From Paeniglutamicibacter sulfureus (lineage in GTDB: Bacteria; Actinomycetota; Actinomycetes; Actinomycetales; Micrococcaceae), in assembly GCF_030512175.1 (NCBI RefSeq), contig NZ_JAULBL010000001.1, forward strand, positions 682,001 to 746,000: a DNA stretch of 64,000 bases. Reading direction: 5' to 3'. Positions 1-64,000 of the stretch are shown here, one piece after another. Under the pieces are notes generated by a model, which ran no database searches, was not told where the DNA came from, and worked only from the letters and a program-made list of their open reading frames with translations. Each line of letters starts with the position of its first letter. The first letter of the stretch is position 1. The position numbers and the translations under genes were made by a program.

Positions 1-895
1 CTGTCTTCTCGCTGGCCGGATTCAGCCGGCCGATGGCGGCAAAGTCTCCGACGTCGTCCCAGTTGAACACCCCGGGAATCACGGCCACGTCCCCGGCCGC
101 GGCGGCAGGCTCGGCCACTGCGTAGTCGATGGCGATCTTGGGCAGCGTTGGCCAGATCCGGTCCATGGTCGCCACGCGATCGCCGGTTTCCCAGGCGGCT
201 GCGATTTCCATGAGGCCGGCGTGCAGCTCCGGCTGGCTGCGCTGCAGGTGCTCGAGCATCAGAGACACCGGGGCCACGAACATTCCTGCGTTCCACAGGT
301 AGCCGCCGTCGGCGAGGTAGCGGCGGGCGGTGTCCTCGTCGGGCTTCTCCACGAACTCGACCACGTCGCGCGCGGTGGGTGCGCCGGAGATGTCCATGCG
401 CTCCCCGGCCCGGATGTAGCCGAAGCCGGTGGACGGCAGGGTCGGACGGATGCCGATGGTGACGATCTTGCCGGTGGCAGCGGTGTGGATCGCCTCGCGC
501 ACGGCCTCCTGGAAGACCTCCACCGGGACGATGACCTGGTCCGCGGCGAAGGAACCCATGATGGTTTCCGGGTTGCGCAGGTACAGGATCGCCGCGGCCA
601 GGCCGATGGCTGCCGCGGAGTCCTTGGGATCCGGCTCAAGGACCAGGTTCAGGTCGCCGAGCTCCGGCAATTGCGCCAGCACCGCGGTGCGGTGCGCGCG
701 ACCGGTGACCACCATGATGTTGTCGCCCGCCAGCGGGATCAACCGCTCGTAGGTGGCCCGAATCAGTGTTGATCCGGAGCCGGTCAGGTCGTGGAGGAAT
801 TTCGGGGCGGCGGCGCGCGAGAGCGGCCACAGACGGGTGCCGACACCACCTGCAGGGATGACCCCGTGGAATCGTGCCATGAGTTCAGCGTTCAT
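1..895 (-). CDS. manC: Mannose-1-phosphate guanylyltransferase, C-terminus off the window
   Basis: The enzyme makes GDP-mannose from mannose-1-phosphate and GTP for mannosylated cell-envelope glycans. The frame opens at an ATG at 895 and runs off the left edge, so about 298 residues are visible of a family usually near 360. The nucleotidyltransferase signature AGGVGTRLWPLSR lies at residues 15-27, followed by PKFL, and the sugar-phosphate motif FVEKPD sits near residue 180. The gene is divergent from sdhC. The family call is firm; the symbol is by analogy, since actinobacteria name this gene inconsistently. Confidence 0.88.
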   Translation of the reverse strand, partial: MNAELMARFHGVIPAGGVGTRLWPLSRAAAPKFLHDLTGSGSTLIRATYERLIPLAGDNIMVVTGRAHRTAVLAQLPELGDLNLVLEPDPKDSAAAIGLAAAILYLRNPETIMGSFAADQVIVPVEVFQEAVREAIHTAATGKIVTIGIRPTLPSTGFGYIRAGERMDISGAPTARDVVEFVEKPDEDTARRYLADGGYLWNAGMFVAPVSLMLEHLQRSQPELHAGLMEIAAAWETGDRVATMDRIWPTLPKIAIDYAVAEPAAAAGDVAVIPGVFNWDDVGDFAAIGRLNPASEKT

Positions 896-1112
896 CCGAC
901 TAAGGCTAATGGATGAACCTCGGGAAAGCGGTGCCGGCCCCCATGAAATACAGCATTGGAATCTAATGTATTTCGCGCATTTCCCGGATGTTTAGCCGAT
1001 CAGCCCCGTGTTCCGGTGAGGCTACTCACACGGATAGCCGAAAGAATGGGCACCCTTGTCGATGGTGGTCTAAGATCGGGCAAGGAACGCTCGCACCAAG
1101 GCGTCAATTTAT

Positions 1113-1129
1113 TGTGTGGAAAATACACA
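1113..1129. promoter_or_regulatory. Inverted repeat upstream of sdhC, possible operator
   Basis: TGTGT and ACACA flank seven A/T-rich bases, 32 bases before the sdhC start codon. The arms recall CRP/GlxR-type half-sites, but those are normally separated by six bases, so the regulator is not assignable. Only the dyad is seen; function is inferred from position. Confidence 0.3.
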
Positions 1130-1160
1130 TGCGCCCTTGCGAGTCATGGAGGTTAATTCA

Positions 1161-1541
1161 GTGTCGAAGGCTTCGTCAGGCACCCTCTACCGCGGCCATG
1201 AAGGCATGTGGTCTTGGGTGGGGCACCGCGTAACGGGTGTCGTAATATTCTTATTCCTTTTGGTACACGTGCTCGATACGTCCCTGGTCCGGGTCTCCCC
1301 CGGCGCCTACGACGCGGTCATGTCCACGTACAAGAACCCGCTGATGGCCCTGGGTGAAACCGCCCTCGTCGCTGCCATCGTCTTCCACGCGTTCAACGGC
1401 TTGCGCCTGATCCTGGTCGACTTCTGGAAGTCGGGAACCAAGTACCACCGCCAGATGCTCTGGGGCGTTTTGGCCCTCTGGGTCATCACCATGGTGGCAT
1501 TCTCCATCCGCCACCTGTCACTCGCCTTTGGAGGTCACTAA
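1161..1541 (+). CDS. sdhC: Succinate dehydrogenase cytochrome b556 subunit
   Basis: This is a membrane anchor of respiratory complex II, which passes electrons from succinate oxidation to menaquinone. The 126-residue protein carries the N-terminal family motif YRGHEGMWSW, three hydrophobic segments, and the heme-ligand region FHAFNGLRLI. The chosen start is a GTG at 1161, because GGAGG lies eight bases upstream and the length matches actinobacterial SdhC; the frame is open further upstream, but nothing there resembles the family. sdhD follows after 3 bases, so the two are translated from one message. Confidence 0.93.
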   Translation: MSKASSGTLYRGHEGMWSWVGHRVTGVVIFLFLLVHVLDTSLVRVSPGAYDAVMSTYKNPLMALGETALVAAIVFHAFNGLRLILVDFWKSGTKYHRQMLWGVLALWVITMVAFSIRHLSLAFGGH

Positions 1542-1544
1542 CCC

Positions 1545-1991
1545 ATGTCGGCAGAAATCGCTGCACCCCGCAGCCAACGCATCGATCCGAAGTACAACCG
1601 CGCCCGCAAGTCGCGCGGCAGCTTCGAAATGGTCGCATGGCTCTTCATGCGCCTCTCCGGCGTCGCACTGGTCGTCTTGATCTTCGGACACCTCTTTGCG
1701 AACCTCATGGTCGGCGACGGCATCAACGCCATCGACTTCGGCTTCGTCGCCGGCAAGTGGGCCGATCCGGTCTGGCAGTTCTGGGACCTGGCAATGCTCT
1801 GGCTGGCCATGCTCCACGGCACCAACGGCGTGCGCACCATCATCAATGACTACGCCGAGAAGCCTGCCACCCGCGTGTGGCTCAAGGGCATCCTCTACGT
1901 TGCGACCATTGTCATCGTCGTCATGGGCACCCTGGTGATCTTCACCTTCGATCCCTGCATCGCCGGTAACACCATCGCGGCTTGCCAGTAA
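1545..1991 (+). CDS. sdhD: Succinate dehydrogenase hydrophobic membrane anchor subunit
   Basis: This is the second membrane anchor of complex II. The 148-residue protein has a polar N-terminus of about 35 residues, then three membrane segments, with HGTNGVRTI as the heme/quinone-side histidine motif matching the HAFNGLR motif of SdhC. It begins three bases after sdhC, and a 58-base gap containing a purine-rich ribosome site (AAGAGAG) separates it from sdhA. Confidence 0.92.
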   Translation: MSAEIAAPRSQRIDPKYNRARKSRGSFEMVAWLFMRLSGVALVVLIFGHLFANLMVGDGINAIDFGFVAGKWADPVWQFWDLAMLWLAMLHGTNGVRTIINDYAEKPATRVWLKGILYVATIVIVVMGTLVIFTFDPCIAGNTIAACQ

Positions 1992-2049
1992 TCTTCGGCT
2001 CCCCGTTCGTTCGCTGAAGCAGAGAATTCAAGAAAAGAGAGCATCAGGT

Positions 2050-3837
2050 ATGCAGGTACACAAGTACGACGTCGTGATCGTCGGAGCAGGCGGCGCAGGC
2101 ATGCGCGCGGCCATTGAATCCGGCCAGCGCGCACGTACGGCCGTTCTCACCAAGCTTTACCCAACCCGCTCGCACACCGGTGCGGCACAGGGTGGCATGT
2201 GTGCGGCCTTGGCCAACGTAGAAGAAGATAACTGGGAATGGCACACCTTTGACACCGTCAAGGGCGGGGACTACCTGGTTGACCAAGACGCAGCCGAGGT
2301 CATGGCGAAGGAAGCCATCGACGCTGTGCTCGACCTGGAAAAGATGGGTCTTCCGTTCAACCGAACCCCGGAAGGCAAGATCGACCAGCGCCGCTTCGGC
2401 GGCCACACCCGCGACCACGGCAAGGCCGCCGTGCGCCGCGCGTGCTATGCAGCCGACCGCACCGGACACATGATCCTGCAGACGCTGTACCAAAACTGCG
2501 TCAAGCACAACGTTGAGTTCTACAACGAGTACTACGTCCTGGACATGCTCATGGTTGAGGAGGATGCCTTCCGCGAGGACGGCACCGCCTACAAGCAGAA
2601 GCGCGTTGCAGGCGTGGTTTCCTACGACCTGGCCACCGGCGAACTCCACGTCTTCCAGGCCAAGTCCGTCATCTTCGCCACCGGCGGCGCCGGCAAGGTC
2701 TTCAAGACCACCTCGAACGCCCACACCCTGACCGGCGACGGCATGGGCATCGCCTTCCGCAAGGGCATCCCGCTCGAGGACATGGAATTCGTGCAGTTCC
2801 ACCCGACCGGCCTGGCCGGCCTGGGCATTCTGCTCTCCGAAGCAGCCCGTGGCGAAGGCGCCATCCTGCGAAACTCGGAAGGTGAGCGCTTCATGGAGCG
2901 CTACGCCCCCACCATCAAGGACCTCGCACCGCGTGACATCGTCGCCCGGTCGATGGCCAACGAGGTGCGCGAAGGCCGCGGCTGTGGCCCGAACAAGGAC
3001 TACGTGCTGCTCGACCTGACCCACCTGGAGCCGGCACACATCGATGCCAAGCTCCCGGACATCACCGAGTTCGCCCGCACCTACCTGGGCGTGGAGCCGT
3101 ACACCGAGCCGGTGCCGGTCTTCCCGACCGCGCACTACGTCATGGGCGGCATCCCTACCAACATCGAAGCCGAGGTCCTCCAGGACAACGACACCGTGAT
3201 CCCGGGCCTCTTCGCCGCCGGCGAGGTTGCCTGCGTTTCGGTGCACGGATCCAACCGCCTGGGCACCAACTCGCTGCTGGACATCAACGTGTTCGGCAAG
3301 CGCGCCGGCATCTCCGCTGCCAAGTACGCCCTGGGCGCCGAGTTCGTTGAGCTTCCAGAGGATCCGGAGGCATTCACTGCCAACCAGATCGATGCCATGA
3401 TCAACTCCACCGGAACCGAGCGCGTTGCCGTCTTGCGCAAGGAACTGCAGGACATCATGGACGCCAACGTCCAGGTGTTCCGCGACAAGGACTCGATGAA
3501 CCGTGCACTCGTGGTCATTGAGGAACTGCGCGAGCGCTACAAGAACGTCTCGGTCCAGGACAAGGGCAAGCGATTCAACCTCGACCTGCTTGAGGCCATC
3601 GAGCTTGGCTTCCTGCTGGACATGGCCGAGGTCATGACCGCGGCCGCCATGTACCGCAAGGAATCCCGCGGCGGTCACTACCGCGAGGACTTCCCGAACC
3701 GCGACGACGAGAACTTCATGAAGCACTCGATGTCCTACCGCGATGCAACGGCCACCACCGAGGGCATTTCCGGCATCCGCATGGAAACCAAGCCCGTCAT
3801 CTTCACCCGTTACCAGCCGATGGAGCGTAAGTACTAA
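2050..3837 (+). CDS. sdhA: Succinate dehydrogenase flavoprotein subunit
   Basis: This is the catalytic FAD subunit oxidising succinate to fumarate in the TCA cycle. The 595-residue protein shows the Rossmann FAD motif GAGGAG at residues 12-17, the covalent-flavin histidine within RSHTGAAQGG (H42), the substrate-site HPTGL motif, and the C-terminal FAD-capping sequence HGSNRLGTNSLLDI. Length is normal for the family. Its TAA stop overlaps the sdhB start codon by one base, so the soluble subunits are translationally coupled. A 606-residue antisense frame over this gene is a codon-bias shadow. Confidence 0.97.
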   Translation: MQVHKYDVVIVGAGGAGMRAAIESGQRARTAVLTKLYPTRSHTGAAQGGMCAALANVEEDNWEWHTFDTVKGGDYLVDQDAAEVMAKEAIDAVLDLEKMGLPFNRTPEGKIDQRRFGGHTRDHGKAAVRRACYAADRTGHMILQTLYQNCVKHNVEFYNEYYVLDMLMVEEDAFREDGTAYKQKRVAGVVSYDLATGELHVFQAKSVIFATGGAGKVFKTTSNAHTLTGDGMGIAFRKGIPLEDMEFVQFHPTGLAGLGILLSEAARGEGAILRNSEGERFMERYAPTIKDLAPRDIVARSMANEVREGRGCGPNKDYVLLDLTHLEPAHIDAKLPDITEFARTYLGVEPYTEPVPVFPTAHYVMGGIPTNIEAEVLQDNDTVIPGLFAAGEVACVSVHGSNRLGTNSLLDINVFGKRAGISAAKYALGAEFVELPEDPEAFTANQIDAMINSTGTERVAVLRKELQDIMDANVQVFRDKDSMNRALVVIEELRERYKNVSVQDKGKRFNLDLLEAIELGFLLDMAEVMTAAAMYRKESRGGHYREDFPNRDDENFMKHSMSYRDATATTEGISGIRMETKPVIFTRYQPMERKY

Positions 3838-4619
3838 TGAGCACGGAACTTCCGGAACCAGCATCGAAGATTGAGCTGAAGCCAGGTGTTGGCGGCGGCG
3901 GAGAAATCCCGCAGTTCAACATCACCTTGCGCGTCCGCCGGTACCTGCCGGAGACCACTGCAGACGCGTACTGGGAAGACTTTGAGCTGACCATGTACGG
4001 CACCGACCGCGTGCTGGATGCCCTGCACAAGGTCAAGTGGGACCACGACGGTTCGCTGTCCTTCCGCCGTTCCTGCGCCCACGGCGTCTGCGGCTCCGAT
4101 GCCATGCGCATCAACGGCCGCAACCGCCTGGCCTGCAAGACCCTGCTCAAGGACCTGGACCACTCCAAGCCGATCACCGTTGAAGCCATCAAGGGCCTGC
4201 CCCTTGAAAAGGACCTCATCGTCGACATGGAGCCGTTCTTCCAGTCCTACCGCGAGATCATGCCGTTCCTGATCAACAAGGGCCACGAGCCCTCGGCGGA
4301 GCGCTACCAGTCGGCAGAGGACCACGCCAAGTTCGAGGACACCACCAAGTGCATCCTCTGCGCCGCGTGCACCTCTTCCTGCCCGGTCTTCTGGACCGAT
4401 GGCCAGTACTTCGGCCCGGCGGCAATCGTTAACGCACACCGCTTCATCTTCGACTCGCGCGATGATTCGGGCGACATGCGCTTGGAGATCCTGAACGACA
4501 AGGAAGGTGTGTGGCGCTGCCGCACCACCTTCAACTGCACCGAAGCATGCCCGCGCGGCATCCAGGTGACCCAGGCAATCGCCGAGGTCAAGCAGGCCAT
4601 CCTGGCCCGTTCCATCTAG
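3837..4619 (+). CDS. sdhB: Succinate dehydrogenase iron-sulfur subunit
   Basis: This subunit relays electrons from the flavin of SdhA to the membrane quinone. In the 260-residue protein the cysteine sets are all present: SCAHGVCGSDAM plus a later Cys for the [2Fe-2S] cluster, CILCAACTSSCP for the [4Fe-4S] cluster, and CTEACPRG for the [3Fe-4S] cluster. It is the last gene of sdhCDAB and is followed 17 bases later by a strong hairpin. Confidence 0.96.
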   Translation: MSTELPEPASKIELKPGVGGGGEIPQFNITLRVRRYLPETTADAYWEDFELTMYGTDRVLDALHKVKWDHDGSLSFRRSCAHGVCGSDAMRINGRNRLACKTLLKDLDHSKPITVEAIKGLPLEKDLIVDMEPFFQSYREIMPFLINKGHEPSAERYQSAEDHAKFEDTTKCILCAACTSSCPVFWTDGQYFGPAAIVNAHRFIFDSRDDSGDMRLEILNDKEGVWRCRTTFNCTEACPRGIQVTQAIAEVKQAILARSI

Positions 4620-4636
4620 TTTCCAACTAGGCGCCC

Positions 4637-4676
4637 GTGTGGCCCGGCATCCCTTCGAGGGGAGGCCGGGCCACAC
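4637..4676 (+). terminator. Terminator of the sdhCDAB operon
   Basis: A 12-base-pair perfect stem (GTGTGGCCCGGC with its complement) encloses a smaller CCC/GGG hairpin and begins 17 bases after the sdhB stop codon. It is followed by a short T-containing tract. Confidence 0.8.
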
Positions 4677-4813
4677 TGCTTTAACGCAGTATCTGGGGGT
4701 GGGCGGGCGACGGGACGGCCATCCGCGCAGTCCATTCTCATGCCATGGGGCAGGACCCCATGCGCGGGCCCATGTGGGGGTGTCCAGGGAAGGCGGAAGC
4801 CCTGCTTTGCCGG

Positions 4814-5968
4814 TCAGGCGCGTTTGGCGCGAGCGCGTTCCACGTCCGCCGAGCGAACGGCCACGACGGCCGCCGAGAGCAGGTACACGTGTCCGAGCAG
4901 GTTGAACCAGACGAACAACCCGAGGATCACGGCAAAGGGCGCCAGCACGGCATTGTTGGTCAAGGAGGCCAGCAGCATGGCGGAGAGGAAGCGCAGGATC
5001 GTTGCACCGGCTCCCGCCAGCAGGACGCCACCCGCCAGTCCCCCGTCAATGACCTTGGCCCGTGAAGCCACCCGCAAGAGCACCCATGCGGTGGCGCAAT
5101 CCAGGCCGAACATCGCCACGACGAAGCCCACCCTGCTCAACGCGTTGGTCCACCACCCATTGAGGTGGAGTACTGCCGACAGGGATTCAACCATCGAGGA
5201 ACTGGCAATGGCCAAGGTGCTCGAGGCAATCAGGGCCACTGCCAGGACCAGCAACAGCAATGCGTCGCGCAGCTTGGACACCACCGGGTTGGAGCGGTCC
5301 CGATGCAGGCCAAGGATGGTGCGGATGCCCTCGCGAAGGCCGGACAGCCAGCCCAACGACGTGAAGACCAAGGCGCCCAGGGAAACGGCAAGGGTGAGCC
5401 CGAAACTGCGAAAGCCCAGGAGTTGTTCCGGGTTGGCCAGTCCCCCGTGGCCGGTGTCAAGCAGTCCGGGTGTGCCGGCCGCGACCATGGCGATCACGCC
5501 GTCGCGCAGCACCGGGTTCTCGCTGGCAAACATTCCCAGCACGGCGAACCCCGCCACGAGCATCGCGGCGATCGAGAAGAACATCCGGTACGCGCTGCCG
5601 GCGGCCAGCAACGGTCCGCGGCGCCTGACGTAGAGGTTCCAGACCCTCAGGGGGTAGAGCGCGTAGAACCTGGCGGTGAGCAGGAGGCAGAAGGCCTTGA
5701 ACCGCAGCCACGGCGTGCCGGAGGCACGCGCTTGGTAAAGTTCCTGCGCCTTCAGCCGGATGAAGGCGTGAAGTGCCCGCGGGTCCAGAGGGGAAGGCGG
5801 GGCCACGACCGGAGCGCCGACAAAGCGGCGGGCCACCACGCCTGGGGCCCGGGTTCCAAGTTCCCCGGCAACGGGGTCAATGGACGTACTCGCCGAAGCG
5901 GCCGGCTCAACGTCGTCGGCCGTGTCCCAAGCCGGCGCCGTGGTTCCCTTAGCTCGACGGCCCGCCAA
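4814..5968 (-). CDS. YihY/BrkB-family inner membrane protein
   Basis: This is an integral membrane protein of the YihY/virulence factor BrkB family, whose biochemical role is not settled. A polar N-terminus of about 100 residues is followed by six hydrophobic segments, with the first around AAGSAYRMFFSIAAM. A TTG start at 5968 is chosen because AGGAG lies seven bases upstream; TTG (6025), ATG (6007) and GTG (5983) are alternatives. With this start the gene overlaps the upstream RNA ligase-like gene by 20 bases, suggesting coupling in the leftward run xthA-trpS-ligase-yihY. Confidence 0.8.
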   Translation of the reverse strand: MAGRRAKGTTAPAWDTADDVEPAASASTSIDPVAGELGTRAPGVVARRFVGAPVVAPPSPLDPRALHAFIRLKAQELYQARASGTPWLRFKAFCLLLTARFYALYPLRVWNLYVRRRGPLLAAGSAYRMFFSIAAMLVAGFAVLGMFASENPVLRDGVIAMVAAGTPGLLDTGHGGLANPEQLLGFRSFGLTLAVSLGALVFTSLGWLSGLREGIRTILGLHRDRSNPVVSKLRDALLLLVLAVALIASSTLAIASSSMVESLSAVLHLNGWWTNALSRVGFVVAMFGLDCATAWVLLRVASRAKVIDGGLAGGVLLAGAGATILRFLSAMLLASLTNNAVLAPFAVILGLFVWFNLLGHVYLLSAAVVAVRSADVERARAKRA

Positions 5969-6506
5969 GACCCAGCTCCTCACGAAGCGACCAGGCACCG
6001 GTGGCATCGAGGGCAAAGAGACCAATTCTTTGGACCGTGAAGCTCAGGGATTCGCCCTTGAGTTCTTCCTGGGCCAGGTCCATGACAGCCTCTTCGACCT
6101 CGTGGGCGATCGTGAGGTGCGGGTGGTAGCCGTAGGCCACCTCGTGCCGCATGGGACCGTCAACCAACGCGTCGTGCAGTTCACTGCACGAATCGGCGCC
6201 GTTCTCCACGTTCAGGAACACCACCGGAGTGATGGGCCTAAACGTCCCGGTCCCGCGCAGGCTGACCTCGAAGGGCTCCGCCTGGGCAGCCACCTTGTGA
6301 ACATGCTCCACCGCGGAATCCCAGTCGGTGGTGGAGCCGGAGACCAGGGTGATGTGTGGGGCGACGGCCGCTGCCGCCACGCCGCCGTAGCGACGGAGCC
6401 ACGTGCGCAATGCTGCGTCGTGCGGTGCAGGGATCTCAATGACCACCCCGAGGGCCGTCGCCTGCGCGACGTCGGTGCCGGTCGTTTCCCCTGCATTGGT
6501 GCCCAT
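5949..6506 (-). CDS. 2'-5' RNA ligase/phosphodiesterase family protein
   Basis: This 185-residue protein carries the two H-x-T/S motifs of the 2H phosphoesterase superfamily, PHITL near residue 49 and HPHLTIA near residue 128. Superfamily members act on 2'-5' or cyclic RNA phosphates; the substrate here is unknown. The ATG lies two bases after the trpS stop codon, so it is almost certainly cotranscribed with trpS. A second, more divergent 2H protein is encoded at 39864-40331. Confidence 0.78.
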   Translation of the reverse strand: MGTNAGETTGTDVAQATALGVVIEIPAPHDAALRTWLRRYGGVAAAAVAPHITLVSGSTTDWDSAVEHVHKVAAQAEPFEVSLRGTGTFRPITPVVFLNVENGADSCSELHDALVDGPMRHEVAYGYHPHLTIAHEVEEAVMDLAQEELKGESLSFTVQRIGLFALDATGAWSLREELGLGGPSS

Positions 6507-6508
6507 TG

Positions 6509-8408
<1,900 letters not shown>

Positions 8409-8444
8409 GCCATCCACCTTATCGATATTTGTTCGAGGGGTTGT

Positions 8445-8478
8445 CCCCGGCACTGCCGGGGTGTCGCCGTGCCGGCGA
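8445..8478 (-). terminator. Tandem hairpins between the membrane protein gene and xthA
   Basis: Two adjacent GC-rich hairpins are seen, CCCCGG/CCGGGG with a five-base loop (8445-8461) and TCGCCG/CGGCGA with a three-base loop (8464-8478). They lie just downstream of the leftward gene ending at 8492. No T-run follows, so termination is inferred from position. Confidence 0.45.
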
Positions 8479-8491
8479 GGGCTCCGAATAT

Positions 8492-9016
8492 TTAGTCGAT
8501 GACCTCGCCGGTCATGGGCTCTCCGCGGCCAGAGGGCTTCATCATGTCACGGGCGTTGGAAGCGGTGATCTCAATGGTTTCCAGGGCGCGGTCAACCATG
8601 CCCTTGGCATCCTCGCCGCCCTGCGCCCGGTACTCGTTCACCACGCCGACCTGCACCTGAATGATCTTGAAGGAGTGGTCAAGCTTCAGGTCGCGATTCC
8701 GCGTTGCCTCGTCCATGACGACGGGGCTGGTGCTTGGACCTCCCTGGCCGCGGGTGGCGGCTGCCGCTGTGGCGGCCTTCAGCTGGGTACTCATCTTCGC
8801 CGCACCCCGCTTGAGTCCAAGGACCAGGAACGCCGACAGCAGGAGCCAACCCAAGGAAATCACCACAACGAGCCAGCCGATGACATCGTTCTGGTTCGCT
8901 GCGAAGACGACTGCCACCAAGAAGATGGTGACCATGACGGCGAAGGAGAGGGTCGAGGCGTTGATGGTTATTTTTTTGCCCTGCGCGCGGGCCGAGCTAC
9001 TACCGAGGGGTTCCAT
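8492..9016 (-). CDS. Hypothetical protein with two membrane segments
   Basis: No function is recognised. The 174-residue protein has a short basic N-terminus, two hydrophobic segments (about residues 22-42 and 45-68), and an about 100-residue hydrophilic tail ending in a region likely to form a helix. The layout suggests a small inner-membrane protein with a cytoplasmic C-terminal domain. It sits alone between xthA and the pseudogene region. Confidence 0.7.
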   Translation of the reverse strand: MEPLGSSSARAQGKKITINASTLSFAVMVTIFLVAVVFAANQNDVIGWLVVVISLGWLLLSAFLVLGLKRGAAKMSTQLKAATAAAATRGQGGPSTSPVVMDEATRNRDLKLDHSFKIIQVQVGVVNEYRAQGGEDAKGMVDRALETIEITASNARDMMKPSGRGEPMTGEVID

Positions 9017-9119
9017 GGTTATATTCTCTCAAACACGCAGCGGCAGGACCGAATCCGGGCACGAATTACGCTTGTCAGCTTAATTGCCGAAATCCTGCAC
9101 TCAAGCCACATACGAGAGA

Positions 9120-10548
9120 ATGGGGACTTGGCGCGGCCAAGGTCGCACGCGCAGATTCGTGGGGAAAAATCGTGGCACTGTCGTTTGGATTTTGGGGCCC
9201 GGTAGGCGCAGGCACGCGCATCCTAACCATTCCAAGGGCACTCTTTCTCCCCCGGCCAGGAAATCCCGGCGTTTTCTCACGTTGGCCAGTGCACTGGCCA
9301 TGGGCACAGTCACCCTGACGGCCCCCAGCTCGTTGGCGGCAGATCCTTGTGCGCCCGGGGCCATCATGATTGTTTGCGAATACTTCCAGCCAGAAGCGGA
9401 TCCGGACGAATGGGACATCGTGGGCCGGGCGATGCCATCATCCAGGGTTTTGCGACCGGCATCAGCGACTCTGTCGGATCCCGGGTTGATTTCAAGATCG
9501 GCACCAACGCCGACGCCTACACCATCGACATCTACCGCACCGGGCGGAACCCGGGGCTCGGTGCCCGCAAGGTCGCCTCGGTGAGCCCCAGTGCGTCGCT
9601 GCCGCAGAACCAGCCGGACTGCTGCAACGATATGACCACCGAATTGGTGGACTGCGGAAACTGGGGGGTGTCTGCCAGCTGGAACGTGCCGGTCGATGCG
9701 GTATCGGGCGTCTACGTGGCCAAGCTCGACTGGGCCGAGCGCGATAACCAGAGCCACATCACCTTCATTGTTCGCGACGATTCCAGCCAATCCGACGTAG
9801 CCTTCCAGACCTCGAATCCTAACGGACACGCCCACAATACGTACGGCGGATCCAGCTTCGACCGGGGCGCAGCCAACGGGCGCGCCCACAAGGTCAGCTA
9901 CAACCGCCCATTCAACACCGGCGGCGGGATCGAGGCGCGCGACTTCTACTTCGGGAGCGAACACCCGCAGGTGCGGTTCCTCGAGCGCAACGGCTACGTC
10001 GTGAGCTACTTCAGCGGAGTCGACACCAAACGCCGCGGAAACCTGTCGACCAACCACACGGCGTTCCTCTCGGTGGGCACGACGATTACTGGCCCTTCAA
10101 GCAGTGGGACAACATCGAAGGTGCGCGTGATACCGGGATGAACCTGCAGTTCCTCTCGGGCAACGAAGCCTACAGGCGAACTCGGTACGAGGCCTCGATC
10201 ACTGACGGCCCTGCCTACCGGACATTGGTCAGCTACAAGGAAACCTGGGCCAACGCCGAGATCGACCCCGACCCGCAGTGGACCGTGACCACCCGGGATC
10301 CGCGCATTACCTCGGCGAGCGCCGGTGCAGGACAGCCCGAGAACGCGTTGACCGGTTCCCTGTGATTCGTGAACAACGGCGAATCGCCGTTCACTGTCGA
10401 TGCAAGCGAGGGATAGACCCGGCTCTGGCGCAACACTCCCCTTACCGGCCCGGCACCCGGGACCAGCCAGGACCTGGCACCGCATACCGTGGGCTATGAA
10501 TCCAACGAGTCCCCCGACAACGGGTCAGGCCCGCCGGCCATATGTTCC
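9120..10548 (+). pseudogene. Secreted N,N-dimethylformamidase large-subunit-like protein, decayed
   Basis: The remains begin with a signal peptide (RRFLTLASALAMG ... SSLAADP) and continue into a domain resembling the beta subunit of N,N-dimethylformamidase found in large secreted actinobacterial proteins (SGNEAYRRTRYE, YRTLVSYKETWAN, LAPHTVGYESNE). The frame shifts near 9425 and again near 10076, where one G seems lost before GHDDYW. In-frame stops follow: TGA at 10363-10365, where homologs likely have Tyr, and TAG at 10414-10416, where they likely have Arg. Similarity ends near 10545. Homology is from memory of the family; the lesions are read directly. Confidence 0.78.
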
Positions 10549-10639
10549 TGTCCAGAGCAGCCCATTAATGGCAATCCTTGCCCCCATGAGCACGGTGATG
10601 ACGGCGAGCGCCCAAGCAAGCCATTACTTAACCCGTCGT

Positions 10640-11761
10640 TTGGCGAACTAAACCCCGGGATGGCGGCTCTCAGTTTCGATCCGATCAGACTTAGTTTCAA
10701 CCCTGCCGGTCCGGTGGCCCTGACGTCAGGGCCAAGAGCCCCGTCCGTAAATTGCTTGCGGACCGCGTGCACTAAGAATTTCCGGCTTGGAGTCGGCACT
10801 CCCGTCGTCGGTATCGGGGCGGGCAATGTCGTGGACTTAGGCACAACGATAGTTGGGACAGGCACTTGAACGGCTTGATTCTTGAGCACGGCCAGGGCAC
10901 AGTGGTCTCTCAAGAAGGCACCCAAGGTCTTGGACCCGCAGGCCTTGTAACTGAGTTGGGGGTACTCGCTCTGAAGGCGGAGACTCAAGGCACCCGTATT
11001 GACTTGATTCGAGACCACGAGATCCGGGTTACTCTTGATGATCACCAGAATCGCACGGCGTAAAACTTTTGTGTCTGCAATCTTCGCCAGCTCTGAAGCC
11101 GGCTTTTCTGGGGCTTTATTGGGTGTGGGTCTGGGCTTCACTTTCTCGGGCGTTTTCTTGACGACGACCTTCGGAAGCACCTTGGCCCGCGAAGCGATCG
11201 GATGTGCAGACGCATACACTGGCTACATCTGGGATTTCACAGACACCTGTGACATTGGAACCTGGTGATATTCATCGGCAACCGTTTTCAGGAGGGCATT
11301 GACCACCCCGGATTCCGGGTCATCGGTCGACACCACCACCACGTACTTGTTCAGCGCATGGAGCCTGCGGACCAACGGAATGAACCCGCCATCACCGGTC
11401 GCGATGACAAACACTTCGATCCAGGGCGACTCGTGAGCCAACGACAAACGTCAACACACAATTCGATGTCGGCGGCATTTTTGACGTTCTTGTCAAACGA
11501 AAAGATCTGGACCGGATCCACCCCGAATTTCAGGATCTCGCGCTGGAACCCGGCCATCACAGGGCTTCCCCAATGCTCATAGGCGCGCACCACGGCGGTC
11601 TGCGAAGCCACGTCCGATTTCCGCACGATGTTTTCAATTCCGGTAACCAGCTCACCGAGCCGCAGCCCGGTCGCTTCCGCTGCCTTGCCTCCCACAAGGT
11701 TTTCCATGTCAAGGAAAACGGCGACATTGCGCCTGACAGATTTGGCATCCCCCATGCCCAT
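10640..11761 (-). pseudogene. NYN-domain protein with two OST-HTH/LOTUS domains, decayed
   Basis: The N-terminal part is a NYN (LabA/DUF88-like) PIN-fold ribonuclease domain: RRNVAVFLDMENL, KNAADIELCVDVC and VIATGDGGFIPLVRRL carry the acidic residues. Two OST-HTH/LOTUS-like RNA-binding modules follow (VNTGALSLRLQSEYP and FLVHAVRKQFTDGA). A one-base deletion near 11440 breaks the NYN domain between CVDVC and LAHESPW. An in-frame TAG lies at 11223-11225 in the linker. The second LOTUS domain is cut off near 10645. Intact relatives are single proteins, so this copy is probably not functional. Confidence 0.78.
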
Positions 11762-12074
11762 GCTTCCAATCCCCCATTCGTTCGCACGATGGATATCTTC
11801 CCCAAGGCCCACTGCGCGCGATTCGTCGTTTCATCATCTTGGCAGAGAATCCGCAAAAAACCACCGGCCGTCCCCACGACGTTGGATTTGAAAATAGGTG
11901 CTGCCACATTCCGGGGCGACGCGGGCCCCACCAAGCATCATCTCCGCACTGAGAGGTGCCTGAGGGGGGCCAAGACGCCACACCAGAAGTCGTAGCCGAG
12001 ATTGAATGCACTGCCATCAGGAGAAGACCGCCCGCCCCGTTCTGATTCAGGACAATGCTCGAGATTCAGTAGTC

Positions 12075-12245
12075 CGTCGCCCCCGTGAATTGCAAGTGCT
12101 GACGAAGCTCAGCGCGGGGCACACTACCAATGAAATCGGGCGCAGTCTCCACAGCAACGACCGTGAAAACGTTCGCCTACTCGTCATGGGCAGGCTTGGG
12201 CGTCACACCCTGATGGTGTACGCGACATTTGAGGACGCTTATCGA
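12075..12245 (+). pseudogene. Remnant of a LuxR-type DNA-binding domain
   Basis: About 55 residues read like a decayed LuxR/NarL helix-turn-helix: RELQVLTKLSAGHTTNEIGRSL matches the usual start of the domain, and the recognition helix and following VMGRLG are recognisable but altered. No receiver or sensor domain lies upstream and the frame runs into unrelated sequence. It is best read as a fragment of a regulator lost in this decay zone. Confidence 0.5.
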
Positions 12246-12290
12246 GCTACTCCTCCGCCGCCGGCCGGAGGGTTTCCACCACGTCGGGGA

Positions 12291-12647
12291 TCACCAGCTG
12301 ACCAAGCAAAAAGGATGCTTCTGCGGATCGAGATAGACACGGTAAGTCTTCGAGCCAGTTCCCATGGACGTTGCACCCATGGACAGAACTTCAGTTTCGG
12401 CCAGGTCAAGGTCCTTGACCCTGACGTCAATGTGGGCCTGCTGCGGATGAAGATGCCCAGGCCACTCCGGTGCGACGTATGGATCCACACGTTGGAAGGC
12501 TATTGCCGGGCGATTCGGGGCATCGCCAATGCCTACCCAATCGTCGTCGTTTTCCACGCGAACCATGCCCAGCAGCTCCTCGTAAAAACTGGCCAAGCTA
12601 TCGGGGTCTTCGCAGTCAATAACCAATGCTTGCCATGAGCCAACCAT
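12291..12647 (-). CDS. VOC-family (glyoxalase-like) protein
   Basis: This 118-residue protein is a single vicinal-oxygen-chelate domain: it opens with MVGSWQALVIDCEDPDSLASFYEELLGM, read as the usual first strand and helix, and has HPQQAHIDVRV and VYLDPQKHPFCLV as metal-side strands. Such proteins include glyoxalases, dioxygenases and resistance proteins; the substrate is unknown. The start at ATG 12647 is preferred because the 131 upstream codons in frame look non-coding. It is the only intact gene in the 9.1-13.2 kb decay zone. Confidence 0.75.
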   Translation of the reverse strand: MVGSWQALVIDCEDPDSLASFYEELLGMVRVENDDDWVGIGDAPNRPAIAFQRVDPYVAPEWPGHLHPQQAHIDVRVKDLDLAETEVLSMGATSMGTGSKTYRVYLDPQKHPFCLVSW

Positions 12648-13202
12648 GTCCGCACCCTTCCAGGTTCTGGTTTGTGTGGGTTTTCCTGCCCCACCAGTAT
12701 GCGCCGCAGGTTCATTCGCGGCCAGAGTCAGTTCAGTCGAAAATAGTTGTTCGCGAATGCCTGGTCCATACTCATGGGCTCGAGTCTTGAGCCCGATCAG
12801 CCGGCGGAGTGCGTTCCTTGCCGAGCAAGGCTTGAAGTATTTGACTAGCGATTGCCACGGATGGGGGCAAGGGAACGAAGGCCGAAGTAATACCGTGGCC
12901 GCCCCTTGGCCACCGATTGCAGAAGCTCGTACACTCGACGCTCCCCCACGCGCAGCGGTACCGATGGCTACGGCCGACCCGGTTAGCAGATCACCCAGGA
13001 TTCGCCCGTTCATGCCCTGCTGCCGATTCTCGATGCTCACTGTCTCATCTCGCCGGCGCGAATCATTTCAAGCGCAGAAGACTAAACACTAGCGAGCTCA
13101 AAACTTCGAACTGCTTCCCATCCAAACCGATCACCCTGTGGTAAATCAATGTTCCCAACACAAAAAAATGAACAGAGAATAAATCTTGAAGCCATGTCAA
13201 GA
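12648..13202. other. Intergenic stretch without a recognisable gene
   Basis: Frames here are short or are the unlikely upstream extension of the VOC gene. GC content falls toward the right end (after about 13060). No RNA, repeat or promoter could be supported. Confidence 0.5.
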
Positions 13203-13237
13203 TGCTCGCGAAAGGCACGCACCCCATTTCGCGAGCA
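13203..13237 (+). terminator. Strong hairpin upstream of the pilus locus
   Basis: An 11-base perfect stem (TGCTCGCGAAA with its complement), a 13-base loop and a following CTTTTC tract resemble an intrinsic terminator reading rightward. No intact rightward gene lies immediately upstream, so it may insulate the pilus operon or be left over from a lost gene. Confidence 0.5.
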
Positions 13238-13284
13238 CTTTTCATGAGTCAACACGAAGGCTTTACAAGTTCAAACAACTCTCC

Positions 13285-13363
13285 TAGACTCCAAATCAGA
13301 TGCCAGCGGTTGGGGAACCGCCTGGGGGGATTACAAAACGTAATTGGCATCTAATGGGGTCTA
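13285..13363 (+). ncRNA. Candidate structured leader RNA of the Flp/Tad operon
   Basis: Four helices nest into one compact fold. An outer 8-bp stem pairs 13285-13292 with 13356-13363 (one G-U). After a small AAATC/AAT internal loop, a perfect 8-bp stem pairs 13298-13305 (AGATGCCA) with 13345-13352. Inside it sit two hairpins, GCGGTT-GGGG-AACCGC (13306-13321) and ATTAC-AAAAC-GTAAT (13330-13344), joined by CTGGGGGG, which makes a three-way junction. It lies 106 bases before the flp start codon. It does not match the c-di-GMP, SAM, ZTP, cobalamin or glycine riboswitch consensus patterns I know. A cis-regulatory RNA is inferred; the pairings are seen directly. Confidence 0.5.
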
Positions 13364-13413
13364 ATTTATCTTGGGGACCACTTCATTCCGCCAAAATTTC
13401 TCATCAAGAATGA

Positions 13414-13438
13414 TTCGCTGGGGGCGAAAGAATTTCGC
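13414..13438 (+). promoter_or_regulatory. Mutually exclusive hairpins just before the flp ribosome site
   Basis: The segment GCGAAA (13424-13429) can pair upstream with TTCGC (13414-13418, loop TGGGG) or downstream with TTTCGC (13433-13438, loop GAA). Both cannot form together. The pair lies 20 bases before the GGAG ribosome site at 13459-13462, so it could act as a switch element; this is inference. Confidence 0.35.
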
Positions 13439-13469
13439 ACCTTCTTGACGTAGAAAATGGAGTTTCATC

Positions 13470-13679
13470 ATGAACACCTTGTTCGCAAACATCTACATTG
13501 GCCTGTCCACCGTCGCCGGCAGGCTGCGCCGCGAGGAAAAGGGGGCCACCGCCGTTGAGTACGGCATCATGGTCGGGCTGATCGCGGTTGTGATCATTGC
13601 GGCGGTGGGGTTCCTCGGCGAGGACATCAGAGGGCTGTTCCAACAGGTAGTCACCGCCATCCCCGGGGGTAACGCTTAG
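13470..13679 (+). CDS. flp: Flp-family type IVb pilin
   Basis: This is the major pilin of a Tad/Flp tight-adherence pilus. The 69-residue prepilin has a leader rich in charged residues ending RREEKG, then ATAVEYGIMVGLIAVVI, the hydrophobic assembly helix with the conserved Glu-Tyr pair; cleavage is expected after the Gly. GGAG lies seven bases before the ATG. The gene is set apart from the rest of the locus by a 117-base gap with a hairpin, as expected for a highly expressed subunit. Confidence 0.93.
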   Translation: MNTLFANIYIGLSTVAGRLRREEKGATAVEYGIMVGLIAVVIIAAVGFLGEDIRGLFQQVVTAIPGGNA

Positions 13680-13696
13680 GAACTGCGGTAGCAGAC

Positions 13697-13742
13697 GTGG
13701 TTCACCGGGTTGCTGGTCATGTAAAGGCGCCCGGCGAACCAC
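13697..13742 (+). terminator. Intercistronic hairpin after flp, possible attenuator
   Basis: GTGGTTC and CCGGG on the left pair with CCCGG and GAACCAC on the right, with one mismatch and a 20-base loop. It lies between flp and the TadE-like gene and has no T-run. It may stabilise or partly terminate the flp message so that pilin exceeds assembly proteins. Confidence 0.4.
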
Positions 13743-13796
13743 TCCATCCTATTTCCATCGCGAACCACTCCACATAACGAACCTCGGGAGACGACT

Positions 13797-14183
13797 ATGC
13801 GGCACATCTACAGACGGGAGGAGGGTGCTTCAGCCGTAGAATTCGCCTTGGTCCTCCCATTACTCCTTGCCTTGCTGCTGGGGATTATTGAGTTTGGGTT
13901 TCTGTTCAATCAACAGGTCTCCGCAACTCAGGTTGCCCGAGAAGTAGCACGCGCAGTCGCTGTCCATACTGAAACAACACCGCTGAATTTGAACGCGCTC
14001 CTGCCACAAATGGCTCCGTTGCTAGATCCGGCGAACGTAACGATCCTGCCGGCAACGCCGGTATGCACAGCCAGTACGACCGACTCGCGGGTCACCATCA
14101 CTGTCCAGGTAACGAATTCGTCCTTGTTGGGCATTGGGCCCGACACGATAACGGGGAAGGCGTCAATGCGATGCGGTGGATAA
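13797..14183 (+). CDS. TadE-family pseudopilin-like protein
   Basis: This is a minor pilus component of the TadE family. The 128-residue protein starts with a short basic leader (RHIYRREEGASAVEFALVLP), whose G-A-S-A-V-E-F motif resembles a prepilin peptidase site. A single membrane helix follows and then an extracytoplasmic domain with two cysteines that could form a disulfide. GGGAG precedes the ATG at 13797. It overlaps the next gene by 13 bases. Confidence 0.85.
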   Translation: MRHIYRREEGASAVEFALVLPLLLALLLGIIEFGFLFNQQVSATQVAREVARAVAVHTETTPLNLNALLPQMAPLLDPANVTILPATPVCTASTTDSRVTITVQVTNSSLLGIGPDTITGKASMRCGG

Positions 14184-15202
14184 CCAGGACTCCCACATCC
14201 AACCAACGGGACAGCGAGCGCGGTGCAAGTGCAATTATCGTCGCAATCGTGATGGTCGCACTACTAGGATTCGCTGCTATCTCAATCGATGTGGGGCGCA
14301 TCTACTGGGAACGAGTCCAGCTGCAAAACGGCGCTGATTCCGCAGCGATTTCGGTTGCTCTGGATTGCTCGAAAGGCGCATGTACTGCCGGGGAAGCGAC
14401 GGCTCCCGGGTTCGCCAATGACAACGCCAACGATGCTCACACGAAGATTGAATCGATCACTTATCCGAAACCCGGAACCGTGCGCGTCACAACAGGTGCC
14501 TTGTCAGCGTCGGGGAACGAGGGCTTGGGCATGACGTTCGCAAACATTTTTGGCCTCTCCGAAGTTTCTGTTCCGGCCACTGCGGAGGCTTCCTGGGGGC
14601 CACCCAAGACCACTGCCTCCTTCCCATGGACGGCCCCGTTGTGTGCGTTCAAGAGTCTCCTCAGCCAAGAGCAGCTGGATGACCTTGCGGAATTTGGGCA
14701 CTTTGACGGCGCGCCGAGCAACGAGCGGATCACGCTTCGATCGGATAAGAACGCACCGGAGATTCCCGAGTGTGTCGGCCAGCCGGGTTATGTGAACGGT
14801 GGTTTCGCATGGATCGATTACGACGCCGCCAATTGTCAAGCAACGATCGACCTGTCCAGCGGCGACCCTGTAGCCGGCAGTGACCCAGGAAACAACATCC
14901 CTCAGACCTGCAAGGACGCGCTGGATAATGCGATGGACCATCCAATCCTGTTTCCTATTTTCGACACGTCCAGCGGCACGGGGAATACCGGAACGTACGA
15001 CATCTACGGGCACGGCGCATTCCAAATTACCGGGTACCAATTTTCCGGCTACACAAAAATCGACCCATTGGCGCCACCTTGCGACGGCGGAAACGCACGT
15101 TGCCTACAGGGCTTTTTCACTCTCTATTCGGAGATGGGAGACGGCGGAGAAATCTCAACCGGTCCTTCACTCGGGGGGACCGTTGTCCGCCTAACGAAGT
15201 AA
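14171..15202 (+). CDS. TadG-like pilus assembly protein
   Basis: The N-terminal region RGASAIIVAIVMVALLGFAAI is the membrane helix of the TadE/TadG (Flp pilus assembly, putative Tad) family, followed by DVGRIYWERVQLQNGADSAA, the typical helix after it. The remaining about 270 residues form a secreted region with several cysteines. An ATG at 14171 inside the previous gene is chosen, because the open frame further upstream only covers TadE in another frame. It is 343 residues long. Function is inferred from locus and N-terminus. Confidence 0.8.
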   Translation: MRWITRTPTSNQRDSERGASAIIVAIVMVALLGFAAISIDVGRIYWERVQLQNGADSAAISVALDCSKGACTAGEATAPGFANDNANDAHTKIESITYPKPGTVRVTTGALSASGNEGLGMTFANIFGLSEVSVPATAEASWGPPKTTASFPWTAPLCAFKSLLSQEQLDDLAEFGHFDGAPSNERITLRSDKNAPEIPECVGQPGYVNGGFAWIDYDAANCQATIDLSSGDPVAGSDPGNNIPQTCKDALDNAMDHPILFPIFDTSSGTGNTGTYDIYGHGAFQITGYQFSGYTKIDPLAPPCDGGNARCLQGFFTLYSEMGDGGEISTGPSLGGTVVRLTK

Positions 15203-15242
15203 CTGAATACATTCAAAGAAGCATTAGCCTTGGGGGCACACA

Positions 15243-15986
15243 ATGAAAACTCGGCTGCTTGGGGGCATAGCAGCACTGGTACTGGCAATCGTCGGTACGG
15301 TTCTACTCCTCACCTACGTGCAAGGCGCGGACGCCCGCGCACAATCCTCGCTCGATCCCGTAAAGGTCCTCATCGCCACACGCGACGTGCCTGCCGGCAC
15401 CCCGGTCGCCGAACTGGCCACAGCATTCAAGGAGCAGAGCCTGCCGGCGGTCGCCGTGCCGAAGGATGCGCTGGACACGCTCGCGGACCAGGACGGCAAG
15501 GTCTTGGCGCAGGCGGTTACCGCTGGTGAACAGCTCCTCGCGGCCAAACTCGTCACAGAGGATTCGCTCCTCACCCCCGGGACCGTCGAGGTCCCCAAAG
15601 GAAAACAGGAGATCACCGTCCTTCTGGAGCCCGAGCGCGTGGCCGGCGGCAACCTCCGCGCCGGGGACACCGTGGGTGTCTTCGGCAGCTTCACCGTCAA
15701 GGAAAAGAACGACAAGGACGCCGATGAAGTCGAGATCACCAAGCTCCTCGACGAGCAGGTCCTGGTCACCGCCATCCAGATCGCGGCAGGCGAGGCGGAA
15801 AGCACCGCCGAGGGAGCTGCGGCACTGCCGGTAGGTTCGGCCTATGTCACCTTCGGCGTCGACTCCGCCCAAGCGGCCAAGATCATCCACACCCGCGAGT
15901 TCGGCCTGGTCTGGCTGACCAAGCAGAACGAGGACACCGCCAAGGGCGACACCCGCGTCTGGGAAATCAACCAGGTGCTGAAATGA
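15243..15986 (+). CDS. cpaB: Flp pilus assembly protein CpaB/RcpC
   Basis: The 247-residue protein has an N-terminal membrane helix and a SAF domain (VLIATRDVPAGTPVAELATAF), as in CpaB/RcpC periplasmic assembly proteins. In Gram-positive hosts it would sit on the outer face of the membrane with no secretin partner. The ATG is at 15243, and the stop codon overlaps the tadZ start (ATGA). Confidence 0.85.
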   Translation: MKTRLLGGIAALVLAIVGTVLLLTYVQGADARAQSSLDPVKVLIATRDVPAGTPVAELATAFKEQSLPAVAVPKDALDTLADQDGKVLAQAVTAGEQLLAAKLVTEDSLLTPGTVEVPKGKQEITVLLEPERVAGGNLRAGDTVGVFGSFTVKEKNDKDADEVEITKLLDEQVLVTAIQIAAGEAESTAEGAAALPVGSAYVTFGVDSAQAAKIIHTREFGLVWLTKQNEDTAKGDTRVWEINQVLK

Positions 15987-17175
15987 GCCGCTTTCTGCTC
16001 CTGACCGACTCCGCCGAGTTCGAACGCCGCGTCCTGGCCGCCGTCAAGGGTGCCATGCCCGGCGCCGTCCAGCGCATCCCAGCCGGGGCCGCCAACCTCT
16101 CGCCGCACGATCTGCTCGCTCGCAGCATCGGCGAGACGACCGACGTCGTCCTCCTGGGCCCGGACACTGACCGTGAGGCCGCCCTCCGACTGGCCACCGC
16201 GCTGGACCTGCTGAACCCCGACATCTCCGTGGTGCTCACCGCCGGCGCGGATCCGCAGCTGGTCATGCTTGCCATGCGTGCCGGTGTCCGGGATATCACG
16301 GAACCCGATGCCGATCCCGCCACCCTGCGCGTGCTCCTGGAGCGCGCCTGCCTGTCCACGGACGGGCGGCGGCGCCAGTCCGGCGAAGGCGGTTCCAATG
16401 AACGACGCCGGGGTCGCGTCGTTGCGGTCATGTCGCCCAAGGGCGGCGTGGGCAAGACCACGGTGGCGACCAACCTTGCCGTCGGGCTGGCGAAGACCGC
16501 CCCGATGGGGGTAGTGATCGTGGACCTGGACCTGCAGTTCGGCGACGTCGCCGGCGCCCTTAACGTGGATCCCGAGCACACCATCACAGACGCCGTCTTC
16601 GGCGCAGCCGTCCAGGACTCAATGGTCCTCAAGGCCTTCCTGACGGTCGACGACACAGGTGTCTACGCGCTATGCGGGCCCAAGAGCCCGGCCGACGCGG
16701 ACCTCATCACCCCGGAACAGGTCGCCGTGCTGATCAACCAGCTCGCGGCCGAGTTTCGGTACGTGGTCCTGGACACGGCACCCGGCCTCGGCGAACACCT
16801 GCTCGCGGCGCTCGAACAGGCCACCGACGCCGTGTGGGTGTGCGGCATGGACGTGCCCAGCATCCGCGGGCTGAACACGGGGTTCGGCGTCCTGCGCGAG
16901 CTCCAGCTCATCCCACAGGGGCGCCACGTGGTGCTGAACTTCGCGGACCGTCGCAGCGGCCTCACTGTCCAGGACGTCGAGGCCTCCATCGGGGTCCCGG
17001 TCGACGCCGTGGTCCCCCGGTCCCGCGCCGTCCCGCTCAGCACCAACAAGGGGACGCCGTTGCTGACCGACCACTCGCACGATGCCGCGGCACGCGGACT
17101 GATGAAGCTTGCGCGCCGCTTCGACGCCGACCAATCAGCCAGCAACCGCAAGATCCACCGCAGGGAAGTGGTCCG

Positions 17176-17179
<4 letters not shown>
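15983..17179 (+). CDS. tadZ: TadZ/CpaE-type ParA-like ATPase
   Basis: This is a localisation ATPase of Tad pilus systems. Residues 1-135 form a receiver-like domain without a clear phospho-acceptor pattern. The second half is a MinD/ParA-type domain with the deviant Walker A motif SPKGGVGKTTVATN near residue 150 and VIVDLDLQFGD as the Walker A' region. The 398-residue length is typical. It overlaps cpaB and tadA by four bases each (ATGA), so the three are translationally coupled. Confidence 0.87.
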
Positions 17180-18746
<1,567 letters not shown>

Positions 18747-18753
<7 letters not shown>

Positions 18754-19703
18754 CCATGGAGGGGATCCTGCTCGCAGCCGGTCTACTCGCTGGGCTCACC
18801 GCCATGTTGTTGCTGTTGTTGGTGGTGCTGAGGCCCGTCAGCGCCGAGGTGCCCATCGAACGACGCCGGATGGGCGAGGCGGCCCTTCAGTCGCCGTCCC
18901 TGCTCAGCCGCTTCAGCGGTGCGACGGTCAGGGCCGTGGAGCGCAACGCGACCGCAAGGGCGGGCGGGCCCTTTGGACGGGGCGCGCTGCAGGCCGCGGG
19001 CGTCAAACAGGATCCGGCGGAATTCCTGGTCCTCGTAGGGTCCGCGGCCCTGGCCGCCGGCGTGCTCGGCCTGCTCCTGGGCGGAGCCGGTCTCGCCGTG
19101 CTCCTGGCGTTCCTGACCCCGGCCGGCGCCTGGGCTTTCCTGCAAATACGCGCAGAACGACGTAGGACCAAATTCGAAGACCAACTGCCGGACATGATCA
19201 TGACCATCTCCGGCAGCCTGCGTGCGGGACACTCGGTGTTGCGCGCCCTCGACGGCGCAGCACAGGAGTTCGATTCGCCGATGGCCGAGGAATTGGGCCG
19301 AATCGTCAATGAGTCACGGGTGGGGCGCGACGCCGAACAGACGATGTTGGAGACCGCGGTGCGCATGAGGTCTGAGGACTTCTCCTGGGTGGCCGGGGCG
19401 ATCCAGATCAACCGCGAGGTCGGCGGAGACCTGGCCGTGGTGTTGGACCAGGTCGGCGAGACGATCCGCGAGCGTTCCCAAATCAAGGGACAGGTGAGGG
19501 CCCTGTCCGCTGAGGGCAAGTTCTCGGCGTACATCCTGGTGGGACTGCCGTTCGGGATCAGCGGCCTGTTGTTCCTTATGAATCCGGGCTACATCGGGAC
19601 ACTATTCAGCCATCCACTGGGCATCGGCATGCTCGTGGTGGGTGGCATCATGATGGCGATCGGCTCCTTCTGGATGAGCCGCATGGTCAAGATCAAGTTC
19701 TAG
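18747..19703 (+). CDS. tadB: TadB inner-membrane platform protein (T2SSF)
   Basis: This is a type II secretion F-domain protein forming the pilus platform with TadC. The 318-residue protein has an N-terminal helix pair, the cytoplasmic T2SSF core (LPDMIMTISGSLRAGHSVLRAL) and two C-terminal membrane segments. A GTG at 18747 overlaps tadA by seven bases; a GTG at 18750 and an ATG at 18756 are alternatives. Confidence 0.88.
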
Positions 19704-19713
19704 GGGGAAGACC

Positions 19714-20607
19714 ATGGGAATAACAGCCATCGGATGGATATCCATAGCGCTGGTGGTGCTGCCGCTCTCGTTCATCGTGTGGGGATTCGTCTCGGTGGAC
19801 CGCAACCAACTGGTGCTGGTGCGGCAAAACCTTTCGAGGTCCGCAGTGGCAACCGGCGAAGAAATCAAAAGCAGCGGCGACAACGAATTCGCGGCACTGG
19901 CCCGGCGTCTGACACCCGGCAGCTACGCGGCGAAACTGGACCGCATGCTGGCCATGGCCGGCCGGACGGCATCGTGGCCGTTGGATCGCGTGTTGATGAT
20001 GAAGCCGTTGTTGGCGCTGGGCGGTGCCCTGATGGGTGTCCTCCTGTTTTCGTCCAACCCGGGAACGGGCATATTCGTTCTCGGCGTGGCCCTGACGGCA
20101 TTCGGTTATTTCCTGCCGGACCTCCTGGTCTACAACAACGGCATCAAGCGCCAGCAGGCGATCCAGTTGGAGCTGCCCAACACGCTGGACCAACTGCTGA
20201 TCTCTGTTGAGGCGGGGCTGGGTCTGGAATCCGCCATGGCACGTGTGGCCGCGGGAGGACAGGGTCCTCTGGCGGAGGAAATGGGACGCACACTCCAGGA
20301 GATGCAGGTGGGTCGTTCGCGCAGGGAAGCCTACGCCGCGATGGCCGACCGCTCCTCCGTTGCGGACCTCAAGTCCTTCGTCCGGGCGGTAGCCCAGGCA
20401 GACAAGTACGGGATTGGCATCGCAAGGGTGTTGCGGACGCAGGCGGGCCAAATGCGCATCAAGCGCCGGCAGCGGGCCGAGGAAACGGCGATGAAGTTGC
20501 CGGTCAAGATCCTGTTTCCGCTTTTGGTTTTCATTTTCCCGACGCTGTTCATCGTGATCCTGGGGCCGGCGGCCATCAACATCATGAAGAGCGGGATCTT
20601 TGGCTGA
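19714..20607 (+). CDS. tadC: TadC inner-membrane platform protein (T2SSF)
   Basis: This is the second platform protein of the pilus. The 297 residues include a T2SSF domain (LPNTLDQLLISVEAGLGLESAM, SFVRAVAQADKYGIGIARVL) and a C-terminal membrane helix. A GGGGGA ribosome site lies upstream. It is the last gene of the locus; no prepilin peptidase is encoded in this window. Confidence 0.88.
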   Translation: MGITAIGWISIALVVLPLSFIVWGFVSVDRNQLVLVRQNLSRSAVATGEEIKSSGDNEFAALARRLTPGSYAAKLDRMLAMAGRTASWPLDRVLMMKPLLALGGALMGVLLFSSNPGTGIFVLGVALTAFGYFLPDLLVYNNGIKRQQAIQLELPNTLDQLLISVEAGLGLESAMARVAAGGQGPLAEEMGRTLQEMQVGRSRREAYAAMADRSSVADLKSFVRAVAQADKYGIGIARVLRTQAGQMRIKRRQRAEETAMKLPVKILFPLLVFIFPTLFIVILGPAAINIMKSGIFG

Positions 20608-20866
20608 TCCAGGCCACCCCGTTTTTTGGTAAATCCTCCACCGGAATCCAGGAGGAGGGATTGGGTCTCGACCTTGACGGACCAATGCACACAATGGCGG
20701 CGGAAGGGCGCGCACCAACGGCTGGCCTCGGAGTTCAAACCCAGGCAATCATGGATCGTTTCCCCGTTCACTCTTGCTGCTGTATCGGTTCCAGGTCCTC
20801 CCCGGCAATCGGTTTTCCTCACTCTGGTGCGTTGTGGGCGCGTTTGGCGAGGTTCTCTGTTCGCAG

Positions 20867-21766
20867 CTACCGTCGGTGCAACTCGAGTGAAAGTTCGAGC
20901 ATCGCCTCGGCGCTCCTGGACAGCCGAACCCCTTCGCTCCAAACCATGGATATCGGTACGTGGCGCACGGCCGGATGGATCTGGCGAACCACCAACGGTC
21001 GCCCCTCGTAGGAAACGTCTACGGCCGGACGCTGGACCAGGATCGCATACCCCATGCCACGGGCGACCATCGAACGGGTCACCTCGAAGTCGGTGGTGCG
21101 GAAGCGGATCCAAGGTGTCAGCTCAGCCGCGGAAAACATCATCTCGGTGTTCTCGCGACTCGGGTTCACGTCAAGCAAGATCATGGGCTCGTCGACAAGT
21201 TCGGCGAGCGCTACCGTATCCAGTGCCGCGAGCGGGTGGTCCGCCGGCAGCACGACAACGGGCACGGCTTCTCGTAACCGTTTGCGGGTCAGCCCCGGGG
21301 GAACAGTGAGATCGTAGGCAATGGCCAGGTCCAGTTCGCCTGAAAGCAGTTTCTCGTGGATTTCCTGCTGGGTTCCCGCGAAAAAATCCAGCTCCACGTC
21401 CGGGTGTCGGTTTCCATACTCCGCCATGAGCTCGGTCAACAGCGTGGGAGCCAAAGACGAATAGCATCCGATGACAACCTTGCCCCGCAAGGTTTTGCCA
21501 GCGTCGGCTGCCATGACCTGCAGGTCCGTGGCGGCATGCAGCAGCCCCCGGGCCTGGGACAGAACGTACTGGCCCGACGGGGTCAGGCTGACGCCGTGGG
21601 CTTTCCGCCTGATCGTCAACTGCGCATTGAATGCGCGTTCCAGCTCGTTCAGTGCTCCGGTGATCGCCGACGGTGAGAGCATCAATGCCGCCGCGGCCCC
21701 GGCAATGGACCCCTGCTCCCCCACGGCGACAAAGCATTCCAACTGCCTCAATGTGTACCGGGCCAC
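20867..21766 (-). CDS. LysR-family regulator, divergent from the P450 gene
   Basis: The 299-residue protein has the LysR winged helix at the N-terminus (LRQLECFVAVGEQGSIAGAAA) and a periplasmic-binding-like effector domain. It begins with GTG at 21766 and diverges from the cytochrome P450 gene, the classic arrangement for a LysR activator of its neighbour. It is a clear paralog of the LysR protein at 24828-25745: both share RRKxHGVxxTPxGQY and GELDLAxxYDL. The inducer is unknown, plausibly the P450 substrate. Confidence 0.9.
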   Translation of the reverse strand: MARYTLRQLECFVAVGEQGSIAGAAAALMLSPSAITGALNELERAFNAQLTIRRKAHGVSLTPSGQYVLSQARGLLHAATDLQVMAADAGKTLRGKVVIGCYSSLAPTLLTELMAEYGNRHPDVELDFFAGTQQEIHEKLLSGELDLAIAYDLTVPPGLTRKRLREAVPVVVLPADHPLAALDTVALAELVDEPMILLDVNPSRENTEMMFSAAELTPWIRFRTTDFEVTRSMVARGMGYAILVQRPAVDVSYEGRPLVVRQIHPAVRHVPISMVWSEGVRLSRSAEAMLELSLELHRR

Positions 21767-21878
21767 AATACCTCGCTAAAAACGTGGATATACCGTTAGA
21801 ACTCGTACTTTACCCGATGTTATGCAGTGGCTCACACTGGAGGAAACCAGCCGACCTTTCATACAGGAGTCCACCGCC

Positions 21879-23174
21879 ATGAGTGCATCGAACACCCCGA
21901 CCGCCACTTGCCCCTTCAGTGGCGCAACCAGTGCCTCATCGGCCGTCGAGGAATCTGCAGGGGGAACCGCGGCGGGCGCATCGCCTGCAGCAGCCATGAC
22001 CGGAGTTGAAGCACCCGTGGCGGATTGGGTGACCATCCCGGATCTGCACGCCGACCCGTTTCCGATCTACCAGCGCATGCGCTCGGAGTCACCCGTCCAC
22101 TGGGTCCCCGCGGTCAACCGCTACATGGTGACGTCCTACGCCGCGTGCCATGAAATCGAACAGGACGAGGAACGCTTCTCCGCCGATGAAAACAACTCGC
22201 TGATGAAGCGCGCCATGGGCCATTCCATGCTGCGCAAGGACAACCCGAAGCACCAGGTGGACCGGGACTCCTACGGCTCCACGCTGCGTCCCGGCACCAT
22301 CAAGAAGCACTGGAACGAGATCTTTGCTGTCAACCACGAGAAGTACCTGAGCGAGCTGGTCGCAAAGGGTCCGGGCGCGGACTTCGTCTGGGACTACGCG
22401 GCTCCCTACACCGCGGAGAACCTGCGGTTGATCTGCGGATTCCACAACGCATCGCAACAAGACATGCAGCGCTGGAGCCAGACCATGATCGACGGAACCG
22501 GAAACTACGCCGATGACCCGGAGATCTGGGACAAAAGCGCCGCATCCTCCGCAGAGGTCGATGCCGCCATTGACGAGATGCTCCCCTACCTGGCCAAGAA
22601 TCCCGACCACTCGCTGCTCTCCGGGCTGGCGTCCATGCCCATCCCGCTCGAGGCCATCCGCGCCAACCTGAAAATGACCATCGGCGGAGGACTGAACGAA
22701 CCACGCGACGTCCTGGCCACCACCATCTGGGCCCTGCTGAACCACCCCGAGCAACTGGAAGCCGTGAAGAACGACGCCAAGCTGCATGCGGTGGCCTTCG
22801 AGGAATCCGTGCGCTGGGTCGCCCCGATTGGCATGTACCCCCGCGAAACCACCCAGGACGTCGTGCTCGAAGGCGTGCATCTGCCCAAGGGTTCCCGGCT
22901 CGGCGTGGTTCTTGGAGCCGCCAACCGCGATCCGGAGGTCTTCGAGGATCCCGAGTCCTTCAACATCTTCCGCCCCAAGAAGCCGCACCTTGGCTTTGGC
23001 GGAGGCGTGCACTTCTGTGCCGGGACCTGGATCGCCCGTGCCCAGGTCGCCCAGATCGCCATGCCTGCACTGCTGGAGCGCATCCCCGACCTGCGTCTGG
23101 ACCCCACCGCTCCCAGCATCGACGCCGGTTGGGTCTTCCGCGGCATGACCAAGATGCCGGTCACCTGGGGTTAG
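21879..23174 (+). CDS. Cytochrome P450 with a non-canonical I-helix
   Basis: This heme monooxygenase receives electrons from the ferredoxin and reductase encoded next. The 431-residue protein has the ExxR motif (EESVR) and heme-thiolate loop FGGGVHFCAG. The I-helix reads GGGLNEPRD where most P450s have an acid-alcohol pair (as in GGLDT), so both residues are replaced. That pattern and the ending FRGMTKMPVTW recall the aromatic O-demethylase GcoA (CYP255); this is from memory. ATG 21879 is preferred: AGGAG lies nine bases upstream. A Ser/Ala-rich N-terminus of about 45 residues with TCPF is unusual. Confidence 0.92.
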   Translation: MSASNTPTATCPFSGATSASSAVEESAGGTAAGASPAAAMTGVEAPVADWVTIPDLHADPFPIYQRMRSESPVHWVPAVNRYMVTSYAACHEIEQDEERFSADENNSLMKRAMGHSMLRKDNPKHQVDRDSYGSTLRPGTIKKHWNEIFAVNHEKYLSELVAKGPGADFVWDYAAPYTAENLRLICGFHNASQQDMQRWSQTMIDGTGNYADDPEIWDKSAASSAEVDAAIDEMLPYLAKNPDHSLLSGLASMPIPLEAIRANLKMTIGGGLNEPRDVLATTIWALLNHPEQLEAVKNDAKLHAVAFEESVRWVAPIGMYPRETTQDVVLEGVHLPKGSRLGVVLGAANRDPEVFEDPESFNIFRPKKPHLGFGGGVHFCAGTWIARAQVAQIAMPALLERIPDLRLDPTAPSIDAGWVFRGMTKMPVTWG

Positions 23175-23239
23175 GCCCGCCGGCCTGCCCACACTCCACC
23201 GACCCCACATTTCTCGACCACCCAAAGGAACCATCCCCC

Positions 23240-23563
23240 ATGCCCACGATCACCTTCGCCCAGGCAACCGGCGAGTCCACCGAAGTCACCGTCGAGGAAG
23301 GCACCTCGCTCATGCGCGCCGCCGTCACCAACGGCATCGAAGGCATCGTCGGGGAATGCGGCGGCCAGGCCATGTGCGCCACCTGCCATGTCTACGTCCG
23401 CCCCGAATTCGCTTCCGAGCTGCCCTCCGTCAGCGACGACGAAGACGAAATGCTCGACTGCACCACCGCCGAGCGCACCGATGCCTCGCGCCTGGGATGC
23501 CAGGTCAAGATGTCCGGTTCACTGGCCAGCATCGTCGTCGACGTTCCCTCGGACCAGGTGTAA
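23240..23563 (+). CDS. [2Fe-2S] ferredoxin of putidaredoxin type
   Basis: This electron carrier links the adjacent reductase to the P450. The 107-residue protein has cluster ligands C40, C46, C49 and C87 in the C-x5-C-x2-C ... C arrangement of putidaredoxin/adrenodoxin-type ferredoxins, with a further C74. The start at 23240 follows AAAGGA by ten bases; the open frame upstream is non-coding. It lies 65 bases after the P450 gene and six before the reductase gene. Confidence 0.93.
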   Translation: MPTITFAQATGESTEVTVEEGTSLMRAAVTNGIEGIVGECGGQAMCATCHVYVRPEFASELPSVSDDEDEMLDCTTAERTDASRLGCQVKMSGSLASIVVDVPSDQV

Positions 23564-23568
23564 GCGCC

Positions 23569-24816
23569 ATGGAAGACAACAACACCGAACACACCGTCGT
23601 CATCGGCGCCGGGCAGGCAGGCATCCAGGTCGCCGATTCCCTGCGCGCCGAGGGCTTCGACGGGGCAATCACCATCCTCAACGACGAGGTGGCATTTCCC
23701 TACCAACGCCCGCCGCTGTCCAAGGACTATCTGGGTGTCGATTCGCCCGCCGCTCCCCTGCCGTTGCGCGGGCCGGACTTCTTCACCGCCAAGGAGATCA
23801 CGCTGCACGCCTCCGCCGCCACAGCGGTGGACACCGAGGCGCGGAACATTTCCTTGGCTGACGGCACCACACTTCGCTATACGCATGTGGTCTTTGCCAC
23901 CGGCGCCGCCAACCGGCCCTTGCCGTGCCCGGGCGCAACCCTCCCGGGTGTCCATGCCCTGCGAACTCTCGACGACGCGCAAGACCTGCAGCGTGCACTG
24001 TCCGACGCGCGCAGGGTGGTGGTGATTGGGGCCGGCTTCATCGGTCTGGAATTCGCGGCGGCTGCACGGGCCCGCGGGCTTGAAGTCACGGTGCTCGAAT
24101 TCGCGCCGCGCCCCATGGGACGAGCGCTCTCGGCGACCGCCTCGGAGTGGTTTGCCGCCCGGCACAGGGCCGACGGCATCGAGCTGCGACTGAACGAGGG
24201 AGTGTCCTCCATCCACCGGGACGGAAACGGATTGCTCGTCGAATCCACTGGCGGCGGACGCTACCCGGCGGACCTGGTGCTCTACGGGGTGGGCGTGCTA
24301 CCGCGCACCGAACTTGCCGAGACGGCCGGGCTGGCCACCGACAACGGGATCCTGGTGGACTCTGCGCTGCGCACCAACGCGGATGGCGTGTTGGCCGTCG
24401 GCGACTGCGCTTCCTTCCCCAACGCCCACACCGGTTCCCGCACCCGACTCGAATCGGTCCAAAACGCCACCGACCACGGTCGCCATGCCGCCCGCAGCAT
24501 TATGGGGCACCACACCCACTACGCCGAGACGCCGTGGTTCTGGAGCACCCAGGGCAGCATCCGCCTGCAGATCGCCGGCATCTCGGATCCCGGAGACGAG
24601 CCGGTGGTACTTGGGGACCCGTCCGGTGGCAAGTTTTCCATTGCGCTGCTGCGCGATGGTGTGCTGGCGGCAGTGGAATCGGTCAACAGCCCTGCCGACC
24701 ACATTGCCGCTCGCAGGCTCGTGGGCCGGGGCATCACGCTGGACGCCGAGACCCTTGCCGATCCGGGATTCAGCCTCAAGGCCCTGGCCAAGACATGCAT
24801 CCCGATACCGGCATGA
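23569..24816 (+). CDS. FAD-dependent NAD(P)H:ferredoxin reductase
   Basis: This is the third component of the class I P450 chain, passing electrons from NAD(P)H to the ferredoxin. The 415-residue protein has two nucleotide folds, GAGQAG near residue 14 for FAD and GAGFIGLE near residue 150 for NAD(P), the family motif YQRPPLSKDYL, and the FAD-closing GVLAVGDCASF. It resembles putidaredoxin- and rhodocoxin-reductase proteins in order and length. It starts six bases after the ferredoxin stop. Confidence 0.93.
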   Translation: MEDNNTEHTVVIGAGQAGIQVADSLRAEGFDGAITILNDEVAFPYQRPPLSKDYLGVDSPAAPLPLRGPDFFTAKEITLHASAATAVDTEARNISLADGTTLRYTHVVFATGAANRPLPCPGATLPGVHALRTLDDAQDLQRALSDARRVVVIGAGFIGLEFAAAARARGLEVTVLEFAPRPMGRALSATASEWFAARHRADGIELRLNEGVSSIHRDGNGLLVESTGGGRYPADLVLYGVGVLPRTELAETAGLATDNGILVDSALRTNADGVLAVGDCASFPNAHTGSRTRLESVQNATDHGRHAARSIMGHHTHYAETPWFWSTQGSIRLQIAGISDPGDEPVVLGDPSGGKFSIALLRDGVLAAVESVNSPADHIAARRLVGRGITLDAETLADPGFSLKALAKTCIPIPA

Positions 24817-24827
24817 GCCGCCATGCC

Positions 24828-25745
24828 TCAGACCCGGCCCCAGGCCCCGTCCATCGCGGCAATGCAATGTTCCAGCAGGGCCTCGGCCCGGGGTCCGGGC
24901 GTGGAGTTGCGTGGCCAGATGGCCACGACCGCACTCGGGCTATTCGGCGGCTCGAGGTCCCTGATGGCCACCGGCAAACCGTCCAGCGTGTGCGGCGGAT
25001 TATTGGGCCGTGCATACAGCAGCCCGTAGCCCAGGCCGCGTCCCACCATGGCATTGACCAGCACCACCTGCGGCAGTGAATAGGCGACGTTGGGATGGAG
25101 CCCAGCCTCGGCAAAGAGCCTGCGGGTGTTTTCGGTGCTTGGACTGGATTCGTAGTTGATCAGCGGTTCGTCCTCCAGCTCCGTCAGCGTGATCGAGTCC
25201 TTGGCGGCCAGCGGGTGCTCCGGGTGCAACACCACTTCGAGCCGCGTCTCATAGATGACGCGCTTGGCGAATCCGGTGGGCAGCAACAGGTCATAGACCA
25301 GAGCCAGATCCAGCTCACCGTTCTCCAGGGCCGGGAGCAGGTCATCGTGGGTGCCGACGCGCACCGTCACGTCGATGCCCGGATGCAGGGTGCGAAAGCC
25401 TTCGAGCATCGAGGGCACCACGTGGCTGGCAAAGGACGCGAAGCACCCAATGGACACCGGACCGCGCAGGGCTCCATCGGAGCGGGGAAAGGATTCGGCC
25501 AGTTCCTCTGAATCTGCAACGATACGCGCAGCCTTGGCCGCAAAGTACTGGCCGGCCGGGGTCATGCGCACCCCATGGGACTTGCGCCGGACGCAGAGTT
25601 GTTCCCCGGCGATCTTCTCGACTGCGGTGATCGCCTGGGAAAGCGCCGATTCCGAGATGTTCAGTTCGGTCGCAGCCGACCCCAGGGTTGAATGCCGAGG
25701 AAGTTCGGCCAGCAGTTCAAGCTGGCGCAGGGAGAAGCGGGCCAT
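24828..25745 (-). CDS. LysR-family regulator, divergent from the MHS transporter gene
   Basis: The 305-residue LysR protein has a winged helix (LRQLELLAELPRHSTLGSAA) and an effector domain. It is convergent with the reductase gene (11 bases apart) and divergent from the transporter gene at 25916. Its paralogy to the LysR at 20867-21766 suggests duplication and a split of duties between the P450 and the transporter. Confidence 0.9.
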   Translation of the reverse strand: MARFSLRQLELLAELPRHSTLGSAATELNISESALSQAITAVEKIAGEQLCVRRKSHGVRMTPAGQYFAAKAARIVADSEELAESFPRSDGALRGPVSIGCFASFASHVVPSMLEGFRTLHPGIDVTVRVGTHDDLLPALENGELDLALVYDLLLPTGFAKRVIYETRLEVVLHPEHPLAAKDSITLTELEDEPLINYESSPSTENTRRLFAEAGLHPNVAYSLPQVVLVNAMVGRGLGYGLLYARPNNPPHTLDGLPVAIRDLEPPNSPSAVVAIWPRNSTPGPRAEALLEHCIAAMDGAWGRV

Positions 25746-25915
25746 TCTTCAGTCCAATCAATAATGTTATACAACTAATTGAAGTTTACTCAATCTATGT
25801 GGCCTGCAACACTGGTTCGTGACCTGGCATACAAAATCCGGATTGCCACAGGCAGTCCCGGGGCACCAATGACCGAGTCGAGCCAGTCCGAGCAGTCCGC
25901 TCAAAGAGGAGCACC

Positions 25916-27316
25916 ATGAGCATTGCCCATAGCCAGACGCCGGCCCAGCGCGCCAACCAGCGCCGGGTGGCCTTTGCCACGATCATCGGCACCACCATCG
26001 AGTGGTACGACTTCTTCATCTATGCCACGGCTGCGGGCCTGATCTTCGCCGAGCTGTTCTTCAAGCCGGCCGGTGCACAGATCGGCCTGTTGCTCTCCTT
26101 CGCCTCGGTGGGCATCTCCTTCCTCTTCCGTCCGCTCGGCGCCTTCCTGGCCGGCCACTTCGGGGACAAGATCGGCCGCCGCGCCATGCTGGTGATCACC
26201 CTGATCCTCATGGGTGCTGCAACAACCCTGATCGGCGTGCTGCCGACCTACGCCACGGCCGGGGTCATGGCTCCGATCATGCTGCTGCTGTTGCGCATCC
26301 TGCAGGGCATCTCCGCCGGCGGCGAGTGGGGAGGCGCGGTCCTTATGGCCGTCGAGCACGCACCCAAGGACCGCCGCGGCCGCGCCGGGGCCTTCCCGCA
26401 GCTCGGTGTCCCGCTGGGCATGCTCCTGGCCTCCGGCGTCATGGCACTGATGACCGGCGTCATCTCCCCCGGTGAGCAGTTCCTGCAGTGGGGCTGGCGT
26501 GTGCCGTTCCTCTTGAGCATTGTGCTGATCGTCGTTGGCTTTCTGGTGCGCCGCGCGGTGGACGAATCCCCGATCTTCGAGGAAATCGCCGCCAAGAAGC
26601 AGCAGACCAAGGTCCCGATCGTGGAGCTCTTCCGCAAGCACTGGCTCCTCGTCATCCTGGCCGCCCTGGTGTTCGCCGGCAACAACGCGGCCGGCTACAT
26701 GACCACCGGCGGGTTCCTGCAGGCCTACACCACCAATCCCGAGGGACCGATCGGCTTCGAGCGCACCGACGTCCTGGTTGCCGTCGCCTTCGCCGCGGCC
26801 ATGTGGTTCATCTTCACGCTGTTTTCGGGCTACCTGGCGGACAAGATCGGGCGCAAGCGCACGTACCAGATCGGCTTCACCTGCCAGGCACTGGTGGTCT
26901 TCCCGCTGTTCTGGATGGTGAACACCGCTTCGCTGCCCATGCTGTACCTGGCCTTCGCGCTCTTCGCGGTCGGTTTGGGCCTGGGTTACGGCCCGCAGGC
27001 GGCCCTGTACTCCGAGCTGTTCCCGGCATCGGTGCGATTCTCCGGCGTGTCCATTTCCTACGCCCTGGGCGCCATCATCGGCGGCGCATTCGCCCCGATG
27101 ATTGCCACGGCCCTGGTCCAGGCAACCGGCACGACCACGTCGGTGTCGATCTATCTCTTGTTCATGACCCTGATTTCACTCACGGCGGTGTCCTTGCTGC
27201 GTGACCGCAAGGGAATCGACCTCTCGATCAACAACCAGGCCGAGCAGGAAATCGGTGCCACGGTCTTCGACAAGCGCCGCCCGGCACTCGAGTCTCCGGC
27301 CGTTCCGGTCAAGTAG
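25916..27316 (+). CDS. MFS transporter, metabolite:H+ symporter (MHS) family
   Basis: The 466-residue, 12-helix protein carries MHS signatures: IEWYDFFIYATAAGL in helix 1, GDKIGRRAMLV in the 2-3 loop, and GISAGGEWGGAVLMAVEHAP in helix 4. Relatives import organic or aromatic acids, osmolytes or shikimate. AGAGGAG lies seven bases before the ATG. With the P450 cassette it probably imports the substrate or a related acid. The operon ends at a strong terminator. Confidence 0.9.
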   Translation: MSIAHSQTPAQRANQRRVAFATIIGTTIEWYDFFIYATAAGLIFAELFFKPAGAQIGLLLSFASVGISFLFRPLGAFLAGHFGDKIGRRAMLVITLILMGAATTLIGVLPTYATAGVMAPIMLLLLRILQGISAGGEWGGAVLMAVEHAPKDRRGRAGAFPQLGVPLGMLLASGVMALMTGVISPGEQFLQWGWRVPFLLSIVLIVVGFLVRRAVDESPIFEEIAAKKQQTKVPIVELFRKHWLLVILAALVFAGNNAAGYMTTGGFLQAYTTNPEGPIGFERTDVLVAVAFAAAMWFIFTLFSGYLADKIGRKRTYQIGFTCQALVVFPLFWMVNTASLPMLYLAFALFAVGLGLGYGPQAALYSELFPASVRFSGVSISYALGAIIGGAFAPMIATALVQATGTTTSVSIYLLFMTLISLTAVSLLRDRKGIDLSINNQAEQEIGATVFDKRRPALESPAVPVK

Positions 27317-27330
27317 AGGACCGAAGACAA

Positions 27331-27418
27331 GGATCCCCGCGCTCCGCGGGTCCCACCGCCAGACACGAATGGTCGGTGTCCCCCCTCCCTATCTGGGAGT
27401 CGGACACCGACCATTTTT
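27331..27418 (+). terminator. Terminator of the MHS transporter gene
   Basis: A small hairpin with arms CCGCG/CGCGG at 27331-27352 is followed by a 14-bp perfect stem (AATGGTCGGTGTCC with its complement at 27402-27415) and a TTTT tract to 27418. The second hairpin is a textbook intrinsic terminator. Confidence 0.85.
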
Positions 27419-27845
27419 CGTTTGGATCTATGCAGTGAAGCTCGGAACGCGACTGCCTCGTAAATGGCCAGCAGGTTCAGCTCCATGCCGGGGAGCGGCA
27501 TCGCGGCGTTCCAAGCACGGCCTTCCAAGCGAGGTGGAGATGGCTTCGTCACCGACCTCGAGTCCGAAGTATTGGCCAGAGCCTGATCCGCCCGGTTTCC
27601 GGCCGGCCCGGCCTGACTAATCAAGAGCAAGCGATGGACCTGCATATCGCTTCAGGCACGGCCGTTGGGTTCAATCCACGGTGCAAGCACCGCAATGCAA
27701 AACGACAGCCGGTCACAACGGTATCTAGCGGGTAGGGCTCATCCGCTTGCTTATCCGGCATGCTTGGAGCGCCGCAGCCGGCCGATCCCGAAAAGCCGTG
27801 ACGAATCCGTTTTACAGGCCGCAAGAAGACCGCACCCCAACAAAC
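27419..27845. other. Intergenic stretch without a convincing gene
   Basis: All frames here are short or shadow-like. One rightward frame near 27536-27588 ends with GFVTDLESEVLARA and a stop, which reads like a protein C-terminus, but no upstream coding could be joined to it. It may be the tail of a deleted gene. Confidence 0.4.
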
Positions 27846-27887
27846 GCATTGCCCCCGGAGCCGATCAATCGGATCCGGGGGCAATGC
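27846..27887 (-). terminator. Terminator of the desaturase gene
   Basis: A 14-bp perfect stem (GCATTGCCCCCGGA with its complement) with a 14-base loop that can form an inner CCGAT/ATCGG-type pairing lies 57 bases beyond the desaturase stop codon. On the minus strand it is followed by a T-rich GTTTGTT. Confidence 0.75.
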
Positions 27888-27944
27888 GAAGTATTCAGTG
27901 AGGGCCGCCAAGCCGAGCAATCTCTCGAAGACGTCAGTATCCGC

Positions 27945-29051
27945 CTACTTGTAGGGGCGGAACTCGCCAACCATCGGGCAGTCAAACGGGTCGCGCGCCG
28001 AGAGGCCGACCTTGTTCAGGTACGTGATGACCTGGGCGTAGGACTGGGAGACCGAGGTGACCGTGTAGGGGACCTTGAGCTCGTGGCAGTATTCACGCAC
28101 GATCGCAGCCACGCCCGCGAGGTTGGCGCGGGGCATTGACGGGAACAGGTGGTGCTCGACCTGGTAGTTCAAGCCGCCGAAGACGTGTGAAAGGACGCGG
28201 TTGCCAAAGGTCGTACGGGCCATGACGTTGCGGCTGGTCAATACCTGGCGTGAGAAGAAGTCGATGCGCGACTCCTTGGGAATCAGCGGCATGCCCTTGT
28301 GGTTCGGAGCGAACGAGGCACCCATGTACACACCAAAGACGGCAAGCTGAACGCCAATGAAGGCCGAGGCGATGCCCACCGGGAGGAAGATGTAAATGGC
28401 CGCCACATAAAGGGACAACCGGATGATGATGGAGATGATCTCGCGCCTGCGATCCTTGACTCGCTCGCTCGTGAACAAATAGATCATGGAACGCATATGC
28501 AGGTTGAAACCCTCAAGGGTCAGCAGCGGGAAGAACAGGTAGCCCTGGCGCTCGGTGATCCATTTCAGGAACCCCTTCTGCTTCTGGGCGTCCTCCGTCT
28601 GGAACGAAATGGTGTCCCACTCGATATCCGGATCCTTGCCGACCGTGTTGGGCATGGCATGGTGCTTGTTGTGCTTGTTCATCCACCACTGGTAGCTGAT
28701 GCCCACCACGAAGTTGGCCAGAAAGCGGCCGATCCTGTCATTGGCCGGGCCCGAGGTCAGGATCTGGCGGTGCGAGGCCTCATGGGCAAGAAATGCGAAC
28801 TGGGTCAGGATGACACCAACGGCAGCGGCAATGAGCAGCTGGTACCAACTGTCCCCTAGCAGAACAAAACCGGTGACGGCTCCGCCAAGCATGGCCACAA
28901 GGACGCTGATGAGCCCCAGGTAGTGGCCTTTGCGGCGGCCCAGCAGGCCAGCGTCACGAACGCGGATTTTGAGGTGGCGGTAATTGTTGGCTCCGGCCGA
29001 ACCACGCGATACACGTTGTTCCGGGGCCGAGGGGGTCAAAGTGGAACTCAT
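27945..29051 (-). CDS. Membrane fatty acid desaturase
   Basis: This is a di-iron acyl desaturase. The three histidine boxes are complete: HEASH, HNKHH and QVEHH (within NYQVEHHLFPSMP). About four membrane segments lie between them, as in the DesA3/linoleoyl-CoA-type family used for fluidity control. ATG 29051 gives 368 residues. A TTG at 29060 is an alternative with better spacing to GGGAG (six bases). The gene is monocistronic with its own terminator. The electron donor is not adjacent. Confidence 0.9.
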   Translation of the reverse strand: MSSTLTPSAPEQRVSRGSAGANNYRHLKIRVRDAGLLGRRKGHYLGLISVLVAMLGGAVTGFVLLGDSWYQLLIAAAVGVILTQFAFLAHEASHRQILTSGPANDRIGRFLANFVVGISYQWWMNKHNKHHAMPNTVGKDPDIEWDTISFQTEDAQKQKGFLKWITERQGYLFFPLLTLEGFNLHMRSMIYLFTSERVKDRRREIISIIIRLSLYVAAIYIFLPVGIASAFIGVQLAVFGVYMGASFAPNHKGMPLIPKESRIDFFSRQVLTSRNVMARTTFGNRVLSHVFGGLNYQVEHHLFPSMPRANLAGVAAIVREYCHELKVPYTVTSVSQSYAQVITYLNKVGLSARDPFDCPMVGEFRPYK

Positions 29052-29341
29052 ACTACTCAAGGGTCACTCCCGGTAAACGGTTAGGGCGGCGGTTTCAGTC
29101 GCAAGAACTGAAAATCTCGGTTCCTATCTACAAGAGCTTACGTGCTACGCATGTGAAATGCCTGATCGTTGCGCATTGACACCAATTAGCTGAATTCATT
29201 TTCGGGCATGGACTGTGCATGATCATGCGGCAATCCGCCCCTGGCCCCGTCGTTCCGGGACTTTTCCCAGGCTCGATCAAATCCCTACATATAGCCGAAA
29301 GGGCATATGTGGGCTATGTCATGCCCCCAATAAGCAGGATT

Positions 29342-29389
29342 CGACCGAGCCGAACCACGGGTCCTTGGACCCGCGGTTGTGCTCGGTCG
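29342..29389 (-). terminator. Long imperfect hairpin after the SHOCT gene
   Basis: CGACCGAGC (29342-29350) pairs with GCTCGGTCG (29381-29389). Inside, AACC and CGGGTCC pair with GGACCCG and GGTT, with three mismatches in all. It lies 16 bases beyond the SHOCT stop on the minus strand. No T-run follows. The rest of 29052-29341 holds no gene I can support. Confidence 0.55.
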
Positions 29390-29404
29390 GAGTTGTTGCC
29401 GGGC

Positions 29405-29677
29405 CTATTTCCGGTTGGCCCGTAGCACCTCGAGCCGCTGCCGGTACTCGGTTTCATCGATTTCACCACGTGCATAGCGCTCGCGCAGCACGCCTTCGGC
29501 GCCCATGGGGTCGCCCTGGACACGGTGGCGCCAGTACATGCGGCGGCTGAAGAAGATAAAGAATCCAATGAGCAAGATCCAGAAGAGCGGGAACAGGAAG
29601 AACCATACGGGGCCATGTCCCGGTCCCCAGACGTGGGCTGGCATGGATGCAAGTGCCGGAAGAATCGCGGTTGTCAT
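29405..29677 (-). CDS. Small membrane protein with a C-terminal SHOCT domain
   Basis: The 90-residue protein has one strong membrane helix (WFFLFPLFWILLIGFFIFF) and a C-terminal SHOCT helix-turn module (LRERYARGEIDETEYRQRLEVL). SHOCT proteins often cap membrane or secreted proteins, but a specific role is unknown. The start at ATG 29677 is supported by GAGGAGC upstream. Its location next to a two-component system may be coincidental. Confidence 0.82.
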   Translation of the reverse strand: MTTAILPALASMPAHVWGPGHGPVWFFLFPLFWILLIGFFIFFSRRMYWRHRVQGDPMGAEGVLRERYARGEIDETEYRQRLEVLRANRK

Positions 29678-29835
29678 GATGGGTTGCTCCTCAAAGAGTG
29701 AATAGCGGGATTCCGAGGCTCTATGCCTCATGTATCCACTTTCACCCTTGGGAATCCTTCGCCGCATCGGCCAGGTGGAGACACCTAGGGGTCCGGGGCG
29801 TACTCCGGCCGGTGCAGGCGCGGGTGGAGCCGGGA

Positions 29836-30580
29836 TTAGTCGGGATTCCGTCGGGAGGTCTGCGGAGCGGGCTGTGCACCGGGGGTGATGAGTCCGCTTT
29901 CATAGGCGATGACCACGAGCCCGGTCCGGTCGCGCACTCCCATTTTCCCGATGATGCGTGAGACATGGGTCTTGGCGGTCAGCGGGGTGATGAAAAGCTC
30001 CTCGGCGATTTCGGAGTTGCTCTTGCCCGTGCCGATGAGCATCAGGACCTCGCGTTCGCGTTCGGTCAGCACGTCGAACGCCGCCGGTTGCCGCGACGTC
30101 GGCACGGGCTTGGTGGCGGCAACTTGTGCCAGCAGCTTTCGGGTCACCGAGGGCGAGAGCAGCGAGTCCCCCGCCGCGACGATGCGCACGGCCGCGATGA
30201 GCTCCTCGGGTTCGGTGTCCTTGACAAGGAACCCGGAGGCGCCGGCCCGAATGGAATCGAGGATGTAGTCGTCTAGTTCGAACGTCGTGAGCATGATGAT
30301 CCGGGTGTGTGCAAGCGACGGGTCCGAGGCGATGGCCGCAGCGGCAGTGATGCCATCGCCCTGGGGCATGCGGATATCCATCAGCACGATGTCGGGTTCC
30401 AGGGCGCGCCTGTGCAAGTGCCTGCACGCCGTTGGAAGCCTGACCAAGCACCTGCATGTCGTCCTCGGCCCCCAAGAGCGCGGAAAATCCCGCCCTGATC
30501 AGCGATTGGTCATCAACGACGAGAATGCCGATCATGTGGCTCCCTGGTGTCGGTTCGGGGGGTGTCGGGGTTTCAGTCAT
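29836..30580 (-). pseudogene. NarL/LuxR-family response regulator, frameshifted
   Basis: The N-terminus MIGILVVDDQSLIRAGFSALL is in one frame and the phospho-acceptor region EPDIVLMDIRMPQGDG in another. A two-base loss in a GCGCGC tract near 30400-30411 accounts for the break, since restoring it gives QARALEPDIV. The rest, including the LuxR helix-turn-helix (LTEREREVLMLIGTGKSNSEIAEEL), is intact to the stop at 29836. The start overlaps the kinase stop by eight bases (ATG 30580; ATG 30535 is an alternative). It is either a real pseudogene or a sequence error; as written, no full-length regulator is made. Confidence 0.82.
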
Positions 30581-31700
30581 GCGGCTTCCCGGGTGCCGGC
30601 AGCCAGGCATCGATGCGCGTTCCGACCCTGCCCGCTCCGCCGGCTCCTCCGGTGGTGATGGTGAGCTTTCCGCCCTGGGCGCCCAGGCGTTCGCGCATCC
30701 CGCCAATCCCGTTGCCCTCGTCCCCGGTGCCCATGCCGATCCCGTTGTCCGTCACGGCGACCGCGGCATGCACGTCATCAAGTTCGACGGCCACGGTCAC
30801 GCGGCTGGCCTTCGCGTGCCGCACGATGTTGGTCAGGGATTCCTGCACCACCCGGTAGAGAATGTTCTCCACGCGCTCATCGATCCATTCCGGGGGCGGC
30901 AGCACCGGCGGGGTAAAGGAGATGGTCAGGTTCGCTCCGCGGACCCTCGCGATGAGTTCGTCGAGTTGCTCCAGCCGTTGGCTGGGAACCCGCGGCGCGT
31001 CTTGTCGCAGGACGGCAAGGACGTCGCGGACCTCGGAGAGCGCGTCCTTGGAGCCGGTCTTGATGTTTTCCAGTGCTGCGAGCATCCCGGAGGTGTCGCC
31101 GTCCTTCTTGGCCAAGTGCAGCGCCACGGAAGCCTGTACGTTGATCATGGACAGCGAATGCGCCACAACGTCGTGGATGTCCCGTGCCAGCACCAGGCGT
31201 TCCTCGTCGCGCTGGTGCCTGGCCCGCTCGTTGGCTGCCCGACGGAACTCGTCGCGGCGGGCTTTGGCACTGCGCCCCAGCTCCCCTGCCAACAGGACGA
31301 CTATCAACCACACGAGCACGAAGAGGACCGGGGTGCTTTCCCCCTGTTGCAGGGCAAGCAGCAGGAACACGATTCCGGCGGCCGCGGCACTCCCCCAGGC
31401 CCACCAGCGGGCTCCGGCGAGGACGGCAAGGACCAACCCAATGGCAAACGACACAGGGAACGGACCCCAGGGGAAGCCTGCCACGACGTAGCCCACGGTC
31501 ACCACCCCGATGCCGGCAACCATGGGACCGGGCGCTCGGCGGCGCAACAACAGCAGGGCCGGGCCCGCCAGCAGGAGCAGTACCGCGCCCCACGGCAGGG
31601 ACTCGTCAAACCGCCGTGCGGCGAAGTGGGTTCCGATCAATTGCACGACCGCCACGGCCACCGGCAGGATGCCCAGTGGAGGACGGCGTCGGTTGATCAT
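30573..31700 (-). CDS. Sensor histidine kinase (HisKA_3 type)
   Basis: The 375-residue NarL-type kinase has about five N-terminal membrane segments, the dimerisation/phospho-acceptor box ARDIHDVVAHSLSMI, the N-box VVQESLTNIVRHAKA, and the G-box GNGIGGMRERL. No extracytoplasmic sensor domain is evident, suggesting membrane-internal sensing. It is intact, while its cognate regulator immediately downstream is frameshifted. Confidence 0.9.
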   Translation of the reverse strand: MINRRRPPLGILPVAVAVVQLIGTHFAARRFDESLPWGAVLLLLAGPALLLLRRRAPGPMVAGIGVVTVGYVVAGFPWGPFPVSFAIGLVLAVLAGARWWAWGSAAAAGIVFLLLALQQGESTPVLFVLVWLIVVLLAGELGRSAKARRDEFRRAANERARHQRDEERLVLARDIHDVVAHSLSMINVQASVALHLAKKDGDTSGMLAALENIKTGSKDALSEVRDVLAVLRQDAPRVPSQRLEQLDELIARVRGANLTISFTPPVLPPPEWIDERVENILYRVVQESLTNIVRHAKASRVTVAVELDDVHAAVAVTDNGIGMGTGDEGNGIGGMRERLGAQGGKLTITTGGAGGAGRVGTRIDAWLPAPGKPHD

Positions 31701-31804
31701 GAGACGAGACTACTCGTTCTCACTCTCCGCAATCATCCGGCCGTGGCCGTAGGCACGCATACTCCGCCGGGAGTACGAACCGCCGCCTAACCCGCGGGGT
31801 TGTC

Positions 31805-32422
31805 CTAGTGAGTGCCCGCCAGGATCACGTCAAACCCCTGGCAGGTCAGGATCCAAGGCCGGACGTCCGCATTCAGGGAGCAGTCCTTCGTCTCAATATT
31901 CGTTTCTGTCGGGAAGCCGCTGTTGGGTGCCTCCACATACATGTTGGGCGAGTCCGGAACCCAGACGGACACAATGTCTTGGTCGCCAATGCTGCGGTCA
32001 AGGAGTACCCGCTGTCCATTCGGGGCGGTGACCGAATCCATCGCGCCCATCCCGGCGCCGAGCATGGCAAAGAAGAGCACCAAAATCCAAAACAGTAGCA
32101 GCACGGTACCGGCAGCCAAAAGCACGAGCTGCACGAGAACGAACAAGGCATTGCTCCGGATTCGTGAAACCGGCGGTGCGATCAATAGAACCAACGCGGT
32201 TCCCAACGCCAAGCCGCCGAGCAGACACGCAAGGACTGCGAACTCTCCGTCATGCCAGCCCGCGTATAAGACCAGCCGGTTGCCTGCCCCATCATGGAAT
32301 GGCCGATCGAACAGCCAACCCATCACCGCGAAGCAGGCCATCGCGAACACCGTCAGACCGATGACCCACCGGATACGCACCGAGATGGTGGGCCGCGAAG
32401 CGGATGAGGTGTCAGGGGTCAT
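31805..32422 (-). CDS. Hypothetical membrane protein
   Basis: No family is recognised. The 205 residues contain three or four hydrophobic segments (around residues 18-37, 59-81 and 92-126) and an extracytoplasmic tail with two cysteines that could pair. The start at ATG 32422 follows no clear ribosome site; an ATG nine bases upstream is an alternative. It lies alone between the kinase gene and the folD terminator. Confidence 0.65.
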   Translation of the reverse strand: MTPDTSSASRPTISVRIRWVIGLTVFAMACFAVMGWLFDRPFHDGAGNRLVLYAGWHDGEFAVLACLLGGLALGTALVLLIAPPVSRIRSNALFVLVQLVLLAAGTVLLLFWILVLFFAMLGAGMGAMDSVTAPNGQRVLLDRSIGDQDIVSVWVPDSPNMYVEAPNSGFPTETNIETKDCSLNADVRPWILTCQGFDVILAGTH

Positions 32423-32471
32423 GGCGACCATCGTATGCAGGCAAGCCAACGATTGCCTGGCAAATGACAAA

Positions 32472-32519
32472 CGGCCCGGGCGTTCCGTCCTTCACTTGAA
32501 GGACGGAACGCCCGGACCG
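32472..32519 (-). terminator. Terminator of the glyA-folD operon
   Basis: A stem of more than 20 base pairs, with one mismatch and a two-base loop, lies 23 bases beyond the folD stop. On the minus strand it runs into GTTTGTCATTT, a weak T-rich tract. Confidence 0.85.
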
Positions 32520-32541
32520 TCGTTGCTTGGTGGCGAACCGG

Positions 32542-33423
32542 TTAGATTCCGGCAGCGCGCTCCGCGGATTCGACCACATTGGCCAGCAGCATGGCGCGGG
32601 TCATCGGCCCCACGCCGCCCGGGTTCGGGGAGATCCAGGAGGCAACCTCATGGGCTGCAGGTTCCACGTCGCCGGTGACAACGGCCTTGCCGTTCTCGTC
32701 ATTGACGCGCGAGACGCCCACGTCCAGCACGATCGCGCCGGGCTTGAGGTCCTTGGCCTTGATCATGTGTGGCTGGCCGGCTGCTGCGATGACCACGTCG
32801 GCCTCCGCCAGGTGCTGGGCCAGGTCCTTGGTACCGGTGTGGGCCAGCGTGACCGTCGCATTGACGTCGCGGCGTGTCAGCAGCAGCCCGATTGGACGTC
32901 CGATGGTCACTCCGCGACCGACGACCAACACGTTCTTGCCGTTCAGGTCGATGTCGTGGCGGGCCAGCAGCTCAACGCAGCCCTTGGGGGTGCACGGCAG
33001 CGGCGAGGTCATCGGGCGGTTGACGTTGGCGACCAAGCGGCCCAGGTTCATCGGGTGCAGGCCGTCGGCATCCTTGGCCGGGTCCATGGCCTCGAGGATG
33101 ACGTCCTGGTCGATCTGCTTGGGCAGCGGCAGCTGGACGATGTAGCCGGTGCATTCCGGGTTCTCGTTCAGCTCGCGGACCTTGGCCAGCAGCTCGTCCT
33201 GGGTGGTCTCCTCGGGCAGGTCCACGCGGATCGACTTGATGCCGACTTCGGCGCAGTCCTTGTGCTTGCCGCCGACGTACCAGGTCGAGCCCGGGTCGGA
33301 TCCGACCAGGATGGTGCCCAGGCCCGGGGTGACGCCGCGCTCGGCGAGTTTGGCCACGCGTTCGGTCAGTTCGGCCTTGAGGGCCTTTGCCGTTGCCTTG
33401 CCGTCAAGAATCTGTGCAGTCAT
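32542..33423 (-). CDS. folD: Methylenetetrahydrofolate dehydrogenase/cyclohydrolase
   Basis: This bifunctional enzyme interconverts 5,10-methylene- and 10-formyl-tetrahydrofolate. The 293-residue protein shows the substrate-loop region [15 protein letters not shown] with the catalytic Lys, the PLPKQID motif, the NADP-binding GRGVTIGRP, and the C-terminal [10 protein letters not shown]. The start ATG at 33423 is chosen at the family N-terminus. It lies 77 bases after glyA, so both probably share the ZTP-controlled message. Confidence 0.95.
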
Positions 33424-33500
33424 GTGTTTGTGGTGCTCCGTTTCAAGAGTTAGTTCCCGTGCGCGCATGGTGCGGGCGGTGTTCGGTGGCCGGCGGCCGT

Positions 33501-34787
33501 TTACCAGTCTTCGAGACCCTCATAGAGCGGGAAGGCCTTTGCCAGGGTGTTCACGCGCTTGGCCAGCGCGTCCTTGTCAGCCTTCTGTCCGTCACGCAGT
33601 GCCTCGCCGATGATGTCGGCGACTTCGGCGAAGGCAGCGGCGTCGAAACCGCGGGTGGCCAGCGCCGGGGTGCCGATGCGCAGGCCCGACGTGGTCATCG
33701 GCGGGCGCGGGTCGAACGGCACCGAGTTGCGGTTCACGGTGATGCCGATTTCATGCAGCAGGTCCTCGGCTTGCTTGCCGTCCAGCTCCGAATTGCGCAG
33801 GTCCACCAGGACCAGGTGCACGTCGGTGCCGCCGGTGAGCACCGAGACGCCCGCCGCGGTGACATCCTCGGCGGTGAGGCGCTCGGCCAGCAGCTTGGCA
33901 CCTTCCAGGGTGAGCTCCTGGCGTGCCTTGAATTCCTCGCCGGCTGCGATCTTGAAGGCAACCGCCTTGCCGGCGATGGCGTGCATCAGCGGCCCGCCCT
34001 GGTGGCCCGGGAAGACGTTGGAGTTGATCTTCTTGGCCAGTGCCTCGTCGTTGGTCAGGATCAACCCCGAGCGCGGACCTGCAAGGGTCTTGTGCACGGT
34101 GGAGGTCACCACGTCGGCAAAGGGCACCGGGTTGGGGTGCAGTCCTGCCGCGACCAGGCCGGCAAAGTGGGCCATGTCGACCCAGAGCTTGGCGCCGACC
34201 TCGTCGGCGATGGCACGGAAGGCGGCGAAATCGAGCTGGCGCGGGTAGGCGGACCAGCCGGCGATGATGACCTGCGGCTTCTCGGCGATCGCCTGGGCAC
34301 GAAGCTTGTCCATGTCCACGCGGAAGGTTTCCGGGTCGACCTCGTAGGCGGCAACCTTGTAGAGCTTGCCGGAGAAGTTCAGCTTCATGCCGTGGGTCAG
34401 GTGTCCGCCGTGGGCCAGGGAAAGGCCAAGGATCTTGTCCCCGGGTTCGATCATGGCCGAGAGGGCAGCGGCGTTGGCGCTGGCGCCGGAGTGCGGCTGG
34501 ACGTTGGCGAACTTGGAGCCGAAGAGGGATTTCACGCGCTCGATGGCCAGGTTCTCGGCCACGTCCACGTGCTCGCAGCCGCCGTAGTAGCGGCGGCCCG
34601 GGTAGCCCTCGGCGTACTTGTTGGTCAGCACCGAGCCCTGGGCCTCGAGCACCGCGCGCGGCGCAAAGTTCTCGGAGGCGATCATTTCCAGGGTGTCGCG
34701 CTGGCGGCCAAGCTCAAGCTTCAGGACCTCGGCGATTTCCGGGTCGAGCTCGGCGAGGGATTGGTTGGTCACGGGATTCTTGCTCAT
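33501..34787 (-). CDS. glyA: Serine hydroxymethyltransferase
   Basis: This PLP enzyme converts serine and tetrahydrofolate to glycine and methylene-THF, feeding FolD. The 428-residue protein has the PLP-lysine motif [12 protein letters not shown] and the [11 protein letters not shown] cofactor loop. It is preceded by a ZTP riboswitch and followed by folD. Purine shortage (high ZTP) should therefore raise one-carbon supply. Confidence 0.96.
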
Positions 34788-34854
34788 GATGTTGAACTCC
34801 AGTGGGTGAGGGTTGTTCTTCGGGCAGGGTCACATTGCGAATCATTCAACCCCC

Positions 34855-34938
34855 GGACCCAGGCGCGCGGTCCGTGGTTAGCTCATGTGCCGCTCCCCGG
34901 TGGTTCACCCCACCCAACGCCAGTTGCGACACCCTTCG
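34855..34938 (-). promoter_or_regulatory. ZTP riboswitch (pfl motif) upstream of glyA
   Basis: Read on the minus strand, the region contains the conserved pfl elements in order: CGCAACTGGCG, then CCACCGGGGAGCG after a GGGTGG-containing loop, and CCGCGCGCCTGGGT at the 3' side. These match the ZTP/ZMP-sensing riboswitch consensus known to control folate and purine genes such as glyA, folD and purH. It ends about 67 bases before the glyA start codon, leaving room for an expression platform. Confidence 0.85.
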
Positions 34939-34967
34939 ATATTAGTCGGAATAGGCCCGCGGGTCAG
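34939..34967 (-). promoter_or_regulatory. Candidate promoter for the glyA riboswitch transcript
   Basis: On the minus strand CTGACC (-35-like) and TAATAT (-10-like) are 17 bases apart and immediately precede the riboswitch. The match to the sigma-70 consensus is partial. Confidence 0.45.
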
Positions 34968-35029
34968 ACTGTTACACCGGGTGACACTTGAATCTTCAAT
35001 TACCACGTCCTCAAGGAGGGCCAGCCGAC

Positions 35030-36127
35030 ATGCAGTCCATGGGTGAGCAGTTGCGTACGGTCGTCATTGGTGCAGGCCAGGCGGGACTTTCCGCGGCGCA
35101 CCACCTGCGGCGCAAGGGCTTGGTCCCCTTTCAGGACTTCGTGGTGCTGGATGCCAACGAGGGCCCCGGCGGCGCGTGGCGCCATCGCTGGGACTCGCTG
35201 ACCTTTGACCGCGCCCACGGATTGCACTCCCTTCCCGGCATGGAATTGGACACACCCGCCCCATCCGAACCAGCCTCCGCGGTGGTCACCCGCTACTACG
35301 GGGACTATGAATCGGCGTTCGCACTGCCGGTGATCCGGCCCTTCAAGGCCAAGACCGTCACCGGCTCGCTGACCGAAGGCTTCACCATCATCTCCACCGA
35401 CGGCCGCCAGGTCCACGCCGCTACGCTCATCAACGCCACCGGAACCTGGGACAAGCCGTACTGGCCCTACTACCCCGGAGCACGGGAGTTCGCCGGACGC
35501 CAGTTGCACACCCACGACTTCGTGGCGCCGGAGCAATTCCTGGGCAAGCGGGTGCTGGTGGTCGGCGGCGGGACCAGCGCCGAGCAATTCCTGCTGCAGT
35601 TCGCCTCCTTGGGCATCGACACCCTGTGGTCCACCCGACAGGCACCGCAGTGGCGGGAAGCACCCCAGAACAAGTCCTGGGGCATCGAGGTGGAGATGAA
35701 TGTCAACAGCCGCACCCGGGCGGGCCTGACTCCGAGATCCGTGGTCTCGGTAACGGGACTTCCGCTCACTGATTTCTACCGCGAGGGCATCGACTCCGGT
35801 GTGCTGGTCTCCCGCGGCGGGATTGATTCAATTTCTGCCCATGCCGTTACCTTCACCGACGGAACCACCGAGGACGTCGACGTCATCCTGTGGGCCACCG
35901 GGTTCCGGGCCTCGCTTGACCACCTGGCTCCGCTGGGCCTGCGCGAACCCGGCGGCGGCATCGTCATGGGCGAGGAATCGGTCACCGTCGACAAGGTCCC
36001 CGGCCTCTTCCTGGTGGGCTACGGCGCCTCAGCCTCCACCATCGGGGCAACGCGCGCCGGCCGGGCCGCGGCGGTTGCCGCGCAACGGCTGCTGGATGCA
36101 CGCGTCGCGGCGGTCGGTGCCGACTAG
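35030..36127 (+). CDS. FAD/NAD(P)-binding oxidoreductase (flavin monooxygenase-like)
   Basis: The 365-residue protein has an FAD-binding fold at the N-terminus (VVIGAGQAGLSAAHHLRR), the GGAWRHRWDSL segment typical of CzcO/flavin monooxygenase-like proteins, and a second nucleotide fold (VLVVGGGTSAEQFLL). ATGFRASLDHL is the usual C-terminal FAD motif. The start ATG 35030 has AAGGAGG nine bases upstream. It diverges from glyA. The substrate is unknown. Confidence 0.85.
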   Translation: MQSMGEQLRTVVIGAGQAGLSAAHHLRRKGLVPFQDFVVLDANEGPGGAWRHRWDSLTFDRAHGLHSLPGMELDTPAPSEPASAVVTRYYGDYESAFALPVIRPFKAKTVTGSLTEGFTIISTDGRQVHAATLINATGTWDKPYWPYYPGAREFAGRQLHTHDFVAPEQFLGKRVLVVGGGTSAEQFLLQFASLGIDTLWSTRQAPQWREAPQNKSWGIEVEMNVNSRTRAGLTPRSVVSVTGLPLTDFYREGIDSGVLVSRGGIDSISAHAVTFTDGTTEDVDVILWATGFRASLDHLAPLGLREPGGGIVMGEESVTVDKVPGLFLVGYGASASTIGATRAGRAAAVAAQRLLDARVAAVGAD

Positions 36128-36187
36128 GAATGCTTCATTTAACTGCGGGATTCAGCCGCGGCGAGGGCTGCCTGTAGCGTAATCCCC

Positions 36188-37036
36188 GTGAGCACCAACG
36201 ATTTCATTGTGTCCCTGTCATGCCCCGACCGCCCGGGCATCGTCCATGCCGTCTCGGGAGCGTTGCTGAGCGCCGGTTGCAACATCACCGAGTCGCAGCA
36301 GTTCGAGAGCCCGGAGACCCACAACTTCTTCATGCGCATCGCCGTGGCCACCGGCCAGGATCTCGAGACCGTGCGCGGATCACTGGGCCCGGTCAAGGAA
36401 CGGTTCGGGATGGAGCTGAAGGTAACCGCCGCGGGTTCCCGGGTACGCACCATGATCATGGTGTCCAAGGAAGGCCACGCCCTCAACGACCTGCTCTACT
36501 CCCAGCGTGCAGGGACCTTGCCGGTGGATATCCCGGTCATTGTCTCCAATCACCTGGATCTGAAGCCCATGGCCGATTTCCATGGCATCGAATTCATCCA
36601 CATACCCGTCACCGCTGCAACCAAGGCCGAGGCCGAGGCCCGGTTGCTGGCTCTGGTTGACGAGCACGACATCGAGCTGGTGGTGCTGGCCCGCTACATG
36701 CAGATCCTGTCGGATGACTTGTGCCGCGCACTGAACGGCCGTGCCATCAACATCCACCACTCGTTCCTGCCATCTTTCAAGGGGGCCAAGCCCTACCACC
36801 AGGCGCACGCGCGCGGCGTGAAGATCATTGGCGCCACCGCCCACTACGTGACGGCTGACCTGGACGAGGGACCGATCATCGAGCAAGAGGTCATCCGCGT
36901 GGACCATGCACGCACCGCCGAGCAGTTCGTGGCGATGGGCCGGGATGTGGAGGGCCGCACCTTGACCCGGGCAGTGGCCTGGCATGCCGAGCGCCGCGTC
37001 ATGCTCGACGGCTACCGCACCGTCGTCTTCTCCTAG
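36188..37036 (+). CDS. purU: Formyltetrahydrofolate deformylase
   Basis: This enzyme hydrolyses 10-formyl-THF to formate and THF, balancing one-carbon pools. Residues 1-85 form an ACT domain (LSCPDRPGIVHAVSGALL). The formyltransferase domain carries the catalytic Asn-His-Asp region INIHHSFLPSFKGAKPY ... TADLDEGPII. The start is a GTG at 36188, giving 282 residues, normal for the family. It lies near the glyA-folD operon on the opposite strand. Confidence 0.94.
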   Translation: MSTNDFIVSLSCPDRPGIVHAVSGALLSAGCNITESQQFESPETHNFFMRIAVATGQDLETVRGSLGPVKERFGMELKVTAAGSRVRTMIMVSKEGHALNDLLYSQRAGTLPVDIPVIVSNHLDLKPMADFHGIEFIHIPVTAATKAEAEARLLALVDEHDIELVVLARYMQILSDDLCRALNGRAINIHHSFLPSFKGAKPYHQAHARGVKIIGATAHYVTADLDEGPIIEQEVIRVDHARTAEQFVAMGRDVEGRTLTRAVAWHAERRVMLDGYRTVVFS

Positions 37037-37121
37037 TCTGGCGGGCCGGCACCAGTACCTGGTGCCGGCTTTTCTTCCCAGCCCCTTTCGGCGCTGGCCC
37101 CAGGTAGCTGCTAAGGAAGTG

Positions 37122-37694
37122 CTAGTGCTCAGCGGCCCACTGGTCATGTTCGTCCAGATGCTGGCGTTCGCTGGCCTCTGGTTGGGTCCCCGAATCGGCC
37201 AGCTGTTGCATGCGCCCCATCAGGTCCACGGCAACCGTCCAGGTTTCCAAGGTGGAGGGTGGATTGACGCCAGCGGCCCTGGCGATCTTGTTGCGCCATT
37301 TGTTGCTAAAGCCCAAAACCTGGTCACCGCCGATATCCCGGTCCCAGAGCCAGCGGGCCAGTTGCCTGGCCTTAAGCATCCTGTTGGCCTCGGCGTGGGC
37401 GCCATGGCGGAAGGGATCGACCGCGGTGCTCGCCGCGGCCGGGGCGGAATCGACCGATGTCTCTTCGGCCACCACGGGCTCGAGAACTTCGGGCTCGAGA
37501 ACGTCGGGCTCGATGTCCGGCAGGCCCACCGCCACGATTTCCGGACTGGTGTCGATGGAGTGAACCGCTGACCTGATGATCCCGTTCAGTCGTTCCAGGA
37601 TCTCTGCCGGGATATTCTCCGACTGCTCCTCAAGTGTGTGCCGGAGGGCCGCGACCATTTGCTCGTATACCTCAACCTTGTGCTGCGGCCACAT
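37122..37694 (-). CDS. Hypothetical cytoplasmic protein
   Basis: No family is recognised. The 190 residues comprise an N-terminal helical region of about 60 residues, an acidic/proline-valine linker with repeated EP-V-LEP units, an alanine-rich stretch, and a C-terminal region (ARWLWDRDIGGDQVLGFSNKW) that may form a small DNA- or protein-binding domain. The start ATG 37694 is the first methionine with plausible following sequence. Composition matches the neighbouring genes. Confidence 0.6.
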   Translation of the reverse strand: MWPQHKVEVYEQMVAALRHTLEEQSENIPAEILERLNGIIRSAVHSIDTSPEIVAVGLPDIEPDVLEPEVLEPVVAEETSVDSAPAAASTAVDPFRHGAHAEANRMLKARQLARWLWDRDIGGDQVLGFSNKWRNKIARAAGVNPPSTLETWTVAVDLMGRMQQLADSGTQPEASERQHLDEHDQWAAEH

Positions 37695-38038
37695 CGTCCC
37701 AGCTGCTCCCGTTCTTTTGCATCCGAACACCGTCTCAGGTTCCGCAGCCCCAAGGCGCGGAGCCGAAGGACAACACTATCCGGTTGCCCAATGCCGTGGC
37801 CACCGCATGCCGTCCCCACGCTAACCAGCCAAGCCCCGTTGGCAAGAATGCCGGCCCACGGCCTCGTCCATGTCATTGCCCGGACTTCCGCATCCGCAGG
37901 GTGCCACCATCAGCCGAACCGATGGATGACCACGGGACACCTCCCTGGCCCGGGCCTCGCAAATTCCCGAAAACGGCTTCGCGCCTTGTTGTGTCGCACA
38001 GCCAAAATGGGCGCAGGGCACAGGCTACAGTGGGTGTC
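37695..38038. other. Divergent intergenic region
   Basis: This stretch separates the hypothetical gene and the carbonic anhydrase-like gene and presumably carries both promoters. No clear promoter, operator or RNA was distinguished; open frames here are shadows. Confidence 0.4.
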
Positions 38039-38563
38039 ATGGCCCACATCATCACCATTGACTCGATCACACCAACCGTCGACCCCACCGCTTTTGTGGC
38101 ACCGACGGCCACGCTTTCCGGGGACGTCTCCATGGCCGCAAACACCAGCGCCTTTTACGGCGTCTCGGCCCGCGGGGACTCGGACACCATTACCGTCAAG
38201 GAAGGCACCAATCTCCAGGACAACGTGGTCCTGCACGCGGATACCGGTTTTCCCTGCACCATCGGCGAGCGCGTCTCGGTGGGCCATTCGGCCGTGGTCC
38301 ACGGCGCCACCGTGGGCAACGACTGCCTCATCGGCATGAGCGCGACCATCATGAACGGTGCCGTCATCGGGGAGAACTCCCTGGTGGCCGCAGGCGCGCT
38401 GGTGCTCGAGGGAACGCAGGTTCCCCCGCGCTCGCTGGTTGCCGGGGTCCCGGCCAAGGTCCGCCGCGAACTGAGCGACGAGGAGGTGGAAAACCTGAAG
38501 GAAAACGCCGCCCACTACCTGGTGCTGGCGGCAAAGCACCGTGAGGCCAACGCCTCACGCTAG
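38039..38563 (+). CDS. Gamma-carbonic anhydrase family protein
   Basis: The 174-residue protein is a left-handed beta-helix made of hexapeptide repeats. Likely zinc-ligand histidines are seen in VVLHADTG and VGHSAVVHG, as in gamma-class carbonic anhydrases and YrdA-like proteins. Carbonic anhydrase activity is common but not universal in this family. The start is ATG 38039. The Gfo/Idh/MocA gene follows after 37 bases. Confidence 0.87.
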   Translation: MAHIITIDSITPTVDPTAFVAPTATLSGDVSMAANTSAFYGVSARGDSDTITVKEGTNLQDNVVLHADTGFPCTIGERVSVGHSAVVHGATVGNDCLIGMSATIMNGAVIGENSLVAAGALVLEGTQVPPRSLVAGVPAKVRRELSDEEVENLKENAAHYLVLAAKHREANASR

Positions 38564-38600
38564 GTCCACACCCGCCCACGAAATAGGGAGCACACAAGCG

Positions 38601-39659
38601 ATGGTCAGTTATATCCAGGCACCACCCACCGCACACCCAGGAGCCCCCTCGCCCCTCAAGGCCACGGGCCGCACACTGAACTGGGGCGTCGTTTCCACCG
38701 GACGCATCGTCGGAAGGGTCATTGCCGACCTGCAATCACTCGAGGACGCCAACGTAATGGCGGTGTCCTCCCGCAGCGAGAAACGCGCCCGCGCCTTCGC
38801 CGACGAACATGACATCGAATGGGCCTACGGCTCCCACGACGCCATGTTTGCCGAGCCGGAAATCGACGCCGTGTACATCGGCACCCCGCACGGGCAGCAC
38901 TTTGAGATCGCCATGTCCGCGCTGAAATCCGGTAAACACGTGGTCTGCGAAAAGTCCCTGACCGTCAATGCGGACGAGGCCCGCGCCCTGGTCGCCGAGG
39001 CCCATGAGCGCGATCTTTTCCTCATGGAAGCCGTCTGGTCCCGCTTCACCCCGGCGTTTGGCCGTGCCCTGGACATCCTGGAATCCGGCGAGCTCGGGGA
39101 ACCTTCCTGGGTCCAGGCGGACCTTGGTTTCCTGGCCCCCTACGACCCGACGTGGCGGCTCTACGATCCGGCTGCCGGCGGCGGCGCCCTGCTGGACATG
39201 GGCGTGTATCCCCTCACCTGGGCCATCGGCGCCTTCGGTTTCCCGACCTCGGTGCAGGCCAGCTGCGACCTCAACGAGGACGGCGTGGACATCCAGACCG
39301 CCATCACACTGGGCTACTCCGGCGTGCGCCATGCCCAGCTCATGGTGTCGCTGACCAGTTCCCCCACCAAGGAAGCGCGGATCGCCTGCACCAATGGCTG
39401 GCTGGGGACCAACGCTCCGCTGCACAACCCCACGAAGCTCTTCATCCACCCGGCCGACGGCCCGGCACGGACCGAGGTCTTCGAGCCCGTGGGCGAGAAC
39501 TTCACGTTTGAATTCCGCGAGGCGACCAGGTGCATCCAGCAGGGGCTCAACGAATCCCCCACCATGCCCTGGGAACACTCGATCAACACCATGGCCATCT
39601 TCGACGGGATCCGCCACCAATTGGGAATCCGCTACCCGAACGATCTCGTCGCGAGGTAG
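38601..39659 (+). CDS. Gfo/Idh/MocA-family NAD(P)-dependent oxidoreductase
   Basis: The 352-residue protein has an N-terminal Rossmann fold (LNWGVVSTGRIVGRVIADL) and the family motif GKHVVCEKSLTVNADEA with the catalytic Lys, followed by the alpha/beta substrate domain. Relatives oxidise sugars, inositol or dihydrodiols; the substrate is unknown. ATG 38601 is preferred, with AGGGAG ten bases upstream. It ends at a strong palindromic terminator. Confidence 0.88.
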   Translation: MVSYIQAPPTAHPGAPSPLKATGRTLNWGVVSTGRIVGRVIADLQSLEDANVMAVSSRSEKRARAFADEHDIEWAYGSHDAMFAEPEIDAVYIGTPHGQHFEIAMSALKSGKHVVCEKSLTVNADEARALVAEAHERDLFLMEAVWSRFTPAFGRALDILESGELGEPSWVQADLGFLAPYDPTWRLYDPAAGGGALLDMGVYPLTWAIGAFGFPTSVQASCDLNEDGVDIQTAITLGYSGVRHAQLMVSLTSSPTKEARIACTNGWLGTNAPLHNPTKLFIHPADGPARTEVFEPVGENFTFEFREATRCIQQGLNESPTMPWEHSINTMAIFDGIRHQLGIRYPNDLVAR

Positions 39660-39680
39660 ACCGGTCAGTAGGGCCATAAC

Positions 39681-39726
39681 AAGGGTTTCGTGGTGCCGGA
39701 GGATCCTCCGGCACCACGTAACCCTT
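39681..39726. terminator. Perfectly symmetric terminator after the oxidoreductase gene
   Basis: A 46-base inverted repeat with one T-T mismatch (arms start AAGGGTT and CGTGGTGCC; centre GGATCC) follows the oxidoreductase gene and is succeeded by TCTT. It lies downstream of the convergent RNA ligase-like gene too, so it may serve both strands. Confidence 0.8.
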
Positions 39727-39863
39727 TCTTCATGCTCGAAAGATCCAGGTGGGCGAAGCGATCGCCTGCAGGCTGTCCGCCCCCTCCGGATCCCACGCAG
39801 CCATCGGTTCCGATCAGTTTCGCCCGGTACTCGGGCAGGCGGCATGCTGCGGCGAACCGTCTC

Positions 39864-40331
39864 CTACGCTGGTTCCCAGACGGCCAGGACCTGGCGCAGC
39901 CGCGGATCGTTATCCGGACGCATATCCACCAGTGCTGCCTGCCGGATGCTGACTTGGTCCCCGGGAAACAGTCGTGTGGCGGCATGGGTGACGTGCGGGC
40001 GGTAATTCGAGCGGCTGTGCTGGGCGCCGGGCAGGTGGACCTGCGGTCCCAGCGCTTCCAGCGCGTCAATATGGAGCCGATGCAGCGCCGGCTCCGGTTC
40101 CACCAGGGAGACCGGCACGGACGCGTTGCGGCCGAACTGGGCATCCGGGCCGATGCGCACGCCAAAGCCCAGCAGCGCCGGCAGCACACCGTCGAACCTG
40201 GAGCGTACGACGTCGGCGGTTTCCCGGGTGTCGAAGCGCACCAAGGTGATGTGCAGCGGCCAGCCGGACCGGGGGAAGACCAGACCGGCCTGCACGGGTA
40301 CGACAAAGGCAACGAGGACATATGCGCCCAT
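39864..40331 (-). CDS. 2'-5' RNA ligase family protein (2H phosphoesterase)
   Basis: The 155-residue protein carries the paired H-x-T motifs LHITL (near residue 27) and PHVTH (near residue 112) of the 2H superfamily. It is shorter than the homolog at 5949-6506 and not closely similar to it. It is a single gene flanked by two strong terminator hairpins. The substrate is unknown. Confidence 0.72.
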   Translation of the reverse strand: MGAYVLVAFVVPVQAGLVFPRSGWPLHITLVRFDTRETADVVRSRFDGVLPALLGFGVRIGPDAQFGRNASVPVSLVEPEPALHRLHIDALEALGPQVHLPGAQHSRSNYRPHVTHAATRLFPGDQVSIRQAALVDMRPDNDPRLRQVLAVWEPA

Positions 40332-40394
40332 GGTTCAGGATAGGCACACGGTCCCGGATTCCGCAGGGCCTCGAGTTGCCGGTGACGATGCCGA

Positions 40395-40439
40395 AAGGAT
40401 CCCTAGGCCCGACGATTACCGTCCGGCCTAGGGATCCTT
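40395..40439. terminator. Terminator of the BASS transporter gene
   Basis: A 15-bp perfect stem (AAGGATCCCTAGGCC with its complement) encloses a 15-base loop, 20 bases beyond the transporter stop codon. It lacks a T-run, but position and stability fit termination. Confidence 0.7.
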
Positions 40440-40459
40440 GTGTGACTACGGGATACCGG

Positions 40460-41464
40460 TTACTTGGCTGCAAGCTGCGATTCTGCGTCAAAGGCGGCGT
40501 TCTTGGCGCTGCTGCGGCGCCAGTAAGCCGCGATGAAGGCTCCGGAGAGGTTGTGCCAGACCGAGAACACGGCGCCTGGCAACGCGGCTTCGGGGGTGAA
40601 GTAGGTCTTGGCCAGACCCGAGGCCAGACCCGAGTTCTGCATGCCGACCTCGATGGCCATCGTGCGGCGGCTGGCAATGGGTTGCTTGAAGAGCTTTGCG
40701 GTTCCATAGCCCAAGGCAATGCCACCGGCGTTGTGCAGGATGACTGCCAGCAGGATCAACAGGCCGGCACTGAAGATGGCGGCTGCACTGCCGGCAACCA
40801 CGATGAGCACCACACCGGTGATGGCGAGAACCGAGACCCAGGGAAGGGCAGGGAGCAGCTTGGCGACCAAGCGCGGCAGGATCACACGCAGCACCAGGCC
40901 CAGGACCACCGGGATGAGTACGATCTGCACGATCGACTTGGCCATTGATCCGGCGTCCACCGGCAGGTACTGGCCGGCCAGCCACAGCGTCAGCAACGGT
41001 GTGAAGATGGGGGCCAGCAGGGTGGAGATCGAGGTCATGGTCACCGAAAGCGCAACATCACCCTTGGCGAGGTACGTCACCACGTTGGAGGCGGTGCCGC
41101 CCGGCGCGCAGCCGACGAGGATCACGCCGGCGGCCAGTGCCGGAGGCAACTGAAGAAGCATCGCAATTCCCAGGCCCAGCAGCGGCATGATCACGTACTG
41201 GGCCACAACACCCAGGAACACCGGCAGCGGCTTGCGCACGACCATCGCAAAGTCGGGCAGCGTCAGGGTCAGGCCCATGCCGAACATGATGACCATCAGC
41301 AAGGGGTTGATGGCCTTCGAGAACCCACTGAAGGTTTCCGGGGTCAGCAGGGCAATCGCCCCGCCGGCCAGGACGAGCAGCGGAAAAAGCGTCACGGCAA
41401 TCTTGGCACTGCGCTCTTCGGCGTCCAGTCCGGGCTTGGGTTGTACGTTTCGATCAGTTGACAT
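40460..41464 (-). CDS. Bile acid:sodium symporter (BASS) family transporter
   Basis: The 334-residue protein has about ten membrane segments and the BASS-family stretches MFGMGLTLTLPDF, GCAPGGTASNVVTYLA and EVGMQNSGLASGLA, which form the sodium-binding crossover. Bacterial members carry bile acids, pantothenate or 2-keto acids; the substrate here is not evident. It is monocistronic. Confidence 0.9.
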   Translation of the reverse strand: MSTDRNVQPKPGLDAEERSAKIAVTLFPLLVLAGGAIALLTPETFSGFSKAINPLLMVIMFGMGLTLTLPDFAMVVRKPLPVFLGVVAQYVIMPLLGLGIAMLLQLPPALAAGVILVGCAPGGTASNVVTYLAKGDVALSVTMTSISTLLAPIFTPLLTLWLAGQYLPVDAGSMAKSIVQIVLIPVVLGLVLRVILPRLVAKLLPALPWVSVLAITGVVLIVVAGSAAAIFSAGLLILLAVILHNAGGIALGYGTAKLFKQPIASRRTMAIEVGMQNSGLASGLAKTYFTPEAALPGAVFSVWHNLSGAFIAAYWRRSSAKNAAFDAESQLAAK

Positions 41465-41618
41465 GAAAAAATGGTCACAAATTGATCAAGCAATGTCCAA
41501 TCGGATCACCAGTTCGTCCAACATCAACCATTCATCGCGGATAAACCACCGCTTATCGCATCTTCCGGGGTCCATGTGACTGGGCTCGGTCATGCAAGGG
41601 GGCACAACCACTAGCGGC

Positions 41619-41654
41619 AGGAGCGGACCGGCTGCCAGATGCCGGCCCGCTCCT
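41619..41654. terminator. Hairpin beyond the methionine operon
   Basis: AGGAGCGG and CCGGC pair with GCCGG and CCGCTCCT around an eight-base loop, with one mismatch. It lies 138 bases beyond the metB stop. The rest of the 327-base gap 41465-41791 holds no gene that could be supported. Confidence 0.45.
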
Positions 41655-41791
41655 TCCTCTCCGGCACTGCGGGAACTCCCATACCCGCCGTCCCGTTGGT
41701 TCCGGTTCCGGCGATCAAGCACGGTACCCGGTCATGCGGTGTTCCTTCGCGGCCCCCTCAGACCAGGTGCGGGAACACCGCAAGCTTTTTC

Positions 41792-42997
41792 TCAGGCGGC
41801 GGCGCGCTGCAGCGAGGCATCCCGCGCCGCGGCCAGCCCCAGCTGAAGGTCCGCGATGAGGTCCTCCACCTGCTCGATGCCCACCGAAAGCCGGACCAGG
41901 TTCCGCGGCACCGCCAGCGGGGTGCCGATCACCGAGGCGTGGGTCATTTCCGCGGAGTAGCAAACCAGCGACTCGACCCCGCCCAGGGACACGGAGAGCG
42001 CAAAGAGCTTGGTCGATTCGGCAAACGCCCGAGCGGCCGGCTCCCCTCCGGCAAGTTGCATCGAGACGATCCCGCCAAAGCCGTTGGACTGTGCCATGGC
42101 CAGTTCGTGGCCGGGATGGGTTTCCAGGCCCGGATAGAGCACCGTCGAAATTTCCTCCCGACCCTGGAGCCAGTCGGCAATGGCGGCGGCGTTGGAACAG
42201 TGGCGCTCCATGCGCAGCCCCAGGGTCTTCAGCCCGCGGGCCGCCAGGAAGCAGTCCTGTGGCCCTGCCACCGCTCCCCCGGCAAATTGCTGGAAGCCCA
42301 CGGCCTCGGCGAGCGCCTGGCCGCGGAATGCCCGGTCGGCCACGACCACTGCGCCGCCGAGCACATCCGAGTGCCCGCCGATGTACTTGGTGGTCGAATG
42401 CACCACGACGTCGGCCCCCAGGGTGAGCGGGCGCTGCAGGAACGGGGTGGCGAAAGTGTTGTCCACGACCAGCAGTGCCCCTGCAGCGTGCGCGATTCTG
42501 GCCCAACCCGCGACATCCGCGATGCCCAGCAACGGATTGGACGGGGTCTCCACCCAGAGCAGCGCGGTCGTCCCCGGTTGCACCGCGGCCTGGACCGCCG
42601 CGAGGTCGGTGATGTCCACGGGGGTGTTGGTGATCCCCCACTTGCCGTGCAGGCGGTTGATCAGCCGGTTGGTGCCGCCGTAGCCGTCGGAACCAAGGAC
42701 GATGTGGTCCCCGGGCTCGAGCACCGCGCGCAGCAGCGCATCCTCGGCGGCGATGCCGGAGGCGAACGCAAATCCTGCGTGGCCCGTTTCCAGGACGGTG
42801 AGCTGGGTTTCAAATCCGCTGCGGGTCGGGTTGGAGCCGCGGGAGTATTCGTGCCCGTTGCGCAGCACGTTGATCCCGTCCTGGACAAAGGTGCTGGTCT
42901 GGTAGATCGGCGGGATGACCGCGCCCGTCAACGGGTCCGGTTCCTGGCCGGCGTGGATGGCCTGGGTGTTGAAGCCGTGGTTGGTGGTGGTGCCCAT
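41792..42997 (-). CDS. metB: Cystathionine gamma-synthase
   Basis: This PLP enzyme makes cystathionine from an activated homoserine and cysteine in the trans-sulfuration route to methionine. The 401-residue protein shows the Cys/Met-metabolism fold motifs GSNPTRSGFE and the PLP-lysine site HSTTKYIGGHSD. Distinguishing it from cystathionine gamma-lyase by sequence alone is not certain, but the operon favours synthesis. It is the last gene of metF-metE-metY-metB. Confidence 0.87.
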   Translation of the reverse strand: MGTTTNHGFNTQAIHAGQEPDPLTGAVIPPIYQTSTFVQDGINVLRNGHEYSRGSNPTRSGFETQLTVLETGHAGFAFASGIAAEDALLRAVLEPGDHIVLGSDGYGGTNRLINRLHGKWGITNTPVDITDLAAVQAAVQPGTTALLWVETPSNPLLGIADVAGWARIAHAAGALLVVDNTFATPFLQRPLTLGADVVVHSTTKYIGGHSDVLGGAVVVADRAFRGQALAEAVGFQQFAGGAVAGPQDCFLAARGLKTLGLRMERHCSNAAAIADWLQGREEISTVLYPGLETHPGHELAMAQSNGFGGIVSMQLAGGEPAARAFAESTKLFALSVSLGGVESLVCYSAEMTHASVIGTPLAVPRNLVRLSVGIEQVEDLIADLQLGLAAARDASLQRAAA

Positions 42998-43015
42998 GGT
43001 GACTCGTCCCTTTCT

Positions 43016-44347
43016 CTAGGCGTTGATGGTTTCGCGCGGCGTTGCGGCCGGCGTGGTGGATGCGGCACCCAGGGGATCGAGGGCTCCGAGCAGGTCCGCC
43101 ACCAGGTCGGCGGCATCCTCGAGCCCGACGGAGATGCGCAGCGTGCCGGCTTTGATCCCGGCGGTCGCCAATTGGGAGGCGTTGAGCCGGCAATGGGTCA
43201 TGGCCGCCGGGTGAACCACCAGGGAGCGGGTGTCACCGATGTTCGCGGCCAGGGCGAAAAGGCGAAGCGAATCGACCAGCCGCGGCACTGCAGCGGGATC
43301 CTTGAGGTCGAAGGAGAACACGCAGCCGGTGCCCCGGGGGAAATCGCGGGCAGCCAGCGCGTGGTCGGGATGGGTGTGTTCCGATGGGTGGTGGACCGTG
43401 GCCACTGCCGGGTGCGCGGCCAGCGCCCGGGTCAGGGCCAGCACGTTGTCCTGGGCCTTGGCCACGCGCAGGGAAAGCGTCTCGATGCCGGTGAGGATCG
43501 CGGCGGCGGAGGCAGCAGGGAGTGTGGGTCCCAGATCGTGCAGGAACTTCGAGCGCAGCAGCATCAGGTAGGCCTTGGACCCGTAGCGGTCCAAGAGCGA
43601 GTCCCCGTAGTAGCGCGCCCGCGGCGCGGCAATCTGCGGCCAGCGCGTCGCATCCGAGAAATCGAAGGTGCCCGCGTCAATGACCAATCCCCCAAGAACC
43701 GATCCGTGACCCGCCAGCGCCTTGGTGGCTGAGTGCACCACCACGTCCGCCCCGAAATCGATGGGGCGGTAGGCGGCCGGGGTGGCCAGGGTGTTGTCCA
43801 CGACCACCGGCACGCCCGCGGCGTGGGCCACCTCGGTGATGGCGCGCAGGTCCACCAGGGTGATCAGCGGGTTGGAGACGGACTCCAGCAGGAAGCCCCG
43901 GGTCTTTTCCGTGATGGCCGCGGCCCAGGCCGCGGGGTCGGCAGGGTCCACAAAGCTCACGCTCACGCCGAAGTCGGCGAAGGTGTCCGTGAGCAGGTCC
44001 ACGGTGCCGCCGTAGAGCTTGTTGGAGGCCACCAGGTGGCCCGGGCCCTGCAGCAGCGCCAGCAGGGAGATCGCGACGGCAGACTGCCCGGTGGCGGTGG
44101 CAATGGCGCCGATCCCGCCCTCGAGGGCGGCTGCACGTTCCTCCAGCACCGCGACTGTCGGGTTGCCGGTGCGCGAATACGTGTAGCCCGGTTCCCTGAG
44201 CGCGAAGAGCTTGGCGGCAGTGGCGTAGTCGGGGAACTGGTAGGCGGCGGAGTTGTAGATCGGCACGGTCATGGGGCGGTGCGGGGCGGACGGGGCGTAC
44301 CCGGAGTGGATTTCGGTGGTGGCGTTGCGCCAGGTGCTGGAGGCCAT
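43016..44347 (-). CDS. metY: O-acetylhomoserine sulfhydrylase
   Basis: This PLP enzyme makes homocysteine directly from O-acetylhomoserine and sulfide. The 443-residue protein has the family motif SRTGNPT and the PLP-lysine site HSATKALAGHGS; its length exceeds MetB by the usual margin. ATG 44347 is preferred because the preceding 18 codons are unlike the family. With metB downstream (18 bases away) both routes to homocysteine are encoded together. Confidence 0.9.
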   Translation of the reverse strand: MASSTWRNATTEIHSGYAPSAPHRPMTVPIYNSAAYQFPDYATAAKLFALREPGYTYSRTGNPTVAVLEERAAALEGGIGAIATATGQSAVAISLLALLQGPGHLVASNKLYGGTVDLLTDTFADFGVSVSFVDPADPAAWAAAITEKTRGFLLESVSNPLITLVDLRAITEVAHAAGVPVVVDNTLATPAAYRPIDFGADVVVHSATKALAGHGSVLGGLVIDAGTFDFSDATRWPQIAAPRARYYGDSLLDRYGSKAYLMLLRSKFLHDLGPTLPAASAAAILTGIETLSLRVAKAQDNVLALTRALAAHPAVATVHHPSEHTHPDHALAARDFPRGTGCVFSFDLKDPAAVPRLVDSLRLFALAANIGDTRSLVVHPAAMTHCRLNASQLATAGIKAGTLRISVGLEDAADLVADLLGALDPLGAASTTPAATPRETINA

Positions 44348-44443
44348 GATCGTGCCTTTCGGGCCGAAGGTAAGTCGAAGCGTGGTCGGTGAGGGAGGCA
44401 CGGGGGCGGCACCCGTGATGGATGCCGCCCCCGCGCGGCGGTG

Positions 44444-46801
44444 CTAGACGGTGGCACCCAGGGTGGCGCGGGCGGCGACCGCGGCTTCCACCAGGTTGGC
44501 CAGCGAGGCCTCGGTTTCCGCATAGCCGCGGGTCTTCAGGCCGCAGTCGGGATTGATCCACAGCGCCTTGGCATCCAGGGAGGCCAGCGCGATGTCGATG
44601 AGCTCGGCGACCTCGGCGGTGGAGGGCACGCGCGGGGAGTGGATGTCGTACACGCCCGGGCCGATGCCGCGGGAGTAGCCGAACTCGGTCAAATCCGCTG
44701 TGACCTCCATGCGGGAGCGGGCTGCCTCGATCGAGGTGACGTCCGCATCCAGGGCGTCGATGGCCTCGATGATCTCGCCGAACTCCGAGTAGCACAGGTG
44801 CGTGTGGATCTGGGTGGCGTCGGTGGCCCCGGAGGTCGCCAGGCGGAAGGAGTCAACGCTCCAGCCCAGGTACTTGGCCTGGTCGGTGGCGCGCAGCGGC
44901 AACAGTTCGCGCAGCGCCGGCTCGTCGACCTGGATGATGCCGATGCCGGCGGCCTGCAGGTCCGCGATCTCATCGCGCAGCGCCAGAGCCACCTGGTTGG
45001 CGGAGGTGGCCAGCGGCTGGTCGTCGCGGATGAAGCTCCAGGCCAGGATGGTCACCGGACCGGTGAGCATGCCCTTGAGCGGCTTGTTGGTCAGCGAGGC
45101 GGCGTAGGAAATCCACGGGACGGTAAAGGCCGCCGGACGGGAGACATCCCCCCAGAGGATCGAGGGGCGGGTGGCGCGCGATCCGTAGGACTGCACCCAG
45201 CCGTTCTCGGTCTCGGTGAAGCCATCGAAGTTCTCGGCGAAGTACTGGACCATGTCGTTGCGCTCGGCCTCGCCGTGCACCAGCACGTCCAGGCCCAGGC
45301 GTTCCTGCAGCTGCACGACGCGCTCGATCTCGGCCTTGAGGAAGCCGTCGTAGGCGGCGTCGTCGATGGTGCCGGCCTTGTGCGCGGCGCGGGCGGTGCG
45401 GACCTCGGAAGTCTGCGGGAACGAGCCGATGGTGGTGGTCGGCAGGGGCGGCAGCTCCAAGGCTCTTTCCTGGGCGGCCTTGCGGGTCTCGGCGTCGGAA
45501 CGGGAGAAGTCGGCTGTGGTGAGGTTGGCCAGGCGCTCGCGCACCGAGGCCACGGTGGTCCCGGCGAATCCGGCGCGGTGCGCGATGGCCGATTCGGCGG
45601 CGGAGAGCTGGGCGGCGATCGCGGATTCGCCCTCGGCCAGGCCCTTGGCCAGGGTGATGACCTCGGCGACCTTCTGGTTGGCGAAGGCAAGCCAAGTGGG
45701 CAGGTGGGCCGGCAGGTTCGCTTCCTGGGTCACATCGTGCGGGACATGTTGCAGCGAGGTGGCGGTGCCCACGGCCAGGGTGCCGCCGGCCGTTTCGACC
45801 TCGGCGCGCAGCGCGGCGAGCGTGCCCAGCGAGGCCGCCAGGTCGTTGCGCCAGATGTTGCGCGAGTCCACGATGCCCGCGACCAGGGTGGAGCCGGCCA
45901 GATCGCCCAGGAATTGGGCGGTGGGCAGGGCGCCGCGGACCAGGTCGGCGTGTACTGCATCGACACCGGCGCGGGCCAACAAGCCCTGCGTGGCGCCCGG
46001 GCGGGTGATGTCCCCGGCGGTGCCGTAGCCCAGGGTCACGAACAGTGCGGGACGCTCGGTGGCGGTGGCCAGCTTGGAGTAGACGGTCTCGGCGAGCGCG
46101 CCGGGGACGGCCAGGGCGGCGCCGCGGTCGGTGACCAGGGCCGGCTCGTCCAGCTGCGCCCACGGTGCGCCGGCGGCGGCCAGGGCGGCAAGGATCTCGC
46201 CGTAGGCGTTGACCACTTCGTCAATGCGCGAGAGCGGGTCGAAGCCGGCGGGAGCGCCGTCCTCTGCCTTGGCCAGCAGCAGGTAGCTGATCGGGCCGAC
46301 CAGGGTGGGGCGGATGGTGTTGCCATTGGCCGCATGTGCCGCGAAGGACTCGAGAAGGACGGCGGCGTTGGCCTTGATCGGGGTGGCTTCGCCGATTTCC
46401 GGGACCAGGTAGTGGTAGTTGGTGTCGAACCACTTGGTCATTTCCAAAGGCGCACGGGATTCGTCGCCGCGGGCCAGCACGAAGGAGCCTGCGGTGTCGA
46501 TGGCGCCGTGCTCGCCTGCCAGGTCCGCGAAGCGGGTGGGCAGGGCCGAGAGGGCGACGGTGGCGTCGAGCACCTGGTCGTAGTAGGCGAAGTCGCCGGG
46601 CAGCGAGGCGTCATCGGGCTTGAGCCCGAGACCGGTGAGCTTGGCCAGGTTGGCGTTCTGCAGTTGGCGGGCCGCGGCGTGCAGCGTCGCCTCGTCGGTG
46701 CGTGAGGCCCAGTGCGCTTCGAGGGCCTTCTTGAGCTCGCGGTTGGGTCCGATGCGCGGGTAGCCGATGATGGATGCTGCCGGGAAGGATGGCTTCGTCA
46801 T
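44444..46801 (-). CDS. metE: Cobalamin-independent methionine synthase
   Basis: This zinc enzyme transfers the methyl group from methyl-tetrahydrofolate polyglutamate to homocysteine. The 785-residue protein has duplicated barrel domains, with zinc-ligand motifs [12 protein letters not shown] and NPDCGLKTR in the C-terminal half. It follows metF by 54 bases, which supplies its methyl donor. A 754-residue opposite-strand frame over it is a shadow. Confidence 0.96.
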
Positions 46802-46855
46802 GATGGTTCTCCTGTTGTTCTGGCGTGGTGGAAAGTGGTGGAAAGGTGGGTGGGT

Positions 46856-47782
46856 CTAGACGGCGGCGCGGGTGGCCCAGGTGTTGCTGGCCTGCGCGCG
46901 GGTCCGCGGCAATTCGAGCTGCTCGATGACATCGAGGGAGCCGCGATGGTCGTTGAAGGTGTAGAGGTGCACGCCCGGTGCCCCGTCGTCGAAGGCCCGG
47001 CGGGCCAGGGTGACGGCGGCGTCCACGCCGATGCGGTGGCGCTCGGAATCCGAGCCGGCGGTTTCCAGCGCGTGTGCCAGGATCGGGTCCGGGGCAATCC
47101 CGGCCATCGAGGCCAGCCGGTTCAGGCGCCTGACCGAGTTCAGCGGGATGACGCCGGGGATGATCGGGATGGTGACCCCGGCGCGGCGGGCCGATTCCAC
47201 GAGGTTGGTGTACTCATTGGCACGGAAGTAGACCTGGGTGATGGCGTAGTTGGCCCCGGAGCGCTCCTTGGCCAGCAATACCTCCACGTCGTGTTCGAAG
47301 GACGGGGATTCGGGGTGCCGGATCGGGTAGGCGGCGACACCCACCCCCAGTCTTCCCCCGGCCAAGGCGGCCGAGTGGTCGGCCTCGACCTCGCGGATCA
47401 GCTCGATCAGGTAGCGGGCGAAGGGGAATTCGCCGCGCCAGTCCTCGGGGTCCGTCGGCAGGTCCCCGCGCAGCGCCAGCACCCCGCGGACCCCGAGGGA
47501 AACGAAGTGGCGGATCAGGTTCTGCAGGGATTCGCGGCTCTCCCCCACACAGGTCAGGTGGGCCAGCGGGCGCAGGCGGGTGTTCTGGATCAAGTGCTCG
47601 ATCAGCTCAAGCGACGCGTTCCGCCGTGCCGGGGACCCCGAATAGGTCACCGACACGTAGTCGGGATCCGTCGTCTCCAGGGCCCGGATGCTGTTGAAGA
47701 TTGCCTCGGCGGCGTCGCGGTTCGCCGGAGGGTACAACTCATAGGACAGTGACGGCGGTGCGGCTGTCGTTCCAATACTCAT
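46856..47782 (-). CDS. metF: Methylenetetrahydrofolate reductase
   Basis: This flavoprotein reduces methylene-THF to methyl-THF for MetE. The 308 residues show the family's barrel (LSYELYPPANRDAAEAIF, GVLALRGDLPTD, ITQVYFRANEY). It is the first gene of the methionine operon. A GAGGAG ribosome site lies six bases before the ATG and is part of a hairpin downstream of a SAM riboswitch. Confidence 0.92.
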   Translation of the reverse strand: MSIGTTAAPPSLSYELYPPANRDAAEAIFNSIRALETTDPDYVSVTYSGSPARRNASLELIEHLIQNTRLRPLAHLTCVGESRESLQNLIRHFVSLGVRGVLALRGDLPTDPEDWRGEFPFARYLIELIREVEADHSAALAGGRLGVGVAAYPIRHPESPSFEHDVEVLLAKERSGANYAITQVYFRANEYTNLVESARRAGVTIPIIPGVIPLNSVRRLNRLASMAGIAPDPILAHALETAGSDSERHRIGVDAAVTLARRAFDDGAPGVHLYTFNDHRGSLDVIEQLELPRTRAQASNTWATRAAV

Positions 47783-47790
47783 GCATGTCT

Positions 47791-47806
47791 CCTCGTCGAT
47801 TCGAGG
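47791..47806 (-). promoter_or_regulatory. Hairpin sequestering the metF ribosome-binding site
   Basis: On the minus strand CCTCG pairs with CGAGG around AATCGA. The right arm contains most of the GAGGAG ribosome site of metF. It would be the natural output helix of the upstream SAM riboswitch if control is translational, but that link is inferred. Confidence 0.5.
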
Positions 47807-47888
47807 GAGGCATCAGGGATCGCCACAAAAGCCCCAGGGAACCGTAACGGATCTCCTGCGGCGATGATGAGTGAACGCTGAAGCGGCT

Positions 47889-48000
47889 CCATCGCTTCTG
47901 GCAGTAGCACCCTCGCCGATCGGAGTCCCCGCGAGGGGAATCCATCGGACGATGGTTGCTGCGGCGTCAACGAGCCAGATCTCTCAGCCGCTCTTGATGG
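47889..48000 (-). promoter_or_regulatory. SAM-I (S-box) riboswitch controlling the methionine operon
   Basis: Read on the minus strand, the region has the S-box order: CCATCAAGAG at the 5' side, a GCGGC/GCCGC helix, CTGGCTCGTTGACGCCGCAGCAACC-like core split by the loop, a TCCCC/GGGGA hairpin, GGTGCTACTGCC, and GATGG closing the first stem with CCATC. It lies about 107 bases before metF. High S-adenosylmethionine is expected to shut off metF-metE-metY-metB. Confidence 0.85.
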
Positions 48001-48373
48001 TTGATGTATTCATCTTGGAACAGGTTCGAGGGCACGTGCAAGGAGCGTGCCGGCACAGCCGTCACGAAGGGCAAAATCACTTCATGTGTCCACACGGCGT
48101 CATTTTCGCTGGTCCGCCGCGGTCACATTGTTACGGCCGTCCGTTCGCGTTTTTCGTTTCATCCTCGGGGATTTCCGGCACCGGCATGACGTCGCGGGAC
48201 TTCCGTGAAGCCAATGTGACGCGAAGGAGTGGCGTGCTCGCGACCGGTTTCCGGTGCCGGGATCCGAGGGTGGGGGAATGGTTTTCACCCGTGGTGCCAC
48301 GGTCTTGACGGACTGCCGGGGCGGAGTTGCGACCCCACCGCGATGACCCTGTTCCCTTTTTCGTGAAGCCGCT
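48001..48373. other. Intergenic stretch between the SAM riboswitch and the permease gene
   Basis: No gene or RNA could be supported. A promoter for the riboswitch transcript must lie near 48001-48060, but no clear -35/-10 pair was found. A short perfect palindrome (CCCCCTGC/GCAGGGGG, 48374-48389) abuts the permease stop codon. Confidence 0.4.
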
Positions 48374-48389
48374 CCCCCTGCGCAGGGGG

Positions 48390-50171
48390 TTACTCGCCGG
48401 ACGAGGCAGTACTTTTGTGCCCCTCGCGGATCGGGGCATTGTTCCCCGGGTTGCCCTGGCGGCGGTTCCAGTTCAGGCCGGAGAGCGACACCGCCAGGAC
48501 AGAGGTAAGCACCAGGGCGGCGGCGGGAGCGGCGACCGTCCACGGCGCCCTTTCAACGTAGTTGATTCCCTCGGCCAGGATGAGCCCCCACTCGGGGGTT
48601 GGCTGCCGGGGCCCCAGCCCCAGGAATCCCAGTGAGGCCAGGGCCAGCGCGATCCCGGGAATCCGCAGCATGGCGTGCCTGAACACCGGACCAAGGATCG
48701 CCGGCAGGACATACCTGAACAGGATCCGGGCCGGGCCAACGCCCAGCACCGGAAGGATCTTCACGAACGGCCGGGCCCGCGCTTCCTGTCCCAGGGCCGC
48801 CGCGTGCGCCGCCAGCGGTGCCCAGCCCACCAATGCGACCGCGATCGCGGCGCCGAGCAGCGACGGACCGGTGACCACCGCGACCATCAGGCCCACCAGG
48901 ATCGGCGGGGCGGCGTTGGCGACCTCCACCGGACCGGTTGCCGCATGCGGAAACAGCCCGATGACCAGCCCCAGGACCAGGCAAACCAGCACCACCAGCA
49001 GGGAAGTCCCCAAGGTCGACAGCGCACCATGCCCCACCCTGGCCAATAGGTCGCGTCCGCTGGCATCGGCTCCGAAGGGCAGGGCCAGGCTCGGGGCAGC
49101 CAGCCTCGCGTGCTCGGACGCGAACGGGTCGCGCAACAGTCCGGCTACGACCAAAAGCACCAGCGCCAAGGCCACGGCCAGCGGCAGGAGCATCTCCCGC
49201 CGGAGGGGTAAACGCATGGTCTCCGGCGCCGGAACCGTACCGGAGCGAAGTGCCCTGCCCAGCAACAGCAGGCGCACCGCAGCGCAGGCCGAACCCACGA
49301 TGACGGCCAGCACCAACAGCGCCAGCACCCCGGCTTGCAGGGCCGGAATGTCCTGGGCGCTGGCGGCGCCCAGGATGGCCCGGCCCAAACCGGGGATCGC
49401 GAAGACCTTTTCCACAGCCACTGCCCCGCCGGTCAACCCGATCAGGACCAGGCCGACTTGGCTGGTCACCGATGGCATGGCCCGGCGCAGCACGGCCGCG
49501 GTGAGCTGGCCGCGGCGCGCCCCGGAGAGCCGCCAGGTCGCCACCCACTTCTCCGCGAAGGCGGCGCTGATGGCTTCGGAGGCCAGGCGCCCGATCAGCC
49601 CGCCGGCGGGCAACCCGAGGGAAAGCGCCGGCAGCACCGCGTGGTGCAGCCCCTGCCAGCCGTAGGGCGGGAACCACCCCAGCAAGACGGCTCCGACAAT
49701 CAGCAGCATGGCGGCCAACAGGAATTCCGGCAGCGCCGTGATTCCCGCCGCAACGGCCCCGGATCCGCTGCCCGGCTTTCCGGCCAGACCGCGCGCCACC
49801 GCAGGGACGCACAGCAGCACGGCCAGAACTGCCGCCACCGCACATCCCATCAGGGTCAACGAGACGCCCAGGGCGGAGACAGTCCCGGGACCCACCGGGG
49901 TGTTGGTGATCCACGAGGTTCCCAGGTCGCCGTGGGCCACCCCGCCGGCCCAGGCCAGGAAGATCGCCACCGGGCCGCGGTCCAGGCCGAGCTCGTCGCG
50001 GATCATCGCCAGGGTTTCCGGTGTCGCTTCCCGATCCGCATAGCGGGCACGCAGGATCGTGTATTCGGGCTTGCTGCCCGATAGCCACGGCAGCAGGCCG
50101 ATCACGACCGTCACCGCGGCAAGGGCCAGCAGGCGGGAAAGTGCGTTGATTGCCGGGGCCGTGCGTGCCAT
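48390..50171 (-). CDS. ABC transporter permease, fused DppB- and DppC-type domains
   Basis: This 593-residue protein joins two permeases normally made separately. The first half (to about residue 315) resembles DppB/NikB (ADREATPETLAMIRDELGLD, FEKW-like WVATWRLSGAR, VFAIPGLGRAIL). The second half resembles DppC/NikC (SLALPFGADASGRDLLARV, FLGLGPRQPTPEWGLILAEG). Together they would make a pseudo-heterodimeric channel. Its ATG overlaps the receptor stop codon (ATGA). It is the last gene of a five-gene leftward operon. Confidence 0.9.
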   Translation of the reverse strand: MARTAPAINALSRLLALAAVTVVIGLLPWLSGSKPEYTILRARYADREATPETLAMIRDELGLDRGPVAIFLAWAGGVAHGDLGTSWITNTPVGPGTVSALGVSLTLMGCAVAAVLAVLLCVPAVARGLAGKPGSGSGAVAAGITALPEFLLAAMLLIVGAVLLGWFPPYGWQGLHHAVLPALSLGLPAGGLIGRLASEAISAAFAEKWVATWRLSGARRGQLTAAVLRRAMPSVTSQVGLVLIGLTGGAVAVEKVFAIPGLGRAILGAASAQDIPALQAGVLALLVLAVIVGSACAAVRLLLLGRALRSGTVPAPETMRLPLRREMLLPLAVALALVLLVVAGLLRDPFASEHARLAAPSLALPFGADASGRDLLARVGHGALSTLGTSLLVVLVCLVLGLVIGLFPHAATGPVEVANAAPPILVGLMVAVVTGPSLLGAAIAVALVGWAPLAAHAAALGQEARARPFVKILPVLGVGPARILFRYVLPAILGPVFRHAMLRIPGIALALASLGFLGLGPRQPTPEWGLILAEGINYVERAPWTVAAPAAALVLTSVLAVSLSGLNWNRRQGNPGNNAPIREGHKSTASSGE

Positions 50172-51694
50172 CAGTCGGCGATTCCCGTGCGGTTGGTGAT
50201 CAGCGCACGTTCGCGGGGGTCGCGCTCAACATCGCGGACCCTGGCCGATTCGCCCTGGATGACGCGTTCGTGCAAAAGCGGCACTGCCGCGTCCTTGGAA
50301 AGGATCAGCGCCTCGGCGGCGGCAATGGCGGCCCGGCGTTCCCCACCGGGTGCCACGGCCGCGGCCTTGGCCAGGGCCGCGTCGACCTCGGCATCGCAGA
50401 ACTGCGAGATGTTGAACGATCCCTCGCAGGAGAAATCGCTGTACATGTAGGCCACTGGGTCCCCGGAATCCAGCACCGTGGCGCGGGAGAGGATGAAGGC
50501 GTCGAACTTCCCGTCCAGGGCGTCGGCCTCGATGTGCTGGTATTCGCGCACATCCTGCTCCACGACAAAACCGGCGGCCTCGAGCTGCTGTTCCAGCGCG
50601 ACGGCAACCTCGGGTAGTTCCGCCCGGTCGGTGAAGGTGCCCAGCGTGATCTTGGTTCCCTTCACAACGGAGGGCGCTGCACGGTTCCCCAGCACCTCGG
50701 TGTAGTTTTCGTTCGCGCGTTCGGCTGCCGCCCAGGGCAGTGCGGGGCCCAGCAACCCCTCGGCGATGTCGGCACGGCCCTCGTAGACCCGTTCGACCAC
50801 GGTGGCCCGCTCGATGGCTTCCCGCGCCGCGGCCCGCACGGCCGGATCGGCAAAGGGGCCGGTGTCGTTGTTCAGGTAGAGGGTGTTGGTCCTGGGCATG
50901 GGAACTTCGTGGACCAGCGCGGGATCGATCTGGGCGACCTGTCCCACGGGGATGGTTTCCACGATGTCGGCGTTTCCGGTGCGCAGGGCCGCTGCGCGGG
51001 CGGTGCCGTCCGGGACGAATTGGACGTCCACCCCGGCGGCGGCGGCAGGTTCGCCCCAATAGCCATCAAAGCGGTCCAGGGTTGCGGAGCTGGTTCCGTC
51101 GAAGGAGGAAAGCACATACGGACCGGTGCCGGCCCCGGTCGGGACGACGACTCCGCCGGACTTGTAGGCAGAGGCCGCCAGGATGGACAGCTGCGGGCTG
51201 GAAAGCCGTTGCGGCAGCAGCGGGTCGGCAACCTCGGTGGTGACCACGACGGTGTTGGCGCCCTCGGCCTTGATGCCCAGCTCGACGCCGTCGAGGATGC
51301 GGGGCTTGGGGCTGGCATTCGCCGCGGTTTCCAGCGAAGCGGCGACCTGTTTGGCGGTTAGTGCGGTTCCGTCGTGGAATTCCACGCCCTGGCGCAGTTC
51401 GAAGGTCCAGGTCCTCTCACCCGTTTGCTCCCATGCGGTGGCCAGTGCGGGCTGGGCCTCTCCCACCTCGTCGAGGACCACCAGGGTCTCTGCCGCCTGC
51501 CAGCGGGAGAGCTTGAAGGCGTCATCGCTCAGCGGGGTCAGTCCCGAACGCGGCGGTTGCATCATGGCCACTTTGATGCGGGTGTCGTCTGCGGCGGCGC
51601 CCGCGTCGCCCGCGGCGAAGCATCCGCTCAGGGCCAGTGCCAGGGTAGAGGCCAGCACTGCTGTCGCGGCTGCTTTTGGGCGTGGAAGAACCAT
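50171..51694 (-). CDS. ABC transporter substrate-binding lipoprotein (SBP_bac_5 family)
   Basis: This is the receptor for the fused permease. The signal peptide ends in LALALSGC with lipidated C25. The 507-residue mature region follows the peptide/nickel-binding fold (FELRQGVEFHDGTALTAKQVAASLE, FDGYWGEP). Relatives bind peptides, nickel, heme or metallophores; the pocket cannot be assigned by eye. It starts at ATG 51694 after the MFS gene. Confidence 0.88.
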   Translation of the reverse strand: MVLPRPKAAATAVLASTLALALSGCFAAGDAGAAADDTRIKVAMMQPPRSGLTPLSDDAFKLSRWQAAETLVVLDEVGEAQPALATAWEQTGERTWTFELRQGVEFHDGTALTAKQVAASLETAANASPKPRILDGVELGIKAEGANTVVVTTEVADPLLPQRLSSPQLSILAASAYKSGGVVVPTGAGTGPYVLSSFDGTSSATLDRFDGYWGEPAAAAGVDVQFVPDGTARAAALRTGNADIVETIPVGQVAQIDPALVHEVPMPRTNTLYLNNDTGPFADPAVRAAAREAIERATVVERVYEGRADIAEGLLGPALPWAAAERANENYTEVLGNRAAPSVVKGTKITLGTFTDRAELPEVAVALEQQLEAAGFVVEQDVREYQHIEADALDGKFDAFILSRATVLDSGDPVAYMYSDFSCEGSFNISQFCDAEVDAALAKAAAVAPGGERRAAIAAAEALILSKDAAVPLLHERVIQGESARVRDVERDPRERALITNRTGIAD

Positions 51695-51752
51695 CTCGGT
51701 CTTACCTGTCTTTCGTGGTTGGGTGGTGACTGGATTTCGGGAAAGAGGGCGG

Positions 51753-53018
51753 TCAATGCCCGGGCACAAAGCGGCGGATGGCCACTGCGGAGGTTGCGGC
51801 CAGCAAGGCCAGTGCCGCCCAAGGGGCGGCCGCTGCCAGCGACGGCAGGTAGGCATGTTCATAGAGCGGACCCAATAGGGCATTTCCAGCCAGCACGGCC
51901 AGCCCCCCGCACGTGGCGAGCAGGCCGTAGTACGCCCCGGCGGGATGTCCGTTGGCAAAGCCGGCGACCAGGCCCAGGGCCGTAGGCGTCACGCACATGT
52001 GGCCCAGCGCCAGGGCAGTGACCATCAGTGCGGCGGGGGCGAGGGACGCGCCCTCCGGCGCCTCCCGTGTTGCCAGCACCGCCAAGAGCAAAAATCCCAC
52101 GGCCTGCACGGAAAATCCGAGCGAGAGGGCCGTTTTGTCCCCGACGCGGCGCATGAACCCGGCAATGGGCCATTGCAGGGCCACGGTCAGAAGCGAAACG
52201 TAGACAAAGACCCCGGCTAGTGCCCCGACTCCGGCGCCGCTGCGTTCAAGTTCCACCGGCAACCCGAGGTAGAGCTGGTTGTAGGCGAGCAGGTTCACCG
52301 CGTAGAACGAGGCAAACAGCACAAACCGGCGTTCACGCAGGCACGCCCAGGTGCCTGCCCCCTCCCGATTCCCGACCCGTGAAATCGCTGTTTGGCCCCC
52401 GGCGTCGGTTCCCGGAATCCACCGCAGGAAGACCAATGCCATGACGGCAAAGATCGCCGCGCCGGCCAGCAGCGCGGCATCGATGCCGACACCGAGCAGC
52501 AAGGCACCGAGCACCGGGCCTGCCACTGCGCCGATTTCACCGAAAATGACCAGCAGCGCAAAAAGCGTCGGCTTGGCGCGGGTGCCGGCGTTCCCCGTCT
52601 CCATGGACCGGGCCGTGCCCACCAGGCTTTCGAGCGCCGGCGAGAACAGGGCTCCACCGACTCCAGTGATGATGGCACCGGCCAGGAACGAGGGAAAGTC
52701 CGCGGCCCAGGCCAGCACCAGATAGCCGGCAACCCGCACCAGGGTGCCGGAAACCATCAGCCGCCGCGCTCCCCACCTATCGGCCAGCACCCCTCCGATC
52801 AGGAACATCCCCTGCTGGGCGAAGGTCCTGGCCCCCAGCACCACCCCGATTGCCAGGGCACCCATGCCGAAGTCCCCGCGCATGCTCACGGCCAGGAAGG
52901 GGACAACGGAAAAGAATCCCACATTGAAAATCAGCTGGCTGGCCAGAAGCAGCCCGGGAGCGGGGCCTGTGCCCTGTACCCGGTCGGGCTCGCCGGCAAG
53001 GACGCGGGTGCCGCTCAT
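51753..53018 (-). CDS. MFS transporter, possible metallophore exporter
   Basis: The 421-residue protein has about 12 membrane segments with the MFS loop GGVLADRWGARRLM after helix 2. It begins with ATG 53018, overlapping the stop of the preceding ATPase gene (ATGA), so it is truly part of the ABC operon. An MFS efflux protein embedded in a nickel/peptide-type importer operon is the arrangement of staphylopine-like (Cnt) metallophore systems; this role is inferred from context. Confidence 0.83.
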   Translation of the reverse strand: MSGTRVLAGEPDRVQGTGPAPGLLLASQLIFNVGFFSVVPFLAVSMRGDFGMGALAIGVVLGARTFAQQGMFLIGGVLADRWGARRLMVSGTLVRVAGYLVLAWAADFPSFLAGAIITGVGGALFSPALESLVGTARSMETGNAGTRAKPTLFALLVIFGEIGAVAGPVLGALLLGVGIDAALLAGAAIFAVMALVFLRWIPGTDAGGQTAISRVGNREGAGTWACLRERRFVLFASFYAVNLLAYNQLYLGLPVELERSGAGVGALAGVFVYVSLLTVALQWPIAGFMRRVGDKTALSLGFSVQAVGFLLLAVLATREAPEGASLAPAALMVTALALGHMCVTPTALGLVAGFANGHPAGAYYGLLATCGGLAVLAGNALLGPLYEHAYLPSLAAAAPWAALALLAATSAVAIRRFVPGH

Positions 53019-53806
53019 GCGGCGCCCGTTCGGGTGCCCAATTGCGGGATGGCTGCCAGCAGCTCCCGGGTTGCCGGGTGCCGGGCAGTGTGGAACATAT
53101 CGAGGGTGTCGCCCTCCTCCACGATGCGCCCGGATTCCAGCACCACGGTGCGGGAACATAGCCGGGACACGGCGGAGAGGTCGTGGGACACGAACAGCAG
53201 TCCCATTCCGTCCTGCCGGACCAATTTCTCCAGCAGCCCCAGCACCGCATCGCGAAGCGGCAAATCCAGCCCGCTGACGGGTTCGTCGGCCAACAGGATC
53301 GACGGCCCGGGAACCAGGGCCCGGGCGATGGCGACCCGCTGGTTCTGCCCGCCGGAGAGTTCGGCCGGCTTGCGTCCCAGCAGTCCGGGATCGAGTTCGA
53401 CGCGTTCCAGGGCGCGATGGATCATTTGCCGGTGTTCCCCCTGGATGCGAAGTTGCCTCAGCGGCTCGAGCATCAGTTGTTGGACGCTCATGCGCGGGTC
53501 CAGGCTGCCGGCGGGGTTCTGCGGGACGTACTGCACGAACCGCCGGTACCACCGCAGAGAGGAAACCGGACCGGGAACCAGCGGGTTGTCATTGAACTGG
53601 ACGGATCCGGAGTCCACCTTTTCCAGGGCGAGCAGGCACCGCACAAGCGTTGACTTTCCGGAGCCCGAGCTGCCCACCAAGCCTACGGCTTGGCCTGCTT
53701 CGATGCCGAGGTTGATCCCGCGCAGCGCCCGGTGGCCCTGACGGCTCCTCGGCCACCGGCCAGGATAGCCGTGGACCAGATCCAGGGCGCGCAATCGGGC
53801 CGTCAT
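53015..53806 (-). CDS. ABC transporter ATP-binding protein (DppF/NikE-like)
   Basis: The 263-residue ATPase has Walker A GSSGSGKSTLV, signature LSGGQNQRVAIARAL, Walker B SILLADEPVSGLD and the His-switch VSHDLS. It is the second of two ATPases in the operon and overlaps both neighbours by four bases. ATG 53806 is the start; a longer open frame upstream is within the other ATPase gene. Confidence 0.93.
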   Translation of the reverse strand: MTARLRALDLVHGYPGRWPRSRQGHRALRGINLGIEAGQAVGLVGSSGSGKSTLVRCLLALEKVDSGSVQFNDNPLVPGPVSSLRWYRRFVQYVPQNPAGSLDPRMSVQQLMLEPLRQLRIQGEHRQMIHRALERVELDPGLLGRKPAELSGGQNQRVAIARALVPGPSILLADEPVSGLDLPLRDAVLGLLEKLVRQDGMGLLFVSHDLSAVSRLCSRTVVLESGRIVEEGDTLDMFHTARHPATRELLAAIPQLGTRTGAA

Positions 53807-54582
53807 GCGGCCGCCACCTCGAGCGGAGGAGCGAAGGATGAGCGGGCCGAATCGACCATGGCAGCGGTGTAGGGATGCCGTGGCCGGGCGATCAACTCCG
53901 GCATGTGGGCCTCCTCGATTTTCCGGCCGTCCTGCAGCACGACCGCGCGGCCGCATATTTGCTCGGCAGCGGCCAGGTCGTGGGTGATCAGCAGCAGGCC
54001 ACCCGCGGTGGAAGGGACCCCCGCCAGGATCTCGAGCACCCTGGCCTGGTTGACGACGTCAAGAGCCGTGGTCGGCTCATCGGCCACCAGGATGTCGGCC
54101 CGGCAGGCAAGCGCCAAGGCGATGCATACTCGTTGCAGCTGTCCGCCCGACAATTCCCCGCTGAAGCTGCGCAGCATGCGGTCCGCGTCGGCCAGTCCCA
54201 CCGAGGCCAGCAGCTCACGGGAAATTTCACGCGCCTCGCGTCCCGAGAGCCCCGCGTTGCGCAGTGGCATGGCCAGCTGGCGGCCCAAGCGCACCAGCGG
54301 GTTGAGTGCTGCGGCCGGGTTCTGGTGGATCGCGGCGAATTCCCGCCCTGCGAGCCTTCGGCCCCGGAGCGGAATTTCCTTGCCGTTGACGCGCAGCATC
54401 CCCGTGGCCTCCATCCCGGCCGGGAGCTGCCCCAGCAAGGCCGCCGCCGTGAGGGACTTGCCGGATCCGGAGGACCCCAGCAATGCCAGTTTCTCCCCGG
54501 GTTCGATGCTGAAGTCCAGCCCCGCGACCAGGGGTTTCCCGTGCAGGGAGATGGTGAGGCCTTGGACGAGCAGGGCAGTCAT
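53803..54582 (-). CDS. ABC transporter ATP-binding protein (DppD/NikD-like)
   Basis: This first gene of the transport operon encodes a 259-residue ATPase with Walker A GSSGSGKSLTAAAL, the Q-loop HQNPAAALNPL typical of peptide/nickel transporters, signature LSGGQLQRV, Walker B ILVADEPTTALD and THDLAAA. The start at ATG 54582 has no clear ribosome site, so the message may be leaderless-like or start close by. A Fur-family-like box lies 50 bases upstream. Confidence 0.93.
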   Translation of the reverse strand: MTALLVQGLTISLHGKPLVAGLDFSIEPGEKLALLGSSGSGKSLTAAALLGQLPAGMEATGMLRVNGKEIPLRGRRLAGREFAAIHQNPAAALNPLVRLGRQLAMPLRNAGLSGREAREISRELLASVGLADADRMLRSFSGELSGGQLQRVCIALALACRADILVADEPTTALDVVNQARVLEILAGVPSTAGGLLLITHDLAAAEQICGRAVVLQDGRKIEEAHMPELIARPRHPYTAAMVDSARSSFAPPLEVAAA

Positions 54583-54631
54583 AAAGTGCGGGCTTTCGTG
54601 TGGCGGTTCGGATGGCAAACGCTATTGCAAC

Positions 54632-54646
54632 TAACAATCATTCTCG
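54632..54646. promoter_or_regulatory. Fur/Zur-like operator upstream of the transport operon
   Basis: TAACAATCATTCTCG matches 11 of 15 positions of the Fur-family 7-1-7 consensus (TGATAATCATTATCA), and the outer bases extend the dyad as TAAC/GTTA. It lies 50 bases before the first ATPase start. It implies repression by a metal-loaded Fur, Zur or Mur protein. The surrounding 54583-54919 holds no other supported gene; a 14-codon rightward frame (ATG 54674, stop 54717) may be a truncated gene start. Confidence 0.45.
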
Positions 54647-54919
54647 TTAAGAGCTCGATCGAATATTACCCCATGCAGGACACGGCTTCCGAAACGACCG
54701 CTCACGGAACTCCCTAGCGGGGGGATTTTCGTCCGTGAGCCTGGCGTCGCAGGTTCGTTGCGCCCACGAACACGAAATTGCTTCGCGAACGGAGACAAGA
54801 CGGTGTCAGCACGGCCCTGACCCGTTCAAGAAGATGGGGGGCAGTGGCGGATGGCGCCGTGCGGCCACGTTCCGCGGATTCCGGTGCCGCGTCGCAGGGT
54901 TCCTGCGCCCCGGATTCCA

Positions 54920-54939
54920 CTAGATGAGTCAGTCCTAAT
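54920..54939 (+). repeat. Left terminal inverted repeat of the IS
   Basis: CTAGATGAGTCAGTCCTAAT matches the reverse complement of 55930-55949 at 18 of 20 positions. Confidence 0.75.
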
Positions 54940-54955
54940 TGACGCTTGGAACGAG

Positions 54956-54987
54956 ACAGGGTCCGGGAACTTGTTCCCGGACCCTGT
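54956..54987. terminator. Perfect hairpin inside the left end of the IS
   Basis: A 14-bp perfect stem (ACAGGGTCCGGGAA with its complement) with a CTTG loop lies between the left repeat and the transposase start. It may stop incoming transcription and so limit transposase expression, as known for several IS families; this is inferred. Confidence 0.55.
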
Positions 54988-55019
54988 TAATCGCTGGCGG
55001 AGAGTGCTAAGTCTCGTAT

Positions 55020-55925
55020 GTGAACCCAAAACTCAACACTCTCCTGACCACACTCTACGTCCTACTCACCGATCGTGTCCTGCCGGATTTGGGATACGAC
55101 CGCTCGAGCAAACCCGGCCGCAAGGCCATCTTGAGCGATGCCGAGCTGCTGTGCCTGGTCGTGGCCCAGCACCTGCTGCACGGGCACTCCTCCGAATCGC
55201 GATGGGTCCGCTACGCCCGCACCCACCTGCGGGAACTGTTCCCCGGCATCCCGCAGCAATCCGGCTACAACAAGCGCGTGCGCGCCGCCGGAACCCTGAT
55301 CAGTGCGGTGATCACCGCCCTGGCCAAAGACACCGAATCCTGGCACGAGATCCTCCGCCTGCTGGATTCGACCCCCGTCCCGTGCGGCACCAGCCGCGAA
55401 ACAGTCAAGCGCTCGGACCTGGCCGGGCACGCCGGCTACGGATACTGCGCCTCGCATTCGCGCTACTTCTGGGGCTTTCGCCTGTACCTAGTCAGCACCC
55501 CCGAGGGCATGCCGGTGATCTGGGGACTGGCCAACCCCAAGCTCGGGGAACGCGAGGTCACCGAGGCCCTGCTGCGCCACGACCACCATCTGGTCCGCGA
55601 CGGGCAGGTCATCCTTGCCGACAAGGGTTTCGCCGGAAGGGACTTTGAGCGGTTCATCGCCGAGGACCTCGGCGCCAACCTGGTGCGGCCGGACCGCAAG
55701 GACGAAAAGCCCAGGTTCGGGAAGTTCGGCGGCATCCGCCAGTGGATCGAGTCCGTCTTCGACAGCCTCAAGGGCCAGCTCGGGCTCGAACACCACGGCG
55801 CCAGAACCCTCGAAGGTCTCTACGCACGCGTCGCGTCAAAGCTCCTGGCCCTCGCGGCAGGAATCTGGCACAACTGGAAAACCAACGCACCCCGCAAACG
55901 CTCCCTCACCGCCTACGACCACTGA
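55020..55925 (+). CDS. IS982-family transposase
   Basis: The 301-residue protein shows the DDE-type arrangement of IS982 relatives: LLDSTPVPCGTSR (first Asp), ILADKGFAGRDF (second Asp) and IESVFDSLKGQL (Glu). The conserved QQSGYNKRVRAAG and GYGYCASHSRYFWG segments also fit. It is full length with no disruption, so the element may be active. It starts at GTG 55020. Confidence 0.9.
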   Translation: MNPKLNTLLTTLYVLLTDRVLPDLGYDRSSKPGRKAILSDAELLCLVVAQHLLHGHSSESRWVRYARTHLRELFPGIPQQSGYNKRVRAAGTLISAVITALAKDTESWHEILRLLDSTPVPCGTSRETVKRSDLAGHAGYGYCASHSRYFWGFRLYLVSTPEGMPVIWGLANPKLGEREVTEALLRHDHHLVRDGQVILADKGFAGRDFERFIAEDLGANLVRPDRKDEKPRFGKFGGIRQWIESVFDSLKGQLGLEHHGARTLEGLYARVASKLLALAAGIWHNWKTNAPRKRSLTAYDH

Positions 55926-55929
55926 AATG

Positions 55930-55949
55930 ATTAGGACTTAATCATCTAG
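55930..55949 (-). repeat. Right terminal inverted repeat of the IS
   Basis: On the minus strand it reads CTAGATGATTAAGTCCTAAT, pairing with the left repeat at 54920-54939. It ends 13 bases before the dgt start codon. Confidence 0.75.
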
Positions 55950-55962
55950 GCTGGTGCGCACC

Positions 55963-57495
55963 ATGGACTACAGGAATACCACCCACCAGACCGGCGGCCG
56001 GGAACGGGCGATTGGCGAAGATTCGCGGCCCGGGGAAGACGAATTCCGCGTCGACATCGAGCGCATCCGCTTCTCCCCTTATTTCTCGCGGCTCTCGGCG
56101 GTCACCCAGGTGATCCCGCAGGCCGGCGCCGGCACCGTGGTGCACAACCGGCTCACCCACTCGCTGAAGGTCTCCGCGGTGGCACGCTCCATTGCCATCG
56201 GGTTGCGCAATGCCGACGAGCCCACGCGCACGCTGGTGGCCGATCTCGGCGGCTGCGATCCCGTCGTGGTGCAGGCGGCCGCTGCCGCCCACGACCTGGG
56301 CCACCCGCCCTTTGGGCATCTGGGCGAACAGGAACTGGACCGGGCGGCCCGTCAGATCCTCGGGTTGCCCGACGGGTTTGAGGGCAACGCCCAAAGTTTC
56401 CGCATCCTCACCGCGCTGGACAGCTGCGACGCGAGCCCGCGCGGGCTGAACCTGACCCGTGCTGTGCGTGCGGCGGTGCTGAAGTACCCCTGGACCCGCA
56501 ACGAATGGCGTTCCCTGCCGGCTCGGTCCCCGGAACTTCTGCCGCGCGGCGTGGGCCTCGGCGATGGAAACGCCGCCTTGAAATACTCGGCCTACGACAT
56601 CGAGGCCGCCGAGATGCGTGACGTTCTTTCCGTTTTCCCGCAGATCGCCGAGCACCAACAGACCCTGGAATGCTCGGTCATGGACATCGCCGATGACATC
56701 GCCTACGCGGTGCACGACCTGGATGACTTTTATCGTGCAGGGGTGCTGCAGTATTCCCCGGTGTCCGCCGAGCTGCGGCACTGGCTTGATTCCGGCGCCG
56801 AGTTGGCCAGGCTCGATGTGTGCGAACTGGACCAGCGCCTGCCCGGCCACGGGCTCGAGCGCACTTGGCGGCGGGTTGCCGCCAAAGACCCGTGGATAGC
56901 CAATGCCGACGCCTTCCGCGCCTCGGTGCAGCGCGTTGGCCATGACCTGGTCGAAGGGCTGCTGTCCCTGCCCTATGACGGCGGACTTGACGCCGACCGC
57001 GCAGTCACCGCCTTCACCCGGCGCTGGATCGACAGGCTCCAGGCCTCGATCGCGGTGGAGAAGGACCCCGTGATTCGCAGCGGGCACGTCCGCTTGGCTG
57101 ACGAGGCCTGGCACGACGTGGTGGTGCTCAAGTTCGTGCACGAGCGCTTTGTTCTGGAACGCTCCGACCTGGCGCTATACCAGCGCGGACAGACCCGCAT
57201 CATCAGGTCGCTGGCCGAGGGCCTGGCCGCGTGGCTGGATGATCCACAGGATGCAGCCCGCGCACCGCGCAGGCTGCTGGACTCCGTCGAGGCGGCAACC
57301 GGCGAATACCGCCAGCTCTATTCCGAGACCTCCGGACCGCTTCCGGATTCCTCACGCAGGGAGATCGAGCGGCTGGGACGGGCCCGGGCCATCGTCGACT
57401 ACATTGCCTCGTTCACCGACGCGCAGGCCGCCTCCGTCAATGCCCTGCTCACCGGCACCTCGGAGAGCATCTGGGAAGTCGGACGCGGGTTGTAG
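55963..57495 (+). CDS. dgt: Deoxyguanosinetriphosphate triphosphohydrolase (dGTPase), long form
   Basis: This HD-domain enzyme splits dGTP to deoxyguanosine and triphosphate. The metal-binding set is intact: H in NRLTHSLKVS, HD in AAHDLGHPPFGHLGE, and D in VMDIADDIAYAVHDLDDF. At 510 residues it matches the E. coli Dgt type, larger than the roughly 420-residue dGTPase usual near dnaG in actinobacteria, so it may be a second, accessory copy. ATG 55963 is used; GTG 55954 is an alternative. The IS lies directly upstream, so expression may have changed. Confidence 0.93.
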   Translation: MDYRNTTHQTGGRERAIGEDSRPGEDEFRVDIERIRFSPYFSRLSAVTQVIPQAGAGTVVHNRLTHSLKVSAVARSIAIGLRNADEPTRTLVADLGGCDPVVVQAAAAAHDLGHPPFGHLGEQELDRAARQILGLPDGFEGNAQSFRILTALDSCDASPRGLNLTRAVRAAVLKYPWTRNEWRSLPARSPELLPRGVGLGDGNAALKYSAYDIEAAEMRDVLSVFPQIAEHQQTLECSVMDIADDIAYAVHDLDDFYRAGVLQYSPVSAELRHWLDSGAELARLDVCELDQRLPGHGLERTWRRVAAKDPWIANADAFRASVQRVGHDLVEGLLSLPYDGGLDADRAVTAFTRRWIDRLQASIAVEKDPVIRSGHVRLADEAWHDVVVLKFVHERFVLERSDLALYQRGQTRIIRSLAEGLAAWLDDPQDAARAPRRLLDSVEAATGEYRQLYSETSGPLPDSSRREIERLGRARAIVDYIASFTDAQAASVNALLTGTSESIWEVGRGL

Positions 57496-57519
57496 ATGCG
57501 TGACAGCCGTTCAATCGCG

Positions 57520-57559
57520 GAAGGCGGGAGAAAAATGGTGGATGTTTTCTCCCGCCTTC
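57520..57559 (+). repeat. Perfect 15-bp inverted repeat between dgt and the next gene
   Basis: GAAGGCGGGAGAAAA pairs with its complement around a ten-base loop, 25 bases beyond the dgt stop. The A/T tract lies toward the loop, not after the stem, so it is not a standard terminator; it may still be a processing or attenuating hairpin. Confidence 0.6.
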
Positions 57560-57580
57560 GACACTGATGAAAGAAGTTCC

Positions 57581-58486
57581 ATGGACTGCGTGATGCCGTT
57601 GCGGATCTTGGAAGCCGTGAGGCTGCTGCACCGCATGGGCTATGGCGGGCTGAGATTCAATCCCGGGCTCAGCGCCTCGGGCATGTTCTGGCGCATCGCG
57701 CTGTTTTCCCAGGATTCACTGGATGTAAGCGGGGATGCCACTGAGCCAATCGGGGATGAACAGTGCCTGCGCTATTCAAATGGCGAAGGATACGAATTCA
57801 ATGCACGTCAGTTCCCCGAAGACGTCGGCCATGTCACGGTCGCCGAGGAAATCCTCGCCGCATTGCCCAAACTGCAGCGAAGCGATCCGCGGAATGCCAA
57901 TGATCGGGCGTACACGGAATGGTTTGCACGTCTCCTTCCGTTGGTGAAGAGCACATCCGGCCTGCCGATTGCCTACTGGGACTCCTATGGAGAGGACAAG
58001 GGTTGGAAGCTGGCATGGCCCGTTGACCGGTATGTGGAGTCACCGCCCGACAACCAGGCAATTCCCACACCGAAAAAAGACGAGCACTATGTCCTTGGGC
58101 TATGCGACGAGATCTTGGGCGAAGGACATGTCAGCCAGATGACGTTCGGATGGTTGCGTGGCGATCCTTCGCTGGCCACCGGCAAGCGCTCGAAGCTCCC
58201 GGTCGACGGCTTTTGGCGTACGCACGGGATCGTCGTGGAATTCCACGAGCGCCAACACAGCGAACCTGTTCCGTTCTTCGATGACAAGATCACGGCAACG
58301 GGAATGACCCGCGGCGAACAGCGCAAACTCTATGACCGTCGCAAAGCTGAACTTATCCCCCAAAACGGGTCGATATTGATAGTGATCGAGCAGAGTGATT
58401 TCCCACTGCAGAAAAACAAGATCGCCCGCGACCATGACCGGGACCTGCGCATCGTCAGGCGCCGTCTCTCCGCATTCCTACGCTGA
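57581..58486 (+). CDS. Hypothetical protein with possible nuclease-like C-terminal half
   Basis: No family is recognised. The 301-residue protein has an N-terminal region that begins [20 protein letters not shown], a middle part rich in aromatic residues, and a C-terminal half with [36 protein letters not shown] and [10 protein letters not shown]. The spacing of acidic and Lys residues recalls PD-(D/E)XK-type restriction-like folds, but no catalytic set could be fixed. It follows dgt by 85 bases in the same direction and ends at a terminator. The start at 57581 has only a weak ribosome site; ATG 57593 is possible. Confidence 0.65.
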
Positions 58487-58492
58487 ATGCAC

Positions 58493-58536
58493 GAATGCCG
58501 CGTAACCACTTTGCAGTGGTTACGCGGCATTCTTTT
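58493..58536. terminator. Bidirectional terminator between the hypothetical gene and icd
   Basis: An 18-bp perfect stem (GAATGCCGCGTAACCACT with its complement) with a TTGC loop is followed by TTTT. It lies within 10-15 bases of the stops of both convergent genes. Confidence 0.9.
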
Positions 58537-58546
58537 CCCAGTGAGA

Positions 58547-60823
<2,277 letters not shown>

Positions 60824-60989
60824 TCAACAGCCCTAACTTACCCGATTTACTGCGCCCGGACACTTTTTGTGGCGAGACTCCCCTTCTCCCCCGGACCCTT
60901 TTCACCCCGAAAAGCCGGGCCAATCGAGACCGCGGCGGCACACCCGCGTTAAGTTAACCCCTCATAACTGAACCGCGGATACCCCTCCC

Positions 60990-61574
60990 TCAGGTGCCTG
61001 GGAACAGCTTCCCCAGCTCACGGACGGTTTCATCGAAGAGCGCCAGCGGATCGGAGTCCACCCCGTCGAATTCCTGGCGGGCGAATGATTGCCAGGCTAC
61101 CCGCCAAGCGGCCGTCACCACCTCGGCAACCAGGAGCGCCTGGATCGGCCGCAGCGGGCCCCGTTGCGCCAACGACGCACTAAGCCCCTCGACAAGGTTT
61201 CGCTCCTGGCGCGTGGCAACCCGCATCATCTCCGGTTCCTGGACCATCAGTCGGGAAATCCTGCGGAAGTCGCTCTCTGCCACCTCCAGGGCGAAGAGCT
61301 CGCGGCACACGGCCAACAGGTCACCCAGGATCCCGGCGGCATTGCCATGCCGGCTTTCGCAGGCCACCAGGGCGTCGATCAGGCCCTGCTGGCCGGGCAT
61401 GAGGGCATGTTCCTTGGACGAGTAGTAGCGAAAGACGGTGCGCTCGGAAATGCCCACGCGTGCGGCGATGTCGCCGATCGTGGTGGCATCCATCCCCTTC
61501 TCTTCCACGAGGTCCAGCGTGGCACCCTGGATCTCGCGCAGCATTTGGGCGCGATGCTCTTCACGGATACCCAT
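60990..61574 (-). CDS. TetR-family repressor
   Basis: The 194-residue protein has the TetR helix-turn-helix TTIGDIAARVGISERTVFRYYSSKEHAL at residues 31-58, followed by a helical ligand domain. It diverges from the multidrug exporter gene. Two copies of the same dyad lie between them, so it probably represses both genes until a drug or metabolite binds. Confidence 0.9.
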   Translation of the reverse strand: MGIREEHRAQMLREIQGATLDLVEEKGMDATTIGDIAARVGISERTVFRYYSSKEHALMPGQQGLIDALVACESRHGNAAGILGDLLAVCRELFALEVAESDFRRISRLMVQEPEMMRVATRQERNLVEGLSASLAQRGPLRPIQALLVAEVVTAAWRVAWQSFARQEFDGVDSDPLALFDETVRELGKLFPGT

Positions 61575-61641
61575 GGCTCAGCTCTTTTCTTGAATCGGAG
61601 GCGCTCCCGGATAGGCGCGGGGCTCACCACACTATATTTCA

Positions 61642-61656
61642 TGTCACACTATGACA
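61642..61656. promoter_or_regulatory. TetR operator copy 1
   Basis: TGTCA-CACTA-TGACA is a perfect 5-5-5 dyad. An identical-arm copy lies at 61675-61689; the centres are 33 bases (about three helical turns) apart. Confidence 0.65.
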
Positions 61657-61674
61657 GAATTTGCTTACCAAAGC

Positions 61675-61689
61675 TGTCAGACCATGACA
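61675..61689. promoter_or_regulatory. TetR operator copy 2
   Basis: TGTCA-GACCA-TGACA shares both arms with the copy at 61642-61656 and lies 41 bases before the exporter start codon, where it would overlap its promoter. Confidence 0.65.
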
Positions 61690-61730
61690 TGATTTTCTTC
61701 GTTCAAATCTTACAGAAGAGGTAGCTTCCG

Positions 61731-63191
61731 ATGGCTCTGTCCACAGAAGACACGATTTCCCCGCCGGCAGCTCCTGCGCGGCAGGCTCCGCCCACCCTGC
61801 CCACCAAACAACTCGTCGGCATCATCGGCTCCCTCGCGCTCGCCGCGTTCCTGATGATCCTGAACGAAACGGTGCTCAGCGTCGCCCTCCCGGCGATCAT
61901 GGTGGACCTTTCCGTGTCGGCAGCCGCCGGCCAGTGGCTGACCACCGGTTTCCTGCTGACAATGTCCGTGGTCATCCCGACCACAGGCTATCTGTTGCAG
62001 CGCTTCAGCTCCCGGAGCCTATTCATTTTCGCGCTGTCCAGCTTCCTGGTCGGCACCTTGCTCGCGGTCTTCGCGCCAAGCTTCGCGGTGCTGTTGGTCG
62101 CCCGCATCATCCAGGCCATCGGCACCGCCATTGTGCTTCCGTTGCTGATGACCACCACCCTGATGCTGGTGCCCGTGCACAAGCGCGGCGCCATCATGGG
62201 CCTGAACTCGATCGTCATCTCTGTCGGTCCCGCCATTGGACCGACGGTTTCCGGCGCAATCGTCAACGCCTTCACCTGGCACTACATCTTCATCCTGATG
62301 GCACCGCTGGCTGTGGTCATCCTGGTCCTGGGGATCATCTTCATCAAGCTCCCGTCCCACGCCCGCAAGATTCCGCTCGATGTCCTTTCGGTCGTGCTTT
62401 CCGCGCTTGCCTTCGGCTTCCTGGTCTACGGCATCTCCAGCCTTGAGCACGCCGCCGACAACCTGGTCGTCACCGTCGCTTCCTTCGCCATCGGACTGGT
62501 CGCCCTGGCTTTGTTCATCAAGCGCCAGGTTCGGCTGACCCGCGTCGGCAAGGAGCTGCTGAACCTCACTCCCTTCAAGACCCGCACCTTCACCTTCTCG
62601 GTGGTGATGATCATGATCGCGATGGGCACCCTGCTGGGCACCATCGTGATGGTCCCGATCATCCTTGAATCCGGTGCCGGCTTCACCACCCTGTCCATCG
62701 GCATGATGCTGCTCCCCGGCGGTCTGGCCCAGGCGGTCGTTGCACCGATCTTCGGGCGCATCTACGACCGTTTCGGTCCCCGCCCGGTCCTCATTCCGGG
62801 AGCCGCCATGCTGGCGCTGGGCCAGTGGATGTACGTCACCGTGGATTCCGAGACCGCGCTGTGGATGTTCATGGTCAACCACATCGTCTTCTCCATCGGC
62901 CTGGCCCTGCTGATGACCGGTCTGATGTCATCGGCCCTGGCCACTGTTGAGCCTCGCCTCTACGGCCATGGCTCGGCCATTTTCACCACCGGCCAGCAGC
63001 TCGGCGGTGCCATCGGCACCACCATTTTCGTGACAGTCATGTCGCTGCTCGCCGGTTCCAAGATGGAAGCAGGTTCGGATCTGGCCCACGCGCTGTTCTC
63101 CGGCGCGCACGTTGCCTTCATCGTCGGCGCCGTCCTGGCCACCGTTGGCCTGGTGATCTCCCCCTTCGTCAAGGTGGACAAGCAGCGATAG
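61731..63191 (+). CDS. MFS multidrug efflux transporter, DHA2 (EmrB/QacA) family
   Basis: The 486-residue protein has about 14 membrane segments, the FLMILNETVLSVALPAI helix 1 motif of DHA2 proteins (the usual D in the LDxTVVNVALP pattern is N here), and GPAIGPTVSGAIVN as the antiporter motif C. AGAGG lies nine bases before the ATG. It is under the divergent TetR and its two operators. The substrate is unknown. Confidence 0.9.
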   Translation: MALSTEDTISPPAAPARQAPPTLPTKQLVGIIGSLALAAFLMILNETVLSVALPAIMVDLSVSAAAGQWLTTGFLLTMSVVIPTTGYLLQRFSSRSLFIFALSSFLVGTLLAVFAPSFAVLLVARIIQAIGTAIVLPLLMTTTLMLVPVHKRGAIMGLNSIVISVGPAIGPTVSGAIVNAFTWHYIFILMAPLAVVILVLGIIFIKLPSHARKIPLDVLSVVLSALAFGFLVYGISSLEHAADNLVVTVASFAIGLVALALFIKRQVRLTRVGKELLNLTPFKTRTFTFSVVMIMIAMGTLLGTIVMVPIILESGAGFTTLSIGMMLLPGGLAQAVVAPIFGRIYDRFGPRPVLIPGAAMLALGQWMYVTVDSETALWMFMVNHIVFSIGLALLMTGLMSSALATVEPRLYGHGSAIFTTGQQLGGAIGTTIFVTVMSLLAGSKMEAGSDLAHALFSGAHVAFIVGAVLATVGLVISPFVKVDKQR

Positions 63192-63220
63192 CGGCAGCAT
63201 CGACCAAAGAGGCTGAACTC

Positions 63221-63251
63221 AGGCCCCGGGCGAACCAATCGTCCGGGGCCT
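63221..63251 (+). terminator. Terminator of the exporter gene
   Basis: AGGCCCCGG pairs with CCGGGGCCT around a 13-base loop, 30 bases beyond the stop codon. There is no T-run. Confidence 0.6.
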
Positions 63252-63412
63252 CGGCACACCCTGAATCTTCGTGTCCTCTTTCCCTATCGGCACGGGACGC
63301 CGACCGGGGATCTTGAACGGATTACCATGGTGGGCGCATTGGGCCGGGGCATGCCCGGGTGACGGAGTCATGTCCCACAAGGCTTCAGGCTTCCTGGGAC
63401 CCTAAAGGCGTC

Positions 63413-63511
63413 CTACAATGCTGAAACGATCCAGATCACCAAGGCAATGGCCACCAGAACTCCCACGATTGTCCATACAAGGCCGCTTCCACGCATGTCC
63501 TTCACTTCCAT
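63413..63511 (-). CDS. Small membrane protein, 32 residues
   Basis: A short frame on the minus strand encodes MEVKDMRGSG followed by a single membrane helix LVWTIVGVLVAIALVIWIV and SAL. The tight packing of hydrophobic residues with a basic N-terminus argues for a real gene rather than chance. A ribosome site is poor (AAGAG is too close; AGAGG is about 14 bases away). No function is known. Confidence 0.55.
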   Translation of the reverse strand: MEVKDMRGSGLVWTIVGVLVAIALVIWIVSAL

Positions 63512-63915
63512 TCTCTTGGTTGGTACCTCTCATCATCGGCTTACGAAACCCGCATATCAAGGTTTTGCACTGTGGTGCGCATGGCGCTCAACCTGATTTC
63601 ACCGACACAGTGGATCGCTCGTTTTCCTCACCATCGCATGACGCGATCTGCTCTCTTGGCGCGATGCTGCGGGCTGTGCGGATCGGGATAACCTCGACCA
63701 GTGACCGAATCCGCCGCGCGGGTTCGGTGATGCATGGCAAGTTCCTGATCGACTGCCAGAACCGATGTGCTCGGACAAGTGAACGTTGAGACCAAGTACC
63801 TCCCGGCAAACCAGGCAAACGGTGTGGAGACCAGCTCGGGAAATTGAAGAAGGCATTTGTTCGGGACCATATGTCTTCCGGTTTCCCCGCATCCAAACGA
63901 CGGCTTAAACGGAAA
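63512..63915. other. Intergenic stretch with a possible small zinc-finger-like frame
   Basis: No confident gene. A minus-strand frame within 63599-63892 contains CLVCREVLGLNVHLSEH, a C-x2-C-x9-H-x3-H pattern, which could be a small zinc-binding protein or chance. Confidence 0.35.
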
Positions 63916-63960
63916 GCTGCCGCCGGCGTTTGCCCCTGAAGGCGAAACGCCGGCGGCAGC
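63916..63960. terminator. Strong GC-rich hairpin near the right edge
   Basis: A 16-bp stem (GCTGCCGCCGGCGTTT with its complement) plus three more pairs after a one-base bulge lies just downstream of the minus-strand frame ending at 63975, consistent with its terminator. Confidence 0.75.
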
Positions 63961-63974
63961 CGGATCACTTGTTC

Positions 63975-64000
63975 CTAGTGGAAGAAGTGGCGTGCTCCGG
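63975..64000 (-). CDS. C-terminal end of a leftward gene (partial)
   Basis: The last eight codons (GARHFFH, then TAG) of a probable gene lie at the window edge, immediately before a strong hairpin on the minus strand. The product cannot be named from so few residues. Confidence 0.35.

Follow-up and report, generated by a model that had tools for sequence, protein, structure and literature searches.

The window analysed here, a 64-kb stretch of a Paeniglutamicibacter genome of 4.55 Mb, carries the pilin gene flp followed by a tad operon (Table 1). The gene order after flp is TadE, TadE/G-like, RcpC/CpaB, an AAA_31/ParA-type ATPase, a TadA-type ATPase (T2SSE), and two T2SSF proteins; the ParA-type ATPase is TadZ-like, with TadZ_N scoring below the Pfam cut-off. 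A first-pass annotation of this DNA had placed a folded leader RNA before a Flp/Tad pilus operon, and the operon is real, with Pfam matches to Flp_Fap, TadE, Tad, RcpC, T2SSE, and T2SSF. A strong hairpin (13697-13742) separates flp from tadE, and hairpins of differing sequence occupy this gap in all three copies examined (the window's own, G010, and G004a). The hairpin could perhaps set the ratio of pilin to machinery. Just 5′ of the flp promoter lies an 11-bp inverted repeat (TGCTCGCGAAA/TTTCGCGAGCA, 13203-13237) followed by CTTTT, and its 3′ half together with CTTTT was found twice in the genome. Elsewhere in the window, Rfam places a ZMP/ZTP riboswitch at 34850-34937 and a SAM riboswitch at 47886-48003, both on the minus strand.

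Table 1 Features of the flp leader and the adjoining genes (positions in the window)
Feature	Position	Strand	Remarks
flp promoter	13262-13290	+	-35 TTTACA 13262-13267, 17-nt spacer, -10 TAGACT 13285-13290
Predicted transcription start	13298 (about ±2 nt)	+	about 7 nt past the -10 box, inferred
P1 5′ strand AGAUGCC	13298-13304	+	pairs with 13346-13352
P2 hairpin	13306-13321	+	6 bp (13306-13311 with 13316-13321), loop GGGG 13312-13315
J2/3 CUGGGGGG	13322-13329	+	candidate long-range (pseudoknot) strand
P3 hairpin	13330-13344	+	5 bp, loop AAAAC; both-side changes in every modelled pair
P1 3′ strand GGCAUCU	13346-13352	+	both-side changes with the 5′ strand
P4	13358-13379	+	GGUCU 13358-13362 with GGACC 13375-13379
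UCCGCCAA strand	13387-13394	+	pairs with J2/3 or, in other genus copies, with Shine-Dalgarno UGGAG
Lower leader stem	13397-13456	+	three helices
Lower stem helix UUUCU/AGAAA	13397-13401 with 13452-13456	+	
Lower stem helix UCAAGAA/UUCUUGA	13404-13410 with 13442-13448	+	
Lower stem inner helix GCGAAA/UUUCGC	13424-13429 with 13433-13438	+	
Shine-Dalgarno GGAG of flp	13459-13462	+	7 nt 5′ of ATG
flp pilin, 69 aa	13470-13679	+	Pfam Flp_Fap, E 1.2e-14
Remaining tad operon	13797-20607	+	Pfam domains and reading frames

A consensus scan identified a sigma-70-type promoter in front of flp (TTTACA-N17-TAGACT, 9 of 12 consensus matches). Its -10 hexamer sits within 13285-13292, the 5′ arm of an outer stem that the first-pass annotation had drawn around the inner helices. 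The TAnnnT of this hexamer is preserved in all 15 leaders compared, which come from three genera; in other genera the arm reads TAGAGT, TAAGCT, TACGCT, or TACTGT, and only TAnnnT is constant. Among the 10 copies from the genus, the changes in the outer stem (in G148 and G002) are all one-sided, two of them breaking a pair and one giving G-U, and the 3′ arm is partly used by P4 instead (GGUCU with GGACC). With the -10 box in its 5′ arm and no two-sided change, the outer stem was rejected as the likely reading of this part of the RNA. Because the arm contains the -10 box, the RNA start is placed near 13298, and the transcript probably begins at P1. The limits originally given for the element, 13285-13363, also had to be redrawn. 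In the 10 copies from the genus, the sequences diverge upstream of the -35 box, and the conserved block runs from this box to the flp start codon. Promoter and entire leader, from 13262 to about 13472, together form the conserved unit. Judged from the sequence, the transcribed element should be the inner three-way junction P1/P2/P3 (13298-13352), lying within a leader that reaches the flp start codon. An upstream ORF from the ATG at 13300 was considered by eye and rejected: in G004a, G010, G007, and G002 indels or stop codons interrupt its frame, and it carries several non-synonymous changes, the frame being open in G003a.

All four pairings described by the first-pass annotation are present at 13285-13363, 106 bases 5′ of the ATG at 13470. 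The interval has a minimum free energy of -33.2 kcal/mol (z -4.89) and none of 200 shuffles was as low, but z <= -4.9 is also reached by 23 of 3198 segments of 79 nt, taken every 40 nt along both strands of the window and compared with 40 shuffles apiece. The z score drops to -1.2 without the outer arm, when 79 nt are counted from the predicted start at 13298, and the opposite strand of 13285-13363 reaches -7.3; thermodynamics alone is therefore insufficient, and folding energy by itself is not decisive as proof of the element. P1-P3 alone (56 nt) have a z score of -3.1 in the window and about 0 (-0.8 to +0.6) in three g21 leaders. When whole leaders are folded, the minimum-energy structure lacks the three-way junction in G010, in G004b, and in all three leaders from g21.

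Within the genus Paeniglutamicibacter, the leader is present in 10 copies in 8 of 15 genomes, every one 5′ of flp. These eight genomes are exactly those with a flp match, and the remaining seven have neither. G003 and G004 each possess two flp copies with their own leaders (L006/L015 and L004/L014, respectively); the pilin C-termini have diverged and the leaders are similar. A second flp type in three leader-bearing genomes (L025, L027, and L028) gave no match to the leader model at E<=10. Over the 45 pairs of genus copies, with gaps scored as differences, mean identity is 0.87 for the leader, 0.67 for the flp coding sequence, and 0.54 for its third codon positions, and falls to 0.24 for the 150 nt upstream and 0.30 for the 120 nt past the gene. 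The leader is more similar than the coding sequence in all 45 pairs. Positions 13391-13472 are invariant at 63 of 82 sites, and 15 of the 18 pairs in the lower stem are standard in all 10 copies, most without any variation; one pair of its inner helix is A-U in six copies, U-G in two, C-G in one, and unpaired in one. A leader conserved beyond the pilin itself offers a testable control point.

Four further leaders lie 5′ of flp in two other genera (G042, G060, G161, and G033) and were first spotted by eye among 26 upstream stretches. We compared them with covariance models built from the genus copies (R1), from the same set plus G042 and G060 (R2), and from all 14 leaders (R3). R1 matched the G042 leader before flp with 38.1 bits (E 2e-5, one genome), G060 weakly (16 bits, E 0.087), and G161 partially (E 2.5). 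R2, which had neither G161 nor G033 in training, scored them at 22.4 bits (E 0.0019) and 14.5 bits (E 0.15), respectively, among 25 loci, and both matches fell at the place expected relative to flp; in the same test L064, a pre-selected weak match located elsewhere than before flp, reached 21.5 bits, above G033. L064 (1501-1609, genus g23) is also a weak R1 match (23.4 bits, E 0.066 over 345 genomes) and lies just 5′ of an ECF-sigma-like frame.

Wider scans were made with the same models. Among 395 family genomes, R3 matched 13 at E<=0.1; twelve of these account for the 14 training copies, and the match in the thirteenth, G242 (E 0.05), looks like chance, so that no new copy was gained. Over 396 order genomes, R2 returned nothing beyond the window's own genome and G060, which were both in its training set, and G033 escaped it; R3 over 394 class genomes returned the own genome and four weak, chance-like matches (E 0.0036 to 0.07). 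Weak copies may be missed owing to the stricter filters in these large scans. The phage and plasmid collections contained no match to the leader. Weak DNA matches in other genera (L009-L013) were taken as chance, judged by their reading frames, and the model matches L064-L073, L076-L079, and L093-L097 were taken as chance by eye; many of the latter fall within what seem to be coding frames, L068 resembles an intergenic hairpin, and L078 and L079 were judged on a partial view. A flp match was obtained in 45 of 149 family genomes; 8 of the 45 have the leader, so many flp genes are without it. Four of five g21 genomes possess flp of this kind and three of the four have the three-way junction; the fourth, G083, keeps only the promoter and the P2 region and lacks the P1 3′ strand. 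The accepted copies come from three genera and all precede flp, and they consequently provide no regulon that would hint at a ligand.

Other flp genes have leaders of different types. One type, about 150 nt 5′ of flp in genus g8 (L032, L042, L047, and L050) and genus g25 (L039 and L043), carries a 5′ stretch resembling a hairpin, its loop rich in G, together with a CAACUCC strand. This strand is complementary to the ribosome-binding site GGAGUUG (shortened to GGAGUU in g25), and a GUUG close by offers it another partner. A third type, recognized by eye in L025, L027, L028, L033, L041, L046, and L048, has a TTGCTA-like -10 box, a CAGGAG ribosome-binding site, and in several cases a short hairpin such as GCTGGT...ACCAGC.

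Covariation was counted over 14 leaders; L036, from G083, was excluded from alignments A5-A7 and models R2 and R3 because the P1 3′ strand was not found there. Both-side changes occur in 12 of 22 base pairs in an alignment that was fitted to the covariance model and so leans towards the structure; none of 500 shuffles scored as high, slid controls gave 0-5, and 95.2% of cells are paired. P1 has both-side changes in two of seven pairs (90.8% of cells paired), U-A being replaced by C-G in 3 of 14 leaders and the outermost pair, which is absent in 6 of 14, being changed in 1 of 14. P2 has them in three of six pairs (96.4%), and P3 in all four modelled pairs (100%), its loops being 4-5 nt long in 14 of 14 leaders and GNRA-type in four copies from other genera. 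P3 is the best supported helix. The three of five P4 pairs with both-side changes all owe them to badly aligned distant-genus rows; the 10 genus copies show no such change in P4, with 98% of cells paired. Within the genus, both-side changes are found in 4 of 23 pairs, 6 of 500 shuffles are as high, and 96.4% of cells are paired. The count of further pair types did not exceed that of the shuffles (500/500 for the genus, 206/500 for the 14 leaders), and we counted this against over-reading the covariation.

The one-sided changes point to the plus strand as the RNA, since 13 of 14 yield G-U pairs on this strand, which equal A-C mismatches on the opposite one. Conservation of the helices, proposed at the outset as a check, holds for the inner helices, which are conserved and covary across the 14 leaders; compensatory changes in the four stems were to count as support, and they were found in P1, P2, and P3 and not in the outer stem. 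Conserved helices with compensatory changes before a single gene type, flp in 14 of 14 cases, are as expected of a structured cis-regulatory leader, and from the promoter position the element would be transcribed with the gene. If conservation instead acted on DNA, as an operator or promoter with an incidental RNA fold, the identity of the outer arm with the -10 box and the beginning of the conserved block at the -35 box would be accounted for, but P1, P2, and P3 change on both sides across genera and conservation runs about 170 nt beyond the -10 box, making this explanation highly improbable. A functional RNA leader before flp is very likely.

We regard a cis-acting structured leader that adjusts translation of the Flp pilin as the best explanation, with about an even chance of being correct; that the leader controls the amount of pilin is probable. 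Transcription from TTTACA-N17-TAGACT, starting at about 13298, would give a leader about 172 nt long, folded at its 5′ end into the three-way junction P1, P2, and P3, followed by P4 and then by a long stem up to the Shine-Dalgarno region. A strand at about -83 would have two alternative partners: pairing with J2/3 would keep the ribosome-binding site accessible, and pairing with UGGAG would shut it. The state of the junction would thereby set pilin translation, and the balance might be tipped by a small molecule, by a protein (for example, a component of the pilus), or by folding during transcription.

Several features of the leaders bear on this model. In nine of the 10 copies from the genus, the strand 79-85 nt 5′ of the ATG contains CCUCC or CCUUC, of which CUCC/CUUC can pair with GGAG; the strands matching 13387-13394 in other genus copies are UCCUCCAA, UCCUUCAU, and similar sequences. 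The window's genome alone among the 10 copies has a G at 13390, which weakens both the J2/3 and the Shine-Dalgarno pairings. The top duplex partner of J2/3 starts 79-85 nt 5′ of the ATG in all 14 leaders, with energies within the 5% tail in two (G004b and G033). In six leaders, shuffling the downstream sequence gave a partner position of -79 to -85 in 6 to 9% of trials, and shuffling J2/3 gave it in 5 to 64%. As shuffled J2/3 often reaches the same C-rich site, the pairing of J2/3 with the strand near -83, a candidate pseudoknot, is suggestive.

The predicted unpaired probability of the Shine-Dalgarno sequence is <=0.24 in 9 of 10 genus copies. The site in the window's own leader is more open, at 0.49, or 0.28 at 37 °C when less coding sequence is included. 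Set against 40 shuffled leaders, Shine-Dalgarno pairing reaches the 5% tail in just three of the 15 cases (G003a, G007, and G060), and the direct Shine-Dalgarno duplex energy is beyond shuffles in only 1 of 14, G060, where an anti-Shine-Dalgarno helix of 12 bp is matched by none of 300 shuffles. The two pairings would be mutually exclusive, J2/3 and the Shine-Dalgarno sequence vying for the -83 strand, with energies seldom beyond shuffles. An RNA thermometer, with a Shine-Dalgarno helix that opens on warming, would suit the A/U-rich stem in that region; this possibility is very improbable, as the predicted unpaired probability gains <=0.18 from 5 to 42 °C and stays <=0.49 in all 14 leaders.

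The main rival to translational control is a stabilizer, in which the 5′-terminal P1 and the hairpins would protect an abundant pilin transcript against RNases without any switching. P1 starts at the predicted 5′ end, several other flp leaders in the family also open with a hairpin of different sequence (by eye), and strong hairpins are found downstream of flp in the three copies examined as well. The near-invariance of unpaired G-runs and of the leader's 3′ portion, where 63 of 82 positions do not vary, would be left unexplained, however, and we consider a pure stabilizer somewhat unlikely. A G-quadruplex formed by the G-runs was considered, but some of the runs are lost in g21.

A metabolite or nucleotide riboswitch, with P1-P3 as the aptamer, would be a special case of translational control. 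The three-way junction has loop and joining bases that are conserved in the genus, and the candidate pseudoknot and anti-Shine-Dalgarno strand would fit such a device. The accepted copies, in turn, are confined to three genera and occur only 5′ of flp, Rfam gives no match, and the G-runs are partly missing in g21; we consider a riboswitch rather unlikely. The joint proposal that a riboswitch-like junction with the J2/3 pseudoknot senses a signal and opens the pilin ribosome-binding site is tentative and, in our estimate, unlikely; a nucleotide second messenger, a starvation signal, or a pilus protein would be candidate signals under this same proposal.

Published titles and abstract openings that we surveyed contain no report of such a flp leader and none of post-transcriptional control of a Tad pilin in actinobacteria, and the words ‘riboswitch’ and ‘untranslated’ are absent from the available parts of PMC6667448 and PMC8467076. 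In Micrococcus luteus, DNA is taken up with the help of Flp pili (PMC4322843). In Rfam 15, a search of the window at the gathering threshold gave no match at 13285-13363, a search of 13050-13500 at E<=10 gave three matches that were all under the gathering threshold, and the 15 related loci gave none at E<=0.5. The earlier remark that no familiar riboswitch class fits the fold agrees with this absence of matches to the element and its related loci. The leader most likely represents an RNA family that is absent from Rfam 15 and narrowly distributed.

The c-di-GMP-I and c-di-GMP-II riboswitches control genes for pili and adhesion. The flp leader resembles them in its position before a pilus gene, but their Rfam models do not match it and their topology is different. 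ANTAR target RNAs consist of two hairpins with hexanucleotide loops, in which A occupies position 1 and G position 4. By this definition the flp leader differs from them, its P2 loop being GGGG and its P3 loop AAAAC, without A1/G4 hexaloops; by eye, no P3 loop among the 14 has six nucleotides. Paired neighbouring hairpins in an actinobacterial RNA are the shared feature (PMC8164766). The flpD RNA motif (RF01737), listed for Euryarchaeota in a table of PMC2864571, is similar in name only, and RF01737 has no match here. Compared with translational riboswitches, the flp leader is restricted to one gene type and three genera and has no Rfam class, but it shares with them and with anti-Shine-Dalgarno leaders a 5′ domain of the junction type and, after it, a strand able to cover the ribosome-binding site.
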